Position numbers and translations under genes: made by a program. DNA of 57,090 nucleotides from a virus. The notes under the pieces were generated by a model. It was not told the origin of the DNA and ran no database searches. It saw nothing but the letters and a program-made list of their open reading frames with translations. Where the stretch lies: positions 1 to 57,090 of the IMG/VR virus record IMGVR_UViG_3300046694_000629. One strand, given 5' to 3'. Position 1 is the stretch's first letter. Each line of letters starts with the position of its first letter. Of the stretch, positions 1 to 57,090 are shown in pieces.

Positions 1-1050
1 CTATTTTGAGGGTTTGGCGATCGCGCCGACACGGCGATAAACCCGCTCAGTAATGTCGCCTTTTGTGTGCCCGAGCAACAGGCTGGCGTCACCAACATCG
101 CTGATTTCCGACGCCGCTTTCGGCCGAATATCCCGGAACTGGAATTCACCGATCCGCTTAGCCAGCAGCTCGTCTCCCTGCTCAAGAGCTTCCAGTTTTG
201 CCTTCTCTCGCGCCGCGTCCCAGCGCTTCCTCAGCATCGTCGCAGTCATCCGTTTACCGCTCCGATTGATGATCAGGTAGCTCGAAACGTGCGCAGCGTT
301 TCGCTCTGTGATCGCTGCGATCAGAATGCCCAGGCTGTTCGCCTCTCCGGCAGTCGTCATCTGAATGCGCAGCTTCTTGTGCGTCTTGTTCTGCTGAACA
401 GTCAGATATCCGCCTTCAACATCATCCTTCCGCATAACCAGCACATCTGCCGGCCTTTGCCCGGTCAGATAGGCCAGGTCCATCGCTTCCCTAAGCTCCT
501 GAGCTGCCTTCTTGTACACCGCCTCCCACACCACATCATTCGCGTAATAGTCCCTCGGCGTCTCTTTGTTCTTGCGAACGCCTTGGCAGGGGTTTTCCTT
601 CGTCGTCAGCCCCCATTCCCGGGCAATGTTGAAAATGTGGGAGAGGGTAGCGATCTCACGGTTCGCCCGGACCTTCGCCGATCGTGCGTCTCGGTAGCCA
701 GCAATCGTTGCTGGCGTGATTGAGTCAATCGGCGCGCTGTCGAACATCGGTCGCAGCTGCTTGATTTCTGCCAGGTTGTCCTTCTGCGTGCGCGGCGCCT
801 TCTTGGGCACCACGTCGCGGATATACCGATCGAAGATGCCCTTCATGGTGCGCAGGTCGAGCGGCTTTTCCTTGGCTTCGAGTTCGGCCCACTTCAGTCT
901 GGCTTTGTCGAGGTCTTTGCCAAGAGGAATATCGTTGCCGAGCAGGTCGCGGTAGTAATACGCGGTCCATGTACTGCCGTTTTTGCGCTTCCGTGAGCGC
1001 TTGTACATTCGAGGGGGAAGGTGTTGGTGCTCGGTCTTGCGGGGGCGCAT
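1..1050 (-). CDS. int: Tyrosine-recombinase integrase
   Basis: This 349-residue protein is a phage integrase that would catalyse site-specific recombination between phage and bacterial attachment sites. The first 60 residues resemble the arm-type-binding N-terminus of lambda Int (LPPRMYKR, then YYYRD and IPLGKD). A core-binding SAM-like region follows at about 65-165 and the catalytic domain at 170-349. Visible active-site residues are Arg199 (TGQRP), Lys222 or Lys225, Arg309 (FRDIR), His328 (LLGHT) and the nucleophile Tyr338 (VYRR). The box II position that is often His is Arg306, a variation seen in some phage integrases. The stop codon is at bases 1-3, so the attachment site lies outside the window. 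It is adjacent to the excisionase candidate, as in lambda. Function confident; target site unknown. Confidence 0.96.
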   Translation of the reverse strand: MRPRKTEHQHLPPRMYKRSRKRKNGSTWTAYYYRDLLGNDIPLGKDLDKARLKWAELEAKEKPLDLRTMKGIFDRYIRDVVPKKAPRTQKDNLAEIKQLRPMFDSAPIDSITPATIAGYRDARSAKVRANREIATLSHIFNIAREWGLTTKENPCQGVRKNKETPRDYYANDVVWEAVYKKAAQELREAMDLAYLTGQRPADVLVMRKDDVEGGYLTVQQNKTHKKLRIQMTTAGEANSLGILIAAITERNAAHVSSYLIINRSGKRMTATMLRKRWDAAREKAKLEALEQGDELLAKRIGEFQFRDIRPKAASEISDVGDASLLLGHTKGDITERVYRRVGAIAKPSK

Positions 1051-1051
1051 A

Positions 1052-1294
1052 TCAGTTCACTCGCGAATAATCAGGTGTCCATACCGGTGCGGCTGGCGGC
1101 GGGTTCGGATCGGCAATGGTGGGGCTGATCATGCCCAGCTTCATGCGGGCATACATCCGGCCCACCAGCGGGCGCTTACCGCGGCTTTCGACGAAGACCC
1201 ACTGGCGATCAATCAGCCAGCGGCGCTGGTAGGCCCGGGCCTTGTAGCCAGTGAGTTCTGCCAACTCCTCATCGGAGAGGATTTCGGTTTTCAT
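1052..1294 (-). CDS. DUF4224-type small DNA-binding protein, candidate excisionase
   Basis: This 80-residue protein sits one base upstream of the integrase gene in the same direction. The N-terminus (ILSDEELAELTGYKAR, then QRRWL) and the central GKRPLVGRMYAR match my knowledge of the DUF4224 family, which is regularly found beside phage integrases. The first helices read like a helix-turn-helix. An ATG eight codons further upstream (1318) is possible, but GGAG lies nine bases before the ATG at 1294, so I use that start. The excisionase or recombination-directionality role is inferred from position and size and is not shown by a catalytic motif. Confidence 0.75.
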   Translation of the reverse strand: MKTEILSDEELAELTGYKARAYQRRWLIDRQWVFVESRGKRPLVGRMYARMKLGMISPTIADPNPPPAAPVWTPDYSRVN

Positions 1295-1346
1295 GAGGTA
1301 TTGCTCCAGGCCGCGCATGGCGGCAGAAGGTGGTTATTCGGCAGGG

Positions 1347-1664
1347 TTACTGCTGGATGAGTTCGGCGGGGACTTTCACGGTGGTGCCGGACTTTGCAAA
1401 CACCACGGCGCGGAACACGGCGATGGTTCTGGTTTCGCCGGGCTGGCGGTTGAACGGGTCGTTGGTGAGGTCAGCCAGCCATGGATGCCGGTGCCCAGCG
1501 TCGACCCAGACGCCGTACTCTGTGATCAGTTGCTCGGCGTCGGGCAGGGCGAAGAGTTGCAGTTGCCCAGTGTGGGGCTGCTGATCACCCTCGACCGCGT
1601 TGATTGCCCAGTCCAGCGCCGGTCCGGCCAGCTCTTCGGTGCGGACGCTGACCATGCGGATCAT
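1347..1664 (-). CDS. DUF2591 (NinX-like) phage protein
   Basis: A 105-residue protein with the pattern RTEELAGPALDWAINAVEG near the start and ADLTNDPFNRQPGETR-TIAVFRAVV later, which resembles DUF2591/NinX-like small phage proteins. No catalytic motif or membrane segment is visible. Its start overlaps the end of the upstream gene by four bases (ATGA), so translation is probably coupled. The biochemical role of this family is not known to me. Confidence 0.72.
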   Translation of the reverse strand: MIRMVSVRTEELAGPALDWAINAVEGDQQPHTGQLQLFALPDAEQLITEYGVWVDAGHRHPWLADLTNDPFNRQPGETRTIAVFRAVVFAKSGTTVKVPAELIQQ

Positions 1665-2125
1665 GGCGGCAACTGCTTCGTCTGCTTTCGTTTGCGAGCT
1701 GCAACGACCAGTGCTTTCGATGTGCAGGCCAGGCCGCCGACAACATCTTCGGGCAGGAGAGCGTTATTGCAATGAGGGCAAAGAGGAGCGTTCTTTGTGC
1801 TGCGCCAGGCTTCGTCCATTACCTTTGCGGCGCGGCTGCGGATCTGGAATTTTTCGGCTTCGGCCAGTTCGGCAGCCCGCCGATTGATCCGGCCTGCTGC
1901 GGCGCTGAACTTCTCCACCAGGTGGAGAAAGGCATCGAACGATTCGACCTCAGTCTCGCAGTCGCTGCACCAGACGCGGCGCTCTTTGTCGTCGTAGACC
2001 ATCTTCCTGTGCGTGCATGAAGACGAAGGCCGCCGAGTGAGGCCGCGGGCTACCCGGATATCTTCGATCTGCACAACCTTCACGCCAAACAGATATTCCT
2101 GCGGCTCAATCGGTGCGTCACTCAT
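1661..2125 (-). CDS. Phage protein with two zinc-ribbon-like cysteine pairs
   Basis: A 154-residue protein beginning MSDAPIEP. It has two metal-binding-like knuckles: SSSCTH...WCSDC at about 36-58 and PLCPHC at about 115-120, the latter followed by a single cysteine in GLACTSK. A helical middle part (residues 65-105) separates them. I choose the ATG at 2125 because it overlaps the stop of the upstream 18-codon gene as ATGA; a GTG two codons earlier (2131) is the alternative. I do not recognise a family. A nucleic-acid-binding or structural zinc role is only an inference. Confidence 0.75.
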   Translation of the reverse strand: MSDAPIEPQEYLFGVKVVQIEDIRVARGLTRRPSSSCTHRKMVYDDKERRVWCSDCETEVESFDAFLHLVEKFSAAAGRINRRAAELAEAEKFQIRSRAAKVMDEAWRSTKNAPLCPHCNNALLPEDVVGGLACTSKALVVAARKRKQTKQLPP

Positions 2126-2178
2126 CGCCACGGCCCCTTGTAGATGAGGTAGGCCATGTAGAGCGGGGCGAAGATCAT
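2122..2178 (-). CDS. 18-residue hydrophobic micro-protein
   Basis: Reading leftward from the ATG at 2178 gives MIFAPLYMAYLIYKGPWR then TGA. Both ends overlap neighbours by exactly four bases: its ATGA shares the stop of the upstream 104-residue gene, and its TGA is inside the ATGA start of the downstream zinc-ribbon gene. That double coupling argues that it is translated. The peptide is almost entirely hydrophobic with a basic end, consistent with a membrane-inserted micro-protein, or it may only serve to pass ribosomes along. No function known. Confidence 0.6.
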   Translation of the reverse strand: MIFAPLYMAYLIYKGPWR

Positions 2179-2489
2179 GGGGTCACCTCGCGACGTGCCC
2201 ACTGCGCATAGGGGCCGTCGTCCGTGTCGAAAACTCCGAGCAGGAACCAGCCGTCACCAGACGGCGTCTCAGGCTCCCAGCCCAGGCAATGAGCGGCGTC
2301 GTCTTCCCAGTAGGGATGGGATTTCATGTCGGAATCCATATGCCACCCGATGACCTTCAGGCCTTGGGCATCGAGCCACGCTTTCCATGCTTCGGCGTCT
2401 TCGTCGAAGTCCGGAATGTTCGGGTGATACCAGTACCCGTCTTCATCGCGAACGACTTCGACGGGGCCAATCAATCTTTCTTTAGGCAT
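2175..2489 (-). CDS. Acidic phage protein of unknown function
   Basis: A 104-residue, Trp- and Asp-rich protein (MPKERLIGPVEVVRDEDGYWYHP; later WEPETPSGDGWFLLGVFDTDDGPY). There is no signal peptide or membrane segment. It appears to start a leftward run of coupled genes (2489 to 1052). The ATG at 2489 is preceded by the weak purine-rich stretch AAGGACGAAG. The strongly acidic, aromatic composition resembles small accessory proteins of phage early-left operons, but I cannot assign a family or function. Confidence 0.72.
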   Translation of the reverse strand: MPKERLIGPVEVVRDEDGYWYHPNIPDFDEDAEAWKAWLDAQGLKVIGWHMDSDMKSHPYWEDDAAHCLGWEPETPSGDGWFLLGVFDTDDGPYAQWARREVTP

Positions 2490-2606
2490 GACTTCGTCCT
2501 TGCCGCTATAGCGGCTGAAAGTTGTACAAGAAATATGAATTCGTACACTTGTTGCGACCAGCTGTCAGGCGCCGTTTAGATTCGGTTGCGCTTCTTTCTG
2601 ATAGAG

Positions 2607-2638
2607 CTATTTTTGGTTTCTGTTGATTCCAAAAATAG
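2607..2638. promoter_or_regulatory. 10-bp inverted repeat upstream of the 2657 gene
   Basis: CTATTTTTGG at 2607-2616 and CCAAAAATAG at 2629-2638 are perfect inverted copies separated by 12 bases. The pair ends a few bases before the strong AGGAGGAC ribosome-binding site of the rightward gene at 2657, so it could act as an operator or as an mRNA hairpin controlling that gene. There is no T-run after it on the + strand, which makes a simple terminator less likely. Confidence 0.5.
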
Positions 2639-2656
2639 GTACAGGAGGACAGCCAA

Positions 2657-2968
2657 ATGAGACTTCGAGGCGATGTCTTCTGGTCTTGGGCAGACCCTAC
2701 GTTGCACAGCAGAACGCACGAAGAAACGCTCAGTAGCGGGATCTATATCGACGTGCAGGTCAGGCTGTCGCGCGCGGGCGAGACTCAGCTGTTCATAGGC
2801 ATATATGCCCCGGATGGGCTGGCTTTGCATGAAGAGTCAGATAACTCTCGCCCACGGGAATCGATGACGAGGGTTTTAGCTTGGGGCGTCGGTCGTGCTC
2901 GAGAGCTAGCTGGTGCAGCAGGGGTGAGTGCTTGCAGGTCAGCTTCTTCGAGATTGCGGCGAGCCTAA
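2657..2968 (+). CDS. Small phage protein, rightward island gene
   Basis: A 103-residue protein starting MRLRGDVFWSWADPTLHSRT. AGGAGGAC lies six bases before the ATG, one of the best ribosome-binding sites in the window. The N-terminal half looks like a compact beta-rich fold (IYIDVQVRLS, QLFIGIYAPDGL); the C-terminal 25 residues are low-complexity Ala/Arg/Ser. The gene is opposed to the surrounding early-left operon and is therefore independently transcribed. Family not recognised. Confidence 0.65.
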   Translation: MRLRGDVFWSWADPTLHSRTHEETLSSGIYIDVQVRLSRAGETQLFIGIYAPDGLALHEESDNSRPRESMTRVLAWGVGRARELAGAAGVSACRSASSRLRRA

Positions 2969-3082
2969 AAAAGGACGGCATAGAACCTCGTATCTCATGA
3001 AGAGGTATTGGTGCCATACTGGAAGAATAGGAATAGCGGCTCGTAGTTCCGAGCCAGTACGTGTCGGGACCGCGTGTCCAAA

Positions 3083-3328
3083 ATGCATACCAGCGATGAT
3101 TTTCGATTTAAAGCCCATCAACACCTGCTTGATTTGGATGCAACCACGAACCAGTTGATGATGCTGGTGGTCGCATCGGAGGTTTCAGGACCTCGATGGA
3201 GTGAAGCTTTGCTGCGCCAGAAAATGGCTTATGAAGCTTGGTCCGCCATCCTCATCGGCATTCAGATAGATCCAATGCCAATTTTTGATGGTCGACCTCC
3301 TGAAGGGGGCAACCCTACTGTCGGGTAG
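3083..3328 (+). CDS. Small helical protein of unknown function
   Basis: An 81-residue protein (MHTSDDFRFKAHQHLLDLD...). The body is predicted helical (ATTNQLMMLVVASEVSG, RWSEALLRQKMAYEAWSAILIG), with a Pro/Gly-rich tail. The ATG at 3083 is used; a GTG at 3074 in the same frame is an alternative and neither has a strong ribosome-binding site. The gene runs into the convergent gene 3262-4008 with 67 bases of overlap, which lowers certainty about its C-terminal end. No family recognised. Confidence 0.55.
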   Translation: MHTSDDFRFKAHQHLLDLDATTNQLMMLVVASEVSGPRWSEALLRQKMAYEAWSAILIGIQIDPMPIFDGRPPEGGNPTVG

Positions 3329-4008
3329 GTTCGCTCAGCCTGCAAACTCCATTGACACCAGATCACGGGCATTCTCTCCGGCTGCTGTTCCTGCCGCAGC
3401 GCTGCCTGAACTGTCTCGACAACGCGCTGCAGGTACGCGAAATCGTGGTTTTCCTCAACAGCCTTGTCGCCGACAGGGTAGTGCCACTCATCGCCAAACA
3501 GTACAGTCAGCAGCCTGTCGTGATGCCAGCATTCGTTCGGTGACTCGACGCTTCGCAGAACTTCGATGTCGTGCCAGAGCTCACGAGCCTCATCCTTGCT
3601 CAGCTCATCCAGCTCCCAGTTGTGGCGGCCGGTTTGTTGCCGGCGGCGCTGGACGATGCACTTCTTCGCGAAGGTATGCAGCGCGCTCCCGCTGAATCGG
3701 GTGCTGCTGATGCCGCGATCAAGGCAGTTCAAGACGTAGCTCCAATCACAATCGGCAACGAACTTAGCGACAGTGCGCGGGCCCATGCCGCCCCAGTAGG
3801 CGTTCCAGCTGTTGTCCCAGCAGTTGATCGTGATCTTGCCCTGGGCGGTCTGATAGCTCGGGTTGGATTCAGTAGGGCAGTCGCGACGGCCGAAGTCCTC
3901 GAGGAACACGGTAATCGCGTCGAGACGCGGCGCGCCGGTGATCACCAGCTTCGTGACTTTCGAGCGCTCAACCTTCAGCGGCTCGGCCGGCTTGTTTTCT
4001 GTGGGCAT
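3262..4008 (-). CDS. Conserved phage protein of the early-left region
   Basis: A 248-residue protein. Residues about 16-80 (VTKLVITGAPRLDAITVFLED; then GKITINCWDNSWNAYWGGMG) match a pattern I know from unassigned proteins of lambdoid phage early-left operons. The middle (about 135-205) is rich in Glu, Trp and His (DELSKDEARELWHDIEVLRSV; WHHDRLLTVLFGDEW). No catalytic motif is evident. The C-terminal tail of about 25 residues (VGLPPSGGRPSKIG) is low complexity and may be read-through after a lost stop. Function unknown. Confidence 0.72.
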   Translation of the reverse strand: MPTENKPAEPLKVERSKVTKLVITGAPRLDAITVFLEDFGRRDCPTESNPSYQTAQGKITINCWDNSWNAYWGGMGPRTVAKFVADCDWSYVLNCLDRGISSTRFSGSALHTFAKKCIVQRRRQQTGRHNWELDELSKDEARELWHDIEVLRSVESPNECWHHDRLLTVLFGDEWHYPVGDKAVEENHDFAYLQRVVETVQAALRQEQQPERMPVIWCQWSLQAERTYPTVGLPPSGGRPSKIGIGSI

Positions 4009-4082
4009 GGGACAACCTCGTTTGGTTTAGCAAAATCAGATAGGCTTGGTTAATTTTAATTGGGCAATAAATGGGGCGCTTA

Positions 4083-4865
4083 ATGTCTAATAATGATTCC
4101 ATGTACCATTACACGGACATATCCGCGGTCGCCGCAATTATCAAAAGCAAGAAACTGTGGCTGACAAATATTGGGTTTCTGAATGACTCTCAAGAGTTTC
4201 AGGAAGGACTGGCGGTGGTATCAAAGCGTGCTGATGAGTGGGTCTTTGATGCTGAGCCTGAGATAGAGCGATTCAAGGCAGGATTGGCTTATACTCGGGG
4301 TGTGTTGCAAGCATATAAAGAATTCGCACACAGCAACAACTTGTACACTTGTTCTTTTATTAGGGCTAGGAATTTATTAAGTCAATGGAGAGCTTACGGG
4401 AATTTCGCTATTGAGTTTTCAAGGTCTGAGCTGGAGAAGAAGTACGCTCTCTATGAATGTATTTATGATTCTGTAGATAAAAAATATCATTCAGAGGGGC
4501 TGATAAGGAGTTTGGTGGATAAGTCTTCCGTTTATATGACGTCAAAACTAGATACTCCGACAGATCATTTGCAGGCGTTTACTGCTGGGATAAGTATTAT
4601 TAAAAATAATCATTTTGAAGCCGAGCACGAAGTCCGCATTATTGGTACAAGCGACTATGAGCGTTCAGGTGTGCTTCACCGCGCACGCGGTGATTACTTA
4701 ATTCCATATATGGAAATCGATTTTCCGATTGAGAGCGTATTAGCGATCCATGTTGGTCCAGTCTCAAATCAAGAACTCGCAGGAAAGTCTTTGGAATCTC
4801 TTCTCTACGCCTGCGGTTTGCGCAATTTGCCTATCGTTTTTTCCGACATTCCCTATCGGTCATAA
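4083..4865 (+). CDS. DUF2971-family protein, accessory gene
   Basis: A protein of about 260 residues. It opens with MYHYTDISAVAAIIKSKKLW, then LTNIGFLNDSQEF, CSFI and LLSQWRAYG-NFAIEF, the signature order of DUF2971. The YHYT opening resembles the start of ADP-ribosyltransferase-fold families, but no biochemical role is established from this sequence. The gene is clearly AT-richer than its neighbours and flanked by leftward genes, suggesting a recently acquired lysogenic-conversion or anti-phage gene. I use the ATG at 4083; in-frame ATGs at 4071 and 4101 are alternatives, and none has a strong ribosome-binding site. Confidence 0.75.
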   Translation: MSNNDSMYHYTDISAVAAIIKSKKLWLTNIGFLNDSQEFQEGLAVVSKRADEWVFDAEPEIERFKAGLAYTRGVLQAYKEFAHSNNLYTCSFIRARNLLSQWRAYGNFAIEFSRSELEKKYALYECIYDSVDKKYHSEGLIRSLVDKSSVYMTSKLDTPTDHLQAFTAGISIIKNNHFEAEHEVRIIGTSDYERSGVLHRARGDYLIPYMEIDFPIESVLAIHVGPVSNQELAGKSLESLLYACGLRNLPIVFSDIPYRS

Positions 4866-4879
4866 TTCGTAGCCCCGGC

Positions 4880-4898
4880 ATCACATGACAGATGTGAT
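4880..4898. promoter_or_regulatory. ATCACAT-N5-ATGTGAT palindrome
   Basis: Perfect 7-bp arms flank GACAG in the 87-base gap between the DUF2971 gene and the zinc-ribbon gene. It is not followed by a T-run. An operator for a local regulator is the likeliest reading. The arms are in the opposite order to the TGTGA-N6-TCACA layout of CRP/Vfr sites. Confidence 0.4.
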
Positions 4899-4952
4899 TC
4901 GAAGAAGTGGGGAGGCGCTATGCTGATCTGATACCTTTGTGAGGATACTCAG

Positions 4953-5147
4953 ATGGCCAGATGCGAAAAGTGTGATGAAGAACTTCGGTTCGATCTGGAT
5001 GACAGCAAGGATCAAATCGAAATTCGTTGCCCAAAATGTGATGCTAGGCATGTGATTCGCTGGGTCGCCTCTTCACCGAAAATTCCGGGCGCACAGTTTG
5101 AGGTCCAACTGGTCGACGGAGGTGGCTTCGACCATGACAACGGGTAA
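4953..5147 (+). CDS. Small zinc-ribbon protein
   Basis: A 64-residue protein with two CxxC pairs, CEKC at 4-7 and CPKC at 26-29, separated by a short acidic stretch: a typical single zinc-ribbon. The remainder (IRWVASSPKIPGAQFEVQLV) is probably a beta hairpin. GAGG precedes the ATG by eight bases. It is alone between the DUF2971 gene and a leftward gene. A nucleic-acid or protein adaptor role is inferred from the fold only. Confidence 0.7.
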   Translation: MARCEKCDEELRFDLDDSKDQIEIRCPKCDARHVIRWVASSPKIPGAQFEVQLVDGGGFDHDNG

Positions 5148-5171
5148 GGTGCACAAGTGAGAGAGGATGGG

Positions 5172-5948
5172 TCAGGCGATCACGGATAGCGCTAGAGTTT
5201 CGTCGCCGCCGCGTGCAATGCCGGCGTGCAGATCCACCCTGCGGCCGGCGAGCATTCCCGCGATTTGCGCATTCAGGTCGATATCGACATCACGTGCCTT
5301 GCGGGCTTTGCCCACGCCTTTGTTTGCGAGATACTCGGTGATCAGTGCCTTGTCTTGCGCTTCGACGGCGATGATGTCGCGGCCGTCGCTTGCTGGCGAG
5401 ATATTGTCTTCGCCTTTTGGAACAAGGGTGCTCAGCTTTCCGTAAACCTCGTTGACCCATGCCAAGGCGAAGTGGTCGCCTGCTGTTTCGGCTGAGTACG
5501 AGCTGCGGTGCAAACCCGCACGCACCGCTGCGACATATTCTTTGCGGGCGAATTTCAGCTTTGTCAGCAGCGCCTCGAACGCATACAACGCGATGTGCTG
5601 GGCAGGTGTCACTCCGACGAAGGAGGTGCGGGCGATGATCCGATCCTTCTCCTTGCAGTACCGGCGACCGTACAGCGAGGTGCATCCGAACACATTGGCA
5701 ACTGCACCACTCAGGTTCCGCTCCCAAGCGGGAAGACGTTCAGCACGCGAAAATTGCGACTCGACTTCACCGACGTCGCTCAACTTCACATCCATTTCGG
5801 TCAGCCGGTACTCGCGCATGAGTGCCTGTGCTTGTCGAAGCGCTGTCGCCGCCTCGTTTTCGTTGGCGCTTTGCGCCAGTGCCAGGCAGTGCTTGATCTT
5901 GCGGATCGCGCGCTCGAGTTTCTTTTCGTCGATCTGTTGTGCGGACAT
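5172..5948 (-). CDS. DUF2786 domain protein
   Basis: A 258-residue protein starting MSAQQIDEKKLERAIRK. The N-terminal segment (KIKHCLALAQSANENEAATAL, RQAQALMREY) matches the DUF2786 signature. The rest is alpha/beta (FVGVTPAQHIALYAFEALLTKLKFARKEYV; AWVNEVYGKL), matching the region that usually follows DUF2786 in phage proteins. GAGG lies seven bases before the ATG at 5948; a much longer in-frame extension to 6095 has no ribosome-binding site and overlaps the divergent gene at 6016. Found in many phages and plasmids; function not known. Confidence 0.8.
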   Translation of the reverse strand: MSAQQIDEKKLERAIRKIKHCLALAQSANENEAATALRQAQALMREYRLTEMDVKLSDVGEVESQFSRAERLPAWERNLSGAVANVFGCTSLYGRRYCKEKDRIIARTSFVGVTPAQHIALYAFEALLTKLKFARKEYVAAVRAGLHRSSYSAETAGDHFALAWVNEVYGKLSTLVPKGEDNISPASDGRDIIAVEAQDKALITEYLANKGVGKARKARDVDIDLNAQIAGMLAGRRVDLHAGIARGGDETLALSVIA

Positions 5949-6015
5949 AGATGATCCTCGCCGGTAGCGTGGAGCTTCGGCATAATCAGATGAATTAGTT
6001 TTTCTGGAGAGTGCT

Positions 6016-6708
6016 TTGAAAAAAGATTGGATGATCTGGCTTTGCTGTACGTTATTATTCCTCGCCGGCGTAACATGGGGGCGGATATGGCTCAAGACAG
6101 ACTTCTTTGCCGTTAGCGATATTCACGACTTATTCGAAATATTTTCCTCGGCTGCAACTGTTATCGCTGTTATTTTTGCCGCCTATAGTGTGAACAATTG
6201 GCGAAGCCAAATTAAGGTGCAGGCCGATCATGAACTCGCTCGAAAATTGGCGGTTTCATTGCTCAAGTATAAAGATTCGATCCAGATCGCGCATTCAGAT
6301 GCGCAGTTTTGCGTTAATCACTCAATTATAGGCTTTGAGGGGCTTCCACCAGATTTGCTGATGGATGTAGCCGACGGGTTTGTAGTGCGCATGAAGGAAA
6401 GTACTGACCAGCGTGCCGAACTCTTAGGCGTCCTGCTGGAGGTCAGAGCTTTATGGGGGGATGATCTTCCGAACAGCCTAGATGCGCTGTTTAATGCTTG
6501 CAACGAGTTTCATAAGTGCGTAAGGCTATTTGCAGTCGCTTCACGCCCGTCTGCGAAATTTGAAGTTCAGGAGTCATATAAAACAAAAATAATAGAGATA
6601 GGTGAAGAGTATGTGAGGAAGGGGTGGGAGGAAGGAAAAGTTAGATTTATGGCTAACGAACTCTCGCAGCGAGCGGAAGAACTTATACAAGCCAAATTAC
6701 TTAGTTGA
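6016..6708 (+). CDS. Membrane-anchored accessory protein
   Basis: A 230-residue protein. Two hydrophobic segments lie at about 6-24 and 42-60 (WMIWLCCTLLFLAGVTWG; AATVIAVIFAAYSV), followed by a mostly helical cytoplasmic part of about 170 residues. The start is a TTG with GGAG eight bases upstream; an ATG five codons later lacks spacing. Base composition is lower in GC than the phage core, and the gene is surrounded by leftward genes, so it looks like an acquired moron. The plan resembles a sensor or effector of an exclusion system, but I see no catalytic motif and assign no function. Confidence 0.65.
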   Translation: MKKDWMIWLCCTLLFLAGVTWGRIWLKTDFFAVSDIHDLFEIFSSAATVIAVIFAAYSVNNWRSQIKVQADHELARKLAVSLLKYKDSIQIAHSDAQFCVNHSIIGFEGLPPDLLMDVADGFVVRMKESTDQRAELLGVLLEVRALWGDDLPNSLDALFNACNEFHKCVRLFAVASRPSAKFEVQESYKTKIIEIGEEYVRKGWEEGKVRFMANELSQRAEELIQAKLLS

Positions 6709-6773
6709 CTAGCTATCCATATCTTCTTGACTCTTCAAGCCGTCAACGGTACTCAGCGCATGAGGTGAGCGGA

Positions 6774-7143
6774 CTACAGAGAAACCTCGCCGGTATCGAT
6801 CCTGCGGAACTCCATCACCTCGATGCCCTGATTGCCGTCGGTAATGATCCAGCAAGACAACTCAAGGTTGCGGAAGGTGTCCTGATAGTTGCGATAGGCC
6901 CCGAGCGCCGCTTTTCTGAATGAGTCGGCGGCGACTATCCCAATGGGCATTGGGCTGCCGCCCCCCAAGCAGGCTCAGCTCGAACACCACGGCACTCGAA
7001 ATGCGTTTCGCCGCCGCCCGAATGGTGCTCGGCGCCAGCTGAAAATCCTTGGCAACTTCGATCGCATGCTTGTAGGTCAGGGCATCGAAGATCTGTTTAT
7101 CGCGGGCGCCGTTGCGCAGGCCGCATAGAAGACTGCTTGCATG
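6774..7143 (-). pseudogene. Probable frameshifted phage gene
   Basis: Leftward reading gives one protein-like sequence spread over two frames. An ATG at 7143 with GGAG seven bases upstream starts MQAVFY. A credible protein then continues in another frame (GLRNGARDKQIFDALTYKHA, later STIRAAAKRISSAVVFELSLL). At a run of six G (about 6961-6966) it returns to the first frame (GGGSPMPIGIVAADSFRKAA, ending MEFRRIDTGEVSL). A missing base (or two extra) near 7126 and one extra G in the run would restore about 120 codons. The two shifts compensate. The helical FQLAPSTIRAAAKRI part resembles helix-turn-helix proteins. It may be a dead gene or a sequencing error in the homopolymer. Confidence 0.5.
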
Positions 7144-7242
7144 GGGTGTCTCCAGGCAGACGCCTGCCTCGCCGGCTGGCGTGATTCGTAGAAGTGGGTT
7201 ATTTGTGGTCGCCCGATTTGGGTCAAATGATGAGAATGGAAA

Positions 7243-7806
7243 ATGTCTGGAAGCGTCAGCGGAGAAACGAGACTGTTCACGTACACGTTTTTCCATGTAG
7301 GTGCCAGAGCAGCCTTGACGTCAGCGGAAAGTGGAGAAGAAGGGCAGACGTATCACTTATTGAATGCCTTGATACTATCCAGCTTCCTCGTCGAGGCGTA
7401 CTGCAATCACCTAGGCGAACTGCGCGGATACGCCCAGTGGAATGACAAGAAAGACCGTACGTCTATCTGGAGCAAATACAAGCTTCTTAGGCAGAAGGTT
7501 GGTTTACGTGCTTCCAGCATCGAAGAGTCTTACCCTGAGGTTGCCGCTGCGATAAATTTTCGAAACGAAATGGCGCACGGTAGAACCGAAACTCACAATT
7601 TTTCGGCGGAAACTGAAGACATGATTTGGCCACATCAACAGCAGTTTCCTGTTGGGTGGCAGACCAGTCTAACGACCTCCAACGTGAGAGCCTGTTTCGA
7701 TGCTTGCCGCGCAATGATCTATGAGCTTCACGAAGAAGCAGGACTAGGGGGCCATCCCTTCAGCAAAATGTCATCGAGTCAAATGAGGTTCACTGCCGGC
7801 AAGTAG
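7243..7806 (+). CDS. HEPN-like protein (RNxxxH motif), candidate RNase
   Basis: A 187-residue helical protein. Residues 107-112 read RNEMAH within INFRNEMAHGRTE, an exact RNxxxH motif of the type that forms the active site of HEPN ribonucleases. It is preceded by helical segments (LLNALILSSFLVEAYCNHLGEL; SKYKLLRQKVGL), as in HEPN four-helix bundles. No partner antitoxin is adjacent: the next rightward gene (7900) encodes a short unknown protein that could be tested as one. It lies in the accessory island with the DUF2971 and membrane genes. RNase activity is inferred from the motif, and HEPN proteins with scaffolding roles also exist. Confidence 0.6.
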   Translation: MSGSVSGETRLFTYTFFHVGARAALTSAESGEEGQTYHLLNALILSSFLVEAYCNHLGELRGYAQWNDKKDRTSIWSKYKLLRQKVGLRASSIEESYPEVAAAINFRNEMAHGRTETHNFSAETEDMIWPHQQQFPVGWQTSLTTSNVRACFDACRAMIYELHEEAGLGGHPFSKMSSSQMRFTAGK

Positions 7807-7899
7807 CGCTAGTAGTCGCGCTCTGTGACCGGTGGTGGCAATTTGGTTTGGGTTGGGGTATTACGGGTGACCGGCATGGGGTCGGGTCAAGGAGAGAAA

Positions 7900-8139
7900 A
7901 TGAGTCATAAAACGCGTGTTAAATTCACAATTAAAGAAACAGATAACGGGACTCCCTACCTATATATGGAGGCTCTCGACAATATTCCTAATTTTCCGAA
8001 AGAACCCCCAGCTTTCGATCTTCCGCCTGGCACAGACATGGAAAAGGCAACGGAGATCGCAAATTACTTGAACAGCAATTTGGCCGCCTATCGTCCAGAG
8101 CCAACTAAACCATCTCATGGCTGGCAGACGATGGATTAA
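7900..8139 (+). CDS. Small protein downstream of the HEPN-like gene
   Basis: A 79-residue protein, MSHKTRVKFTIKETDNG..., with an acidic, proline-rich centre (NIPNFPKEPPAFDLPPG) and a C-terminal helix (TDMEKATEIANYLNSNLAAY). GGAGAG lies five bases before the ATG at 7900; a longer in-frame start at 7825 lacks a ribosome-binding site. It follows the HEPN-like gene in the same direction by 93 bases, so co-transcription is possible. The last 35 bases overlap the convergent gene at 8105. No family recognised. Confidence 0.62.
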   Translation: MSHKTRVKFTIKETDNGTPYLYMEALDNIPNFPKEPPAFDLPPGTDMEKATEIANYLNSNLAAYRPEPTKPSHGWQTMD

Positions 8140-8467
8140 GGGGCTTTTCCGGTGGCATTATTTCGTCGCCGGGATCTTTTCTGATTTCATTCAGGCTTTG
8201 ATTATGAAAGTCTCGCGCCACGTTTTCGCTAATAACAATTTCGTGGCGCGCTTTCAGCGCCTCCCGCGCACCGTCACGCCCAAGCGAATGGACGTAACGC
8301 AGGCAGCCCTCAATCACTGAAGCTTGTTCGGTGTCCTCGTTCCAGACCATGAGCTCTTCCAGCTTCTGCCGCGTGCCGATCCTGCAACGGTGACGCAACT
8401 CCTTCTCGTCGAACGCGATCCGCTTGAGCGCGGCCTTCGCCGATCGCTCTTGTCCACTCTTGGCCAT
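8105..8467 (-). CDS. Early-left phage protein, possible DNA-binding
   Basis: A 120-residue basic protein (MAKSGQERSAKAALKRIAFDEK). The segment RCRIGTRQKLEELMVWNEDTEQASVIEGCLRYVHSLGRDGA reads like a strand plus two helices, a ribbon-helix-helix-like layout. AGAGGT precedes the ATG by six bases. It follows the HTH gene 8540-9061 in the same direction. DNA binding is a suggestion from pattern only. Confidence 0.68.
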   Translation of the reverse strand: MAKSGQERSAKAALKRIAFDEKELRHRCRIGTRQKLEELMVWNEDTEQASVIEGCLRYVHSLGRDGAREALKARHEIVISENVARDFHNQSLNEIRKDPGDEIMPPEKPLNPSSASHEMV

Positions 8468-8539
8468 GGCCTACCTCTTCAATTCCGCTGGCCGGCAAGT
8501 GCAGCCAGGTCTGTCGTTTGCGTTGTTGGGGTCTTCGTT

Positions 8540-9061
8540 TCATCGGAATGCGTTTTTCTGCTTTGGGTAGTCGATCTCGTAGTCATCGATCAGGCGGTAA
8601 AGAAGGCTGGAGCTGATGCCGACCGAGTCGCAGCACTGCTGCCGGCTGGCGCCTTTGGCGATGCATTCCTTGATCTGCGTGACCAAAAGCTCTTCCAATT
8701 CGGCAGAGACGCGGTTGTGAGACGTGCCGACCTTGTGCCGGACCTCAAACTTTATGGCGTACCGGGAGGCGATCCCTCGCAGCGTGCCGAGTGATAAGCC
8801 TTCCTTTTTGCAAATCTCCACTCGGGAAAGCGTCTTGGCCATCTCTCGGATACGGGCTACTTGCTCGCTCGTTTCGACCTTCAATGCAGGGCGCTGGAAG
8901 ATCGGAGGCTGACGACGTTCGGAAGTGGTTTTGTGTTTGATCGGCGCTGGCGCCGGCTCGACGATTTTTCCGCCTGAAGCCAGAAACTGGGCAATCTGCG
9001 CCGACAGATCGGTCGCATCATGGCGCCGTCTTTCGACTTCGTTGAGGTGGTTGCTGATCAT
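8540..9061 (-). CDS. Phage protein with two helix-turn-helix-like segments
   Basis: A 173-residue protein with two helix-turn-helix-like stretches: about 74-100 (TLSRVEICKKEGLSLGTLRGIASRY) and about 130-160 (CIAKGASRQQCCDSVGISSSLLYRLI). The N-terminal 60 residues are probably disordered (EPAPAPIKHKTTSERRQPP). It lies three bases downstream of the YqaJ nuclease gene and should be co-transcribed with the recombination genes. Such proteins often act as local regulators or DNA adaptors; no specific family identified. Confidence 0.7.
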   Translation of the reverse strand: MISNHLNEVERRRHDATDLSAQIAQFLASGGKIVEPAPAPIKHKTTSERRQPPIFQRPALKVETSEQVARIREMAKTLSRVEICKKEGLSLGTLRGIASRYAIKFEVRHKVGTSHNRVSAELEELLVTQIKECIAKGASRQQCCDSVGISSSLLYRLIDDYEIDYPKQKNAFR

Positions 9062-9063
9062 AA

Positions 9064-9732
9064 TCAGGCTCCTAATCTATGGGCTTGCGCCCGCGCTTTA
9101 TCCGCGACTTCATCAACCATCCGGCCAAGCTCCAGATTGAACTGGACCAGCTCTTGGTGAAGCATCGCGATGTACTCGTCATCGCGCTTAATGGTTTCGA
9201 TGTACAGGCGGCAGTCTTCATCTTGGCGAGGATCGAATGACAGGAAATCCCACCATTCCCGGCCCGTGACGAACATGCAGCCCTGAACCTGCGGCTTGTG
9301 CTCATCGGGCATGCCTTCGAGCCAGGTGCGGACGTGGACGGCCTCATTGAATGGGCACTTTGACTCAATGCCCCCGTCATCGCCGATCAAGCCGTCCGGC
9401 GAACACCCCAGCCAGTCGTATTTTGGGTGAACAACAAAGCCTGATTTGATAACGCTATTGCCGGTCAGGATTTCGTAAAAGTCGTGACTCGACTGCTCGA
9501 CTTCCGTACCCCAGGCCATCGACTTGCTGCTGACTGAATGCTTCGACCTGTTAGCCAGGCGCTCAAAGGCCAGCTCGCGCATGTAGGTGGTGCGGGCCGC
9601 AAGCGGCTTGCGTTTGCCATGCTTGTCTCGATCACCCCAAGCAATTACATCCTTGAATCTGCTGGCTGTTAGGCGTCCGCTGCGGTCCTGATGCCACTGC
9701 TCGGTGCGCTGAAGGTCTACCGAGGCGTTCAT
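9064..9732 (-). CDS. YqaJ/lambda-Exo-type recombination exonuclease
   Basis: A 222-residue PD-(D/E)XK nuclease of the YqaJ viral recombinase family, expected to resect double-stranded ends so that the RecT partner can load on single strands. It opens TEQWHQDRSGRLTASRFKDV as in the family. Catalytic candidates are Glu77 or Glu79 (WGTEVE), Asp113 (CSPDG), Glu123 and Lys125 (IESKCP). Its ATG overlaps the stop of recT as ATGA, so the two are translationally coupled, matching the Red/RecET partnership. Confident. Confidence 0.92.
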   Translation of the reverse strand: MNASVDLQRTEQWHQDRSGRLTASRFKDVIAWGDRDKHGKRKPLAARTTYMRELAFERLANRSKHSVSSKSMAWGTEVEQSSHDFYEILTGNSVIKSGFVVHPKYDWLGCSPDGLIGDDGGIESKCPFNEAVHVRTWLEGMPDEHKPQVQGCMFVTGREWWDFLSFDPRQDEDCRLYIETIKRDDEYIAMLHQELVQFNLELGRMVDEVADKARAQAHRLGA

Positions 9733-10709
9733 TGCGTGCCTTCCTGAAGATCGCTGTCGGCATTGACGTCCGAGCCTTCGTTGAGGGTTGTGAACTCCGC
9801 CTCGATGGTCTGTGCAATCGATTTCAGCTCACCATGACGAGTGACGCCAATAGCGCCGCGCTGCTGCGGCTTGAGCGCCTTCCAGGCCTTTTCGTAACCC
9901 TCAATACCTTGCTCTTGAGCGACCTTTTTCAATTGCTCGAACAAGTCTGTAGTTGCGTCGGTAGTGTCGCCTTGAGGAACTGACGCGGCGCCCACGTCTG
10001 CTGGCTTTTCGTTGGTAGATCTTGGGGTAACGTCTGTTTCCGGAAGCGTATAGCCGTCGTCCAGTTCGTCGCGGGTGTACACGCCCAAGATCACGTCAGG
10101 GCAATACAGGCGAGCCCATTTTTTGAGGGCTAGATAAGCGATCTGCTGCTTTGGGTCGTCCGCCCACAGCGTCGAGTTCCGAGTGCGCGCCTGAGTCATC
10201 AGCGTGGTCAGTTCGCGAGGCGAGTCCTCGCCCACGAAAGTAGCCCAGACCCGGACGCCAAGCCCTTTTTCGTCATTTATGTTCCAGTTTGGGACGCGAT
10301 ACTTCTTTGGCTGTCCGTGGTCATCCGTTTGTTTTTTGCTTTCGATTTCACGGAAGTTGCCAATGATCTTGTCCCAGTCGCCAAACCAGTCGTAATGGAT
10401 TCGATCAATGGTTGGCGCTCGCGTGGTGATGACCGCATTGACCAGCTGTGCTTCGTAGCTCAGTTGGCCACCGTTGACGATGAACGTCTTCTGCGCCACC
10501 TGGAAGGGGTTCATGCCCCATTGCATGGACTGCATGATCACCGCCATGCAATCGGCAGTGTTGCCGTGAAAGTGTTTCGGCAGAGTGGTTTTGCCGCCCG
10601 CCATGATTCCCGCGAGCTCGGTCATCGACTGCATGCTGTCGCGGTTGAGGATCAGCCCTGTGGGGCTGGTGTCCATTGGTACGGTAGCAATCTGGGTTTG
10701 AGCGTTCAT
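9729..10709 (-). CDS. recT: RecT-family single-strand annealing protein
   Basis: A 326-residue RecT-like protein. Recognisable segments are ELAGIMAGGKTTLPKHFHG, CMAVIMQSMQWGMNPFQVAQ and TFIVNGGQLSYEAQLVNAVI at about 35-95, then GVRVWAT and a long acidic C-terminal region. It would coat and anneal single-stranded DNA made by the neighbouring exonuclease for phage recombination and replication. I choose the ATG at 10709 (MNAQTQ) because GGAG lies six bases before it; an ATG four codons upstream is unlikely. A hairpin (GCCGAC/GTCGGC) lies just upstream of its ribosome-binding site. Confidence 0.93.
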   Translation of the reverse strand: MNAQTQIATVPMDTSPTGLILNRDSMQSMTELAGIMAGGKTTLPKHFHGNTADCMAVIMQSMQWGMNPFQVAQKTFIVNGGQLSYEAQLVNAVITTRAPTIDRIHYDWFGDWDKIIGNFREIESKKQTDDHGQPKKYRVPNWNINDEKGLGVRVWATFVGEDSPRELTTLMTQARTRNSTLWADDPKQQIAYLALKKWARLYCPDVILGVYTRDELDDGYTLPETDVTPRSTNEKPADVGAASVPQGDTTDATTDLFEQLKKVAQEQGIEGYEKAWKALKPQQRGAIGVTRHGELKSIAQTIEAEFTTLNEGSDVNADSDLQEGTQ

Positions 10710-10764
10710 TGCGGACTCCATAGCCGACGACTTTGGTCGGCCTCCGGGGTGATTTCAGGGTTCT

Positions 10765-11928
10765 TTAGAACGACAGGGCGCGAAGCCAGGCAGAAGCCTC
10801 GTCATTGCTGACACAGAAGGCCATGGCCACGACCTCGACCACTTCGCTGGCGCTCGGGATGTTCGAATCTGCGAGATCAACTGCTGCTGGGGTTGGATCA
10901 ACTTCCGGCACAACCGCTGGCGCTGCGTCGGCAACCACTGGAGCCGATACGACAACTGCAGCCGAAGCGGGGGCGGCAGCCTGGGCGCGCAGGCGAGCCA
11001 GTTCTTCCTGGTCGCGCTGATACTGGGCGTCGCGTTCGCGCTGCTTACGTTGTTGCTCTTCCTGCTGCTCACGCTGCTGGCGTTGCTGTGCTTCCATGTC
11101 GCGACGTTGCTGGTCCAGATCGTCCTGCTGCTTCTTCAAGCGCAAACGATCTTCTTCGGCGCGTTGCTTGCGCAATTCCTCGGCTTCAACGTCGGCGAGG
11201 CGTTGCTTTTCACGCAACTCGTCGAGCTCTTTTTGCTGGGCCAGCAGCTTGGCGGCAGCTTCTTCGCGCTCAACGGCAGACCTGTGAAGCGTTTCCAACT
11301 GCTCAATGGCGTTGTCGCGAGCGATGGTGCCTTCAGCTTCGAACTCGGCATATTCCTCGGGCAGGATCACCAACTCTTTGACGTTCTGCAGGACGTTCGC
11401 AACATCGGCAGCGCTACGGCTTGCGTAGGCAGCAGCGACGGAGCTGAACCGCGTGATTTTTGCCCGGATGCCTTCGACACGTTCGGCCTCGACACGCTCG
11501 CGCTCGGCCTTCGCATCAGCTACGCGCTTTTCTTCGGCCTTGATGGCTTCGTCGACAGGCGCCTCAATCGCCAGCACTCGATCCTTCAGCGCCTCGCCGA
11601 ACTCCTTTACCTGGTTGACCCGAGCCTGGGCATCTTTGACTTTCTGCTGGTAAGGAACGAGTGCAGTCTTCGTGGTGTTCGCCAAGGCGTAACGCACGTC
11701 GCGGATGTCGACACGAACTTCCTTCGCGTTGGCCAAACCTTCACTGGTCGAGCAGTCAACGACCAGCTTCGCGTAAGTCGTTTCCAAGCGAACGATCTGT
11801 TCTTCGTGCGGGCGATACTCAGCGATGTCGGTGACGGCAACTGTGGGGGCGACAGAGTTCTTTGCGTTTTCGGCCACGTTTATTTCGATGGATTCCTGCG
11901 AAGGTGCTTGTTGGGCTTTTGCGGACAT
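10765..11928 (-). CDS. Coiled-coil phage protein upstream of recT
   Basis: A 387-residue protein with three parts: an N-terminal region (residues 30-130, DIAEYRPHEEQIVRLE through TKTALVPYQQKVKDAQARVNQ), a long charged coiled coil at about 215-315 rich in Gln, Arg and Glu (QRRDMEAQQRQQREQQEEQ), and a short C-terminal domain after an Ala/Pro/Val linker (SEVVEVVAMAFCVSNDEASAW). AAGGAACC precedes the ATG. Genes like this commonly sit next to recT in Pseudomonas phages. It may help the recombination pair, but that is inference from position. Confidence 0.75.
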   Translation of the reverse strand: MSAKAQQAPSQESIEINVAENAKNSVAPTVAVTDIAEYRPHEEQIVRLETTYAKLVVDCSTSEGLANAKEVRVDIRDVRYALANTTKTALVPYQQKVKDAQARVNQVKEFGEALKDRVLAIEAPVDEAIKAEEKRVADAKAERERVEAERVEGIRAKITRFSSVAAAYASRSAADVANVLQNVKELVILPEEYAEFEAEGTIARDNAIEQLETLHRSAVEREEAAAKLLAQQKELDELREKQRLADVEAEELRKQRAEEDRLRLKKQQDDLDQQRRDMEAQQRQQREQQEEQQRKQRERDAQYQRDQEELARLRAQAAAPASAAVVVSAPVVADAAPAVVPEVDPTPAAVDLADSNIPSASEVVEVVAMAFCVSNDEASAWLRALSF

Positions 11929-11971
11929 GACGGTTCCTTGCCTCGACGTGCGCGGCGTTTGAATGCTTTGT

Positions 11972-12097
11972 TTATTGGGTGATTGGTGCGACGCGGTCGG
12001 CGAGGGCGCTGAGCAGCATCAGGAAGGTGATGAGGGATATTGCGGAGAACGACCCGCGCCAGATCAGCACGCGGCGTGCCCATTGGCGACTGGTCAC
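11972..12097 (-). CDS. 41-residue membrane micro-protein
   Basis: Reading leftward from a GTG at 12097: 41 codons to a TAA at 11972. It opens with basic residues (VTSRQWARRVLIWRG), then a hydrophobic segment (FSAISLITFLMLLSALAD) that would span the inner membrane. The start overlaps the stop of the upstream HTH gene as GTGA. It is the last of a chain of four genes joined by four-base overlaps. Function unknown. Confidence 0.6.
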   Translation of the reverse strand: MTSRQWARRVLIWRGSFSAISLITFLMLLSALADRVAPITQ

Positions 12098-12270
12098 GCC
12101 GACTTCTCCAGGCTAAGCAGGCGTTCGCCGAGAGTGATCTGCGCCGCGACGCGATCCCGGTTGGTTCCGGTAATTGAAGCGATCTCACTCAGGGTATTGC
12201 CATCACGTCTAAGCCTGGCGCAGCGCTTAGCCGCGGCCTGCTGGCGCCTCTTCGCGCCTTCTCCGCTCAC
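12094..12270 (-). CDS. Small helix-turn-helix-like protein
   Basis: A 58-residue basic protein. The segment CARLRRDGNTLSEIASITG-TNRDRVAAQI is a probable helix-turn-helix. I choose the GTG at 12270 because it overlaps the stop of the preceding micro-gene as GTGA; longer in-frame starts at 12309 or 12378 have no ribosome-binding site and would overlap that micro-gene. Likely a local DNA-binding regulator; target unknown. Confidence 0.6.
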   Translation of the reverse strand: MSGEGAKRRQQAAAKRCARLRRDGNTLSEIASITGTNRDRVAAQITLGERLLSLEKSA

Positions 12271-12392
12271 CGCAACACCCGGTAGGTAGTCGAATGCGGC
12301 ACTTGGCATACGCCGGACGATTCGCGTGAAGTGATGTAAGCCGCCATGACGGCAACCAGCAATGTGGCGAGACCCCAATAGGCGAGCTTCAT
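12267..12392 (-). CDS. 41-residue membrane micro-protein
   Basis: Leftward from the ATG at 12392: MKLAYWGLATLLVAVMAAYI then TSRESSGVCQVPHSTTYRV and a stop at 12267. The first 20 residues form a membrane segment or an uncleaved signal; one cysteine follows. It overlaps both neighbours by four bases (ATGA at its start, GTGA at its end). Small hydrophobic proteins of this kind are frequent in phage early operons. Function unknown. Confidence 0.6.
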   Translation of the reverse strand: MKLAYWGLATLLVAVMAAYITSRESSGVCQVPHSTTYRVLR

Positions 12393-12583
12393 GAACGAAC
12401 CCTCACAGCGATGCGCCCGCCCTTCATAGTCGGGGCCAAGCGCTGCGGGAGGCTAGAAACCAGCTCCTCACGCTTGCGACCGATCACCTCATTGAAGGGA
12501 AGGCCGAAGCCGAGAATGGCGATGCGTCGCTCGATGTCGTCGAGTTGTTCATCGACCAGCGATTTAATTGGTGGTGTCGTCAT
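12389..12583 (-). CDS. Small phage protein in the coupled early chain
   Basis: A 64-residue protein, MTTPPIKSLVDEQLDDIERR..., with an acidic helical first half (LVDEQLDDIERRIAIL) and a basic C-terminus (MKGGRIAVRVRS). Its ATG overlaps the stop of the upstream gene as ATGA and its stop overlaps the next ATG. No family recognised. Confidence 0.68.
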   Translation of the reverse strand: MTTPPIKSLVDEQLDDIERRIAILGFGLPFNEVIGRKREELVSSLPQRLAPTMKGGRIAVRVRS

Positions 12584-12813
12584 GCTGCAGCTCCTTGCTT
12601 GATCGATTCGTTGTAGGAGGCGTAGATCTGGTCGATGTGCGCCCGGTAATACCGGTGCTCGTCGTTATTGATGGCGCGGAGGAGAAAGGCGAGGGTGATA
12701 GCCGAAGTCGCTGCGGCGCTGGCGTTGGGCTTGCCGAGGTCGCGAATCATAAATTCGATCTCGCCCTCGATCCATGCGATCGCTGTTTGGTGGTCGCGTT
12801 GCTGTTCGTTCAT
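12580..12813 (-). CDS. Small helical phage protein
   Basis: A 77-residue all-helical protein (MNEQQRDHQTAIAWIEGEIE; ITLAFLLRAINNDEHRYYRAHIDQIY). I use the ATG at 12813 because it overlaps the stop of the upstream gene as ATGA; an ATG four codons earlier lies inside that gene. No catalytic motif. Part of the coupled chain from 13046 to 11972. Confidence 0.68.
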   Translation of the reverse strand: MNEQQRDHQTAIAWIEGEIEFMIRDLGKPNASAAATSAITLAFLLRAINNDEHRYYRAHIDQIYASYNESIKQGAAA

Positions 12814-13046
12814 TTCAGCCCCCAAAATTCGCCATAGGCTTCGACTGCCCCGGCGATGCGTTTGGCTATTGCCTTGCGGTCGATCAGCTCCTGAGCTGCG
12901 GCCAGTTCCTGCATTTGCGTGCGCTTCAGTGCGGCAGCTTCGTAGTCGTGAAACTCTTCAGGCTGCGGCGCTTTCGGTCGCCCCCAGTCGTCGTAGCGCC
13001 TGTCCCACTCTCGGGCCTGAGCACTGTCTGCATAGCTGGTTGCCAT
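12810..13046 (-). CDS. Small helical phage protein, first gene of the coupled chain
   Basis: A 78-residue protein starting MATSYADSAQAREWDRRYD with a helical C-terminal half (EEFHDYEAAALKRTQMQELA, then DRKAIAKRIAGAVEAYGEF). GGAGG lies seven bases before the ATG at 13046, the best initiation signal of this chain, so ribosomes probably load here and pass through the five four-base-overlap genes downstream. Function unknown. Confidence 0.68.
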   Translation of the reverse strand: MATSYADSAQAREWDRRYDDWGRPKAPQPEEFHDYEAAALKRTQMQELAAAQELIDRKAIAKRIAGAVEAYGEFWGLK

Positions 13047-13506
13047 GGTCGCCTCCGTGGTGGCGGGTGTTGATCCAACAAAACTCGGATGCACTCATCC
13101 GCTCCGCTGGTTGCCGTTGGGCGCGGAGGGGAGTGCATTCGGGTGGTGTCGGGGAAGTGATGCCGGTTACGTCTCCGGCGCCAGCCTCTGCTGGCCGTGG
13201 CCCAGGGTTTTGAGTCCCTGTGCTACTGGGCACTACGGGACTTGATGCAGGTGGGCGGTTATAGGCCGCAGTTTCGTCCGCATCGGCCTGCACTCAACCC
13301 AAGCTACTTATGGGCGGCCTGCCAGCCACGTTATGGCAGTAACGCTGAGTGCAGACCGATGCGCTCTCATAGAGAGGATCGGGCGGTTAACGACAGACTG
13401 TGCTGACACCTGTTTTTGCAGGGGCAGGCTCCCTGTTTCCTCGCTTTCCACCGTCGTGGGAAAACCATATGCTGCGATTTCCACAGTCGAGATAAGGAAT
13501 ATCTGT
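13047..13506. other. Non-coding stretch between divergent genes
   Basis: About 460 bases separate the leftward chain (start 13046) from the rightward gene at 13507. Open frames here have no ribosome-binding sites and look like chance. A 6-bp hairpin (GCCAGC at 13180-13185 and GCTGGC at 13190-13195) is the only clear structure I see. Promoters for one or both flanking genes are expected here, but I could not pick out convincing hexamers. Confidence 0.5.
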
Positions 13507-13797
13507 ATGACGCAATACTTGGTACGAGTTGAACTGTTCGGAGCCAATGCCAACGGCTATGAAGACCTTCACGAGTCGATGAAAGCTTTAGGTCTGAAAA
13601 GAACCGTCGTATTCGACGATGGCAAAAATTACGCGATGCCCATCGGCACCTACTTTGGAGATAGCGGCCTAGGCCTTGAAGTATTGAGAGAAAGAGTGAG
13701 TAACGCTTCAAAGCCGCTATCCCCAACAAAGGATGCAGCAGTCTTCACTTGCGCAATTCAACCTGGCCAGTGGTCGGCGTTTCTCTACCTCGCTTGA
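13507..13797 (+). CDS. GhoS-like / DUF2622-like small protein
   Basis: A 96-residue protein, MTQYLVRVELFGANANGYED, then LHESMKALGLKRTVVFDDGKNY, MPIGTY and LEVLRERVSNA. The opening beta strand, the helix with LHESM, and the T-Y-x-x-x-x segment resemble the ferredoxin-like DUF2622/GhoS family (GhoS is the RNase antitoxin of the E. coli type V pair GhoT/GhoS). AAGGA precedes the ATG by nine bases. No GhoT-like toxin is next to it. It is the only rightward gene inside the early-left operon. Family assignment is from pattern memory and is moderate. Confidence 0.55.
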   Translation: MTQYLVRVELFGANANGYEDLHESMKALGLKRTVVFDDGKNYAMPIGTYFGDSGLGLEVLRERVSNASKPLSPTKDAAVFTCAIQPGQWSAFLYLA

Positions 13798-13955
13798 GTT
13801 GGACCACCAGCTCGACCATTACCTTTCGGCGTGTTCAGGGCGTGCAGCTTGAGCACGCCTATCACCGACTTGAAAGCGATATCAAAGCTGGCGCCCATCT
13901 CGCTTGCCACTTCCTGCACCAACTCTTGAATTTGTTTAGCTTGGTCTTCGTTCAT
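13785..13955 (-). CDS. Small phage protein with hairpin leader
   Basis: A 56-residue protein, MNEDQAKQIQELVQEVASEM..., then GASFDIAFKSVIGVLKLHAL and a Gly/Pro tail. GGAG lies ten bases before the ATG at 13955, preceded by a conserved hairpin leader (13956-14012). Its last 13 bases overlap the convergent gene ending at 13797. Unknown function. Confidence 0.6.
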   Translation of the reverse strand: MNEDQAKQIQELVQEVASEMGASFDIAFKSVIGVLKLHALNTPKGNGRAGGPTQAR

Positions 13956-14012
13956 CGTCTTGATCTCCGTTGATTTCCCGTCTGGCCCTGTCGCCAAGGC
14001 CAGCCAGTGAAA
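13956..14012 (-). promoter_or_regulatory. Hairpin-plus-SD leader, copy 1
   Basis: Read leftward this contains ATTTCACTGG, a hairpin (CTGGCC at 13982-13987 with GGCCAG at 13998-14003), GGGAAATCAACGGAG, then the ATG at 13955. Two further leaders at 14193-14250 and 15067-15120 share the same order of elements with different stem sequences, which points to a conserved RNA structure and not simple duplication. Confidence 0.55.
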
Positions 14013-14192
14013 TCAGTCGTTGAACCCTGGCTTTTCACCGAGGCGTTTTTGGCGCTCAGCCACCATCGCTTCGGAATAGTCGAAAGCGGCAGCGGCGATC
14101 TCTTCGGGTGAAGCAGGGGTTGAGCGAGCAAGAAGCCCAAGCATCGCGGCGATGGCGATACCTTCTTTGTCTTCAAATTCTGCGCGAGTCAT
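14013..14192 (-). CDS. 59-residue phage protein
   Basis: Leftward from the ATG at 14192 this reads MTRAEFEDKEGIAIAAMLGL, then LARSTPASPEEIAAAAFDYS and ends QKRLGEKPGFND before the TGA at 14013. GGAG lies eight bases before the ATG. The protein is mostly helical and acidic. It carries the second copy of the hairpin leader. Small enough to be missed by length cut-offs, but the ribosome-binding site and composition support it. Function unknown. Confidence 0.62.
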   Translation of the reverse strand: MTRAEFEDKEGIAIAAMLGLLARSTPASPEEIAAAAFDYSEAMVAERQKRLGEKPGFND

Positions 14193-14250
14193 GGTGTTGC
14201 TCCGTTCGGTTGTTTTCCCAATGCACCCGTCACCAGGTGCATCAGTGAAA
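14193..14250 (-). promoter_or_regulatory. Hairpin-plus-SD leader, copy 2
   Basis: Read leftward: TTTCACTG, a 7-bp perfect hairpin (ATGCACC at 14221-14227 with GGTGCAT at 14236-14242), GGGAAAACAACCGAACGGAG, then the start of the 59-residue gene. Same element order as copies 1 and 3. Confidence 0.55.
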
Positions 14251-14257
14251 AGACCGA

Positions 14258-14695
14258 TCAGGACAGGACTTGAGCTGCGCGAGCAGCACGGTCCAGCGTG
14301 CCATCCTCGACCAGCGACTTGAACCGCTCCATGCTGGCCGACAGTCCGTCAATCGCCGAGGTTAGGCGCACAATTTCAGATGTTTTCGTTTCGATGGAAC
14401 TGAGAGCACTCTTCATGAATGCCGACTCAGCAGAGACTTGCTCGGTAACTGATTTGAGCGTTTTGAGCTTTTCGGACTTGCCATCAAACGCGAGGCACAT
14501 CGCATCAATTACAAGGACTGCCTCTTGCTCAACTGCGTGACGGGACTCTACAAGGAACTCCACGAGCTGCCTGTTGACCGCCACGCTGTCAGCGATAATG
14601 GAAGTCGCGGCAGAGCCGGTGATCGCCTCCATCTCTTTCTTCGCTTGCTCGAAAAATTCTTTGTGGCGAGGCTCTTTGATATCCGAGGATTTCAT
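14258..14695 (-). CDS. Coiled-coil phage protein
   Basis: A 145-residue protein that is helical throughout (HKEFFEQAKKEMEAITGSAA; VTEQVSAESAFMKSALSSIE; IVRLTSAIDGLSASMERFKS), consistent with a coiled coil. Its ATG overlaps the stop of the upstream DNA-binding-like gene as ATGA, so the two are made together. No membrane segment or catalytic motif. Function unknown. Confidence 0.7.
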   Translation of the reverse strand: MKSSDIKEPRHKEFFEQAKKEMEAITGSAATSIIADSVAVNRQLVEFLVESRHAVEQEAVLVIDAMCLAFDGKSEKLKTLKSVTEQVSAESAFMKSALSSIETKTSEIVRLTSAIDGLSASMERFKSLVEDGTLDRAARAAQVLS

Positions 14696-15066
14696 TGCGT
14701 ATCTCCGTTAGCTTGAATGTGAAGCCAAGACCTCAGCTCTTCAGCCAAGATCAATTGGTTGTTTCCGATCTTGAAGCTCTTCAGTGATCCCGAGCTGATG
14801 CACGCCAGAACACCACGTCTTGTTATGCCTATCGCTCTCGCCGCTTCATCTATCGACATCGAAAGCTTTTCAGGACTAAGTGGCGCCGGCTCCGGCACGA
14901 AGGAACTTTGATTGCGCGCCATCACTTCGCTTTTCTTTGATTGCGCGGCTTCGCGGTACAGTTTGCGAGCAGCCAGCATTGCGCCTAGCTCGCCATAGCC
15001 AATCCCGCCAGCCATGATCCCGATAAGTTGCATTAACTGGTCTTGCTCTCTCTCTTCGTGGCTCAC
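14692..15066 (-). CDS. Helix-turn-helix DNA-binding protein
   Basis: A 124-residue protein. The C-terminal half (MSIDEAARAIGITRRGVLAC, then SGSLKSFKIGNNQLILAEELRSWL) is a winged or excisionase-like helix-turn-helix: helix, recognition helix, then a wing. The N-terminal half is helical (QLIGIMAGGIGYGELGAMLA). I use the GTG at 15066, which has GGAG eight bases upstream and the third hairpin leader; an ATG eight codons earlier would read through that leader. Likely a regulator or architectural DNA-binding protein of the early-left operon. Confidence 0.7.
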   Translation of the reverse strand: MSHEEREQDQLMQLIGIMAGGIGYGELGAMLAARKLYREAAQSKKSEVMARNQSSFVPEPAPLSPEKLSMSIDEAARAIGITRRGVLACISSGSLKSFKIGNNQLILAEELRSWLHIQANGDTQ

Positions 15067-15120
15067 GCTGAGTACTCCGTTGATTTCCAATGCCGCCTCA
15101 TCGAAGCGGCATCAGTAAAT
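15067..15120 (-). promoter_or_regulatory. Hairpin-plus-SD leader, copy 3
   Basis: Read leftward: ATTTACTG, a 7-bp perfect hairpin (ATGCCGC at 15090-15096 with GCGGCAT at 15106-15112), GGAAATCAACGGAG, then the GTG at 15066. Copy 3 shares ATCAACGGAG with copy 1 and the stem-flanking ATTxACTG with both others. Confidence 0.55.
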
Positions 15121-15138
15121 CTGTGGCGCCGTGACCCG

Positions 15139-15285
15139 CTACTGGCGGCCGTCATCGGCTAAATCAAATTGTTCCTCCAGCCGCGGGCCTTTCGGCTTGT
15201 TCTCCCGCTGGATAACTGCTTTCGACGTTTTACGCTGCACGCCCGGGTCAGTTGCCAACCCTCTGAACCGTTTAGGCCGGTTCAT
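15139..15285 (-). CDS. 48-residue basic protein, first gene after PL
   Basis: Leftward from the ATG at 15285: MNRPKRFRGLATDPGVQRKT, SKAVIQRENKPKGPRLEEQF, then DLADDGRQ and TAG. GAAGG lies six bases before the ATG. The first 33 residues are strongly basic and the last ten acidic. As the first gene behind the candidate PL promoter and boxA-like site it occupies the place of lambda N, and an arginine-rich start is what N proteins have, but sequence similarity to N is not visible. The role is open. Confidence 0.55.
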   Translation of the reverse strand: MNRPKRFRGLATDPGVQRKTSKAVIQRENKPKGPRLEEQFDLADDGRQ

Positions 15286-15302
15286 CGCTGCCTTCGAATC
15301 TG

Positions 15303-15341
15303 GGCCGGTGGTGATCCGGCAAGGGGTGTCCCTAAAGAGCG
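15303..15341 (-). promoter_or_regulatory. boxA-like and hairpin nut-type site in the PL leader
   Basis: On the minus strand, about 35-40 bases after the predicted PL start, CGCTCTTTA occurs at 15341-15333, an exact match to the boxA consensus used by NusB/S10. A hairpin follows (GCCGG with CCGGC, loop of seven bases, 15319-15303) in the position of boxB. This is the layout of a lambda nut site. Function is inferred. Confidence 0.5.
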
Positions 15342-15380
15342 GCGCGGCTTTCGCTGCTGGGCCGTTGTTGTGCTGGCTTG

Positions 15381-15426
15381 CGAATAAAAGTAGCAGTGCT
15401 GCTATTCAAAGTAAATAGCGCTGCTA
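15381..15426 (-). promoter_or_regulatory. Leftward early promoter PL with two operators
   Basis: Operator OL1 is TAGCAGTGCTGCTA at 15391-15404; OL2 at 15413-15426 shares the right half AGCGCTGCTA. Centres are 22 bases apart. On the minus strand a promoter can be read with TTGAAT (15409-15404), a 17-base spacer that contains most of OL1, and TATTCG (15386-15381). The same 14-mer recurs beside the repressor gene at 19566-19633, so this should be the repressor-controlled start of the early-left operon. Confidence 0.65.
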
Positions 15427-15446
15427 ATAATATTTTTTTTGGGCGT

Positions 15447-15469
15447 AAAAAAAACCGCGCTAGGCGGGT
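15447..15469 (-). terminator. Weak leftward terminator before PL
   Basis: On the minus strand a short GC hairpin (CCGC with GCGG, 15469-15455) is followed by eight T (15454-15447). It would stop leftward transcription arriving from the immunity region before PL. The stem is short, so confidence is modest. Confidence 0.4.
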
Positions 15470-15558
15470 CTTGTTTGGAGTGGCTATGCGTATTCGGTAG
15501 AAGGGCTTTAGGGCGGTACCTAAGCTAGGCTTAAGTGAAAACAGGCAGAGACAAAGGA

Positions 15559-15744
15559 ATGCAGACCTATCGAATTGAGGAAACCGCAAACGGGTGGGCT
15601 TTGTTTAAAGCTCGATCACGTCGACCTACATTAGAAGCGCCAACTCAAGAGGCGCTAGTCAAGCTGGCTGCGCCACTGCTCGCTGAGGGAGCCTCAGTGA
15701 GGATATTGAAGAATGGAGGTACCTTAAGAGAGCTCAGGTTTTAA
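15559..15744 (+). CDS. DUF2188-like small protein
   Basis: A 61-residue protein: MQTYRIEETANGWALFKARS, then EAPTQEALVKLAAPLLAEG and ASVRILKNGGTLRELRF. The pattern of strand, helix and a final V-R-I-x-x-x-G-x-x-R-E strand resembles DUF2188. The ATG at 15559 has an AAAGGA too close for ideal spacing; an in-frame GTG at 15535 is the alternative. It is rightward, next to PL, and is probably separately transcribed. Function unknown. Confidence 0.6.
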   Translation: MQTYRIEETANGWALFKARSRRPTLEAPTQEALVKLAAPLLAEGASVRILKNGGTLRELRF

Positions 15745-15778
15745 GGCGAACATCTTGCCGGAGACATTTTTGCACGTA

Positions 15779-15810
15779 CAAAAAAAGCCCGCCGAAGGGG
15801 GAGGCGGGCT
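15779..15810 (-). terminator. Terminator, leftward T-run
   Basis: AGCCCGCC (15786-15793) pairs perfectly with GGCGGGCT (15803-15810). The run of A at 15779-15786 becomes a T-run on the minus strand, so the strong direction is leftward; it may also slow rightward transcription after the 15559-15744 gene. Confidence 0.65.
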
Positions 15811-15940
15811 ATCAATTTCATGAGGAACTGTGAGCTTAGTGCAAGAACAAAAATGTGCCACGCGCTGAGACTCAACCCTACTATCGGACTACTTCACGAC
15901 TACGCTTGCAGACGGCAATCATTCAATCAAAAGGCAAAGC

Positions 15941-16234
15941 ATGACGGAACAGGATCAGACCCTCTCAATTCCCGAACTCATCGCCGCTCTACTGCGTGAT
16001 CGGAAGATCCATACCGGATGGTGGGGGCTGACGATGCATTTCAGTGCCACTGGTACCAGTGTGGTAACTGCAGGCTCACCAGCAGCGAGATTGCCAGGCT
16101 TGGCGATCTCGGTCGCAGGCGTGACTCTAGTGCCTGCGCAGGAGGGGGAGGAGGGTAGCGTCGATGCGTCTGCCGCCAATCCGGCGAAGACTCCGCGACC
16201 CAGGAAGATCACGCCCTCGAAGGCTCTGCATTGA
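15941..16234 (+). CDS. Unknown 97-residue protein
   Basis: The protein MTEQDQTLSIPELIAALLRD... has a helical start, a beta-rich middle (GWWGLTMHFSATGTSVVTAG; LPGLAISVAGVTLVPA) and a basic proline-rich tail (TPRPRKITPSKALH). AAGG lies eight bases before the ATG. A terminator-like hairpin follows at 16247. No family recognised. Confidence 0.55.
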   Translation: MTEQDQTLSIPELIAALLRDRKIHTGWWGLTMHFSATGTSVVTAGSPAARLPGLAISVAGVTLVPAQEGEEGSVDASAANPAKTPRPRKITPSKALH

Positions 16235-16246
16235 TCGGTGACGAAG

Positions 16247-16280
16247 AAATACAAAACCCGCACTAGGCGGGCTTGTATTT
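16247..16280. terminator. Bidirectional terminator
   Basis: A long imperfect hairpin joins AATACAAAACCCGC with GCGGGCTTGTATT, giving A- and T-rich outer arms on both strands. It sits between the rightward gene ending at 16234 and the leftward frame ending at 16328, where converging transcripts would need it. Confidence 0.65.
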
Positions 16281-16327
16281 ACGCTAGCAGCCGACCCCCC
16301 GGCTAATGCCAGTGTAGATTTCCCGCT

Positions 16328-16543
16328 CTAATTCGCAAGTTGATAGCTAAAAGCGAATGATGAATTTCCGAGGAGGCGCCGCATTTGCGCGGTGCGGAGT
16401 CGGACGAGCGCAACGAAGCATGCATCGACAGTGATGACTGAAGTCAGTTGGTGGAGTAGGCGACTGCCTTCCTCGCACGCTCGGTCGAGTGGCTTGAGGG
16501 CGGCACATAGGAGGGAAGAGCAGGCATGAAAAAGCTCGCGCAT
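16328..16543 (-). CDS. Doubtful small helical protein
   Basis: A leftward frame of about 71 codons, MRELFHACSSLLCAALKPLD, then LLHQLTSVITVDACFVALVR. The composition is protein-like (helical, few Pro/Gly) and it would end at the bidirectional terminator, but the ATG at 16543 has only GAG nearby and a GTG at 16567 has its GGAGG too close. I list it because nothing else explains 16281-16642. Confidence 0.35.
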   Translation of the reverse strand: MRELFHACSSLLCAALKPLDRACEEGSRLLHQLTSVITVDACFVALVRLRTAQMRRLLGNSSFAFSYQLAN

Positions 16544-16642
16544 TGCGGGCTCAAGGTGTTGTTTCACCCTCCGTCGCCGCCATTGAATACTTCAGCAACG
16601 GACGGGCTCTACCGATCCAAAGCCAATCAGGGTCTTCACCAT

Positions 16643-16870
16643 ATGAACGCAGATCGGAATGAGCAGGCGCTGGCCGCCTGGCGTAAGCTGTTGAACTCGC
16701 CAGAAATCAGGATGGGTGCAGAGGAGCAGTACGATGAACTGCTGAAATTCGCGGACGAGTACAAGCGTGCCGGTGTGATTAACGATGATGCCAAGCGTGA
16801 GCTGGCGGGAGGAGATTGCCCTATACGTAAAACCAGTAAACGGGCTTCAGAGCAGCATTTTATGATTTAA
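16643..16870 (+). CDS. Small helical protein near the immunity region
   Basis: A 75-residue protein MNADRNEQALAAWRKLLNSP, then EEQYDELLKFADEYKRAGVI. It reads as a compact helical, acidic protein with a basic tail (CPIRKTSKRASEQHF). GGG lies 11-13 bases before the ATG at 16643; an ATG at 16526 in the same frame has AGGAGGG upstream and would add 39 low-quality residues. It converges on the rex-position operon ending at 16895. Function unknown. Confidence 0.58.
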   Translation: MNADRNEQALAAWRKLLNSPEIRMGAEEQYDELLKFADEYKRAGVINDDAKRELAGGDCPIRKTSKRASEQHFMI

Positions 16871-16894
16871 AAAGCAGAGAAAATGGCAACAGCT

Positions 16895-17395
16895 TTAAGG
16901 TCTGCAAGATCGCAAAAAATTTCTAATCGCTGCAGACAATCGATACCTGAGGGGGCCTCGATACAATTTACTGAACTCATCCTCCAAACAGTCTTTCAAC
17001 TGATCGCAGGCGAAGGTTAAACCGTCAATCAAATCTGACTCAGGCGGTTGCTGTATAAAACGGTTGGTTTCGAAGTTATCAAGTGTTATCGATTTTTTCA
17101 AATCGATAAATCTTAATTTTAGAACAGGGCTCTCGAAGCGCAAATATCTGATTCTCGCGCTCAAGCGAGTTATTTTAAGCGTAATAGACTTTTCTAATGG
17201 AAGGCTTCTTTCTAGCGAGCCGTGGTAGCGCGTCGCATCTTCTTCCAGTTGTTCGATGCTTTCAATAATGTCATTTAAAGAGGAGCGTAACTCTTTACGC
17301 TCCTCTCTTTTGTTATTTTGCCAATTTACTATTATCCAGCCTGTTATTACGGTAATAAGAGTTATTAGGCTAGTGTATTTGGTCAGAAGGTCCAA
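16895..17395 (-). CDS. Single-pass membrane protein of the rex-position module
   Basis: A 166-residue protein. Residues about 8-25 (SLITLITVITGWIIVNW) form one membrane segment, followed by a basic stretch (NNKREERKELR) and a cytoplasmic helical region with coiled-coil features (DIIESIEQLEEDATR). The ATG at 17395 lies 26 bases inside the end of the DUF4325 gene, so translation is coupled. Base composition is AT-rich. By analogy with lambda RexB it could be the membrane-acting part of a module whose other members are signalling proteins, but there is no similarity to RexB that I can see. Confidence 0.72.
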   Translation of the reverse strand: MDLLTKYTSLITLITVITGWIIVNWQNNKREERKELRSSLNDIIESIEQLEEDATRYHGSLERSLPLEKSITLKITRLSARIRYLRFESPVLKLRFIDLKKSITLDNFETNRFIQQPPESDLIDGLTFACDQLKDCLEDEFSKLYRGPLRYRLSAAIRNFLRSCRP

Positions 17396-17696
17396 TGCTT
17401 TCCCTTATGTAAGACTGGATTTCCGTTATTAAGCTTGTGTCTTTCGAAATTAGGCTGATTCTGGAAAGAACTTTTTCCGCGGGGTAGCCAAGTCTTACTA
17501 AGCCACCAAACGCCTCTTCCAGAAACGACGATCCATACCCACGCGCGCCATCGAGATCCACAACCAGAATCTCATCGCACGTCAGTGCGGGCTCGAGATA
17601 TTTTTCCCGGAATAGCTCGCCACTGTAGGGGCCATCTTCTTTGTATCTCCCGGCAGGAAATTTTGTAAAATCTCTTGCAAGACTGATGCTTTTCAT
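17370..17696 (-). CDS. DUF4325 STAS-like protein
   Basis: A 108-residue protein. The core DEILVVDLDGARGYGSSFLE, then EAFGGLVRLGYPAEKVLSR and a final helix match the STAS-like DUF4325 family: strand, a conserved S-S-F turn, helix. STAS domains act as phosphorylatable or nucleotide-sensing partners of GHKL kinases in partner-switching systems (SpoIIAA/RsbV type). The serine pair at about 56-57 is in the usual modification position. Its ATG overlaps the stop of the upstream kinase-like gene as ATGA, so the two proteins are made together. Confidence 0.78.
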   Translation of the reverse strand: MKSISLARDFTKFPAGRYKEDGPYSGELFREKYLEPALTCDEILVVDLDGARGYGSSFLEEAFGGLVRLGYPAEKVLSRISLISKDTSLITEIQSYIRESIGPSDQIH

Positions 17697-18727
17697 GATG
17701 CAGACCTCAACGGCAAAGGCATTTGCCAGTAAATCACAGTGCCCATAATTGAATCACCGAACTCTCCCGAGCGCTGCTTACCTGATTCCATAGAGTACCA
17801 TCCTTTGTTACTCAATATTAGGGCCTTTCCGCCATCGCAGGAGCTTATCGTTTCGATAATTTGTCGCAATCCTTTGCCCCGATGCTGCTTTCTGGTGCGT
17901 GTTTGGCTGTTCCTTACGGCGCCCTCGATCTGGCGGCCCTCGGTCAAATTCAGTCTATCCATGAAATGCCAAAGCCTTGGTCTGGTGTGAGGCAGCGATG
18001 CAGGGATTCCTACCCCTAGATCACAAAATACTACTGAAAGTTTCCCGTCTTTTTCCTGGGAGAACATCCACCAAGGACGGTAGTCTGGATCGGTCCTTAC
18101 TCCATCGCCTCGCTGGTCGATGTACGCATGCTGGTGGGCATTCGTCATCGCCTCCGTTATGCCAGTGTAGAGCTCGGTTTGCAGCGAATCTGTAATAAGA
18201 CCGTCGTAATACCCTAAGATTTCATCGTACTTAGCACCGATCGCACCTTGGCCTCGTGCGCTACGCCAGTTAACAACATCCCCATCAAGGCATTTGGCAT
18301 TATTTTTAGTCTTAAGCAGTTTTGACAGGCCAATTTGTTGCAAAACCTGAGCGGCTTTATTGCTTTTCGGTAGTGAGCATTTAATGCGTAAGTCAGCTAC
18401 ATTTTCTATCAGTCTGGTAATTTCGGCGCACAACAATAGAGTTCCCCCAGACACAAATCTTCTTGTCTCTGTAAAGTCAATCCATATTTTTCGTGTGCCT
18501 TGTTGTGCGGAGGTTCGTAGCTTCTCTAGGAACGCTAAGGTCGTTGCTCGAGATATCCGTTTATTAATGTCGAACTCAAGCGGAGCTTTTAGAATCCTAA
18601 ATCGCGGTATTGGAACAGCTGAGGTCTTTTTATGTTTTATATTTTTAATTTTAGAAAGCTCGTCGCGTGCACGTCGAGCCAGCCAATAAATCATGTGATT
18701 ATTTTGCTTTCTCAAGCTCTGCGCCAT
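17693..18727 (-). CDS. STAS-like + GHKL ATPase fusion protein
   Basis: A 344-residue protein with two parts. Residues about 43-138 look like a STAS-type domain (KIWIDFTETRRFVSGGTLLL). Residues about 180-335 are a GHKL (histidine-kinase/HSP90-type) ATPase: N box Glu192 and Asn196 (GITEAMTNAHQH), G1 box Asp236-Leu-Gly-Val-Gly240, and G2-type box HRGKGL at 282-287. I see no dimerisation/phosphoacceptor His domain or receiver, so an anti-sigma-factor-like kinase is closer than a two-component sensor. It starts 35 bases after the repressor stop, in the direction of PRM, so it should be expressed in the lysogen. AT-rich. The ATG at 18727 has GGG very close; an ATG at 18694 is an alternative. Confidence 0.8.
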   Translation of the reverse strand: MAQSLRKQNNHMIYWLARRARDELSKIKNIKHKKTSAVPIPRFRILKAPLEFDINKRISRATTLAFLEKLRTSAQQGTRKIWIDFTETRRFVSGGTLLLCAEITRLIENVADLRIKCSLPKSNKAAQVLQQIGLSKLLKTKNNAKCLDGDVVNWRSARGQGAIGAKYDEILGYYDGLITDSLQTELYTGITEAMTNAHQHAYIDQRGDGVRTDPDYRPWWMFSQEKDGKLSVVFCDLGVGIPASLPHTRPRLWHFMDRLNLTEGRQIEGAVRNSQTRTRKQHRGKGLRQIIETISSCDGGKALILSNKGWYSMESGKQRSGEFGDSIMGTVIYWQMPLPLRSAS

Positions 18728-18762
18728 CCCAGCTAGTTTTTATTAAATTCCATTGAAATTTA

Positions 18763-19551
18763 TTACCTAGAATACATCGCCCACCAGAAAACATGCCCCA
18801 AAATCGAAATCTGCTGCTCCTGGATCTGCTGGAACGTGTAGTCCTCATCCGGGTGCTCGTCCCGGTTGAAGCTGCGCAGGCGAAGGCCGGTAGGGATGCG
18901 GTAGACCTGCTTCACGCGAAGCTGCCCGTTGTGGTTGATAGCGTACATCTCGCCGTCGACGATATCGCTCAGGGAGTTTTTCCCCACGTTCACGCCTACC
19001 GTGGCGCCGTCGCGCAGCACAGGCATCATGCTGTTGCCGCCTACCTTCACGCACTTCGCGTTGCTGAACTGAACGCCATTGTGGCGAAGATCCTTCTTGT
19101 TGAATCGCAGGCGTGAGTTGGCGCTTTCTTCAATCGCAAACCTGCCAGATCCGGCTGCGAGTTCAACTTCATGGAGGAAGGGGACGTAGACCTCATCGTC
19201 ATCGAGCGGGGTTTCGTCATCCCAGGTCTCGATATTTCCTAATTTTACGCTTGGCTGGATGCGCTGCTGCTGCACGCTGGCAACAGTAGATAGCAATCGG
19301 GAGCTCACTTCGCTTGCATCGAAGTTGAGCGCCTTAGCAAGCTTCAGCAGCGCTTCCACATTTAGCGGCACTTTCCCGGTTGCGTATTGGCTGAATGCGC
19401 TTTGCCCGGACCATCCGCACGCCTCGGCAACATCCGCCTGCGTCAGGCTGCGCCCGGCAGCTTTTGCAGCTGATTTCCGCTGTTCGTAGATAGCTTTGAG
19501 CCTAGTGCTCTCGGCGACTTCTTCGGGGGTGAGGGGGCGACGTATTTTCAT
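18763..19551 (-). CDS. cI: S24-family CI-like repressor
   Basis: A 262-residue repressor. Residues about 35-75 form the helix-turn-helix (LTQADVAEACGWSGQSAFSQ, YATGKVPLNVEALLKLAKAL). The C-terminal S24 domain shows the Ala133-Gly134 cleavage site (ELAAGSGRF), Ser174 (GGNSMMPVL) and Lys214 (GQLRVKQVYR), so RecA-stimulated self-cleavage is expected and the prophage should be SOS-inducible. I use the ATG at 19551: it lacks a ribosome-binding site, but the predicted PRM start falls at or next to it, as in the leaderless lambda cI message. A longer frame to 19653 would run through the operators. Confidence 0.92.
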   Translation of the reverse strand: MKIRRPLTPEEVAESTRLKAIYEQRKSAAKAAGRSLTQADVAEACGWSGQSAFSQYATGKVPLNVEALLKLAKALNFDASEVSSRLLSTVASVQQQRIQPSVKLGNIETWDDETPLDDDEVYVPFLHEVELAAGSGRFAIEESANSRLRFNKKDLRHNGVQFSNAKCVKVGGNSMMPVLRDGATVGVNVGKNSLSDIVDGEMYAINHNGQLRVKQVYRIPTGLRLRSFNRDEHPDEDYTFQQIQEQQISILGHVFWWAMYSR

Positions 19552-19555
19552 ACGA

Positions 19556-19637
19556 ATAAGAGTATTAGCAGAGCTGATATCCAAGCAAACAGCGCTGCTA
19601 GTATTTTGTTGCTGATAAAAAGCAGCGCTGCTACTAT
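19556..19637. promoter_or_regulatory. OR region: three operators with PRM and PR
   Basis: Three copies of a 14-bp dyad close to TAGCAGCGCTGCTA: 19566-19579 (TAGCAGAGCTGATA), 19587-19600 (AAACAGCGCTGCTA) and 19620-19633 (AAGCAGCGCTGCTA). Rightward PR: TTGCTG 19609-19614, 17-base spacer containing most of the third site, TACTAT 19632-19637. Leftward PRM: TTGGAT 19584-19579, 17-base spacer containing the first site, TCTTAT 19561-19556. The order copies lambda OR3-OR2-OR1. Confidence 0.75.
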
Positions 19638-19667
19638 CCATGGCAGATATCAAGCCGTGGAAATTCC

Positions 19668-19871
19668 ATGAAAAAGATCCCTTTGAGCAAATACCTAGAA
19701 GAGCACGGCACTCAAGCCGCGCTTGCTGCTGCTCTCGGCGTGAACCAGAGCGCGATCTCGCAAATGGTTCGAGCCGGCAGAAGCATCGAAATCACCCTTT
19801 ATGACGACGGCCGTATTGAGGCGAATGAAATACGTCCGATCCCGGCGCGCCCCAAGCGCACAGCAGCCTGA
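19668..19871 (+). CDS. cro: Cro-like repressor
   Basis: A 67-residue protein. MKKIPLSKYLEEHGTQAALA, then AALGVNQSAISQMVRAGRSI is a helix-turn-helix of the Cro family, followed by a strand (EITLYDDGRIEANEIRPIP) as in lambda-type Cro dimers. The gene is the first behind PR and diverges from the repressor. It would bind the same 14-bp operators and favour lytic growth. GGA lies seven bases before the ATG. Confidence 0.9.
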   Translation: MKKIPLSKYLEEHGTQAALAAALGVNQSAISQMVRAGRSIEITLYDDGRIEANEIRPIPARPKRTAA

Positions 19872-19952
19872 AGCATTCGGTGCTCGCTGCCTGAACAAAT
19901 GATCGCCCAGGCACTGGCAGGGCGCCACGGAAACAAATTTGAGGTTTTACGA

Positions 19953-20375
19953 ATGGAAGACTTTTTGGACGCGTGTCAAGCAGCAGTGAAGGGCAATGAA
20001 CCCAAGTCCCTGGCTGCAAAGATGGGCGTTCCGCACGTTGGCTTGCTTCAGCGCGCTAACCCGGACAACGAGGCTCACCACCTGACCGTGGAGCATCTGT
20101 TCGGGATCTTGCTGCACACCGGTGATATGCGCCCGTTGGTAGCCCTGGCCAATGAGTTCGGCTTTGACTTGGTATCGAAGTCGGCGCCGGAGCCGCAAGC
20201 GCTCACCAAATCGCTGATCAACGTCGGCAAAGAGGTCGCCGATCTGACCATCGCGGTGCATCAGGCGCTGGATGACAACCACGTCAGTTCTTTCGAGAAA
20301 AACTTGATCCGCCAGGAGATCAACCACGTTCGGCAGAGCCTAGACGTGATGGATGCCTCGGTGAAGGCCGCCTGA
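19953..20375 (+). CDS. Phage regulatory CII-family protein
   Basis: A 140-residue protein, MEDFLDACQAAVKGNEPKSL, then AAKMGVPHVGLLQRANPDNE and HHLTVEHLFGILLHTGDM. This matches the phage regulatory CII family (P2 Cox/CII-type, YmfL-like) by pattern: a helix-turn-helix-like N-terminal half and a helical C-terminus. GAGG lies nine bases before the ATG at 19953; a start at 19899 is unsupported. It should control the lysis-lysogeny choice together with CI and Cro. Confidence 0.8.
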   Translation: MEDFLDACQAAVKGNEPKSLAAKMGVPHVGLLQRANPDNEAHHLTVEHLFGILLHTGDMRPLVALANEFGFDLVSKSAPEPQALTKSLINVGKEVADLTIAVHQALDDNHVSSFEKNLIRQEINHVRQSLDVMDASVKAA

Positions 20376-20385
20376 ATCCCGGGCA

Positions 20386-20412
20386 CAAAAAAGCCGACGG
20401 AGAAGGTCGGCT
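20386..20412 (-). terminator. Hairpin with leftward T-run
   Basis: AGCCGAC (20392-20398) pairs with GTCGGCT (20406-20412); the A-run at 20386-20392 gives a T-run on the minus strand. It may block antisense transcription into cII/cro, or act as a weak rightward attenuator before rha. Confidence 0.55.
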
Positions 20413-20439
20413 GATTCGCAAAACTAGAGAGGCCCGATT

Positions 20440-21246
20440 ATGCAGAGCCAACCCAATTCAAGCAATACCTCCAACAGTGTCGCGACACGTTTTTTGAATT
20501 CTGAAAACGTGTCGCGTACCACGATGTCCTCGCGCGAGATCGCTAACGTCACCGGCAAGCGGCACGCCAACGTGAAGCGCGACATCGCTGCGATGCTGAA
20601 AGAACTGAAATTAGATGTACTCAGTTTTGAGCACATCTATCTGGACGGTCAAAACCGGGAGCAGGTCGAATACATGCTCGACCGCGAACACACCGACTGC
20701 CTGCTCACCGGCTACAGCGCCCCGATGCGCATGAAGGTGATTCGCCGTTGGCGGGAACTGGAGCAGCAGCAGAGCGCCCGCGAGCAGGTTCTGCTCAATG
20801 GCACCAAGGTCGTTGGCGAGATCGCCATCATGGAGTGCTTCACGCGCCTGCTGAAGCCGGCTCCATCCTGCCAGATGGCGATGCTCACGAAGATCGCCCA
20901 GAACAACGGTCTTGACCCGAAGTTTCTCCCAGGCTACGCCGTTGATGCCTCGCCCGACGCCACCGGTGGCAGCTCCATGCCGACCAAGGCTGTTACCGCC
21001 CTGATCAAAGACCTCGACCTGCGCACGTCGGCCCCAGCCTTTAACAAACTGCTGGAGGCTCACGGATTCCTCAAGGAAATGCAGCGCCGCAACTCCAAGA
21101 AGGAATACGTCGGGTTTTGGTCTGTGACCGATAAAGGTTTGGCCTACGGCAAGAACCTCACCAGCCCCCAATCTCCACGCGAGACGCAGCCTCACTGGTA
21201 CGTCGATCGCTTTCTCGAACTGGCCAAACTGGTCGGGAAGGCCTGA
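20440..21246 (+). CDS. Rha-family regulatory protein
   Basis: A 268-residue protein. Residues about 29-115 (MSSREIANVTGKRHANVKRD, then REQVEYMLDREHTDCLLTGYS, MRMKVIRRWRELE) are the Rha/pRha domain found in phage regulatory proteins. The C-terminal part (about 185-255, SMPTKAVTALIKDLDLRTSA, VTDKGLAYGKN) looks like a KilA/antirepressor-type DNA-binding domain. AGAGG precedes the ATG. In P22-like phages Rha affects growth depending on IHF. A 13-bp inverted repeat lies within codons 14-26. Confidence 0.88.
   Translation: MQSQPNSSNTSNSVATRFLNSENVSRTTMSSREIANVTGKRHANVKRDIAAMLKELKLDVLSFEHIYLDGQNREQVEYMLDREHTDCLLTGYSAPMRMKVIRRWRELEQQQSAREQVLLNGTKVVGEIAIMECFTRLLKPAPSCQMAMLTKIAQNNGLDPKFLPGYAVDASPDATGGSSMPTKAVTALIKDLDLRTSAPAFNKLLEAHGFLKEMQRRNSKKEYVGFWSVTDKGLAYGKNLTSPQSPRETQPHWYVDRFLELAKLVGKA
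20481..20516. repeat. 13-bp inverted repeat inside rha
   Basis: CGCGACACGTTTT (20481-20493) and AAAACGTGTCGCG (20504-20516) are perfect inverted copies around a 10-base spacer that contains GAATTC. The outer octamers CGCGACAC/GTGTCGCG recur as an inverted pair after the holin gene (26694-26729). It could be a binding site for Rha or another phage regulator. Confidence 0.55.
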
Positions 21247-21247
21247 T

Positions 21248-22219
21248 ATGCAATTTACCGTCACGATTAATCAGGTGAAGGCGTTGGAGTGGGGGCTGAA
21301 CTCTCAGCAAGCCCTGCTGTTCGCCTTCGTGTACGGCTGCCCGAGCTGGACGAAGCCAATCAAGACTGATGACGGGATCTTCTTCGCGCTGAGCAAGGCC
21401 AAGATCACTGAGGAGCTGCCGTTGCTCACTGATAAGCCAGACACCGCTTACCGCATGCTGAAGGCTCTGGAAGAGGCTGGTCTGATTGAGCTTTCCAGCA
21501 CATCGAACATCACCCTGTTTCGCCTCACCGAGAAGGCGATCGAGTGGAACCAGAAACTGGATGGGTCGGAAAAATATCCGACCCCACCAAAGAACCAAGG
21601 TCGGAAAAAAATCCGATCTACCTCGGAAAAAAATCCGATCACGGTCGGAGAAAAATCCGATCTAGGGTCGGAAAAATCTCCGACAAATCAGGATACCAAT
21701 CATCAGGGTACTAATCAGGATACCAGTCAGGACTTGCAAGGCAGCCCGGACAAGCCGGCCCGCAACCTGGTGCTGGTGGTTGATCGCACCGATGCGCCAC
21801 GGGTTGAGATTCCTGCCGACATGCCGGGCCCCAAAGACCAGTCCTGCAAAACCTTCAAGGTCTGGGCGAACTACGCCATGGCCTACCGCAAGCGCTACAG
21901 CACCTGGCCGGTGTGGAACGCCAAGGTCGGTGGCCAACTCGGCCAACTGGTCGACCGCCTCGGTGCCGATGTTGCCCACCACGTCGCGGCTCACTTCCTG
22001 AAAACCAGCGATGCCGGCGTCCTGCGCAAGTGCCACAGCCTCAACGAACTGCTGGCCAACGCTGAGAGCTATCACACCCAGTGGGTTACTGGTCAGCGCA
22101 TCAACGGGACCACCGCCCGCCAGATGGAGCGCACCGAGGCAAACGTCTCCGCCGCCGAGCAGGCCGCGCAAATGGTCTTGGCCAAGCGCCAAGCGGGAGA
22201 GCGCAATGAGTACCTCTGA
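21248..22219 (+). CDS. O-like replication initiation protein
   Basis: A 323-residue protein. The first 100 residues (ALEWGLNSQQALLFAFVYGC; YRMLKALEEAGLIELSSTS, ITLFRLTEKAIEW) form a winged helix like those at the start of phage replication proteins. The middle (about 105-160) is low complexity (SEKYPTPPKNQGRKKIRSTS) and is encoded by the iteron array, as in lambda O, where the origin lies inside the gene. The C-terminal half (CKTFKVWANYAMAYRKRYST) resembles a DnaT/DnaD-like or helicase-contact region. The stop codon overlaps the next gene by 14 bases. Confidence 0.78.
   Translation: MQFTVTINQVKALEWGLNSQQALLFAFVYGCPSWTKPIKTDDGIFFALSKAKITEELPLLTDKPDTAYRMLKALEEAGLIELSSTSNITLFRLTEKAIEWNQKLDGSEKYPTPPKNQGRKKIRSTSEKNPITVGEKSDLGSEKSPTNQDTNHQGTNQDTSQDLQGSPDKPARNLVLVVDRTDAPRVEIPADMPGPKDQSCKTFKVWANYAMAYRKRYSTWPVWNAKVGGQLGQLVDRLGADVAHHVAAHFLKTSDAGVLRKCHSLNELLANAESYHTQWVTGQRINGTTARQMERTEANVSAAEQAAQMVLAKRQAGERNEYL
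21566..21735. other. ori: Candidate replication origin with five iterons
   Basis: Five 16-bp elements TCGGA-N6-TCCGA start at 21566, 21601, 21623, 21645 and 21668; each is itself a dyad with an A-rich centre and the last four are 22-23 bases apart, two helical turns. They are followed by three AT-richer repeats near ATCAGGATACCA (about 21686-21725). Iterons plus an adjacent softer region inside the initiator gene is the lambda origin plan. Confidence 0.7.
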
Positions 22220-23003
22220 AATGAACGATCAACAGGTTGCCGGACTGGCTGCTGCGATCTGCGCCACCGCCGAGGCCATGGGTCAGGAAATGAACCCAGG
22301 CACCGCGGCGATGATGGCCGAAGACCTCTGCGCTTACTCGGTGCCAACCGTGAAAGCTGCGCTGAAGGCCTGTCGCTTCGAGGTGAAGGGCAAGCTGGCC
22401 ATGGCTGACATTCTCCAGCGCGTGCAGGCCGCTGATGGTCGCCCGGGCAAAGACGAAGCATGGGCGATCGCCCTATCCGGACATGACGAGAGTGAAACCG
22501 TCGTGTTGACCACAGAGATCCAGCAAGCCATGACCGCAGCCGCACCGATCCTTCAAGTTGGCGACAAGGTAGGGGCTCGCATGGCGTTCATGAGTGCTTA
22601 CGAGCGTCTGGTGACCCTAGCTCGCGCGCAAGCGGTACCGACGAGTTGGAATGTATCGCTTGGCCATGACCCAGTACGGAGAGTTACTGCGATTGAGTCG
22701 GCAGTACGTATGCAGCTAATTACCCAACAGGCTGGTACCCAGTACCTGACAGATCTGCGCATAGCGCCAGTTACTTCCGACGGCCAGGCAATTGCCGGAT
22801 TGCTCACAGGTAATGCGGTCGAGGCGTCTCCAAGGGTGCGTGAAAAATTGGCAGAAGTGCGTTCGATTGTTCAGGACAACCAAAACCAGCAGACCCGCCA
22901 GAGGCTGAAAAAAGCTCAAGCTGCGCGAGTCGATATCTACCTGCGCCGGCGCCGGTTCCGCGCACAGGTCGAATCATTGCAAGGAAAGGAAACCAGCAGA
23001 TGA
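22206..23003 (+). CDS. Replication-module protein in the helicase-loader position
   Basis: A 265-residue protein starting MSTSEMNDQQVAGLAAAICA. Residues 1-85 are helical (GTAAMMAEDLCAYSVPTVKA, then GKLAMADILQRVQAADGR) and resemble the N-terminal part of phage P-like or DnaB-interacting proteins; there is no Walker motif, so it is not a DnaC-type ATPase. The C-terminal 60 residues are basic (RQRLKKAQAARVDIYLRRRR). The start at 22206 overlaps the O-like gene by 14 bases. Loader function is inferred from position between initiator and nin genes. Confidence 0.62.
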   Translation: MSTSEMNDQQVAGLAAAICATAEAMGQEMNPGTAAMMAEDLCAYSVPTVKAALKACRFEVKGKLAMADILQRVQAADGRPGKDEAWAIALSGHDESETVVLTTEIQQAMTAAAPILQVGDKVGARMAFMSAYERLVTLARAQAVPTSWNVSLGHDPVRRVTAIESAVRMQLITQQAGTQYLTDLRIAPVTSDGQAIAGLLTGNAVEASPRVREKLAEVRSIVQDNQNQQTRQRLKKAQAARVDIYLRRRRFRAQVESLQGKETSR

Positions 23004-23287
23004 CCATTGATAAAAAGAAGCTCCAGAAGCTGCTGTGGGCTGAAGCCGCATCGTGGAGCGCGGACTGCGCCGACTGGAAGCGCAACACCGAGGCCCTACA
23101 GGAATTCCTCGGTGAAAAAACCGTGGAGGAGGTGGCGCTCGAGCTGCTGGCCGAGAACGAGGCGCTGCGTAATGCGCTGAGTGGCGTTCGTGAGTCTGTG
23201 CAGCGCGAATACTGGGATGAATATGCGGGGCTTGAAGGAACTCGCGCGATCCTCGATACCGCCTTGAGCAAGGCGGTACAGCCATGA
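23000..23287 (+). CDS. Small helical nin-region protein
   Basis: A 95-residue protein, MTIDKKKLQKLLWAEAASWS, then VEEVALELLAENEALRNALS, a helical Glu/Leu-rich protein of a type that often precedes ninB. Its ATG overlaps the upstream stop as ATGA and its stop overlaps ninB the same way. Some Ead/Ea22-like proteins look alike. Function unknown. Confidence 0.68.
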   Translation: MTIDKKKLQKLLWAEAASWSADCADWKRNTEALQEFLGEKTVEEVALELLAENEALRNALSGVRESVQREYWDEYAGLEGTRAILDTALSKAVQP

Positions 23288-23685
23288 ACCCCGAATACAC
23301 AATCCGCGACCAGCGCGACATCAACCGCCTCGCCGGTGTGCTGCACGCCATCGACCTGAGCAAGCCGAAGGTGGTGGTGATCCGCGACGAGAAGCGTCCG
23401 GACATCTGCAACCGCAAGATGTGGGCAATGCTCAAGGACGTTTCCGAACAGGTGATCTGGCACGGCAAGAAACTGACCAGTGAGGACTGGAAGTGCCTCT
23501 TCAGTGCCTCGCTGGAGAAGCAGCGCGCCGAGCCTGGCCTCGACGGCGGATTCGTCGTGATGGCCGTATCGACCCGCAAGCAGTCGCAGAAATGGTTCAG
23601 CGATCTGTTCGAGCTGATGCATGCCTTCGGCGCCGAGCATGGCGTGCGCTGGACGGAGCAGGACAAGTGGGGAGGGCGGTATTGA
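23284..23685 (+). CDS. ninB: NinB recombination protein
   Basis: A 133-residue protein matching the NinB (Orf) family. Recognisable are YTIRDQRDINRLAGVLHAID, WAMLKDVSEQVIWHGKKLTS, EDWKCLF and QKWFSDLFELMHAFGAEHGV. NinB/Orf is a RecFOR-like mediator that binds single-stranded DNA and helps load the annealing protein in lambda. It is coupled by ATGA to the previous gene and sits in the usual place before ninG. Confident. Confidence 0.9.
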   Translation: MNPEYTIRDQRDINRLAGVLHAIDLSKPKVVVIRDEKRPDICNRKMWAMLKDVSEQVIWHGKKLTSEDWKCLFSASLEKQRAEPGLDGGFVVMAVSTRKQSQKWFSDLFELMHAFGAEHGVRWTEQDKWGGRY

Positions 23686-23915
23686 TGCGAGAGGCCAAAA
23701 CTTTCACCATCGCCGACGCGCTCACCAAGTACGTCACCACCTGGTATCTCGGCAAAACGGCGATCATCAAAACGGCGGAGGAGACGCCGCCCGAAATTGG
23801 CGAAACCTTCCGCCTCGGGCTCAAGGATTACACGGTCATGGTGGTGATGGGCGAACACAGCCCTCGCTGGGTGAATGCCGTGATCGTACCGAAGGAGGCC
23901 GAACCATGCGCGTAG
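23685..23915 (+). CDS. Small protein between ninB and ninG
   Basis: A 76-residue protein, MREAKTFTIADALTKYVTTW, then GETFRLGLKDYTVMVVMGEH, with a helical start and a beta-rich second half. GGAGGGCGG lies before the ATG at 23685, whose A is the last base of the ninB stop. It overlaps ninG by 10 bases. No family recognised. Confidence 0.68.
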   Translation: MREAKTFTIADALTKYVTTWYLGKTAIIKTAEETPPEIGETFRLGLKDYTVMVVMGEHSPRWVNAVIVPKEAEPCA

Positions 23916-24496
23916 CCATCAAGGAAAAGAAGGCGCCCAAGCCGAAGAAGTGCAAGAACCCAGCGTGCGGAGATTCATTCGTCCCGCAGCGCCTCGGGCA
24001 GGCGGTATGCGGATACAAGTGCGGCCTGGCCATCAAGGACGTGAATCAGGCGAAAGCCCGGAAAGCGCTGGATAAGGTTGGGCGCGCGGAGATCAAAGTC
24101 CGCAAGGAGAAGCTGAAGAGTCGAGCCGATCATCTGCGCGAAGCCCAGACGGCATTCAACGAGTGGGTTCGCCTGCGTGACGTTACTCGCCCTTGCGTGA
24201 GCTGTGGTCGCCACCACGAAGGCCAATATCACGCCGGCCACTATCGCTCAGTGGGAGCGAACCCAGAGTTGCGCTTCGAACCGCTGAACGTGTGGAAACA
24301 ATGCGCCCCATGCAACACGCACCTGTCCGGCAATTTGGTGAACTACCGGATCGCGCTCGAGCAGCTCATCGGCGCCGAAACAGTCGCATGGCTCGAAGGG
24401 CCTCATGCGGCCCGTAAGTACACCGTTGAAGAAATCAAAACCATCAAGGCCGACTACCGAGCCAAGACCCGCGAATTGAAGAGGGCTGCAGCATGA
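23906..24496 (+). CDS. ninG: NinG recombination endonuclease
   Basis: A 196-residue NinG/Rap protein. The N-terminal zinc knuckle (CKNPACGDSFVPQRLGQAVC then GYKC) and the central CVSCGRHHEGQYHAGHY, then FEPLNVWKQCAPCN are characteristic; lambda NinG (Rap) is a structure-specific nuclease acting on branched recombination intermediates. AGGAGG precedes the ATG at 23906. Positioned as in lambdoid nin regions and functionally linked to NinB and the RecT/exonuclease pair. Confidence 0.92.
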   Translation: MRVAIKEKKAPKPKKCKNPACGDSFVPQRLGQAVCGYKCGLAIKDVNQAKARKALDKVGRAEIKVRKEKLKSRADHLREAQTAFNEWVRLRDVTRPCVSCGRHHEGQYHAGHYRSVGANPELRFEPLNVWKQCAPCNTHLSGNLVNYRIALEQLIGAETVAWLEGPHAARKYTVEEIKTIKADYRAKTRELKRAAA

Positions 24497-25038
24497 CTTA
24501 TCGCAATGTGATTTCCGCCGTAGTCCGAGCCTTGGCCGCCGAGACAATCAGCTCCACCGGTGGCTGCGACTTTGAGCCTAAGGTGCAGTGCGCCAAGCAG
24601 AAAGGAGAGATCGTAGGTAAGGAGGCGGCGCTCCTGCAGGACTGTTGGGTGTTTGGTCGGCTGCACAAATCGCTAACTCCAGCTCACTGGCGTGCACTCG
24701 TAGCAAAGTACTCCACCCACGAGGAGCGTAAGCACGGCGCCATTCTGGAGCTGCTCAACTCGGTGAAGACGCCAGCGCCGAAGCGCTTCCAGGAATGTGC
24801 AGTGCTGACCTGGGCAATTCCTCAAGTTGCCGGTGCTGAGGGTAAGCGTTCTGCCTCCGTACTGCCGGCCGCCTGGTACGACATCACCAACTGGGGCAAC
24901 GACGGCAAGCCGGAATCGACCCGTTATCGGTGGCGCTCTTCGATTCGCAAGGCTCTGGACGATCAAGTAAATGAGGCGCTCACCGCCGCTCAAGAGCTAC
25001 TAGACGCAGAGGGTTTAATCGAAAGTTGCGCGGCGTAG
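24493..25038 (+). CDS. Candidate late-gene regulator (Q position)
   Basis: A 181-residue protein, MTYRNVISAVVRALAAETIS, with LTPAHWRALVAKYSTHEERK, LTWAIPQVAG and WRSSIRKALDDQVNEALTAA. The central ALTPAHWRALVAKYS stretch reads like the DNA-contact helix region of Q-type antiterminators, and the gene is the last before a promoter-terminator pair that looks like PR'-tR'. The family is not certain from sequence alone. Its ATG overlaps ninG as ATGA. Confidence 0.6.
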   Translation: MTYRNVISAVVRALAAETISSTGGCDFEPKVQCAKQKGEIVGKEAALLQDCWVFGRLHKSLTPAHWRALVAKYSTHEERKHGAILELLNSVKTPAPKRFQECAVLTWAIPQVAGAEGKRSASVLPAAWYDITNWGNDGKPESTRYRWRSSIRKALDDQVNEALTAAQELLDAEGLIESCAA

Positions 25039-25077
25039 CAAAAAGCCATTGCAATGAATGAGAAAGTGAGAGAGTAT

Positions 25078-25106
25078 TTGCCCATCCTGTCGATCTTGCG
25101 CATTAT
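25078..25106 (+). promoter_or_regulatory. Candidate late promoter PR'
   Basis: TTGCCC (25078-25083), a 17-base spacer and CATTAT (25101-25106), each matching the sigma-70 consensus at four of six bases. The start would fall near 25113, directly before a strong terminator at 25121-25148, the layout of a Q-controlled late promoter. Confidence 0.45.
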
Positions 25107-25120
25107 GGATTGACATTAGA

Positions 25121-25148
25121 AAGCCTCGCCAACGTGCGGGGCTTTTTT
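25121..25148 (+). terminator. Strong rightward terminator (tR'-like)
   Basis: AAGCCTCGC pairs with GCGGGGCTT around AACGT (one G-T wobble), followed by six T. It ends the early-right transcript after the candidate regulator gene, and would also have to be passed by late transcription. Confidence 0.75.
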
Positions 25149-25238
25149 GTGGCCGCTCGTCGAGGAAATTGCACTCCGTGTTTTCGAAACTTCTCTCAGT
25201 AGTAAGCGCAGACCCTGCGCGTCTGACGGGAGAGAATC

Positions 25239-25541
25239 ATGATCGAAGACAACAACGGCCCTGAAGCGCCATATCCAGGACCAAGCGAGCTAGCGCCTGA
25301 CGCTGGCGGAAGTCATGACTCAGGCCTAGAGAAGGCTGAATCTGAGCCGAAGCAAGGCACTGACGAACGACCAGAAGATTGGAACCCACCGCCCGGAAAC
25401 CCTGGCTCTGATCAAGACGCCCAGACAGGGCGCGGTAATGGTGGTGCGGCTCCTAATGCTGATTCGAACTTTGTCGACCAGAGCGATGATTTGAAGGAGC
25501 CGCGCGACGTTCCGGCGTCCGATCCTGAATCCGGCGCTTGA
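25239..25541 (+). CDS. Acidic disordered protein
   Basis: A 100-residue protein rich in Gly, Pro, Asp, Glu and Asn (MIEDNNGPEAPYPGPSELAP), with no hydrophobic core, so intrinsically disordered. GGGAGAG lies four bases before the ATG. It is the first gene after the tR'-like terminator. The strong acidity is compatible with a DNA mimic, but that is speculation; no family recognised. Confidence 0.6.
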   Translation: MIEDNNGPEAPYPGPSELAPDAGGSHDSGLEKAESEPKQGTDERPEDWNPPPGNPGSDQDAQTGRGNGGAAPNADSNFVDQSDDLKEPRDVPASDPESGA

Positions 25542-25557
25542 AATAGAAGTTCTTTTT

Positions 25558-25579
25558 GCCCGCTCGTCGTGGGCTTTTT
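25558..25579 (+). terminator. Rightward terminator
   Basis: GCCC (25558-25561) and GGGC (25571-25574) flank a nine-base loop that can pair further, followed by five T. It stands between the rightward gene ending at 25541 and leftward genes starting beyond. Confidence 0.5.
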
Positions 25580-25596
25580 CCTGCGACCAATTGCGC

Positions 25597-25619
25597 AAGC
25601 CCCGCACATAGCGGGGCTT
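25597..25619. terminator. Perfect 9-bp hairpin between convergent genes
   Basis: AAGCCCCGC (25597-25605), loop ACATA, GCGGGGCTT (25611-25619). It directly follows the leftward gene ending at 25629 and the rightward gene before it. No long T-run on either strand, so strength is uncertain. Confidence 0.5.
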
Positions 25620-25628
25620 CGAAAAGCA

Positions 25629-25868
25629 TCACTTTCGCATCGCTCGTTTTATTCGCATCCAGTCCTGATAGGCGGCCGTGCGTTTCGCATCAGCAACAGC
25701 TTTTGCTTCAGAGAAGCGCGCCCAAGCTTCAGCGCTCCCTCGGTCGTACTGAATGATCTTATAAGCTGCCTCATCGAGCGCGTCTGCTTGACGAAAAAGC
25801 TCAGTGTTGGCGGCTATTTCGTCATCCCAAAAATGCTCATCTCTAAAACCCAGAATGCTCTCGGTCAT
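25629..25868 (-). CDS. Small helical protein
   Basis: A 79-residue protein, MTESILGFRDEHFWDDEIAA, then LDEAAYKIIQYDRGSAEAWA, helical with a basic end (DWMRIKRAMRK). GAGGAG lies before the ATG at 25868; a longer in-frame start would run through the upstream DUF6555 gene. It overlaps that gene by 26 bases, so the two form a leftward pair just before the late operon. Function unknown. Confidence 0.65.
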   Translation of the reverse strand: MTESILGFRDEHFWDDEIAANTELFRQADALDEAAYKIIQYDRGSAEAWARFSEAKAVADAKRTAAYQDWMRIKRAMRK

Positions 25869-26121
25869 GTGAGTGCTCCTCGTCCCATGCGAGGGCTGCT
25901 GACTCCCGCCACTGGACATCTGTAACGCCAAACCTTTCCGCCATGGGTTTGGAAAAACGTTTAAGCGGCGGCCGGCCTGGCTTGGGTATTGGAACGAGAC
26001 CTGCATCGCAGCTCGCCCACTGCCACGCTTCCGTGTTGTTCATCATCTTTGTTCGAATGATGAATGACTTCGGCTTTCCATGAAGTCTGTACTCGATTAC
26101 GAAGAGATCTACCGGTTTCAT
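25843..26121 (-). CDS. DUF6555-like protein
   Basis: A 92-residue protein. DLFVIEYRLHGKPKSFIIRT, then TEAWQWASCDAGLVPIPKPG and KPMAERFGVTDVQWRE match a small Pseudomonas family I know as DUF6555 (strand, strand, helix with E-A-W-x-W-A-S-C-D-A-G). AGGAGG lies four bases before the ATG. It is expressed opposite to the late operon with the 79-residue gene. Function unknown. Confidence 0.72.
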   Translation of the reverse strand: MKPVDLFVIEYRLHGKPKSFIIRTKMMNNTEAWQWASCDAGLVPIPKPGRPPLKRFSKPMAERFGVTDVQWRESAALAWDEEHSHDREHSGF

Positions 26122-26358
26122 GAGTCCTCCTGTTGCTCATGAAGTAGAGATTTTTTTGTGCCCGAAAAATTCAAAGAATTGTCCGACAATCCTTAACGAA
26201 GTGTATTTCATCAATTTCTGGCCTCAGCATCTGCTGGGCTTTTCGTTTTAGGCTCCCCACACCCATCGCTCCGAGCTGGGAGTGCAGATGGAGCTGATTC
26301 AAATCCGCAGGGGAGTCCCTGCCAATTGACCACCACTCCCTGATGGGGAGGAACCGAG

Positions 26359-26691
26359 ATGCCAAACATGCCAGACAAACCAGACACATGGGCGATAGCG
26401 CTTGCGTGGTTGAGCCAGCATTCGCCAATCCTCTATGCGGCTGCGCTGTCCTGCGCCATGGCCGTCTTGCGGATCACGTACGGTGGCGGTACTCGTCGCC
26501 AGATGCTGGTGGAGGGCGCCATTTGCGGCGGCCTCACATTGACCATCATCAGCGGCCTGGACTTTTTCGGCTTGCCCCAGAGCATGGCCACCTTCGCCGG
26601 CGGCTGGGTTGGCTTCCTGGGCGTGGAGAAGATCCGCAACATCGCGGATCGGGTGACTGAGTTCAAGCTGCCGAGCCGCAAGCCTGAATAA
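26359..26691 (+). CDS. Lambda-family holin
   Basis: A 110-residue protein with three hydrophobic segments: about 18-36 (LSQHSPILYAAALSCAMAVL), 48-68 (MLVEGAICGGLTLTIISGLD) and 74-92 (SMATFAGGWVGFLG). The YGGGTRRQ motif between the first two and the LDFFGLPQS motif are typical of the lambda S holin family in Pseudomonas phages. It would form lesions in the inner membrane at lysis. GGGAGGAA precedes the ATG. It is far from the endolysin at 52791, as in other Pseudomonas siphophages. Confidence 0.88.
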   Translation: MPNMPDKPDTWAIALAWLSQHSPILYAAALSCAMAVLRITYGGGTRRQMLVEGAICGGLTLTIISGLDFFGLPQSMATFAGGWVGFLGVEKIRNIADRVTEFKLPSRKPE

Positions 26692-26693
26692 TC

Positions 26694-26729
26694 CGCGACA
26701 CGTTTCGCGAGTCAGCAAATTGTGTCGCG
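26694..26729. repeat. CGCGACAC/GTGTCGCG inverted pair after the holin
   Basis: CGCGACAC (26694-26701) and GTGTCGCG (26722-26729) are inverted octamers 20 bases apart, immediately after the holin stop codon. The same octamers form the outer arms of the inverted repeat inside rha (20481-20516). No T-run follows. Confidence 0.5.
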
Positions 26730-26738
26730 CTAACCATT

Positions 26739-27287
26739 TTAGAGGCCGGACAATGGGGCTCGAACGCCCATACAGCGATCTAACGAATCTTTGCTGTTTT
26801 CGAGCTTCTTGATCGCTTCTTGGCGCCGCTCTCCACGAAGAGAGAACACGTCTATATCGGAAATCGCTAGCTGTCGTTCCATATGAGCTACAGCATTCTT
26901 GTAAGGCTCGCAGCGCTTATCAGCTTCCGTGAGGTCTTTGTAGATTTGAGCTTCGGCTTTTGATTTTTCAGCCTCATGGTTAGCGGATGCAGTCTGTTTC
27001 CTCGTGTCGTCTAGCAATGCCTCAATTACTGCGACACGAGTTTGACTTTCGCGTAGAGAGTCAGTCAGCCCCTTGTTCGTGGCTCTGAGTTCATTGGCGA
27101 TCGTTCTCGACTCATTGAGTGCATCTGTTAGGTTTTTCACATCGCTGCGTAGTTGCCCCCGCTCTTCTACGACATTCAAACCGTAAATTACGAAGGGCAT
27201 GATTGCCGCAAGCAGTGCAGCATTTGCCAGCAAGCTTACGAACAGGAATTTTGGTTTCGAGAGGGGTGGTGTTTTGCTTCTTGTCAT
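26739..27287 (-). CDS. Membrane-anchored coiled-coil accessory protein
   Basis: A 182-residue protein. Residues about 14-38 (FLFVSLLANAALLAAIMPFV) form one membrane segment, followed by a long coiled coil (GQLRSDVKNLTDALNESRTI, then TNKGLTDSLRESQTRVAVIE) and a C-terminal helical region with two cysteines. The ATG at 27287 has a weak ribosome-binding site; a TTG at 27326 is the alternative. It runs against the late operon between holin and terminase genes, so it is probably expressed from the prophage. The plan resembles a spanin or exclusion protein, but the family is unknown. Confidence 0.65.
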   Translation of the reverse strand: MTRSKTPPLSKPKFLFVSLLANAALLAAIMPFVIYGLNVVEERGQLRSDVKNLTDALNESRTIANELRATNKGLTDSLRESQTRVAVIEALLDDTRKQTASANHEAEKSKAEAQIYKDLTEADKRCEPYKNAVAHMERQLAISDIDVFSLRGERRQEAIKKLENSKDSLDRCMGVRAPLSGL

Positions 27288-27384
27288 TGGTACGGGCTCA
27301 AGAATGGGGCGAGCTACTAAATACAACTTTGGGCAGACGCATATTGCTAGGCTTAGAAAGCGGCTGCGGTCTGGGCAGATAGGT

Positions 27385-27406
27385 GTGCCGCAGGTGAGTG
27401 CGGCAC
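27385..27406. terminator. 7-bp GC hairpin between two leftward genes
   Basis: GTGCCGC (27385-27391) pairs perfectly with GCGGCAC (27400-27406). It lies downstream of the leftward 69-residue gene (27414-27623) and before the next leftward gene. No T-run, so it may be a pause or processing hairpin and not a full terminator. Confidence 0.4.
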
Positions 27407-27413
27407 TGGCAGT

Positions 27414-27623
27414 TCATTTGGCTTTCAGGGCTTCCTGAATCTGATCTGCATACTTCGAGAGGTTGTCCAGTTCTTGGCTCAGATGCACGGACGCGGAGCT
27501 TAGGACTCGGTTGGAAATCAATTCCAAAGCAGCGCCTACCGCTACTGCTCTTTGGGTGTCCGTTTGGAGTCGAGCGTATGCCAAGTTGCCATTTACAGAA
27601 ATTGCTTTGATCGCGTCAGACAT
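27414..27623 (-). CDS. Small helical accessory protein
   Basis: A 69-residue protein, MSDAIKAISVNGNLAYARLQ, then TQRAVAVGAALELISNRVLS and ELDNLSKYADQIQEALKAK. All-helical. AAGGAAGG lies four bases before the ATG at 27623. It precedes the membrane coiled-coil gene in the same direction with 126 bases between, so it may be part of one leftward unit. Function unknown. Confidence 0.65.
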   Translation of the reverse strand: MSDAIKAISVNGNLAYARLQTDTQRAVAVGAALELISNRVLSSASVHLSQELDNLSKYADQIQEALKAK

Positions 27624-27700
27624 GTTGCCTTCCTTGCGCAGAGTTAGTTGATTCCCATCAATACCGGCATCCAGCCATCATTTCAAGCTCAAGGTGATCC

Positions 27701-28324
27701 GTGGACAGGCCATACCCGCCAGCGTCATTGCTTGAGCTGTCTGAGCTATCCGATTTCGGCATCCGTCTGACTCCGGCACCGGATGTATGGGAATGGCTCC
27801 AAACCGAGATCCTTGCCGACACCGGAAGCATTCACAACGAAGACCATGCCCATCTGATCGATGCGGACATCCGTGTGATGTGGGCGTCTGCTGCTTTCAC
27901 GAAGAAGGGTCGCACTGTGGTGGGCCAGGCCGAACAGGTAGCGTTCCGCGCCGGCGGTTGGCAGAAAGCCCGAATGGAACAGCAGATGCTGGATTGGTTC
28001 GGCGACGTGCCGGCCTACATCATCACGTTGGCTGCTGACTACTGCGCTCAGTGCAGTGACGCTGACTTTTGCGCGCTGGTTGAACATGAGCTGTATCACA
28101 TCGCCCAGGCGACCGATAAATACGGTCAGCCAGCCTTCACCCAGGAAGGATTGCCCAAGCTTGAGATGCGCGGACACGACGTTGAAGAGTTCGTCGGTGT
28201 GGTGCGTCGTTATGGGGCAAGCCCTCAAGTTCAAGAGCTGGTGGACGCTGCAAACAATCCTGCCGAGGTGGGGAAAATGAACATATCGAGGGCCTGCAGA
28301 ACCTGTCTGCTCAAGTCGGCCTGA
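27701..28324 (+). CDS. Putative metallopeptidase-like phage protein
   Basis: A 207-residue protein containing HELYH at residues 129-133 (CALVEHELYHIAQ), an HExxH zinc-protease motif with its helix, preceded by a strand (PAYIITLAADYCAQCSD). Phage proteins of this family sit just before the terminase genes and are annotated as putative metallopeptidases; their substrate is unknown. The start is a GTG with AAGGTGAT upstream. The third zinc ligand could be in MRGHDVEEF (about 155-163). Confidence 0.78.
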   Translation: MDRPYPPASLLELSELSDFGIRLTPAPDVWEWLQTEILADTGSIHNEDHAHLIDADIRVMWASAAFTKKGRTVVGQAEQVAFRAGGWQKARMEQQMLDWFGDVPAYIITLAADYCAQCSDADFCALVEHELYHIAQATDKYGQPAFTQEGLPKLEMRGHDVEEFVGVVRRYGASPQVQELVDAANNPAEVGKMNISRACRTCLLKSA

Positions 28325-28354
28325 CTTTGACAGTACTTTGACGGATGCCCACTT

Positions 28355-28816
28355 ATGGCCGCACTCAGAGACGAGGTGAAAGCCTTTGTTGTACAGGCGC
28401 TGGCCTGCTTTGACACGCCATCTCAAGTGGTGGCCTCAGTCAAAGAAACATTCGGGATCGATGTCACTCGCCAGCAGTGCGAGGCATACGACCCCACGAA
28501 ATATGTCGGGCGGAGCCTGAACCAGAAGTGGAAGACGCTGTTTGAAGACACGCGCGCCCGCTTCCGAGAAGAAACCGCCGAGATCCCGATCGCCAACCGC
28601 GCTTACCGTCTTCGGGCCATGAACAGGTTTGTTGAGCGGGCGGAGACGATGAAGAACATCGGCCTCGCCATGCAGATCCTCGAACAGGCCGCGAAGGAAG
28701 TCGGCGACGTCTACGTCAATCGCCACCGGAAGGATGAGCCTGACGACGAACCGGCAATCCCGACGCGCATTCAGGTCGACGTAGTGGATGCGAGGAAGCC
28801 GAATGCCGAGCCTTAA
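28355..28816 (+). CDS. DUF2280 terminase small subunit candidate
   Basis: A 153-residue protein. MAALRDEVKAFVVQALACFD, then TPSQVVASVKETFGIDVTRQ, QCEAYDP and FREETAEIPIANRAYRLRAM match DUF2280, the family that directly precedes terminase large subunits in many Pseudomonas phages. The first 45 residues contain a helix-turn-helix suitable for recognising the packaging site. It overlaps the large-subunit gene by 14 bases. Role inferred strongly from context. Confidence 0.85.
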   Translation: MAALRDEVKAFVVQALACFDTPSQVVASVKETFGIDVTRQQCEAYDPTKYVGRSLNQKWKTLFEDTRARFREETAEIPIANRAYRLRAMNRFVERAETMKNIGLAMQILEQAAKEVGDVYVNRHRKDEPDDEPAIPTRIQVDVVDARKPNAEP

Positions 28817-30104
28817 CGTTCCGCAGTCGCAGTTCCTCTTATTGCCCCACAAGTTTCGCGCTTTCGTTGCTGGCTTCGGCTCCGGGAAGACTTGGGTCGG
28901 ATGCTCGGCGCTCAGCAAGCATTTCATGGAGTGGCCCGGCGTCAACGCTGGTTACTTTGCACCGACTTACCCGCAGATTCGAGACATCTTCTATCCAACG
29001 ATGGAGGAGGTGGCCTACGACTGGGGGCTGAAGACCAAGATCAACCAGGCGAACCATGAGGTTCACATCTACAGCGGCCGGCAGTATCGCGGCACTGTGA
29101 TTTGCCGGTCGATGGAGAAGCCACAGACCATCGTCGGCTTCAAGATCGGCCACGCTCTGGTCGATGAGCTGGACGTGTTGACGTCGATCAAGGCGCAGCA
29201 GGCCTGGCGCAAGATCATTGCCCGGATGCGTTACAACCTGCCCGGGCTGAAAAACGGCGTGGACGTGACCACAACGCCGGAAGGCTTCAAGTTCGTCTTT
29301 CTGCAGTTCGTGAAGCAGTTGCGCGATAAGCCGGCGCTGAAGGAAATGTATGGGCTGATCCAAGCCAGCACCTTCGACAACGAACTAAACCTGCCTGACG
29401 ACTACATCGCCTCGCTGATGGAGTCGTATCCCGAGCAGCTGATCCGCGCGTACTTGAACGGCCAGTTCGTCAACCTGACGTCCGGGTCGATCTACCACGC
29501 CTACGACCGCAAGCTGAACCAGTGCTTCGACACAGTCCAGCCCGGTGAGCCTTTGTTCATCGGTATGGACTTCAACGTCGGCAAGATGGCGGCAATCACA
29601 CACGTCAAACGTGATCAGGGCCTGCCGCGCGCCGTGGACGAGTTGATGGATGGCTATGACACACCGGACATGATCCGTCGGATTAAAGAGCGGTACTGGG
29701 AACACACCGGCAACGACTACAAGAAGACCTGCGAGATCCGGATCTACCCGGACGCCTCCGGCGATTCGCGCAAGTCGGTCAATGCCAGCCTCACTGATAT
29801 CGCCATGCTCAAGCAGGCAGGTTTCACGGTCATCGCGCCGGCGGCTAACCCACCCGTAAAGGATCGGATCAATGCCATGAACGCCATGTTCTGCAATGCG
29901 CAGGGCGAGCGGCGTTACCTGGTTAACCCGTTTACATGCCCAACCTACGCCGATGGCCTGGAACAGCAAATCTGGGCACCCAACGGCGAGCCGGACAAGA
30001 GCCAAGGCAACGACCACGCCAACGACGGCGGCGGTTACTTCATTCACCGCGAGTACCCGATCATCAAACCGGTCACCGCTATCAAAATGGGATACGCCCG
30101 ATGA
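28803..30104 (+). CDS. Terminase large subunit
   Basis: A 433-residue packaging motor and nuclease. Walker A is at 24-30 (GFGSGKT) and Walker B at 117-122 (HALVDE). The C-terminal nuclease carries acidic residues in LFIGMDFNVG (about 250-259) and IYPDASGDSRK (about 315-325). I use the ATG at 28803, which has GAGGAAG eight bases upstream; the ATG at 28788 is less likely. It would pump DNA into the prohead through the portal encoded next. Confidence 0.95.
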   Translation: MPSLNVPQSQFLLLPHKFRAFVAGFGSGKTWVGCSALSKHFMEWPGVNAGYFAPTYPQIRDIFYPTMEEVAYDWGLKTKINQANHEVHIYSGRQYRGTVICRSMEKPQTIVGFKIGHALVDELDVLTSIKAQQAWRKIIARMRYNLPGLKNGVDVTTTPEGFKFVFLQFVKQLRDKPALKEMYGLIQASTFDNELNLPDDYIASLMESYPEQLIRAYLNGQFVNLTSGSIYHAYDRKLNQCFDTVQPGEPLFIGMDFNVGKMAAITHVKRDQGLPRAVDELMDGYDTPDMIRRIKERYWEHTGNDYKKTCEIRIYPDASGDSRKSVNASLTDIAMLKQAGFTVIAPAANPPVKDRINAMNAMFCNAQGERRYLVNPFTCPTYADGLEQQIWAPNGEPDKSQGNDHANDGGGYFIHREYPIIKPVTAIKMGYAR

Positions 30105-31519
30105 GCAACGACGTCTCCTTCAAGCGGGCGGACTACATCGAAGTGCTGGATCGCTGGGCAACTGTGCGTGACGTTTGCGCCGGTCAGCACAGGGTTGTTG
30201 ACCGACTGCCGTACATCAACGCTCACGACAAGTCGCCGGAGAACGTAGACCGAAACAAAGCCTATCGCGAACGGGCGGTGTTCAAGAACGCTACCGGTCA
30301 CACGCGCAATGGCTTGCTCGGTTTGGCGTTTCACAAAGACCCGACGCTGACAGTCGCCAAGAAGATGGAGTACTTACAGGACAACGCCAACGGCTCCGGT
30401 GTGAGCATCTACCAGCATTCGCAGGGCACGCTGGAAAAGGTGCTTGAGGCTGGGCGGCATGGTCTGTACGTCGATTATCACCAAGACAGCGGCACCGGTG
30501 GGCACTCGGTGATCCTGTCGTACTACGCAGAAGACATCATCAACTGGCGTACAGGCATGGTGAACGGTCACAGCGTGCTGACCCTTGTGGTGCTGCGCGA
30601 GTCGCCGGAGATTGAAGACGGTTTCGGTTTCAAGGTGGTCGAGCAATACCGGGAGCTGGCTCTCGAGGATGATGGCTTCGTCTGCCGCGTTTGGCGCCGA
30701 TCCGGGCCGAAAGGTGGTGGGCCGCTGGCCGTTGTTCAGGAATTCAAACCCACCGGCGCCGCCGGCCGCTTGAAGGAGATTCCGTTCACCTTCGTCGGCG
30801 CGCAGAACAACGATCCAAGCATCGATGAATCACCGCTCTACGACATCGCCATGATCAACCTGGGCCACTATCGGAACAGCGCCGACTACGAGGACAGCGT
30901 CTTCTGGTGCGGCCAAGCCCAGCCATGGATTTCCGGTCTGGACGAGCAGTGGCGCGACTGGATGGAGAAGAACGGCGTTTACGTCGGCTCCCGCGCCCCG
31001 ATGATGCTGCCAACAGGTGGCGCCTTCGGTTATGCGCAGCCGCTGCCGAACACATTGGTGAAGGAGGCCATGGCCGACAAAAACCAGATGATGATCGAGC
31101 TCGGCGCACGGATGGTCGTGGCTTCTCTCTCGTCCAAGACGGCGACCGAAGCCCGTGGTGATCAGTCGGCATCGACATCGGTGCTCGCCGGCTGTGTGGC
31201 GAACGTCACCGAGGCGTACACCCGGGCAATCATGTGGTGCTGCACCTACATGGGCGTCGACGACGCGAAGGTTGCGTACCAGATCAACCAAGAGTTCGTG
31301 GAACTGACGGCAGATCCGCAAATGATCACCGCGCTGGTCGGCCTCTGGCAGAACGGTGGATTCGCCAAAGCGGATCTTCGGGCCTATCTGCGCAAACTGG
31401 GCCTGATCGCGCCAGAGCGCACTGACAAGCAGATCGACGGTGAGCTGGCAGAGCAGGGCGACGGCCTGGGCCTGGACGATGAGGACAAAGTAGATGGCGG
31501 CAAACCAAGCAATCCTTGA
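30101..31519 (+). CDS. Portal protein (DUF4055)
   Basis: A 472-residue portal. Recognisable are YIEVLDRWATVRDVCAGQHR, FKNATGHTRNGLLGLAFHKD, GRHGLYVDY and the C-terminal GARMVVASLSSKTATEARGD, all typical of the DUF4055 portal family. It forms the dodecameric DNA gate of the head. The ATG at 30101 overlaps the terminase stop as ATGA. The acidic end (LGLDDEDKVDGGKPSNP) overlaps the next gene by 26 bases. Confidence 0.92.
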   Translation: MSNDVSFKRADYIEVLDRWATVRDVCAGQHRVVDRLPYINAHDKSPENVDRNKAYRERAVFKNATGHTRNGLLGLAFHKDPTLTVAKKMEYLQDNANGSGVSIYQHSQGTLEKVLEAGRHGLYVDYHQDSGTGGHSVILSYYAEDIINWRTGMVNGHSVLTLVVLRESPEIEDGFGFKVVEQYRELALEDDGFVCRVWRRSGPKGGGPLAVVQEFKPTGAAGRLKEIPFTFVGAQNNDPSIDESPLYDIAMINLGHYRNSADYEDSVFWCGQAQPWISGLDEQWRDWMEKNGVYVGSRAPMMLPTGGAFGYAQPLPNTLVKEAMADKNQMMIELGARMVVASLSSKTATEARGDQSASTSVLAGCVANVTEAYTRAIMWCCTYMGVDDAKVAYQINQEFVELTADPQMITALVGLWQNGGFAKADLRAYLRKLGLIAPERTDKQIDGELAEQGDGLGLDDEDKVDGGKPSNP

Positions 31520-32579
31520 CGCCACGATTCGGCACGCGGTCTTCCTCGAAAAGCTGAAGGCTGGGGAGGTCGGCAAGTTCGCTCCCTTCCTGAAGGAGAT
31601 CGACCGCTCGATCCGCGACCGGCTCACCCAGTCGGATCTGACCGAGTACAACGTGAAGCGGCTGGAAGCGCTGCTGAAAGAGGTCGACAGTCTGCTGCTG
31701 GGCATCTTCGACCGCTACAGCGCGCAACTGAACCTCGACCTGATCGACATCGCCAACTACGAGGCTGAGTTTGAGGCTTCGAGCCTGGCCCGGTCTGCGC
31801 CGGTTGGTGTCTCGTTGGATGTGGTTGCGCCGACGGCAGTGGCTATCCGCACGGCGGTGCTAACCAATCCCCTCAGTGTGCGCGGCACCGGCGGAGGTAA
31901 GCTGCTGAAGTCGTTCATCAAGGGATGGACGAGTGCCGAGCGCGATCGCGTCACCGGCACGATCCGGCAGGGCTTCTTCGAAGGGCAAACGAACTTCCAG
32001 ATCATCCGCAACATCCGCGGCACTAAGTTGGCCGGATACAAGGATGGCATTCTCGCCACCACAAACCGTAATGCCAGCACTGTCGTGCACACCGCGATAC
32101 AGCATGTGTCGTCTCAGGCACGCATGGAGGTGGCGAAGGCCAACACCGACATCGTTGAGGAGATCCAGATAGTCGCAACGCTGGATAGCAAGACGAGCCA
32201 GCAATGCCGCTCATTGGATGGTCGTCGGTTTCCCGTAACGTCGGGGCCGCGGCCGCCGTTTCACCCGAATTGCCGATCCACTTTCATCATGCTGACCAGG
32301 CTCAGCGAGATGTTCGCAAAGGGCGCGACGCGAGCAGCAGTAGGCGCAGGCGGAGCAGGTCAGGTCAGTGCCAGTCTCGATTACTACAACTGGCTGAAAG
32401 ATCAGCCAGCAGCGTTTCAGGACGAAGCAATCGGGCCGGTGCGAGCAAAACTGTTTCGCGAAGGGGGCTTGACGGTCGAGCGCTTCACCGAGCTGCAACT
32501 CGATCGCAATTTCGCGCCTCTGACACTTGCACAAATGAAAGCGCTGGAGCCTTTGGCATTCGAGCGTGCCGGCATTTGA
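31494..32579 (+). CDS. Head morphogenesis protein (Mu F / SPP1 gp7-like)
   Basis: A 361-residue minor head protein. The diagnostic C-terminal motif VATLDSKTSQQCRSLDGRRF, then RPPFHPNCRST is that of the phage head morphogenesis family. The preceding segment (IIRNIRGTKLAGYKDGILAT, NRNASTVVHTAIQHVSSQAR) also fits. Members bind the portal and are ejected or structural in the capsid. The start lies within the end of the portal gene. Confident family call. Confidence 0.92.
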   Translation: MAANQAILDATIRHAVFLEKLKAGEVGKFAPFLKEIDRSIRDRLTQSDLTEYNVKRLEALLKEVDSLLLGIFDRYSAQLNLDLIDIANYEAEFEASSLARSAPVGVSLDVVAPTAVAIRTAVLTNPLSVRGTGGGKLLKSFIKGWTSAERDRVTGTIRQGFFEGQTNFQIIRNIRGTKLAGYKDGILATTNRNASTVVHTAIQHVSSQARMEVAKANTDIVEEIQIVATLDSKTSQQCRSLDGRRFPVTSGPRPPFHPNCRSTFIMLTRLSEMFAKGATRAAVGAGGAGQVSASLDYYNWLKDQPAAFQDEAIGPVRAKLFREGGLTVERFTELQLDRNFAPLTLAQMKALEPLAFERAGI

Positions 32580-32597
32580 CGCAAGAAACTCAACCAG

Positions 32598-32617
32598 CCG
32601 CCTTCGGGCGGTTTTTT
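32598..32617 (+). terminator. Intrinsic terminator-like hairpin between head genes
   Basis: CCGCC-TTCG-GGCGG followed by six T: a very stable tetraloop hairpin with T-run, directly after the head morphogenesis gene. It would lower late transcription of downstream genes unless the polymerase carries an antitermination complex, consistent with Q-type control. Confidence 0.75.
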
Positions 32618-32661
32618 ATTGCCTGCAAAGCGGGCAACACATACCCAAGGGGTGCATCAAC

Positions 32662-33390
32662 GTGGCAGAAGAAAACGAAATCGACCTGGACAATCCGGCA
32701 ATCAAGGCCGCTATCGCGACTGCCGTTGAGACCTCTGTTTCTGGTCTGAAAACCAAAAACTCCGAGCTGCTGGGCAAGCTGAAGGAAACCACCGGCAAGC
32801 TGACTCAGTTCGAAACGCAATTCGAGGGCATCGATATCGACGCCGTCAAAGGCCTGCTCAGTCGGGCCGGTCAAGACGAAGAAACCAAGCTGCTGACTGA
32901 GGGCAAGGTGGACGAGGTGTTCAATCGTCGCACCGAGCGCTTGCGCGCCGACAACGATAAGCAGTTGAAAGCCGTTACAGCGCGCGCAGAGAAGGCTGAA
33001 GCGTTTGCCACTAAGTTCCAGGGCAAAGTCCTGGGCGATTCGGTGCGCGGTGCAGCACTGAAAGCCGGCGCTCTGCCGGAAGCCACCGACGACATCATCC
33101 TGCGCGCCAAAGGCGTGTTCTCGCTTAACGAAGAGGGTGAAGCGGTCGCCGTCGATGAATCCGGCCAAGTCATCCTCGGCAAAGACGGCAAGACCCCTCT
33201 GGCTCCGCTCGAATGGGCGGAATCTCTGCGCGAAAGCGCACCTCATCTGTGGCCAAGGGCCTCAGGGACACAAGCCCCGGGCGGGGGTAGCGGCCAGGCT
33301 GCATTCAAGCGCTCCGAAATGAATGCCGAGCAAAAGCGTGACTACCAGCGCAAGCACGGCCAAACCGCATACCTGCAATTGCCCAAGTAA
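32662..33390 (+). CDS. Scaffolding protein
   Basis: A 242-residue acidic protein, probably the internal scaffold for capsid assembly. It has a helical coiled-coil first half (SVSGLKTKNSELLGKLKETT; TEGKVDEVFNRRTERLRADN) and a C-terminal region with a basic end (AEQKRDYQRKHGQTAYLQLP), as in phage GP20-type scaffolds. The start is a GTG with AAGGGG nine bases upstream, just after the terminator. It is immediately followed by the capsid gene. Confidence 0.8.
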   Translation: MAEENEIDLDNPAIKAAIATAVETSVSGLKTKNSELLGKLKETTGKLTQFETQFEGIDIDAVKGLLSRAGQDEETKLLTEGKVDEVFNRRTERLRADNDKQLKAVTARAEKAEAFATKFQGKVLGDSVRGAALKAGALPEATDDIILRAKGVFSLNEEGEAVAVDESGQVILGKDGKTPLAPLEWAESLRESAPHLWPRASGTQAPGGGSGQAAFKRSEMNAEQKRDYQRKHGQTAYLQLPK

Positions 33391-33402
33391 GGGGATCCAC
33401 CC

Positions 33403-34365
33403 ATGGCAACGACTGTGAACAGCGACCTGATCATCTACAACGATGAGGCGCAAACTGCATACCTGGAACGTGTCCAGGACAATCTCGATGTGTTCAACGC
33501 ATCGTCCAATGGTGCGATCGTGCTCGACAACGAGCTGATCGAAGGCGACTTCCGCAAGCGCTCGTTCTACAAGATCGGCGGCTCGCTGGAGCATCGCGAC
33601 GTCAACTCCACCGGCAAAGTGACCGCGAAGAAGATCGGCGCCGGTGAGGCCGTCGGCGTCAAGGCTCCGTGGAAATACGGCCCATACCAGACCACCGAAG
33701 AAGCTTTCAAGCGCCGCGGCCGGCCGGTAGACGAGTTCTCCCAGATCATCGGCGCCGACGTTGCAGACGCCACTCTGGAGGGTTTCATCCAGTACGCCAC
33801 TGCGGCGCTGCGCGCTTCGATCAGCTCCAACGCTGAAATGGTGGTTACTGCCAACATCGAGACCGACGGCAAGAAGACCCTGACCCGTGGTATGCGCAAG
33901 TTCGGCGACAAGTTCGGTCGTATCGCGCTGTGGGTCATGCACTCCAGTGCTTACTTCGACATCGTCGACGAGGCGATCGCGAACAAGGTCTACGAAGAGG
34001 CGGGTGTCGTCATCTACGGCGGCTTGCCAGGCACTCTCGGCAAGCCGGTGCTGGTCACCGACACCGCGCCCGCAGATGTGATCTTCGGCCTACTGCCAAA
34101 CGCTGTGGTGATCACCGAGTCGCAGGCGCCTGGCTTCCGCTCCTACGCGGTGAATGACGAAGAGAACCTGGGTATCGGCTACCGCGCTGAAGGCACCGTC
34201 AACATCGATGTGCTCGGCTACAGCTGGAAGGAAGCCGCTGGTGGTGCGAACCCAACGCTTGCCGCCGTGGGTTCGGCTGCGAACTGGGTCAAGCATTCCA
34301 ACAGCAACAAAGTGACTGCTGGTGTGCTGATCACTCTGACCACCACGCCACCAGCCGGCGGCTGA
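33403..34365 (+). CDS. Major capsid protein
   Basis: A 320-residue protein of the HK97-fold type by position and pattern. The start (ATTVNSDLIIYNDEAQTAYL), the E-loop-like stretch SFYKIGGSLEHRDVNSTGKV and the P-domain region (GRIALWVMHSSAYFDIVDEA; GLPGTLGKPVLVTDTAP) fit capsid proteins of this phage group. AGGGGATCC precedes the ATG. The last 40 residues (AAVGSAANWVKHSNSNKVTA) may be a surface extension. Confidence 0.88.
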   Translation: MATTVNSDLIIYNDEAQTAYLERVQDNLDVFNASSNGAIVLDNELIEGDFRKRSFYKIGGSLEHRDVNSTGKVTAKKIGAGEAVGVKAPWKYGPYQTTEEAFKRRGRPVDEFSQIIGADVADATLEGFIQYATAALRASISSNAEMVVTANIETDGKKTLTRGMRKFGDKFGRIALWVMHSSAYFDIVDEAIANKVYEEAGVVIYGGLPGTLGKPVLVTDTAPADVIFGLLPNAVVITESQAPGFRSYAVNDEENLGIGYRAEGTVNIDVLGYSWKEAAGGANPTLAAVGSAANWVKHSNSNKVTAGVLITLTTTPPAGG

Positions 34366-34410
34366 TAATGGCCCTGACAGCGGCCAGCGATGGCCGCTAC
34401 GGAGACTTTT

Positions 34411-35001
34411 ATGGAACTGGTTTACTCCACTCAGAATTCGGACTTCGATCCGGAAAAGCGGTACCGCAATCCAGCGCATTTTGATCGGCCGGAAGCGGGC
34501 GTGACCCATGTAGTGGTAATCGGTGACTGGTCGAAGGTGGTCGACGCCTATGAGACGTTGGGCGTCGAAGTTTCGGTGACGATGCCTTTGATCAGCCAGC
34601 GTGTTGATTCGGACTGCTCCGACGCTATTGCTAGCCTGGAACAGGACAACGACACCCTCCGCGCTGAGCGTGACGGCATCCTTCGACTGATCGAAGCCGC
34701 CGAGGGGCAATCGGACCTGGAACATCCGGGCGCGGGCGAACTGCCGATCCGACTATTCGATGCGCTGAGAGCCATTCACGAAGGCGTCGTCACGATCGAG
34801 GGCAAACGCGATAATCTGGCGGGCGAGGTTGAATCGCTTCGTGCTGAAGTTGAGCGCCTGAAGGCATCAGCGGAACCGGTCGACAATGCCGAGAAGATCG
34901 CTGGTCTCAAAGCGAAGCTCGACGCCGCCAATGTGCCGTATCGAGCAAATGCTTCGGTTGAGTCGCTGGAAAAGGCGGTCTCTGAGCTTCCGAACGCGTA
35001 A
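34411..35001 (+). CDS. Head protein with HeH/LEM-like C-terminus
   Basis: A 196-residue protein. The first 60 residues are beta/alpha (MELVYSTQNSDFDPEKRYRN; HVVVIGDWSKVVDAYETLGV). A coiled coil follows at about 72-160, and the last 35 residues (IAGLKAKLDAANVPYRANAS, ESLEKAVSEL) form a HeH/LEM-like helix-extended-loop-helix motif. GGAG lies eight bases before the ATG at 34411. HeH domains in phage proteins are thought to bind DNA. A capsid-associated or decoration role is inferred from position after the capsid gene. Confidence 0.7.
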   Translation: MELVYSTQNSDFDPEKRYRNPAHFDRPEAGVTHVVVIGDWSKVVDAYETLGVEVSVTMPLISQRVDSDCSDAIASLEQDNDTLRAERDGILRLIEAAEGQSDLEHPGAGELPIRLFDALRAIHEGVVTIEGKRDNLAGEVESLRAEVERLKASAEPVDNAEKIAGLKAKLDAANVPYRANASVESLEKAVSELPNA

Positions 35002-35056
35002 TAATCCGGGTGCGCATTCATTGGTGCCCGATTCAAAAAACACAGCGAGCTGATTC

Positions 35057-35560
35057 ATGACTCTCATCATTGAGGACGGTACCGGCAAGCCTGACGCCGA
35101 AAGCTACGCATCCGCCGAAGACCTGGCCATGTACGCCTTGAAGTTCGGCGTGACCATCCCGGCAGAAGTGCTAGCACAGGAAGCCCTGCTGCGCCGGGCC
35201 GCGCTGGCAATGAATGGCATGACGTGGAAAGGGCGAAAGTCCAACAGCGAACAGGCCCTGTCCTGGCCGCGCCGCGGCGTCGAATTGGATTACGAACTCA
35301 AGCCCGACAACTACCTGCCTGCGCGGATCCAGTACGGGCAAATGGCGCTGGCTGCTGAGATCCACACCGACGACGTTGACCCGATCGAAAAACGCAAAGG
35401 CGCGATTACCCGGGAGCGGGTTGAAGGTGCGGTTGATCGCGAGTACGCGACGATCCCGAATACTAGTGGCCGACTGTTGCCGGCGGCGCCGGATCGCCCG
35501 AGCGCAACGCAGTTTGCTGACTACCTACAACGGCGGGGGGTTTTTGCCGTCAGGGCGTAG
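35057..35560 (+). CDS. Head-tail connector (DnaT-like annotated family)
   Basis: A 167-residue protein, MTLIIEDGTGKPDAESYASA, then EALLRRAALAMNGMTWKGRK, ALSWPRRGV, a pattern widely annotated as putative DnaT-like ssDNA-binding protein but located in head-tail connector clusters. The fold (helical, with W-x-G-x-x and P-R-x-G) matches gp6/gp15-type adaptor proteins that attach to the portal. Structural role preferred. Confidence 0.8.
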   Translation: MTLIIEDGTGKPDAESYASAEDLAMYALKFGVTIPAEVLAQEALLRRAALAMNGMTWKGRKSNSEQALSWPRRGVELDYELKPDNYLPARIQYGQMALAAEIHTDDVDPIEKRKGAITRERVEGAVDREYATIPNTSGRLLPAAPDRPSATQFADYLQRRGVFAVRA

Positions 35561-35600
35561 TGGGACTAGGATTGTTGCTCCAATGACAAGGAGCCTGATT

Positions 35601-35804
35601 ATGACTGGCGAACATCTGATTTACGCAAAGCAAAAAGAACAGGATGAGAAAGACGCCTGGGACATGTATGCAAGCTCGGCCTTGGGGGCGGTTGTCATGC
35701 CGGGCGCTGCGAGGCGTGAAATGGTTGCGCTGGCTGCCGAGTACGCGTCGATGCTGCTCGAAGAGCGCAGGAAGATATTCGCAGGCTCCACATCTCAAAC
35801 TTAA
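35601..35804 (+). CDS. Small helical protein in the connector cluster
   Basis: A 67-residue protein, MTGEHLIYAKQKEQDEKDAW, then REMVALAAEYASMLLEERRK, helical and charged. AAGGAG lies nine bases before the ATG at 35601. It stands between two head-tail connector genes. No family recognised; could be a chaperone or an inserted small gene. Confidence 0.62.
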   Translation: MTGEHLIYAKQKEQDEKDAWDMYASSALGAVVMPGAARREMVALAAEYASMLLEERRKIFAGSTSQT

Positions 35805-35840
35805 AAACCAACCAATAAGGTTTCTGCATCTGGAGCCACC

Positions 35841-36209
35841 ATGGCCTTCTACGACGAAATGGCCGTGATGGCTCTGGAGATGATCACAGAGTTCGGCCAG
35901 CCCGTGACCATTAGTAAGACGGAGCCAGGAGAGTACGACCCTGATATCGGGGGCGAGTCGCCTGGCGCCACAATCGTGCAGACCGCCCAAGGCATCCTGC
36001 TCGACTTCACCGGTCAGGAATTCCAGAACAACAGCCTCATCAAGCAGGGCGACAAGAAATTAAAGATCGCCGCGCAAGGGCTGGATTGGGTACCGGACCT
36101 GCTGAACAAGGTGATCATTCAGGGGCGCACCTGGTCAATCGTGCCGCCGCTGAAAGAGGTGAATCCCGCCGGGACGCCGATCCTTTACGAGCTGCAGGTG
36201 CGGTCATGA
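35841..36209 (+). CDS. Head-tail joining (stopper-type) protein
   Basis: A 122-residue beta-rich protein, MAFYDEMAVMALEMITEFGQ, then VTISKTEPGEYDP and TPILYELQVRS. Size, order and the beta barrel-like pattern (GILLDFTGQEFQNNSLIKQG; VIIQGRTWSIVPPLKEVNPA) fit the stopper proteins of siphophages (lambda FII/SPP1 gp16 type). It is followed with a four-base overlap by the gp10-like gene. Confidence 0.78.
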   Translation: MAFYDEMAVMALEMITEFGQPVTISKTEPGEYDPDIGGESPGATIVQTAQGILLDFTGQEFQNNSLIKQGDKKLKIAAQGLDWVPDLLNKVIIQGRTWSIVPPLKEVNPAGTPILYELQVRS

Positions 36210-36802
36210 GCCGGGCGGGCGCCGGCCAGTCCGGCAGCTTCGCCCTAAGCCTAGCCGAGTTCGCCGCGCAGACCAGCGAAGCGATTGATGCCAGTGTGCG
36301 CGAGATCATCATCGAGGTCGGCAGCAGCCTGATCCGCATGTCTCCCGTGGGTAATCCGGAGATTTGGGCGCAGAACGCGGTAGCAACCCAGTACAACAAG
36401 GCCGTCGACGACCACAACACCGCGCTGCGCGGCGATCCGGCCAGCCTCACAAAGGGCGGCAGGCTGAAGAAAGGCCGCAAGCTCAACGACGGCATGGATA
36501 TCGTTGCACCGGAAGGATATGTCGGCGGCCGCTTCCGCGCGAACTGGCACATTTCCCTCGGAGTGGTCGAAAGCGTCACCTTCGACGAGGTAGACCCGAG
36601 CGGCGCCGAAACCACTGCTGCGCTGGTAGCAGCAATGAGCGACTTCACCGCCGGCCAGATGGCCTACATCATCAACAACTTGCCCTACGCGATTCCGCTG
36701 GAGTTCGGTCATTCGACTCAGGCCCCCGGCGGCATGGTCCGGGTAACCGTGGCTCGCTTTCAGCAGATCGTGCAGGAGGCCATCAGGAACAATCAGGTAT
36801 GA
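36206..36802 (+). CDS. HK97 gp10-like tail completion protein
   Basis: A 198-residue protein. FALSLAEFAAQTSEAIDASV, then REIIIEVGSSLIRMSPVGNP, RFRANWHISLGVV and YAIPLEFGHSTQAPGGMVRV fit the HK97 gp10/neck family, the final conserved part being LEFGHSxQAPxGMVR. It lies between stopper and tail terminator, as usual. The ATG at 36206 overlaps the previous stop. Confidence 0.82.
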   Translation: MSRAGAGQSGSFALSLAEFAAQTSEAIDASVREIIIEVGSSLIRMSPVGNPEIWAQNAVATQYNKAVDDHNTALRGDPASLTKGGRLKKGRKLNDGMDIVAPEGYVGGRFRANWHISLGVVESVTFDEVDPSGAETTAALVAAMSDFTAGQMAYIINNLPYAIPLEFGHSTQAPGGMVRVTVARFQQIVQEAIRNNQV

Positions 36803-37227
36803 GTCACGCACGCGCCCGTCAGGCCATCGAAACGAAGCTGGCCGCATGGTCGGCTGCGCGTCCAATACGAGTGGCCTACTCGAATCAGCCATTCACGCCA
36901 AATCCATCTGAAACTTATCTCCGGGCCTTTCAGCTTCCAGCCAGCACTACCTGTCGGTATCTCGGCGGGGATGCCTACGAATACGCCGGTGTTTATCAGA
37001 TCAGCATCGTCTGTCCATCTGCCCAGGCCATGGCCACCGCAGAGACGCTTGTTGAAGAGCTGACCCAACTCTTTCGCGTAGACACGCCACTGGCCCGCAA
37101 CGGGTTCGATGGCCTCATCACGGAACCAGTAGATCAAGGGCCAACAATCACAGAGTCGGCGACCTACACGGTCCCGGCCAGCTTCACCTACTCAGGTGTC
37201 GCAGACCAACCGCCCGCTGGGGCATAA
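36799..37227 (+). CDS. Tail terminator protein (DUF4128)
   Basis: A 142-residue protein, MSHARARQAIETKLAAWSAA, then YLRAFQLPASTTCRYLGGDA, YEYAGVYQISIVCP and ETLVEELTQLF, matching DUF4128, which has the gpU tail-terminator fold. It would cap the tail tube and join it to the head. The ATG overlaps the upstream stop as ATGA. Confidence 0.82.
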   Translation: MSHARARQAIETKLAAWSAARPIRVAYSNQPFTPNPSETYLRAFQLPASTTCRYLGGDAYEYAGVYQISIVCPSAQAMATAETLVEELTQLFRVDTPLARNGFDGLITEPVDQGPTITESATYTVPASFTYSGVADQPPAGA

Positions 37228-37266
37228 CCTACCGCCGTCAGGCGGGCATTTAAGAGGAAACACACC

Positions 37267-37926
37267 ATGGCCGCACGCTTTCCGCTGCCGAACGGCGCCG
37301 TGCTGGAGATCGCCAGCATTATGGGTTCTGCCGTCGCTTTCACTGCATTGACCAATGCGAAACCGCCGGTCGCTGCCTCAGTAGGGCACGACATTGAAAA
37401 CGGCGACGTTTTGCTGGTCAACTCCGGTTGGGCGCTGATCAATGACCGCGCAGTAAAGGCGTCCGGCGTAACCGCCGATGCTTTTGCGTTGGCTGGTCTC
37501 AACACCACCAACACCGACAAATTCACTGTCGGTGCAGGTTCTGGCTCTGTGATCCCGGTGTCCGGATGGACGCAAATCTCGAAAGTCACTTCTTTCACAT
37601 CCTCCGGCGGCGAGCAGCAATATCAAACTGTCGGCTACCTGGAAGATGACGACGACAAGCAGTTTCCTACTAACCGCAACCCGACCACGATCACCATCGT
37701 GGTTGAGGATCAGCCGACCGCTCAATACGTCGAGACTGTCGAAGGCTTCGACGACACCAAAGAGCTGGCCGTCGTGCGCATGAAGTTGCGTAACGGTGAT
37801 CAGATCCTCTACCCGGGTTATGTGAGCATCACTCCTGATCCGACGATGGAGCGAAACAACGTCATGACGCGAACCATCAGCATCGGGCTTTCGGCTCGAT
37901 CGCTCCGTTACTTGGCCGGCGCATAA
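37267..37926 (+). CDS. Major tail tube protein
   Basis: A 219-residue protein, MAARFPLPNGAVLEIASIMG, then DVLLVNSGWALINDRAVKAS, SFTSSGGEQQYQTVGYLEDD and GDQILYPGYVSITPDPTMER, typical of lambda gpV-like tube proteins of Pseudomonas phages. It polymerises around the tape measure. AGAGGAAAC precedes the ATG. Confidence 0.87.
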   Translation: MAARFPLPNGAVLEIASIMGSAVAFTALTNAKPPVAASVGHDIENGDVLLVNSGWALINDRAVKASGVTADAFALAGLNTTNTDKFTVGAGSGSVIPVSGWTQISKVTSFTSSGGEQQYQTVGYLEDDDDKQFPTNRNPTTITIVVEDQPTAQYVETVEGFDDTKELAVVRMKLRNGDQILYPGYVSITPDPTMERNNVMTRTISIGLSARSLRYLAGA

Positions 37927-37935
37927 GGATTTCCC

Positions 37936-38316
37936 ATGGCAAAGATCAGGATCGCCCAGAACCCTACGTTCAAGGCTCTCGTGCACATCCCCATTGTTGG
38001 GTGTGAGCCCGAAGCGATCGAGTTTACCTTCAAGTATCGCGACCGACCGGCACTCGCCGCGCTGTTCGACGAGTGGAACCTGAAGGCGAAGGAAATGCGC
38101 GAGGGATTCGGGGAAGGCACCACATTGTCAGAAGTCGTTGCTGCTGAAACCGAGTATCAGGTGCAGCAGATCAAGGATCTGGTCGCGGGCTGGGGCTTCG
38201 ATGACAAGTTCGACGACAAGAGCATCCTCGCCCTTGTGAAGTCATGCCAGGGAACTGCTGAAGCGGTGGTGAGTGCCTACCAGAGCGCATTCAATCAGGC
38301 CCGGCTGGGAAACTGA
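37936..38316 (+). CDS. Tail assembly chaperone gpG-like
   Basis: A 126-residue protein, MAKIRIAQNPTFKALVHIPI, then EFTFKYRDRPALAALFDEWN and a helical acidic C-terminus. In lambda, gpG and its frameshift extension gpGT coat the tape measure during tail assembly. The last codons before the stop contain the slippery heptamer GGGAAAC, and the downstream frame encodes the T part. Size and order support the assignment. Confidence 0.88.
   Translation: MAKIRIAQNPTFKALVHIPIVGCEPEAIEFTFKYRDRPALAALFDEWNLKAKEMREGFGEGTTLSEVVAAETEYQVQQIKDLVAGWGFDDKFDDKSILALVKSCQGTAEAVVSAYQSAFNQARLGN
38307..38313 (+). promoter_or_regulatory. Programmed -1 frameshift site GGGAAAC
   Basis: The heptamer is read G-GGA-AAC in the gpG frame directly before its TGA (38314-38316), the canonical X-XXY-YYZ form. 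A -1 slip puts ribosomes into the frame that continues CTG-AGG-GCA and stays open to 38639, giving a gpGT-type fusion. Confidence 0.85.
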
Positions 38317-38639
38317 GGGCAGCAGCCGCAGCGTTGTACGAAAGCGGGCCATCTGCTGAGCAGTTGGCAATCCTCGGGCTGACGGCTGCCGATTTGTCGG
38401 GTGACGATGTAGAGGTCTGGCCATGCAACTGGCCGGCCTTTCTCCTGTTCAACCGAATGTCCACGCAGTGGCGGGTCGGCACCGGTGGCGCCATCGGCCT
38501 TGATTACAACTGCATCCGCGACGTCGCCGGATTCCTCGGCATCAAGAAAAAGAAACTCGCTGAAATCTTCCCTGACCTTCAGGCGCTGGAAGGCGAAGCC
38601 CTGCGCGTCATGGCGGAGGAAAGGGAAAACAGCCCGTAA
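38313..38639 (+). CDS. DUF1799 T-part of the gpGT frameshift fusion
   Basis: After the -1 slip this frame gives a run of alanines (LRAAAAALYESGP) and then the DUF1799 signature: AEQLAILGLTAADLSGDDVE, VWPCNWPAFLLFNRMSTQWR, GTGGAIGLDYN. It ends at 38639. A TTG at 38334 could give a separate protein but has no ribosome-binding site, so I read it as the T domain of gpGT, made in minor amount and recruiting the tube protein to the tape measure. Confidence 0.82.
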   Translation: MRAAAAALYESGPSAEQLAILGLTAADLSGDDVEVWPCNWPAFLLFNRMSTQWRVGTGGAIGLDYNCIRDVAGFLGIKKKKLAEIFPDLQALEGEALRVMAEERENSP

Positions 38640-38666
38640 GCACGAGCACTTATTCAAGGTGAGTCG

Positions 38667-41600
38667 ATGAACATTGCAGAACTCGGCGTCAAGATCGACT
38701 CGGCCGATGCGATCGAGGCCAAAACGAGCCTGGATGAGATGGCGAAGGCCGGCGGCCGGGCCGAGCAGTCCGCCGTTTCGCTGATGAACGAAATGCAGGC
38801 GCTGGAGAAGTCGCTTTCTACCAACGCCAAGACCACACAGGACCTTGCCAAACAGCGCGATGCATTGGCGAAGCTGACCAAGACCGGCGCCTATGGTGAG
38901 GCTGAGGCCGCGAAGATCTCTGCGCAGTTCGACAAGCAACAGGTAGCGCTGGCCAAGTCGACCATGGATGAGCAGAAGGCACTGAACAGCCTGTTGGGCG
39001 CCATTGACCCGGCCCGCGCCGCACTGGCGAAGCTGGACACCCAGGTTGAGCAACTGGGCAAACATCTGGATGCCGGCCGGATCAGCCAGGACGAGTACAA
39101 CACTGCCCTGAGCAAGATCGACAAGGACTACGACAAACTCAACAAAACCACCACCGGCTTCGACAAGCTGCGCCTCGGCACGCGTCAGGCACAGGAAAAC
39201 GTCGTGCAATTGGGGAATGCGCTTTCATCTGGTGACTGGGGTAGCGGCGTTCGCGCAGTCGCACAATTGGGCGCTGGTGCGGGTGAGGGAGCGGCGGGAC
39301 TACTAGCCATTCTTGGCCCACTTGCGTTGGCCACCGCTGCCGTGGGTGGACTGGCATACGCTTTTTATAAGGGCAGCGAGGAGCAGGACAGCTACAACAA
39401 ATCGTTGATTCTTACCGGCAACTACGCCGGCGTGAGTGCTGGACAGCTAGGCGATATGGCGCGCCAGGTGAGCGCCACAGTTGGCACCACCGGCCAAGCA
39501 GCAGCCGTGCTGGCTCTGCTGGCCGATAACGGAAAGATCGCCGGCGAGAGCTTCACCGGCATCACCCAAGCCGCCGTGTCGATGCAGGAAGCGACAGGCA
39601 AGGCAGTGAGCGAGACAGTTGCCGAGTTCTCCAAGCTCGCCGACGACCCGGTCAAGGCGTCTGCCGCGCTGAATGAGCAGTACCACTACCTAACCGCTTC
39701 GGTTTACTCGCAGATCACCGCGCTGGAGAAGCAGGGCGACCATGCCGGCGCCGTGAAGCTGGCCACCGAGTCGTTCGCTGATGCAATCAACGAGCGCACA
39801 CCGCGAATCCTCGAGAATCTGAGTTTCTGGGAGAAGGGCTACAACGCCGTTGCCCGGGCTGCTGATGGGCTGAAGAATATCGGGCGCAGCGATATCGGCG
39901 CCGATATCGAGCAAGCTCAACGCGACTTGGCGAGTGCTCAGGCAGGCAATGTCGGCCTGTTCCAGAACAAGCAAGAGATGATCGATCTCTACCAGAATCG
40001 TCTCAATATGCTTGAGGACCAGAAAGCGGCAGAAGCCGATATCGGCAAGTGGCAGGGAGAGCAGGCGAAAGCTCAGGGCGATGCCGTCTCCTCAATGGCG
40101 AAGGTCGACGCACTCACCAAGTCAGCATGGACGAATGAGCAGAAGCGTACCGATGCGATCAAGGAGTACAAGCGGCAGCTCGAAGACATCCGCAAGGTAG
40201 CACCGAACGACCCGCGCCTGAATCAGGCCGCAATCGACAAGAACCTGGCGAACATCAATGACCAGTTCAAGGACGCGAAAGCGGCAGGTACTCAGGTCGA
40301 TCTGACCGGATTCAACAACGCCAAGAACAACCTCGCAGCCATCAGCGAAGAGTACAAAAACGCCCAGAAGGAACTGGACGCAGCACAGAAGACCGGACTC
40401 ATTTCTCAAGCCGACTACGCCCTGAAGCGAGAAGCGCTGATCGGCAACGAGCGCGACGAGGTGACCGCGGCCTATGAGGCGGAGATCGCCGCGCTGGAAG
40501 CCGCGAAGGCGAAGAAGACAACCTCTGCTGCGCAAAGCATCCAACTGGACCAGAAGATCGCCGACGCCCGCGCGGGCATGGTCAAAGCGCAGAAGGACGC
40601 GGACAGCCAGCTTGGTGTTCTGGCCACAAATGAGACCGGCCGCCTTGCTCGACAAGAGCGAGCGATCATGACCTACGTTCAGGCCCTGGCTCAGCAACAG
40701 CGAGCGCTGGAACTGGCAGGGCAGCGAGCCGTTCTCGGCGTAGGGCAGGGCGATCGACAGAACGCGCTCAACAACGAGCTGAACAGCCAGCAGGATCGGT
40801 TCGCTCAGCAGTCGCTGGAACTGGCAAATCAGAAGTCCGACCCGTCGCGGAACATGTCGGAGGAGGAGTTCAGCCGGAAATCGCAGGCTCTCGCCTACGC
40901 GAACAAGGCTGCCACCGACCAAATTCGTCAGAACTACGCAGATGTGGAGGCGGCGCAGGGTGATTGGACCAAGGGCGCGACATCGGCCTGGGCCAACTAC
41001 TTGGATTCGGCGAGCAACATTGCCGGCCAGACGAAAACTCTGTTCGGCAACGCCTTCAGCTCGATGGAAGACGCGGTCGTCAACTTCGCCATGACCGGGA
41101 AGCTATCGTTCGCCGACTTCACTAAGTCGATTCTGGCGGACATGGCGCGGATCGCGACCCGTCAGGCCAGCTCTGCGCTGCTGAGCAGCCTCGTCGGCGC
41201 TGCCACCAGTTACTTCACGGGCGGTGGTGGCGGGAATGGGCTGGCGGCCGGATCAGCAGGTGCGACGTCGTCGAATCTCGGCGCGTCCTCGGCGGGCTAC
41301 TCCAGCAACTACTTCCCGCAAGCGCTCGGCGGCGCCTGGTCGTCCGGCGTGCAAATGTTCGCCAATGGCGGCGCATTCACCAACAGCATCGTCAGCACAC
41401 CGACCGCCTTTGGGATGACCGGTGGCCGAGCGGGCGTCATGGGTGAGGCGGGGCCGGAGGCGATCATGCCGCTGACCCGGACTTCCAGCGGCAAGCTGGG
41501 TGTTCTCGCCGCCGGCGGTGGCTCCGGGACCGCGATCAGCATCAACGCACCGGTCACGGTGGTGACACAGGACCGAGGCTCTGAAGGGATGCAGATCGAC

Positions 41601-41717
41601 CAGCAGGCACTGTCGAGAAACCTGCAATCGCAAATGCAGGCCGTGGCCGAGAAAGCCGTCGCTGACTCTTGGCGCGCGGGCGGTACCAGCTTCAGAAATG
41701 CAAATGGGAGGGCCTGA
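38667..41717 (+). CDS. Tail tape measure protein
   Basis: A 1016-residue protein that sets tail length. The first 210 residues are coiled coil (MNEMQALEKSLSTNAKTTQD); two adjoining hydrophobic segments lie near 215-245 (GLLAILGPLALATAAVGGLA), which may interact with the host membrane during injection. A helical central region (about 400-760) follows, and the C-terminal part (NAFSSMEDAVVNFAMTGKLS, then FADFTKSILADMARIATRQ) is the lambda gpH-type tail domain. AAGG lies seven bases before the ATG. By the usual rule of about 0.15 nm per residue, a tail near 150 nm is expected. Confidence 0.95.
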   Translation: MNIAELGVKIDSADAIEAKTSLDEMAKAGGRAEQSAVSLMNEMQALEKSLSTNAKTTQDLAKQRDALAKLTKTGAYGEAEAAKISAQFDKQQVALAKSTMDEQKALNSLLGAIDPARAALAKLDTQVEQLGKHLDAGRISQDEYNTALSKIDKDYDKLNKTTTGFDKLRLGTRQAQENVVQLGNALSSGDWGSGVRAVAQLGAGAGEGAAGLLAILGPLALATAAVGGLAYAFYKGSEEQDSYNKSLILTGNYAGVSAGQLGDMARQVSATVGTTGQAAAVLALLADNGKIAGESFTGITQAAVSMQEATGKAVSETVAEFSKLADDPVKASAALNEQYHYLTASVYSQITALEKQGDHAGAVKLATESFADAINERTPRILENLSFWEKGYNAVARAADGLKNIGRSDIGADIEQAQRDLASAQAGNVGLFQNKQEMIDLYQNRLNMLEDQKAAEADIGKWQGEQAKAQGDAVSSMAKVDALTKSAWTNEQKRTDAIKEYKRQLEDIRKVAPNDPRLNQAAIDKNLANINDQFKDAKAAGTQVDLTGFNNAKNNLAAISEEYKNAQKELDAAQKTGLISQADYALKREALIGNERDEVTAAYEAEIAALEAAKAKKTTSAAQSIQLDQKIADARAGMVKAQKDADSQLGVLATNETGRLARQERAIMTYVQALAQQQRALELAGQRAVLGVGQGDRQNALNNELNSQQDRFAQQSLELANQKSDPSRNMSEEEFSRKSQALAYANKAATDQIRQNYADVEAAQGDWTKGATSAWANYLDSASNIAGQTKTLFGNAFSSMEDAVVNFAMTGKLSFADFTKSILADMARIATRQASSALLSSLVGAATSYFTGGGGGNGLAAGSAGATSSNLGASSAGYSSNYFPQALGGAWSSGVQMFANGGAFTNSIVSTPTAFGMTGGRAGVMGEAGPEAIMPLTRTSSGKLGVLAAGGGSGTAISINAPVTVVTQDRGSEGMQIDQQALSRNLQSQMQAVAEKAVADSWRAGGTSFRNANGRA

Positions 41718-42055
41718 TGGCCATCGAGAAATTCACCTGGCCAACCGAGCGCGGGGAAACACCCGATATCAATTATCGGGTGCGCACCTCGAAGTTCGGC
41801 AACGGCTACGCGCAGAACGTCGGCGACGGCCCGAACAACAAAGAGGACTCCTATCCAGTTACGTGCGTCGGCCAGAAGGCCGTGGTGAAGCAGATCATGG
41901 CGTTCCTCGACCGGCACGCCGGGGCAAAGGCGTTTCTCTGGACGACCCCGCTCGGCGAACTCGGACTGTTCACCTGTAAAAATCCGGCTCCCACACCAAT
42001 GGGTGGCGGCGTCTTCAAACTCACCGCCACGTTTGAGCGGGCATTCCGACCATAA
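41717..42055 (+). CDS. Minor tail protein M
   Basis: A 112-residue protein, MAIEKFTWPTERGETPDINY, then KFGNGYAQNVGDGPNNKEDS, FLDRHAGAKAFLWTTPLGEL, the gpM family (beta-rich hub protein of the tail tip). The A of its ATG is the last base of the tape-measure stop (TGATG), so translation is coupled. Confidence 0.9.
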   Translation: MAIEKFTWPTERGETPDINYRVRTSKFGNGYAQNVGDGPNNKEDSYPVTCVGQKAVVKQIMAFLDRHAGAKAFLWTTPLGELGLFTCKNPAPTPMGGGVFKLTATFERAFRP

Positions 42056-42064
42056 GGGGCAAAC

Positions 42065-42814
42065 ATGCCGCTGATCAGTGACATTCAGGTGCTTGAGCCT
42101 GGCAGCGAAGTGCTGCTCTTTGAGTTGGACGGCACGGAGTACGGCGCGGACGTGCTGCGCTTCCATGGGCACGCGATCCCGCACACCACGGCCGAGCTGA
42201 TCGCCTCCGGCGACAATGTCGACCAACTGCCGGCGAAGGCCATCTACTGGCAGGGCAACGAGTACAGCGCCTGGCCAATGCAGATCGAAGGCATAGAGGC
42301 GAACGGGGATGGTACTGCGGTTCGACCGACGCTGTCGGTGGGCAACGTCAACGGGCGCATCACCGCGCTCTGTCTGGCGTTCGAAGATCTGCTCGAATTC
42401 AAGCTGACGATGCGCCACACGCTGGGCACGTACCTGGACGCGACGAACTTCCCGGCCGGCAACCCAACTGCGGATCCGACCCAGGAGACGATCGAGGTCT
42501 GGTACATCGACCAGAAAACGAACGAGGACGGGGAGAATGTCAGTTGGGAGTTGGCCAGCCCGGGCGACGTCGGTAACGAGTCCATCGGCCGGCAGGCTAC
42601 GACGCTTTGTCACTGGGCGCTGACGGGGGGATACAGAGGCCCAGACTGCCAGTACACAGGCCCCTATTTCGATATGGAAGGTAATCCCACGGACAACCCA
42701 GAGAAAGACCAGTGCAACGCACTGCTTACCACTGGCTGCGAGTGTCGGTTCGGGGCAGGAAATCCTTTAAATTTTGGTGGGTTTCCTGCGGTGAGTTTGA
42801 TCGCAAGGAGCTGA
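42065..42814 (+). CDS. Minor tail protein L
   Basis: A 249-residue gpL-like tip protein. The N-terminus ISDIQVLEPGSEVLLFELDG and the C-terminal cysteine pattern (TLCHWALTGGYRGPDCQYTG, then DQCNALLTTGCECRFG) fit lambda gpL, which holds an iron-sulphur cluster. The final strand GNPLNFGGFPAVSLI is conserved in the family. It is followed by an inserted HNH-like gene where gpK would normally come next. Confidence 0.9.
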   Translation: MPLISDIQVLEPGSEVLLFELDGTEYGADVLRFHGHAIPHTTAELIASGDNVDQLPAKAIYWQGNEYSAWPMQIEGIEANGDGTAVRPTLSVGNVNGRITALCLAFEDLLEFKLTMRHTLGTYLDATNFPAGNPTADPTQETIEVWYIDQKTNEDGENVSWELASPGDVGNESIGRQATTLCHWALTGGYRGPDCQYTGPYFDMEGNPTDNPEKDQCNALLTTGCECRFGAGNPLNFGGFPAVSLIARS

Positions 42815-42826
42815 TAGAATAGGCCT

Positions 42827-42877
42827 GTGCGGCTAGGTTGATCCCCGAAAAGCCGGCCCCTAACCGGCCTGCCGCAC
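42827..42877 (+). other. Structured 51-base element upstream of the HNH-like gene
   Basis: An outer 7-bp stem GTGCGGC (42827-42833) with GCCGCAC (42871-42877) encloses an inner 5-bp stem GCCGG (42852-42856) with CCGGC (42864-42868). The inner arms are separated by CCCCTAA and the left side contains TAGGTTGATCCCCGAAAA. There is no T-run, so it is not a simple terminator. It lies just after the tail L stop and before the inserted gene. Confidence 0.5.
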
Positions 42878-42913
42878 TCCATTAGTTAGGAATTCATACT
42901 GTAGGGGTGTGAA

Positions 42914-43537
42914 ATGAAAGGCAAAAAGACAGACCTGCTCGGCAGGTTGTTCGGCCGCTTGACTGTGACTGAAGAGTCGCCATCCGTAGGGCGCAAAGCG
43001 CACTGGGTGTGCCGCTGTGAATGCGGAACCGTCAAGGTTGTTGGCGCGGATGCTTTAATCAGAGGGGCCACACTTTCATGCGGCTGCCTAAAGAAAGAAC
43101 TTGCTACGACGCATGGGCTGTTTGGTCATGAGCTTTATCAGACCTGAGCCAATATGCGAGATCGATGCGAGAACGAAAAATGCAAAGATTTTCCAAACTA
43201 CGGGGCTCGCGGCATACGCGTATGCGATGAGTGGAAAGCTTTCGCTGTGTTCGTCAGTGACATGGGCCCGCGGCCAAAAGGGCACACCATTGAGCGTGTT
43301 GATGGAAGCATGGGGTATTCGCCAGGCAATTGTGTTTGGGCAACAACGCAAACACAGAACAGAAACAAAAGGACGAACCTAACGCTGCGTCTTGGTGATA
43401 CCGAAATGTGCGCCAGTAGGTGGGCAGAGCAAACAGGAATACCGCTGCACGTTATCTGCGAGCGGAAAGCTATCGGATGGTCTGACGAGGATGCGGTGAC
43501 GAAATCCGTCAGGCGCTATACCAAGAAAACAGCATAA
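42914..43537 (+). pseudogene. HNH-like mobile protein split by an in-frame TGA
   Basis: Two pieces in the same frame, 42914-43147 and 43154-43537, are separated only by a TGA at 43145-43147 and two sense codons. Joined, they give about 207 residues: an N-terminal zinc-binding module (WVCRCECGTVKVVGADALIR, LSCGCLKKE), then TGA where a Trp codon TGG is expected (LYQT-stop-ANMRDRC), and a C-terminal HNH-type region (YGARGIRVCDEW; IERVDGSMGYSPGNCVWATT). Proteins like this are phage-borne homing-type HNH or DNA-binding proteins. AGGGGTG precedes the ATG. The gene lies between tail L and K with its own terminator. A single G to A change explains the split. Confidence 0.7.
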
Positions 43538-43540
43538 CAA

Positions 43541-43562
43541 AGGGCGCTTAGGCGCCCTTTTT
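43541..43562 (+). terminator. Terminator after the HNH-like gene
   Basis: AGGGCGC (43541-43547), loop TTAG, GCGCCCT (43552-43558), then a T-run to 43562. It closes the inserted gene unit before tail K. Confidence 0.75.
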
Positions 43563-43577
43563 ATTGGACTCATAAAA

Positions 43578-44342
43578 ATGCAGAAGAACCTCCTCAAGGC
43601 ATTTACCGATCACGCTGCAGAAGCGTATCCGAATGAAGCGTGCGGGCTTGTGGTTCGTGACGGCAGGTCGCGGAGATACATCAGGTGCACGAACGCGGCC
43701 AAGGACAGGTCTGAGCAGTTCAGTATTCCACCGGAGGAGTACGCGGCGGCTGAGGATATTGGGGAAGTCCTTGGGGTATTTCACAGCCACCCGGACGCGA
43801 CGAGCCGACCTTCTCCGGCAGACCTTGCCATGTGCTGCGCTACGGCTTTGCCATGGTGGATTCTCAGCTGGCCTGAAGGAGACTTCAGGGAAGTGCTGCC
43901 GGAGCCGCTAACTCCGCTGCTCAAGCGCCCATTCGTCCACGGCGCCTGGGACTGCTGGCAGGTGTGCGCCGATTGGTACAAGCGCGAGTGGGGGCTGGAG
44001 TTCGAAGCTTTCAAGCGTGCCGATGGCTGGTGGGAGAGCAAGGACAGCACCAGTCTTTACGAGGCGAACTACGAGGCCGCCGGCTTCTACCGCGTCGACC
44101 AACCACAGCGTGGCGACATGATCGTGATGGAAGTTGGGCGCACGGTTTACCCGAACCATGCTGGGATCTTTCTCGGCACTGATCCCGCGCTGCCAGGTGA
44201 GGAGGCTGCGACGTTCGGCCCCGGGCCGTTCCTGCTCCACCACCTGTACGGCAGGCCGTCAGAGGTCATAGTTTTTGGTGGCCCTTGGCTGGATAGAACT
44301 CGCCTGATTCTCAGGCACAGAAATGCAAAGCCGGCAAAATGA
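43578..44342 (+). CDS. Tail assembly protein K (JAMM + NlpC/P60)
   Basis: A 254-residue two-domain protein. The N-terminal JAB/MPN domain has Glu20, His69, His71, Ser79 and Asp82 (GVFHSHPDATSRPSPADL), a complete JAMM zinc-protease motif. The C-terminal NlpC/P60 domain has Cys126 (GAWDCWQ) and His194 (NHAGIFL), consistent with cell-wall cleavage during entry. This is the lambda gpK plan. The gene begins after the HNH insertion. Confidence 0.92.
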   Translation: MQKNLLKAFTDHAAEAYPNEACGLVVRDGRSRRYIRCTNAAKDRSEQFSIPPEEYAAAEDIGEVLGVFHSHPDATSRPSPADLAMCCATALPWWILSWPEGDFREVLPEPLTPLLKRPFVHGAWDCWQVCADWYKREWGLEFEAFKRADGWWESKDSTSLYEANYEAAGFYRVDQPQRGDMIVMEVGRTVYPNHAGIFLGTDPALPGEEAATFGPGPFLLHHLYGRPSEVIVFGGPWLDRTRLILRHRNAKPAK

Positions 44343-44367
44343 CGCGGCACGGCCGCAGGAGTTACAA

Positions 44368-44568
44368 ATGAACAAACCGTTTGCTATCGATGAAAATGGA
44401 CGAACTTACATTAACGAATCGGAAATCCTGAAAGGCCAGATGATCGTCTCGGCTGCCGGTATTTCTTTACCGGCTGATTTTGCGGAAAAGGCGCAAGAGA
44501 AAGCCGACCTGTTAGAGCGCCGGCTTGCTCGGCTGGAAAACGAGCTTGGCCTTAATCCACTCAGCTAG
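44368..44568 (+). CDS. Small tail-region protein of unknown function
   Basis: A 66-residue protein, MNKPFAIDENGRTYINESEI, then VSAAGISLPADFAEKAQEKA and a coiled-coil end (LLERRLARLENELGLNPL). AGGAG lies eight bases before the ATG at 44368. The I-N-E-S-E-I start is reminiscent of short segments in central tail-fibre proteins. Role unknown. Confidence 0.6.
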   Translation: MNKPFAIDENGRTYINESEILKGQMIVSAAGISLPADFAEKAQEKADLLERRLARLENELGLNPLS

Positions 44569-44806
44569 GCTGGCGCGCCGACTTGAAAAGCTGAGATATC
44601 AGGTTGGCGTTTGGTCGGACACCGAAAGCCGATCCCAGTGATTTCGATATGGTCATCGCACGCGCTTCGGCCGCCGCTATGCCTTCCTCGCCCTGAGACG
44701 CGTGGACTTGAGCGAGCAAGCCATAAACCATGGCCGTGAGAGCTTGAATGTCAGCGGCATGAGAGTTCACAACCTTTTGGATCTCACGATATTGTTGCGT
44801 TTCCAC
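44561..44806 (-). CDS. Leftward helical accessory gene in the tail cluster
   Basis: An 81-residue protein (V/M)ETQQYREIQKVVNSHAADI, then ALTAMVYGLLAQVHASQGEE. It is helical. GGAGG lies six bases before the GTG at 44806; a longer frame to 44983 is unsupported. It is convergent with the 66-residue gene, ending with 8 bases of overlap, and is opposite to the late operon, so it is probably a prophage-expressed moron. Confidence 0.62.
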   Translation of the reverse strand: METQQYREIQKVVNSHAADIQALTAMVYGLLAQVHASQGEEGIAAAEARAMTISKSLGSAFGVRPNANLISQLFKSARQPS

Positions 44807-44886
44807 ATTAACCTCCAGGTCATTAACGCGCCGAGATTGGCGCAATCCCAGTCCTTGGGCTTGCAGGCAAAGGACTGGGAAATCCT

Positions 44887-45168
44887 TCAAATGGCATGTA
44901 GTAGTTTCAGCATGTCGACAGTTTTGAACTGCAGATCTTGCGATGAATGAATGTAATCGCAGATGAGAGGAAGCATTGCCCATCGCTCTTTGTCGATTGG
45001 CTTGCCCGGAGGGACAAATCGGTTCGCAAAGTCATCAGCATCGATTGAGCTACCTTCAAGCACGTCGAATATGAATAATCGAAAATGAAAGGCACCGTTC
45101 GGCACCTCAGGCATTTCTCTGAACGCATGCCTGAGCAGGTCTGCTCTCTGGGGGTTAGATAAAGCCAA
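44887..45168 (-). CDS. Leftward accessory gene in the tail cluster
   Basis: A 93-residue protein, MALSNPQRADLLRHAFREMP, then FHFRLFIFDVLEGSSIDADD and WAMLPLICDYIHSSQDLQFK. The start is a TTG at 45168 with AGGAG eight bases upstream. Lower GC than the tail genes. It lies upstream of the leftward 81-residue gene and could be co-transcribed with it. No family recognised. Confidence 0.6.
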   Translation of the reverse strand: MALSNPQRADLLRHAFREMPEVPNGAFHFRLFIFDVLEGSSIDADDFANRFVPPGKPIDKERWAMLPLICDYIHSSQDLQFKTVDMLKLLHAI

Positions 45169-45289
45169 TTACGCCACTCCTGTGTATGGCTGAAAGCTAC
45201 TATGGAGAGACAAGGCATTGCTACTGGGAATTCGTACAGGCAACTTCTGCGACAAGTTCCTCTCGACTACTTTTTTGAGGATAGTTCTG

Positions 45290-45703
45290 GTGTCAAGATC
45301 GGTAGAGTTAAAGCTTGCAACCTCTAGCGATGAGGCGTGGGCGACCAATCTGTTAAGAGTGAGTGGCCCGTGTGGAGTTAGCTCTGTCCGGAGTGATTCT
45401 CTTGAACATGATGAAGTCGTTTATTTAATAGCCGAAACTGGAAACTTCGTCGGATTTATCACCTACCGAAAGATTGGTAGCCAATTATTTAACCTCTTTG
45501 TCTCGCCCCAGCATAGGAAGAATGGCGTGGGGAGGCTTGCGGTTGCGAAGCTCGTTTCCGAAATGCGAGATCGCGGAATATTGCAGCTCACCGTCAACTC
45601 AGTGGATGAGTCAGTACCGTTTTGGACGAAGACGTTTCGGCAGTATCAGGTTCAGATGGAAGGAGACAACAAATTTATTGTGTGTATTTCATCTATCCCG
45701 TGA
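45290..45703 (+). CDS. GNAT-family acetyltransferase
   Basis: A 137-residue protein ending in a GNAT core: NLFVSPQHRKNGVGRLAVAK has the acetyl-CoA-binding R-x-x-G-x-G motif (RKNGVG), followed by ILQLTVNSVDESVPFWTKTF, the usual strand and the N-x-x-x-x-x-F-W pattern. The GTG at 45290 with GAGG nine bases upstream is the best start; an in-frame TTG at 45218 is possible. AT-richer than its neighbours. The target is unknown: protein, antibiotic or toxin acetylation are all possible. Confidence 0.72.
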   Translation: MSRSVELKLATSSDEAWATNLLRVSGPCGVSSVRSDSLEHDEVVYLIAETGNFVGFITYRKIGSQLFNLFVSPQHRKNGVGRLAVAKLVSEMRDRGILQLTVNSVDESVPFWTKTFRQYQVQMEGDNKFIVCISSIP

Positions 45704-45788
45704 TCCGCTCGAAATCGTCGCTCACCCGGACTTCTTGCACTTCCCTAAGCAGTGCTACATTGCCGGTTTTCCCACAGGAGTGACCTGC

Positions 45789-46133
45789 ATGAAACTGATC
45801 GTAGGAGCGCTGGCGGTAGCGCTGTTGGCGGGGTGCTCGTCGCCCGGAGATGTGAAGAAGAACGATCCGACCATCAGCGCATCCACCAATAAATCAGCCA
45901 AGAAGTACGCTCTGTGCGTATTCCCGAAGTGGCAGGAGCAGCGCTCGACTTCGACCATGTCTGAGACGGAGAACGGCTATCGGCTGGTCGTTGCTACTGA
46001 CATGATGACCGATGAGGTGCTTGAAGTTTCCAGCGCTGGAACAGGCAGCAAAGTCGCACTGTATCAGCGGTTGCCGTGGTCAAAAATGTGGGGCCGCGCG
46101 GCACTTGAGGCAGCAGTTCGCGAGTGCCTGTAA
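45789..46133 (+). CDS. Lipoprotein in the tail cluster
   Basis: A 114-residue protein with a lipoprotein signal peptide: MKLIVGALAVALLAGC-SS, lipobox LAGC with Cys16. The mature part is small and soluble (YALCVFPKWQEQRSTSTMSE; LYQRLPWSKMWGRAALEAAV). AGGAG lies seven to eight bases before the ATG at 45789. Lipoproteins at this place between K and I/J in lambdoid phages can act in superinfection exclusion (as Cor near J), but no similarity to Cor is visible. Confidence 0.72.
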   Translation: MKLIVGALAVALLAGCSSPGDVKKNDPTISASTNKSAKKYALCVFPKWQEQRSTSTMSETENGYRLVVATDMMTDEVLEVSSAGTGSKVALYQRLPWSKMWGRAALEAAVRECL

Positions 46134-46150
46134 ACCGAGCAATTTATCAA

Positions 46151-46174
46151 AACCGCCAATTGGCGGTTTTTTTT
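46151..46174 (+). terminator. Strong rightward terminator
   Basis: AACCGCCAATTGGCGGTT is a perfect 9-bp palindrome (46151-46168) followed by a run of T to 46174. It closes the lipoprotein gene before tail I. Confidence 0.78.
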
Positions 46175-46190
46175 CGTCAGGAGATAACCC

Positions 46191-46787
46191 ATGGCGGCCG
46201 CAACAATTTCTAAACCATCAATGACCACCATTCTCTTATCTGGCCCGCTGGCAAGGCTATTCGGACGCGTGCATTACCGAGAGCTTGGCAGTAAATCGGT
46301 TGGCGAAGCGTTCCAGGCATTGAAATGCACAATCGACGGGTTCGAAGGGGCGATCAAGGATCTGGACCGGCGTGGTATGCGATTCGCGATATTCCGAAAT
46401 CGGAAAAATGTGGGCGAAAAAGATTTTGCACTCGGGGGCGCTCAGGAAATTCGAATTGTTCCGGTGATTTCAGGAAGCAAGCGCGCTGGTGTACTTCAAA
46501 CAATCATCGGCGTCGTGCTGATTGCCGCATCATTTTTTGCTGGTGGCGCTGGTCCCTCTCTGTTCTCCGCTGGTTTGGCAATGACTGCCGGCGGCGTGAT
46601 CCAGATGCTCAGCCCTCAAGCCTCAGGCCTGAAGCAAAGCGCATCTCCTGAAAACGCCCCGTCCTACGCCTTCGGCAGCGCCAAAAACACCACTGCCAGC
46701 GGCAACCCGGTACCGATCTGCATCGGCGAGCGCCGGTGGGGTGGGATGATTATCTCAGCCTCGATCCTGGCGGAGGACAAGGCATGA
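46191..46787 (+). CDS. Tail assembly protein I
   Basis: A 198-residue protein. TTILLSGPLARLFGRVHYRE, then SVGEAFQALKCTIDGFEGAI and a hydrophobic glycine-rich stretch (VLQTIIGVVLIAASFFAGGA) followed by AFGSAKNTTASGNPVPICIG match lambda gpI. AGGAG lies seven to eight bases before the ATG. Needed for tail tip assembly with J and K. Confidence 0.9.
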   Translation: MAAATISKPSMTTILLSGPLARLFGRVHYRELGSKSVGEAFQALKCTIDGFEGAIKDLDRRGMRFAIFRNRKNVGEKDFALGGAQEIRIVPVISGSKRAGVLQTIIGVVLIAASFFAGGAGPSLFSAGLAMTAGGVIQMLSPQASGLKQSASPENAPSYAFGSAKNTTASGNPVPICIGERRWGGMIISASILAEDKA

Positions 46788-47050
46788 CCAAAGTGACCTA
46801 CAGCATCACCATCCACGACCTGCATCGACTTGAAGGTGGAGTGGTTTGTGTCGACGAAGCAGTGGTGGCCGTTCTGGACAACGGGCGCGAAATCCATCGA
46901 GAGCGCTTCTTTGGCAAATGCACATCGCCAAGCGGCTACACGCGAAAGTACCGCGGTAAGCCCGGTCTTAACGCCGCACTGATCTCTGGCAATTGCCGCA
47001 TGGGTTTTAGCTTGAGTGAGCCGGCAAAGGCTGCTCCAGCCCACCCATAA
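46784..47050 (+). CDS. Small protein between tail I and J
   Basis: An 88-residue protein, MTKVTYSITIHDLHRLEGGV, then VDEAVVAVLDNGREIHRERF and CTSPSGYTRKYRGKPGLNAA. Beta-rich start. Its ATG overlaps the stop of gene I as ATGA and GGAGGACAAGG lies before it. Its last 44 bases overlap the convergent leftward gene. Function unknown. Confidence 0.65.
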   Translation: MTKVTYSITIHDLHRLEGGVVCVDEAVVAVLDNGREIHRERFFGKCTSPSGYTRKYRGKPGLNAALISGNCRMGFSLSEPAKAAPAHP

Positions 47051-47252
47051 AATCGTCAGAACCAAGCCGGTGAGAGCCGTATTCGACTCGATACCTAGGC
47101 CCGCGAGATTGCGCCTCGGCTTCAGCTGCCTCCTTAGAGGCGTAGATGTCTACGAATCGCCATGGCGAGCTTTGCACAACGCCCCAACCCAGCACGCAGT
47201 CTGCGTTATCCGGATCTTTCGGAAGGTTTTTAGCGAGGCTTCTGATTGACAT
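47007..47252 (-). CDS. Leftward accessory gene before tail J
   Basis: An 81-residue protein, MSIRSLAKNLPKDPDNADCV, then GWGVVQSSPWRFVDIYASKE and AEAEAQSRGPRYRVEYGSHR. Compact alpha/beta pattern. AAGGA lies seven bases before the ATG at 47252. It opposes the late operon and is convergent with the preceding gene. Similar short proteins with a W-x-F-V-D-I-Y-x-S-x-E-x-A core occur in Pseudomonas phages; function unknown. Confidence 0.62.
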   Translation of the reverse strand: MSIRSLAKNLPKDPDNADCVLGWGVVQSSPWRFVDIYASKEAAEAEAQSRGPRYRVEYGSHRLGSDDFMGGLEQPLPAHSS

Positions 47253-47343
47253 GGCCGATCCTTGGTTGTGAGAAAGCAGGAAATTACTACTCCGCAACGT
47301 GTGGTCGTTACTGGCATTTCATCCACGCTGTATGGACACCCAC

Positions 47344-47367
47344 ACCGCCCGCGAGGCGGTTTTTTTA
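47344..47367 (+). terminator. Terminator just upstream of tail J
   Basis: ACCGCC-CGCGA-GGCGGT followed by a run of T. It stands 15 bases before the J start codon, so late transcription must pass it, consistent with an antiterminated polymerase. Confidence 0.72.
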
Positions 47368-47382
47368 TGCCTGGAGGAAAGA

Positions 47383-50300
47383 ATGGGCGCAGCAGCACAG
47401 ATCGATATCAGCGGCGAGAAGGGCGGCAGCAGCAAGCCGAAGTCGCCGACCGAAGCCAGCGACAGCCTGCGCTCGACCAACCTGGCAAAGCTGCTGATCG
47501 CCGTGGGCGAGGGGGAGTTCGATAGCGTCCCGACCGATTACGACATCTACCTGGACAACACGCCGATCCGCGATGCCAGCGGCAACTACAACTTCCCGAA
47601 CGTGAAGTGGGACTGGCGGCCAGGCTCTGTGGATCAGACTTACATCCCCGGCATTCCGTCGGTGGAGAACGAGACCTCGTTGAACATTGAGCTGCGCAGC
47701 GATTCGCCGTGGGTGCGCTCGATCACCAACACCCAGCTTTCCGCCGTGCGCATGCGTTTGGCTTGGCCAGCGCTGCAAAGGTCTGATGACCAAGGCAACG
47801 TCGGCGGCTACCGCATCGAATACGCGATCGACGTGTCCACCGACGGCGGTACCTATCAGCAAGTGCTGGTGGACGCCGTCGACGGCAAGACCACCACGCG
47901 CTATGAGCGCTCGCGCCGCATCGATTTGCCGGACGCCACCACGGGATGGCAGATCCGCGTGCGCCGCCTGACCCCGAACCAGAACACCAACAAGATCGCC
48001 GACACCATGCTGGTGGCCGGTTATACCGAGGTGATCGACGCGAAGCTGCGATACCCGAACACCGCGCTGCTCTACATCGAGTTCGACGCCGAGCAGTTCA
48101 CCAACATCCCGGCGGTGACCGTGAAGTGCAAGGCACGGCGCTGGATGGTGCCGAGCAACTACGATCCGATTCAGCGCACCTACACCGGGACGTGGGACGG
48201 CTCGATGAAATCGGCCTGGACCAACAACCCGGCGTGGATCACCTACGGCATCTGCACCGAAGAGCGTTTCGGTCTGGGCAAGCGTATCAAGCCTTTCATG
48301 GTCGACAAGTGGGAGCTGTACCGGATCGCCCAGTACTGCGATCAGTTGGTGCCGAACGGCCTCGGCGGGCAGGAACCGCGCTTCCTCTGCGACATGAACC
48401 TGCAGGGCAAGGCTGACGCTTGGTCACTGCTGCGCGATATCTCGGCGATTTACCGGGGCATGACGTACTGGGCGCAGGGCCAGCTGGTGATGCAGGCCGA
48501 CATGCCGCGCGCGCAGGATTTCGACTACGTCTTCACCCGGGCCAACGTTATTGACGGCAAATTCTCGTATGGCAGCGCCTCGGCTAAGACCCGGTACACC
48601 CGGGCGCTGGTCAGCTACGACAACCCAGCGAACAACTTCGACACCGACGTGATTCCGTTCGCTGACCTGAATCTGCAGCGCCGTTACGGCGACCGGCCGA
48701 CAGAGCTGAGTGCCATTGGCTGCACCCGCGCCTCCGAGGCCCAACGCCGCGGCAAGTGGGCGATCTTGAGCAACAACCAAGACCGCACTGTGTCGTTCAA
48801 GACCGGCATGGAGGGCGTGATTCCGCTGCCGGGTCACATCATCCCTGTAGCTGACTCGTTGCTGGCGGGCCGTGAAGTCGGCGGCCGGATCTCGGCGGTG
48901 GCAGGGCGGGTGATCACGCTTGATCGTGACACCCAGGCCAAGGCCGGTGATCGTTTGATCATCAACCTGCCCGGCGGCCGCGCTGAAGGTCGCACCGTGC
49001 AAAGCGTCAACGGCCGCGCCGTGACCGTCACGGTTGCCTACAGCGAACTGCCGGTGGTGCAGTTGCAATGGGCGCTCGACGCCGATGACTTGGCCATTCC
49101 GTTGTATCGCGTGTTGCGCACCAAGCGAACCACCGAGGGCGACTACGAAATCAGCGCGCTCCAGTTCGAGCCGAGCAAGTTCGCGTTCATCGACACCGGC
49201 GCACGCCTGGAAGAACGTCCGATCAGCGTGATACCAATCACGGTCGTTCCGGCGCCCGCCAGCGTTTCGTTGTCATCGATTTCATCGGTGGTGCAGGGCC
49301 TGGCCGTGGCCACCATGACCATCAGCTGGCCTGCGGTGGATGGCGCCGTCGGCTATGACGTGGAATGGCGCAAGGACAGCGGCAACTGGATAAAGCTGCA
49401 GCGCACCGGTATGACCAACGTGGACGTGGTCGGGATTTATGCCGGCGCATACGTGGCCCGCGTTCGCGCGGTGAGTGCGTTCGATATCTCGTCGATTTGG
49501 CGTAATTCGATCCTGACCAACCTCAAGGGGAAGGAAGGATTGCCGCCGGCTGTGTCGTACCTGACGCCGACCAGTCTTGTTTACGGCATTCGGATGGCGT
49601 GGGGCTTCCCACCAGGCGCAGAGGACACCCAGCGAACTGAGATCTGGTACAGCAAAACGACCTCTCGGGATGATGCGATCAAGCTCGGTGACTTCGCCTA
49701 TCCGCAGGCATCGCACGAAATGCAAAACATCCTTGCCGGTGCAAGTTTCTTTTTCTGGGCGCGCCTCATCGATCGGACTGGAAACATCGGGCCATGGTAT
49801 CCACAAGGTATCGGCGTCAACGGCCAAGCAAGTTCTGATCAAACCGAGTACGAGAAATATTTCTCCGGACAGATCGGCGATTCCGCGCTTGGCAAGCGGC
49901 TTGGCGATCGCATAAGCCTGATTGATGGTCCGGCGGACTTACCGGGATCGGTGAACAACCGCATTCAGGTCGTAACCGGTGAGGTTGATGCAATCTCGGA
50001 AAAAGTCGACGGCGTGTTTGCCCAAGTGAATCCACCGATGGCGGGTGAAACTGAGGGCTTCGCCGGATCGACGGAAGCCTTCGTCGGCGTCTGGTCATTG
50101 CAGTCTGCCGTGATCGAAGGCGATGTAGCCACCGGCAAGCGTGTCGACACCGTTCAGGTTGAGATGGGCAAGAACAGCGCCGTCATTCAGCAGGTCAGCC
50201 AGGCGCAAGTTGCAGCGGATGGCAAAGCATCGACCATGTGGTCTGTGAAGATGCAGATTGACTCCAACGGTCGATACGTTGCCGCTGGAATCGGTCTCGG

Positions 50301-50658
50301 GATAGAGAACGGCCCCGCAGGATTACAGAGTCAGTTCATCGTCAGCGCTGATCGCTTTGCTGTCGTCAACAGCATCGCCGGCGGGCCTCTGGCAGTTCCC
50401 TTTGTCGTACAAAACGGCCAGACCTTTATCAGCTCCGCATTCATTGCCGACGGCACGATCACCAACGCCAAGATCGGCAGCTACATCAGCTCCACCAACT
50501 ACATCGCCGGCCAGCAAGGCTGGATTCTGAACAAAGACGGCACGCTTGAAATCAACGGCATCGTTCCTGGTCAAGGGCGCTTAGTGATCAATTCGCTGAA
50601 CGTCTCGGTCTACGACGCCAATAACGTGCTGCGCGTCCGTCTCGGCTATCTGGGGTGA
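47383..50658 (+). CDS. Tail tip / host specificity protein J
   Basis: A 1091-residue central tail-tip protein. The N-terminal two-thirds match lambda gpJ (EGEFDSVPTDYDIYLDNTPI; GTWDGSMKSAWTNNPAWITY; RFLCDMNLQGKADAWSLLRD). A fibronectin-like domain lies at about 640-730, and the C-terminal part (ETEGFAGSTEAFVGVWSLQS; DGTITNAKIGSYISS) is the DUF1983-type end that contacts fibre proteins. GGAGG lies five bases before the ATG at 47383. It determines adsorption; a few small tip proteins follow. Confidence 0.95.
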   Translation: MGAAAQIDISGEKGGSSKPKSPTEASDSLRSTNLAKLLIAVGEGEFDSVPTDYDIYLDNTPIRDASGNYNFPNVKWDWRPGSVDQTYIPGIPSVENETSLNIELRSDSPWVRSITNTQLSAVRMRLAWPALQRSDDQGNVGGYRIEYAIDVSTDGGTYQQVLVDAVDGKTTTRYERSRRIDLPDATTGWQIRVRRLTPNQNTNKIADTMLVAGYTEVIDAKLRYPNTALLYIEFDAEQFTNIPAVTVKCKARRWMVPSNYDPIQRTYTGTWDGSMKSAWTNNPAWITYGICTEERFGLGKRIKPFMVDKWELYRIAQYCDQLVPNGLGGQEPRFLCDMNLQGKADAWSLLRDISAIYRGMTYWAQGQLVMQADMPRAQDFDYVFTRANVIDGKFSYGSASAKTRYTRALVSYDNPANNFDTDVIPFADLNLQRRYGDRPTELSAIGCTRASEAQRRGKWAILSNNQDRTVSFKTGMEGVIPLPGHIIPVADSLLAGREVGGRISAVAGRVITLDRDTQAKAGDRLIINLPGGRAEGRTVQSVNGRAVTVTVAYSELPVVQLQWALDADDLAIPLYRVLRTKRTTEGDYEISALQFEPSKFAFIDTGARLEERPISVIPITVVPAPASVSLSSISSVVQGLAVATMTISWPAVDGAVGYDVEWRKDSGNWIKLQRTGMTNVDVVGIYAGAYVARVRAVSAFDISSIWRNSILTNLKGKEGLPPAVSYLTPTSLVYGIRMAWGFPPGAEDTQRTEIWYSKTTSRDDAIKLGDFAYPQASHEMQNILAGASFFFWARLIDRTGNIGPWYPQGIGVNGQASSDQTEYEKYFSGQIGDSALGKRLGDRISLIDGPADLPGSVNNRIQVVTGEVDAISEKVDGVFAQVNPPMAGETEGFAGSTEAFVGVWSLQSAVIEGDVATGKRVDTVQVEMGKNSAVIQQVSQAQVAADGKASTMWSVKMQIDSNGRYVAAGIGLGIENGPAGLQSQFIVSADRFAVVNSIAGGPLAVPFVVQNGQTFISSAFIADGTITNAKIGSYISSTNYIAGQQGWILNKDGTLEINGIVPGQGRLVINSLNVSVYDANNVLRVRLGYLG

Positions 50659-50661
50659 TAA

Positions 50662-50979
50662 ATGGCATATGGAATGAGGATCTGGGGCGCCGATGGCGCG
50701 CTCCAGATCGACGAAAACTCGTTCACTATTCGGGTGGTGCTTTCAACGTTAGTGACATTCACTGGAGGGAAGTCAAATCAGGACTTTGCGGTGCCTGGAG
50801 TTGGCCCCTCAAATGGCGCCGCGATTGTTGTCCCTGTCGGTACCTACACTGATCAGCAACAGCAGTTTGAAACCGAGCTGGTCGATAACGTGGCCCGGGT
50901 TTACAACCATACAAGAGGCTACGCCGCGAGCTATGTCGCGACCGGGACGATGCGACTGATCGTCATGAGGTTCAACTGA
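50662..50979 (+). CDS. Tail-tip accessory protein (DUF6453-like), copy 1
   Basis: A 105-residue protein, MAYGMRIWGADGALQIDENS, then VVPVGTYTDQQQQFETELVD. It shares its MAYG start and the M-R-x-W-x-x-D-G pattern with the next gene, and both resemble small Pseudomonas proteins that follow J. GGGGTG lies six bases before the ATG. Probably a receptor-contacting or fibre-base protein; function inferred from position. Confidence 0.7.
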   Translation: MAYGMRIWGADGALQIDENSFTIRVVLSTLVTFTGGKSNQDFAVPGVGPSNGAAIVVPVGTYTDQQQQFETELVDNVARVYNHTRGYAASYVATGTMRLIVMRFN

Positions 50980-51659
50980 TGGCGTACGGACTAGAGTTTA
51001 GGAACAACAGCAATGTGGTAACCATTGATTCTGAATTCGCCAGGTTAATGGTGATTTCGAGTGGGAGGTATGCGCCGACGGAAGAAGGGGGCATGGGCTC
51101 AACGAATTACTTCGCAAGGCCGGTGACATCACAGGAGCCGCCGCTAGTATTCGTCCGCCCGGATACTGTCGCCGGCGTCGCCGGACTCAGCAGCATGAGA
51201 TTGATCGGCTCCGCAGGCAACTGGACCGGATTCTATGTTCGCGCGTACAGCAACGCCACGGCCCAGCCTAATGGCCGCTACTTCGTCGCCGCGTTTGCTG
51301 CTCAAGCGGTGGCACAGTACGGCATGCGGCTCTGGGACGGATCTGGAAAAATGCTCTTCGACTCAGGTACACCCAATGCCAGTTTCACGCGAGCTATCCA
51401 AAACTGGACTTATGTGAAGTCGGATCAATCCGACCAGGGACTGTACCGAAACTACTACTCGGTACCATTCAATTTTCCCCAAGACGAATTCATTCTGATC
51501 AACAACTTCGGCATGAGCATGGTGTCCGGCGGGAACATCCCAAGACAGCTGTACTGTACGTGGGATTTTGCGGCAAATACGCTCTACGCCATCACCTCTG
51601 CCGCCAATAATCCCTTCGCATTTTTCCTCCCCGCAATGTTTGCCAAGATGGCCGTGTAA
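50979..51659 (+). CDS. Tail-tip accessory protein (DUF6453-like), copy 2
   Basis: A 226-residue protein, MAYGLEFRNNSNVVTIDSEF, then YFVAAFAAQAVAQYGMRLWD and FDSGTPNASFTRAIQNW, a beta-rich pattern seen in small proteins downstream of J. Its ATG overlaps the stop of copy 1 (TGATG). The central YGMRLWDGSGKMLFDS matches the start of copy 1 (YGMRIWGADGALQID), which suggests related domains. Probably part of the tail tip. Confidence 0.72.
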   Translation: MAYGLEFRNNSNVVTIDSEFARLMVISSGRYAPTEEGGMGSTNYFARPVTSQEPPLVFVRPDTVAGVAGLSSMRLIGSAGNWTGFYVRAYSNATAQPNGRYFVAAFAAQAVAQYGMRLWDGSGKMLFDSGTPNASFTRAIQNWTYVKSDQSDQGLYRNYYSVPFNFPQDEFILINNFGMSMVSGGNIPRQLYCTWDFAANTLYAITSAANNPFAFFLPAMFAKMAV

Positions 51660-51696
51660 TCGCGCGCGCCCAACCTCTCAAAATCAGGAACTTGTA

Positions 51697-52341
51697 ATGT
51701 CCAAGCAGACGATCACTCTCGGCTCTGCGCCTACAGGCGTGGGCGGCGATACGCCTCGAAGTGCGTTCACTAAAACACAGAGCAATTTCGACGAACTTTA
51801 TGCAGCGCTTGGCGCCAGTGGTAGCCCGCTTGTGCTTCCGGCAGCACTCCCGATTGCTCAAGGCGGGACCGGCGGAACAACGCAGCCGACAGCCCGAGCC
51901 GCGCTGGGCATAAAGTCCGGCGACGTTCGCTGGAAATCGAATACCAGCAACGTAACCATTCCGAACGGCACCTACACCACAATAAACTGGACCAACGACG
52001 TCTACGGTGTAGGGGGAATTCACAGTCAGACTTCAAACTCAGATGCGTTCGTTTTGCCAGTAGGAATTTTCTTGGTGTCGGCGACGCTGACTTACGACTA
52101 CGCCGCAAATGGTCGGCGTGGTCTGCGCTTCACACTGGGTAACGCCGCTTTTGCTGGATGCTTCCTGCTTTCACCGGTGACACCTTCGGGTTCAACCGTG
52201 TTGACGCTCACGATTATTATCAGGGTAACCGCTGCAGGTACGATTCTGAGGGTTCAGGGTTTTCAAGACAGTGGCGCCGATCTAAACGCGGCGTTGAGTG
52301 GCGGCAGCAACCTCGAAATCTTTCAGCTTGGAGATGCCTGA
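51697..52341 (+). CDS. Tail fibre protein
   Basis: A 214-residue protein, MSKQTITLGSAPTGVGGDTP, then KTQSNFDELYAALGASGSPL, PIAQGGTGGTTQPTARAALG, the T-G-x-G-G-x-T and GGTGGTT patterns of tail-fibre attachment segments. The C-terminal 130 residues are beta-rich and likely form the receptor-binding tip. AGGA lies seven to eight bases before the ATG at 51697. Short for a fibre. Confidence 0.78.
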   Translation: MSKQTITLGSAPTGVGGDTPRSAFTKTQSNFDELYAALGASGSPLVLPAALPIAQGGTGGTTQPTARAALGIKSGDVRWKSNTSNVTIPNGTYTTINWTNDVYGVGGIHSQTSNSDAFVLPVGIFLVSATLTYDYAANGRRGLRFTLGNAAFAGCFLLSPVTPSGSTVLTLTIIIRVTAAGTILRVQGFQDSGADLNAALSGGSNLEIFQLGDA

Positions 52342-52733
52342 TGGCGACCATTGTCGTTCCACCCAACTATGACCTGGTCAAGATCGCCACTTCGGCGGGC
52401 CAGCCAGACCCTGAAATGCGCTCCTATCACGACGGGGTTCTCGAGGTTCTGGGGGTGACCCAGAAAAAACTGACCGCAGCTCTGGCGAATTACAGCTATT
52501 CAGAGACTGAAGTCGAGGTTGCCACCCTGAGCGCGATATCCAAACGCGATCAGCTGTTGGAATCAGCAGATAAGGCGACGGCCGGAATGTCTGACGCGTT
52601 CATCGCCGGCCTGTTGGACGAAGCTGACACCCAGCGGTTCAAGAGCTTCGCCGCTTATAAGCTGGCGCTGAGGAACATCAGTGCGCAGGACGGGTACCCG
52701 ACAGCAATCGATTGGCCCCTCAATCCCGCCTGA
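52341..52733 (+). CDS. Tail fibre assembly/chaperone-like protein
   Basis: A 130-residue protein, MATIVVPPNYDLVKIATSAG, then EVATLSAISKRDQLLESADK and AAYKLALRNISAQDGYPTAI, ending in DWPLNPA. The W-P-x-x-P end is typical of tail-fibre assembly proteins. Its ATG overlaps the fibre stop (TGATG), supporting a partner of that fibre. Confidence 0.7.
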   Translation: MATIVVPPNYDLVKIATSAGQPDPEMRSYHDGVLEVLGVTQKKLTAALANYSYSETEVEVATLSAISKRDQLLESADKATAGMSDAFIAGLLDEADTQRFKSFAAYKLALRNISAQDGYPTAIDWPLNPA

Positions 52734-52750
52734 TCAAGCCAAACACCGCA

Positions 52751-52776
52751 ACCCGCCATCGAGCGGGTATTTTTTT
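52751..52776 (+). terminator. Terminator before the lysis genes
   Basis: ACCCGC-CATCGA-GCGGGT followed by A and seven T. It is placed 15 bases before the endolysin start codon. Confidence 0.72.
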
Positions 52777-52790
52777 GCCTGGAGAAAATT

Positions 52791-53213
52791 ATGAGTGCCA
52801 CTGAAAGAGAGCGCGACATCCTCGCCCGCACCATCTGGGGTGAGGCTCGCGGGGAGGGAACGGCCGGACAGATCGCCGTCGCCTGGACGATCCGCAACCG
52901 CGTTTTCGATGGAAAGGAAAAGTCTTGGTGGGGGGAGGGGTATGCAGGGGTGTGCCAGAAACCCTACCAGTTCAGCTGCTGGAACAAGACCGACCCGAAC
53001 TATCAGTTCCTGATCGGCGTGAAGCAGATCCCGTTCCGCGAGCTGGCGCAATGTCGAATCGCTGCTGACCAGGTGATCGACGGCAAGGTGCCTGATCCTA
53101 CCGGCGGCGCCACGCACTACTACGCCACCAGCATCAAGGCACCGGCCTGGGCGGCGAAGGCAAAGCAGACGCTCAAGTTGGGCGGCCACGTTTTCTTCAA
53201 GGATGTGCCGTAA
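52791..53213 (+). CDS. SleB-like cell-wall hydrolase (endolysin)
   Basis: A 140-residue protein of the SleB/CwlJ hydrolase family. Recognisable are ILARTIWGEARGEGTAGQIA, with Glu18 as the likely catalytic acid, VAWTIRNRV, then YQFSCWN and GGATHYYATS. No signal peptide, so it depends on the holin for release. GGAG lies nine bases before the ATG. The spanin gene begins within its stop codon. Confidence 0.88.
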   Translation: MSATERERDILARTIWGEARGEGTAGQIAVAWTIRNRVFDGKEKSWWGEGYAGVCQKPYQFSCWNKTDPNYQFLIGVKQIPFRELAQCRIAADQVIDGKVPDPTGGATHYYATSIKAPAWAAKAKQTLKLGGHVFFKDVP

Positions 53214-53719
53214 TGGTCGTGCCGTGGAAAGCGGTGGGCGCGCTGGCAATGGTGGTGATCGGCGCCGGCAGTGCCTGGCAGTTTCAGGACTGGCGCTTCG
53301 GCAAGCAGTTGGCCGAACAGGCCCAGCAGCACGCCAAAACCCTCAATCAACTGACCCAGGCCGCTGCCACCGCAGAGAAGGCTGAGCAGGACAAGCGGCT
53401 GGCGCTCGAGCAGCGGCTGGCGGCCAGTGAGCAAACCCACTTCAGGAAAATGACTGATGCCCAACGTGATCAAGATCGCTTGCGCGATCGCCTTGCCACT
53501 TCTGATCTGCGGTTGTCAGTCCTCCTCGACGCAACCGACGCTGCCAAAGGCTGTGGTGTGCCAGCCGCCTCCGGCGCCGGCGGCGTGGATCATGCAGCCT
53601 TACGAGCCCGACTTGACCCGGCGCATGCTCAACGAGTTATCGCCATCACCGATACAGGCGACCGGGGACTGATCGCGTTACAGGCGTGCCAGTCGTATGT
53701 CAGGGCGCTGGAGCAATAA
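53213..53719 (+). CDS. Inner-membrane spanin Rz
   Basis: A 168-residue i-spanin. Residues 6-24 (AVGALAMVVIGAGSAW) are the membrane anchor, followed by a periplasmic coiled coil (AEQAQQHAKTLNQLTQAAAT; DKRLALEQRLAASEQTHFRK). It overlaps the endolysin stop by one base (TAATG) and contains Rz1 in another frame. Rz and Rz1 together fuse inner and outer membranes at the last step of lysis. Confidence 0.9.
   Translation: MVVPWKAVGALAMVVIGAGSAWQFQDWRFGKQLAEQAQQHAKTLNQLTQAAATAEKAEQDKRLALEQRLAASEQTHFRKMTDAQRDQDRLRDRLATSDLRLSVLLDATDAAKGCGVPAASGAGGVDHAALRARLDPAHAQRVIAITDTGDRGLIALQACQSYVRALEQ
53457..53672 (+). CDS. Outer-membrane spanin Rz1, nested in Rz
   Basis: A 71-residue lipoprotein read in the +1 frame inside Rz. 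The signal (MPNVIKIACAIALPLLICGC) ends in the lipobox LICGC with Cys20; the mature part is proline-rich (PTLPKAVVCQPPPAPAA), as in o-spanins. AGGA lies ten bases before the ATG. Fully embedded Rz1 is a known arrangement. Confidence 0.88.
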   Translation: MPNVIKIACAIALPLLICGCQSSSTQPTLPKAVVCQPPPAPAAWIMQPYEPDLTRRMLNELSPSPIQATGD

Positions 53720-53811
53720 ACAAACTGAAACGACCTCTGCTGGCAGATTGATATTCTCTAGATTAAATTGATCTCCCCTATCATTTGTTACAGCTAAAAA
53801 GGAAGTCAGCA

Positions 53812-54171
53812 GTGAAATTAAGAATCGATTCAGTTCATGGTCATGGCGATCACAAAGAAGAGCGAGTTAGGTTGACCGCATTAGAAGATTGCAATTTGCA
53901 TTACTACATGATTTCCGACGCGACTTTCGCCAAGGGTGGCGGGCTCTCAAACAAGCACCGGCATTCTAAGTGGTTCGACCCGAAGGAAGTAAAGAAAGGG
54001 GATAGAGTGGTGCTTTATACCCGAAAGGGTAAGGACGTGACTGTCAAGAGTGATGGTGGAGTCGTATGGCACAAAGTGTATTGGGGGCTTAACTCTGGAG
54101 TGTGGAATGACGATGGTGACGCTGCAGTTCTGATCAATATTAATGCGTGGAACAGCACGGCAGTGAAGTAA
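53812..54171 (+). CDS. Beta-rich accessory protein of unknown function
   Basis: A 119-residue protein starting at a GTG with AAGGAAG six bases upstream. KLRIDSVHGHGDHKEERVRL, then DVTVKSDGGVVWHKVYWGLN and SGVWNDDGDAAVLININAWN suggest a beta-sandwich; the final W-N-D-D-G-D-A-A-V-L-I pattern resembles lamin-tail (LTD) domains. AT-rich for the window and placed after the lysis genes, a usual spot for lysogenic-conversion genes. Family call is tentative. Confidence 0.62.
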   Translation: MKLRIDSVHGHGDHKEERVRLTALEDCNLHYYMISDATFAKGGGLSNKHRHSKWFDPKEVKKGDRVVLYTRKGKDVTVKSDGGVVWHKVYWGLNSGVWNDDGDAAVLININAWNSTAVK

Positions 54172-54432
54172 AGTTCGTACCACTTTTTTGTACCGTTCTT
54201 GCGTTTTTTCAAGGGGGCGGGGGGCTGAATGCCTCCTGAAGTCCATTAAAATCGCCCAAGCCAAAAACGCCAGCCAATCCACATATAACGTCCTTCGCGC
54301 GTGGAGGGCTGACTGAGTCGCAGGCTTGCCAGCATTATGTGCGGAACCTGCAGCTCTGATGGCCTCACGCCATTCTTGCGAGAGCTCCAGTCGTAAACCA
54401 TCATTCAGATTCGAATTGTGTGATTGGTGGAA
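54172..54432. other. Non-coding stretch after the lysis region
   Basis: About 260 bases without a supported gene. Open frames are short, without ribosome-binding sites. It begins with an AT-rich stretch and a G-run (GGGGGCGGGGGGC near 54213). I see no convincing terminator or tRNA. Confidence 0.5.
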
Positions 54433-54519
54433 ATGGACAAACAGCTGGCTGGCTACTCAATTGTGATGACGATTGTCTGGGTTTCAGTCGTTCTTTCTGT
54501 CATTTATTGGATGTCGTAG
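54433..54519 (+). CDS. 28-residue membrane micro-protein
   Basis: From the ATG at 54433: MDKQLAGYSIVMTIVWVSVV then LSVIYWMS and TAG. Residues 8-26 form one membrane segment. GGTGGAA lies directly before the ATG. A 12-base gap separates it from the next rightward gene, so the two are probably one unit. Could be a toxin, exclusion or regulatory peptide; unknown. Confidence 0.5.
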   Translation: MDKQLAGYSIVMTIVWVSVVLSVIYWMS

Positions 54520-54531
54520 TGAAGGTAATAG

Positions 54532-54771
54532 GTGGCTGACGTGGAAGGCGTGGTGCTGAGCGAGAAAATGAAGCGAGAGGCGGACCGGCTGCTGGCGCAG
54601 ATTGTCAGGGCCGATTCGATGATCATTGCTGTAAAGGCGGGAGCGCGGGCTGATGGCTTCGTGCTTGGGCTGGAAACCGGCGGGACTTTGCGCGCCGGCG
54701 ATGCGGAAAGGCTGTACATCATTTTTGAGGCCGCGCTGGTGGAGCGCCTGAAAACTCTGACGCACAGTTGA
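54532..54771 (+). CDS. Small helical protein next to the SRAP gene
   Basis: A 79-residue protein, MADVEGVVLSEKMKREADRL, then RADSMIIAVKAGARADGFVL and AERLYIIFEAALVERLKT. The start is a GTG with AAGG eight bases upstream. It ends exactly where the convergent SRAP gene ends (54771/54772), with no room for a terminator. Unknown function. Confidence 0.65.
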   Translation: MADVEGVVLSEKMKREADRLLAQIVRADSMIIAVKAGARADGFVLGLETGGTLRAGDAERLYIIFEAALVERLKTLTHS

Positions 54772-55452
54772 TCAATCGACTGGCTTGATCAGGTCCGGAC
54801 CCTGGTTCCGGACATTCCCCACTGCTCGGTCAACCTTGAACCACTCGAAAACCTCTGTCGGCTCACCCTGGTGCAGCACCATCTGTTCGGCGCGATCTTT
54901 CGGTGTGGCCGGATCCAACCATTCCCGTGCGAGTTCAGGCGATAACGCCACCGGCCGCCGGTCGTGGATATCAACCATTCCGCCGGCACTGTCGGCGGTG
55001 ATGATCACAAAGCCATCATGCTCGCTTGGGTCATGCTCGTTATTCGGGTATTGGCCGATAGCAGCGCAGAGAATGGGTGACTGATCACGGTGACGGATTA
55101 GGTAAGGCTGCTTCTTAGGGCCTCCCTCATCAACCCACTCGAACCAATTGTTGATTGCGATGATCGCCCGGTTCGGCCAGATTGCACGGAAGAAGGGGCC
55201 GTGCGCCACTTTTTCGACCCTGGCGTTGATCGGCGCCGCGCGATCCTTTGCCCAATGCGGGCGCCACCCCCAACGCACCATATCGGCGTGGAGGAACTCG
55301 CCCTCTTGGTGAAACAGCGCGAGCTGAGACGTAGGTGCCGCGTTGTAGCGTTCTAGCGGTTGTTCATTGACAGTGCTGATCAAAGCGTTCGGCATGCTGA
55401 GCGCCTCCACGAAGTCATGAATGCCGCTGTATTGGGTAAGTCGTCCGCACAT
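54772..55452 (-). CDS. SRAP (YedK/HMCES) DNA-repair protein
   Basis: A 226-residue SOS-response-associated protein. Cys2 after the initiator Met is the catalytic residue that forms a covalent link with abasic sites in single-stranded DNA; Asn76 (PINARVE), Glu105 (NNWFEW) and His163 (DIHDRRP) complete the family's active site. The usual H-D-R-M-P is H-D-R-R-P here. It is the second gene of an operon behind a LexA-type box. In a phage it could protect replication forks during SOS induction. Confidence 0.92.
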   Translation of the reverse strand: MCGRLTQYSGIHDFVEALSMPNALISTVNEQPLERYNAAPTSQLALFHQEGEFLHADMVRWGWRPHWAKDRAAPINARVEKVAHGPFFRAIWPNRAIIAINNWFEWVDEGGPKKQPYLIRHRDQSPILCAAIGQYPNNEHDPSEHDGFVIITADSAGGMVDIHDRRPVALSPELAREWLDPATPKDRAEQMVLHQGEPTEVFEWFKVDRAVGNVRNQGPDLIKPVD

Positions 55453-55474
55453 TGTCAGGCCCTCGCATGATCTC

Positions 55475-56197
55475 TCAGCGTAGACCCGCTGCCGTTTTCT
55501 TTACAAAACCTTTTCCGGCGCAGGTCGGACAATCCTCCCGGGCATCAAAGCGATCGAGGCAGGTGGGGCACATGCAGAAGGCCGCCGACTCAATGTGGGG
55601 CCGCACCTTTTCAAAAGCGTGCAGATCGCGTTCTTCATGTGCGACTTGCGCTGCGTCTATAAGCGCTCGATAGGCGTCAGCGTCAGAGAGAGGGTGGTGG
55701 GTGATGCCGGCGATCATTCGTTCGGTCTCGACCAGCTGATACCGGCGCCCATTCATTTCCAGCACCAAGCCTGTAATCCGTCCAATCTTTCGGGAAAGTC
55801 CCAAGGTTAGCCGCACACCATCCGCGTCAGAGTAGACCTTGCCGTCGTAGGCGAAGGAAGCGCCGCGCGGCTCATCACTTTCGAAGTTGAAGATTGACCG
55901 GCTGATAGTGCCCAGCAGATTCCCGTTGTCGATCTGAACGACGTCATAGGTAGAGGCGCCGCGGTAGTGCCCGGGCGAGTTCTGCAGCTCCTCGACGGCG
56001 TGCCAGTACGCGGCGTCTGCCATTTCGTTCATGTCGAACTGCTCAAGCTGATCAATCAGGCCCTCATCGAGGAGCGTCGCCGCCATCTCGCGGAGGGTTT
56101 CCCTGTGCCCCTCTGGGTTTTGTAGGCGGAAGTCCTGATCATCGAGAGTTGCGCGCCATCGCTGGAGTCGGAGGGTTTTCGCTTGGTCGAAATTCAT
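55475..56197 (-). CDS. SOS-operon protein with a C-terminal zinc ribbon
   Basis: A 240-residue protein. The first 70 residues are helical (ETLREMAATLLDEGLIDQLE), the middle is beta-rich (GASFAYDGKVYSDADGVRLT; GRITGLVLEMNGRRYQLVET), and the end carries CPTCLDRFDAREDCPTCAGK, two CxxC pairs of a DnaJ-like zinc ribbon. It is the first gene behind the LexA-type box at 56222-56237 and lies 22 bases upstream of the SRAP gene. The ATG at 56197 has no clear ribosome-binding site. Unknown but probably DNA-damage related. Confidence 0.7.
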   Translation of the reverse strand: MNFDQAKTLRLQRWRATLDDQDFRLQNPEGHRETLREMAATLLDEGLIDQLEQFDMNEMADAAYWHAVEELQNSPGHYRGASTYDVVQIDNGNLLGTISRSIFNFESDEPRGASFAYDGKVYSDADGVRLTLGLSRKIGRITGLVLEMNGRRYQLVETERMIAGITHHPLSDADAYRALIDAAQVAHEERDLHAFEKVRPHIESAAFCMCPTCLDRFDAREDCPTCAGKGFVKKTAAGLR

Positions 56198-56221
56198 GAA
56201 ACGGGATTCACTGTACGAACG

Positions 56222-56237
56222 CTGTATGTATGTACAG
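56222..56237 (-). promoter_or_regulatory. LexA-type SOS box
   Basis: CTGTATGTATGTACAG fits CTG-N10-CAG exactly and has near-symmetry in the centre. It lies 25 bases before the start codon of the leftward operon (56197-54772) that includes SRAP. LexA repression and SOS induction are the natural reading. Confidence 0.75.
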
Positions 56238-56344
56238 TAATCGAGCTGCGTCGAGCAGGCGAGGGGGAGTCGACGAACAGCAGGGGAAGCTGCTTTTTGT
56301 CTAAAGGCGCCTCCGTGCCTGAGCGTTTCGATCCTAAACTGAAG

Positions 56345-56758
56345 TTAAGTGTTTTTTCGAAGGGGATGATTGGGCTGAAGTAGATCTGTTACAGCCATCA
56401 CTAGCTCATCCATAGACCAAGGCTTTTCTAAGTAAATTGTTGAGGATGGGATCTCCAGGGGATCTAGCGCGTAGCCAGAAGTGAGAATCGTAGCTGTATC
56501 GGGCCACTTTGCCTTGACCAACGCTATGAGTTCTGCGCCTTGAAGTTGACCAGGTAAGCCGTGGTCCGAAATCACAAGAGGACAATTCTCTTGCATGCTC
56601 AGCAAGTGTTCAAAGGCGCTGTCTGCGGTGTCGAAAGCCAGGCACTGAAGACCGATCTCGGTCAAAATCTCAACCATCAATAATCGAATTGTCGGGTCGT
56701 CCTCTACGACGATCACGAATCCGGATACAGGAGAAAGCTTGCCCCATTCTTCGTTCAT
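56345..56758 (-). CDS. Orphan receiver-domain protein
   Basis: A 137-residue single-domain response regulator. Asp20 and Asp21 (VVEDDP), phospho-acceptor Asp65 (VISDHGLPG), Thr93 (ILTSGYA) and Lys112 (YLEKPWS) are all present, so it should be phosphorylatable. No output domain and no adjacent histidine kinase. It resembles FixJ/CheY-like receivers common in Pseudomonas. It may be a cargo gene of the prophage or the beginning of host DNA; the GHKL protein at 17693 is far away and lacks a phosphoacceptor His domain. Confidence 0.85.
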   Translation of the reverse strand: MNEEWGKLSPVSGFVIVVEDDPTIRLLMVEILTEIGLQCLAFDTADSAFEHLLSMQENCPLVISDHGLPGQLQGAELIALVKAKWPDTATILTSGYALDPLEIPSSTIYLEKPWSMDELVMAVTDLLQPNHPLRKNT

Positions 56759-56880
56759 GTGATTGTTCCTGTATCCACCATTTTTGCTGCACGAGCATTG
56801 TCGGTTCCCAGTTTAGGCCTCTTCTCAATATCCGATTTGGTTGAAGAGCGGTTTGAGCATCCTCTATCGGCTTAAAGCGG

Positions 56881-57090
56881 TCATTCCGGCGTCATTAGCA
56901 CGGCCAGAGTCATTTTGATAAATTCTTCATTTTTGTCGATTGCCCAGAGCGCACCGCGGACGTTCTCGGCGACATCGGCGGATCCGCGCTGTTCCACCCA
57001 GTTCGACAGCTCCATGATGGCGGCTTCGAGGGCGAGCTGGTTTTCGTTGATCTTGAAGAGCAGGGAAGGGAGCAGGTCGGAGTTGGGCAT
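56881..57090 (-). CDS. Small protein at the right edge
   Basis: A 69-residue protein, MPNSDLLPSLLFKINENQLA, then LEAAIMELSNWVEQRGSADV and FIKMTLAVLMTPE. All-helical and acidic. The ATG is at the last bases of the window, so an upstream ribosome-binding site cannot be checked. The pattern is familiar from Pseudomonas prophages and genomes, but no function is known. Confidence 0.68.
   Translation of the reverse strand: MPNSDLLPSLLFKINENQLALEAAIMELSNWVEQRGSADVAENVRGALWAIDKNEEFIKMTLAVLMTPE

Follow-up and report, generated by a model that had tools for sequence, protein, structure and literature searches.

A three-gene module behind the cI-type repressor of a Pseudomonas-type temperate phage is apparently a widespread, undescribed relative of a published bacterial defence system, and we consider it probable that this module serves abortive infection and is built on a kinase-controlled switch. 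The phage is represented by a 57,090-base IMG/VR virus record (hereafter the window, to which positions refer unless another locus is named), whose nearest annotated DNA relatives are the Pseudomonas phages Medea1 and phiAH14a and which carries an integrase at its left end. The three genes, here called K, S and M, encode a kinase with a STAS-like and a GHKL domain, a small STAS-like switch protein and a membrane protein that is the putative effector.

Gene layout and composition

The module and the repressor upstream of it are arranged as follows:

18763..19653, minus strand: cI-type repressor, HTH and S24 peptidase (Pfam: Peptidase_S24 at 1e-18, HTH_31)
17693..18727, minus strand: gene K, 344 aa, ATG start; basic N-terminal helix, STAS-like domain and GHKL kinase domain
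17370..17696, minus strand: gene S, 108 aa; DUF4325 STAS-like switch protein
16895..17395, minus strand: gene M, 166 aa, TTG start inside S; putative effector

An earlier note on this DNA, made from its letters, had placed three co-directional genes downstream of the repressor, and all three open reading frames are present on the minus strand behind cI, with a gap of 35 bp between cI and K. The junctions are likewise as described there: the stop of K and the start of S overlap in ATGA, and M begins inside S, its TTG start being preceded by AAGGGAAAG, a plausible ribosome-binding site. The trio had also been called AT-richer than the phage core, and its GC content is indeed 0.468 for K, 0.468 for S and 0.403 for M, as compared to 0.565 for the window and 0.55 for cI. 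No terminator-like site was found on the minus strand in the 35 bp separating cI from K, and across the module region both sigma-70-like and terminator-like sites occurred at chance level only.

Two genes elsewhere in the window are worth recording: an AT-rich gene at 4071..4865 (GC about 0.42) with a weak, below-cut-off match to DUF2971, which may be further cargo, and, towards the right end (54772..55452), a gene for SRAP, the SOS response associated peptidase.

K, S and M recur as a unit

We drew 80 genomic and 80 viral loci carrying the conserved S motif. With duplicates removed, and among loci with room upstream, K adjoined S in 76 of 78 genomic and in all 61 viral loci; a third gene of 100–240 aa began at the stop of S in 76/77 genomic and 66/67 viral loci, and no fusion of S to M was seen in this S-based set. 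Because these loci had been picked by S, we carried out a second search by K alone, which returned strong matches (E below 1e-10) in 25 of 399 Pseudomonas genomes, or 6%, a share that is perhaps slightly high because in five of the 25 the trio had been found beforehand. S is encoded in every one of these 25 genomes, in one case within a fusion, and M can be recognised in 24; at the M position of the remaining genome lies a gene for a small protein whose N-terminus is hydrophobic. Across the class Gammaproteobacteria, about 10 of 369 genomes had a strong K match. The earlier note had made its reading depend on homologues occurring together, and their co-occurrence is near-obligate, with S present in every K-positive Pseudomonas genome.

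The K-S-M order is repeated in well over 100 independent loci, more than chance, and is found in several phyla, on chromosomes, plasmids and prophages (phyla beyond Pseudomonadota being read from record titles, with the exception of a Leptospira plasmid). Annotated examples include Marinobacter phage AS1, a prophage-like plasmid of Pasteurella, and plasmids of Vibrio, Acinetobacter and Leptospira; the gene table of Francisella phage KIRK lists a 293-aa protein, a 112-aa DUF4325 protein and a 125-aa membrane protein behind cI (PMC7924643). Save for that gene list, no published description of the trio was found in a search that had bioRxiv and most subscription journals outside its scope; PADLOC (2023) returned nothing for K, S or M, and NCBIfam nothing meaningful.

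A few loci show other arrangements of the same parts. L203 (683–2061) lacks the STAS domain of K and has M behind a fusion of a GHKL domain to DUF4325; this fusion supports the coupling of K to S, not the rest of the model set out below. L206 (1090–2439) encodes a single 449-aa protein with a STAS-like region, a GHKL domain and DUF4325, and has no recognisable M gene. In L216 (118–1986) and L214 (565–2553), the gene after those for a kinase and a DUF4325 protein encodes a membrane protein that differs from M and is more hydrophobic; these may be further effector types that use the same signalling core.

K combines a STAS-like domain with an intact GHKL kinase domain

K matches phrog_3364 at 2.6e-45, and its match to Pfam HATPase_c_2 is weak. 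The STAS half of the protein is not visible to Pfam, but the fusion of STAS-like and GHKL domains that had been proposed from the sequence is borne out by an AlphaFold model (pLDDT 91.8, with 110 sequences), in which a basic N-terminal helix, a STAS-type domain with the order beta-alpha-beta-alpha-beta-alpha and a GHKL domain follow one another. The features of K are:

18587..18727, minus strand: K residues 1–47, basic N-terminal extension (net charge +11; helix 10–32 in the model)
18335..18598, minus strand: K residues 44–131, STAS-like domain (from model secondary structure; spanned by the profile alignment to a VapK-like kinase)
18140..18154, minus strand: K N box, E192 to N196 (both residues invariant in 110 relatives)
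18008..18022, minus strand: K G1 box DxGxG, D236–G240 (from conservation across 110 relatives)
17870..17881, minus strand: K G2 motif RGKG, R283–G286 (conserved)

E192, N196, W219, D236, G238 and G286 are invariant in 110 of 110 K sequences. The kinase motifs are intact, and the GHKL residues named in the earlier note (Glu192/Asn196, Asp236–Gly240 and the G2 motif) had been assigned correctly. The N-terminus of the family is strongly basic: the net charge over roughly 50 aa has a median of +14, and the charge per residue is above that of the rest of K in 99% of relatives, which suggests contact with nucleic acid or with the membrane.

The closest solved fold to K is the anti-sigma kinase SpoIIAB (Foldseek, 1.8e-6), with RsbV/RsbW entries ranking lower; by fold search and sequence profile, SpoIIAB and RsbW are the Ser kinases closest to K among solved structures. 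K and S have in common with SpoIIAB/SpoIIAA and RsbW/RsbV the GHKL Ser/Thr kinase fold and a STAS protein with a Ser pair, here the putative substrate, but K has an added STAS domain. Moreover, SpoIIAB and RsbW control a sigma factor, whereas no sigma factor gene was noticed beside the trio in annotated examples and the presumed partner is a membrane protein.

S carries a conserved pair of candidate phosphoacceptors

S matches DUF4325 at 5.9e-13, above the Pfam cut-off, in agreement with its first description as a STAS-like protein of this family. It is a bare STAS domain of 108 aa without a DNA-binding domain, and contains a pair of adjacent serines:

17526..17531, minus strand: S codons 56–57 (Ser-Ser), candidate phosphoacceptors (from profile alignment to VapS and conservation)

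The pair is conserved: position 56 is Ser or Thr in 159/170 relatives, and position 57 is Ser in 168/170. In the profile alignment S56 falls on residue 66 of the VapS chain, which corresponds to S48 if an 18-residue purification-tag offset is assumed. Either S56 or S57 may be the phosphoacceptor. In ten relatives position 56 is occupied by Pro, Arg or Ile, a point against the favoured reading, so S57 may be the site of phosphorylation or the site may differ.

Relationship to VapKSC and CapK/CapS

Two systems that couple a STAS and GHKL kinase to a STAS protein, CapK/CapS and VapKSC, have been described (Chambers et al., EMBO J, June 2026; PMC13373217). CapK is an HTH-STAS-GHKL kinase that is activated by ssDNA and phosphorylates a Ser in the STAS protein CapS, and the two control transcription after DNA damage; VapS is the STAS antitoxin of the RNase VapC, which a Ser48 phosphomimic frees; and the VapKSC operon, described as a toxin-antitoxin locus whose third gene is the toxin, protects against phage Bas42 (PMC13373217).

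The solved VapS chain (9z7o) matches DUF4325 at 2.5e-14, which places it in the same Pfam family as S. A class-level genome search with the K profile returned a VapKSC-like operon (L221, 538–2316) encoding a STAS and GHKL kinase, a DUF4325 protein (3.4e-13) and a PIN protein (1.1e-11), and K aligns with the VapK-like kinase of this operon across both STAS and GHKL domains (hhalign 97%). Judged by family and profile comparison, K is thus homologous to a VapK-like kinase and S to VapS. Where the earlier note had inferred a kinase/STAS pair that senses infection, the pair is indeed related to a published phage-defence pair; by analogy with CapK, however, the trigger is likely to be nucleic acid or DNA damage acting on K, and not necessarily infection as such.

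VapKSC and K-S-M share a STAS and GHKL kinase, a DUF4325 STAS protein and an effector in the same order, as well as a conserved Ser/Thr in the STAS protein and a frequent location near other defence genes. Because gene order and signalling core are alike, M stands in the place of VapC and is the presumed effector. The two systems differ in that the VapKSC effector is a PIN RNase and the third gene of K-S-M encodes a single-pass membrane helical protein, and in that the N-terminus of K, unlike that of the VapKSC kinase, forms a basic helix; sequence similarity between the kinases is remote. We rejected the identification of K-S-M as VapKSC itself because M is not a nuclease, having no Pfam match above cut-off and an all-helical model. 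By these comparisons, K-S-M is a sister system of VapKSC.

An aromatic residue contacts ssDNA in both published kinases, W68 in CapK and F54 in VapK (PMC13373217). No counterpart was located in K by alignment to the L221 kinase, a point against the abortive-infection reading; with that kinase as proxy, the K column aligned to the candidate Trp is rich in Lys and Arg, not aromatic. Relatives of the published VapS were found in neither plasmids nor viral contigs, and relatives of the L221 VapS-like protein were not found in viral contigs. With CapK/CapS, K-S-M shares a STAS and GHKL kinase paired with a STAS protein, in K-S-M the putative substrate, but CapS has a winged helix and represses transcription, whereas S is a STAS domain only, and the N-terminal HTH of CapK contrasts with the single basic helix (residues 10–32) that precedes the STAS domain in the K model.

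M is a predicted membrane protein with a cytosolic helical domain

M is predicted to consist of a single-pass membrane helix and a cytosolic helical domain. Its model is all-helical (pLDDT 94.6), with an N-terminal helix at residues 2–59 followed by four helices, and two of its segments are delimited:

17321..17377, minus strand: M residues 7–25, predicted membrane segment (from hydropathy and charge over 113 relatives)
17072..17098, minus strand: M residues 100–108, conserved R/KxxxTxxxF motif (T104 in 104 of 113 relatives)

The N-terminal segment agrees with the one-pass membrane protein that had been recognised at first sight, although its hydropathy is moderate (1.47), which counts against the favoured reading. 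After it comes a basic stretch, KREERKELR, which appears as RExRKExR across 113 relatives; the positive-inside rule gives an N-out, C-in orientation in 102 of the 113. Because this basic stretch follows the hydrophobic segment, the C-terminal body of M should be cytosolic, and therefore reachable by cytosolic S. T104 is the most conserved point of the protein. A 12-bp inverted repeat (17279..17306) lies within the M gene, in the codons of the basic stretch after the membrane helix.

Searches of Pfam, PDB sequences and PDB structures gave no family or significant fold match for M, only helical proteins at chance level. The lack of a match to a known toxin counts against an explanation in which M is the effector, and so does the finding that the length of the S tail does not covary with the length of M (rho 0.02). 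M could alternatively be a sensor and membrane anchor for an envelope event (adsorption, injection or holin action) that drives K and S, the output falling on a factor of the host or prophage that the operon does not encode. Such a role would suit its membrane helix and long helical domain, sensor domains of histidine kinases and chemoreceptors are among its best, though weak, fold matches (none significant), and partner-switching modules such as RsbW and SpoIIAB often act on outside partners. We nevertheless regard it as unlikely, as no recurrent fourth gene was seen, as the occurrence of the same trio in many hosts, on chromosomes as well as plasmids, speaks against an external partner peculiar to one host, and as the third gene at the same position in VapKSC is a toxin (PMC13373217).

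Genomic niche and defence neighbourhood

The trio lies behind cI on the same strand, the position of lambda rexAB that the earlier note had emphasised, but it is not tied to this slot: a CI-like gene stands directly upstream of K in 4/72 genomic and 20/68 viral loci, and the trio also occurs on plasmids. We accordingly rejected the idea that the module is a property of the cI slot; with so few loci having CI upstream, the place of rex in lambda is one of several niches for the trio. The likeness to RexAB of lambda and P. putida extends to the proposed scheme, in which a sensor and a membrane protein bring about abortive infection (PMC12894663). K-S-M differs in having three genes and a kinase switch; RexB of P. 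putida has four predicted membrane helices (PMC12894663). Neither a Pfam match to RexA nor homology to RexB was seen in K, S or M.

In loci with a related CI (about 57–98% identical to that of the window), the genes downstream of CI vary from phage to phage. Their 93 non-redundant slot products include RexA (1.3e-53), which occupies the equivalent slot in one kin phage, as well as AbiGi, MqsA/MqsR, HipA, YafO and Imm_superinfect; others match RmrA, AriA of PARIS, PtuA (Septu) and PADLOC candidate systems. The cI-downstream slot of these kin phages thus carries defence cargo, toxin-antitoxin genes among it, and its varied contents include a different K-S-M allele: in L252, CI is 97% identical to that of the window, whereas K is 35% and S 48% identical and M has no BLAST match. 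L265, whose CI is 90% identical, gives a similar picture. Divergent K-S-M genes under a near-identical CI indicate that different alleles entered the same slot. Across L234–L312 the slot is hypervariable, and next to known exclusion genes it holds numerous small operons that are uncharacterised, which makes it a good place to seek new defence systems.

The flanks of genomic K-S-M copies are similarly rich in defence genes. PADLOC matches comprised 214 families over 127 flank proteins as compared to 14 families over 109 control proteins, the control being arbitrary Pseudomonas regions only, not taxon-matched, and the family counts being inflated by single proteins that match many models. Type I restriction genes lie near, including five type I methyltransferases; integrases and S24 repressors also occur in these flanks, and SRAP genes occur there four times.

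The trio is found on small plasmids near other toxin-antitoxin pairs, and VapKSC has itself been described as a toxin-antitoxin locus (PMC13373217), so K-S-M might be a selfish maintenance module that stabilises mobile elements by addiction and protects against phage incidentally. We find this distinctly unlikely: a dedicated kinase is unusual for simple addiction and implies a regulated trigger, and exclusion genes abound in the slot of kin phages. A lysogeny switch without a role in defence, in which K and S respond to DNA damage by tuning the activity of cI or the induction of the prophage and M plays an accessory part, would fit the adjoining cI and the control of transcription after DNA damage by the related CapK/CapS (PMC13373217), but is very improbable given how few loci have a CI-like gene directly upstream, the copies on non-phage plasmids, the lack of a DNA-binding domain in S and the swapping of K-S-M alleles under near-identical CI.

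Proposed mechanism

Several lines of evidence argue for abortive infection: firstly, S shares its Pfam family with VapS, a proven antitoxin in an anti-phage operon; secondly, K aligns with a VapK-like kinase over both STAS and GHKL domains; thirdly, the GHKL residues are invariant in 110 relatives, the Ser pair is conserved and co-occurrence of the three genes is near-obligate; fourthly, related-CI slots and genomic flanks are rich in defence genes; and fifthly, the charge pattern of M leaves its body within reach of cytosolic S.

In the scheme we propose, K-S-M would be carried by the prophage as lysogen-expressed cargo, presumably co-transcribed with cI, and in the quiet lysogen M would be held inactive by bound S. 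Infection or DNA damage would activate K, probably through a nucleic-acid signal received by its basic N-terminus and STAS domain. Activated K would phosphorylate S at the Ser56/Ser57 pair, and phosphorylated S would release M. M, fixed in the inner membrane and exposing its helical domain to the cytosol, would then act as a toxin that arrests or permeabilises the cell, such that the incoming phage is not propagated and phage resistance results. The residues on which this scheme can be tested are defined: N196 of K, Ser56/Ser57 of S, and the membrane helix and T104 of M.

We give an even chance to the broader proposition that K-S-M is an unnamed, widespread type of defence whose killer protein acts on the membrane under the direct control of an anti-sigma-type kinase/STAS switch, this being the first switch of its kind known to have a membrane effector, and that the VapK/VapS core is a general chassis for different effectors. 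If this is true, an uncharacterised three-gene immune module would be present in about 6% of the Pseudomonas genomes sampled and in many other bacteria, M would constitute an effector family without known fold relatives, and the kinase/STAS switch published in 2026 would become a modular signalling core with exchangeable effectors.
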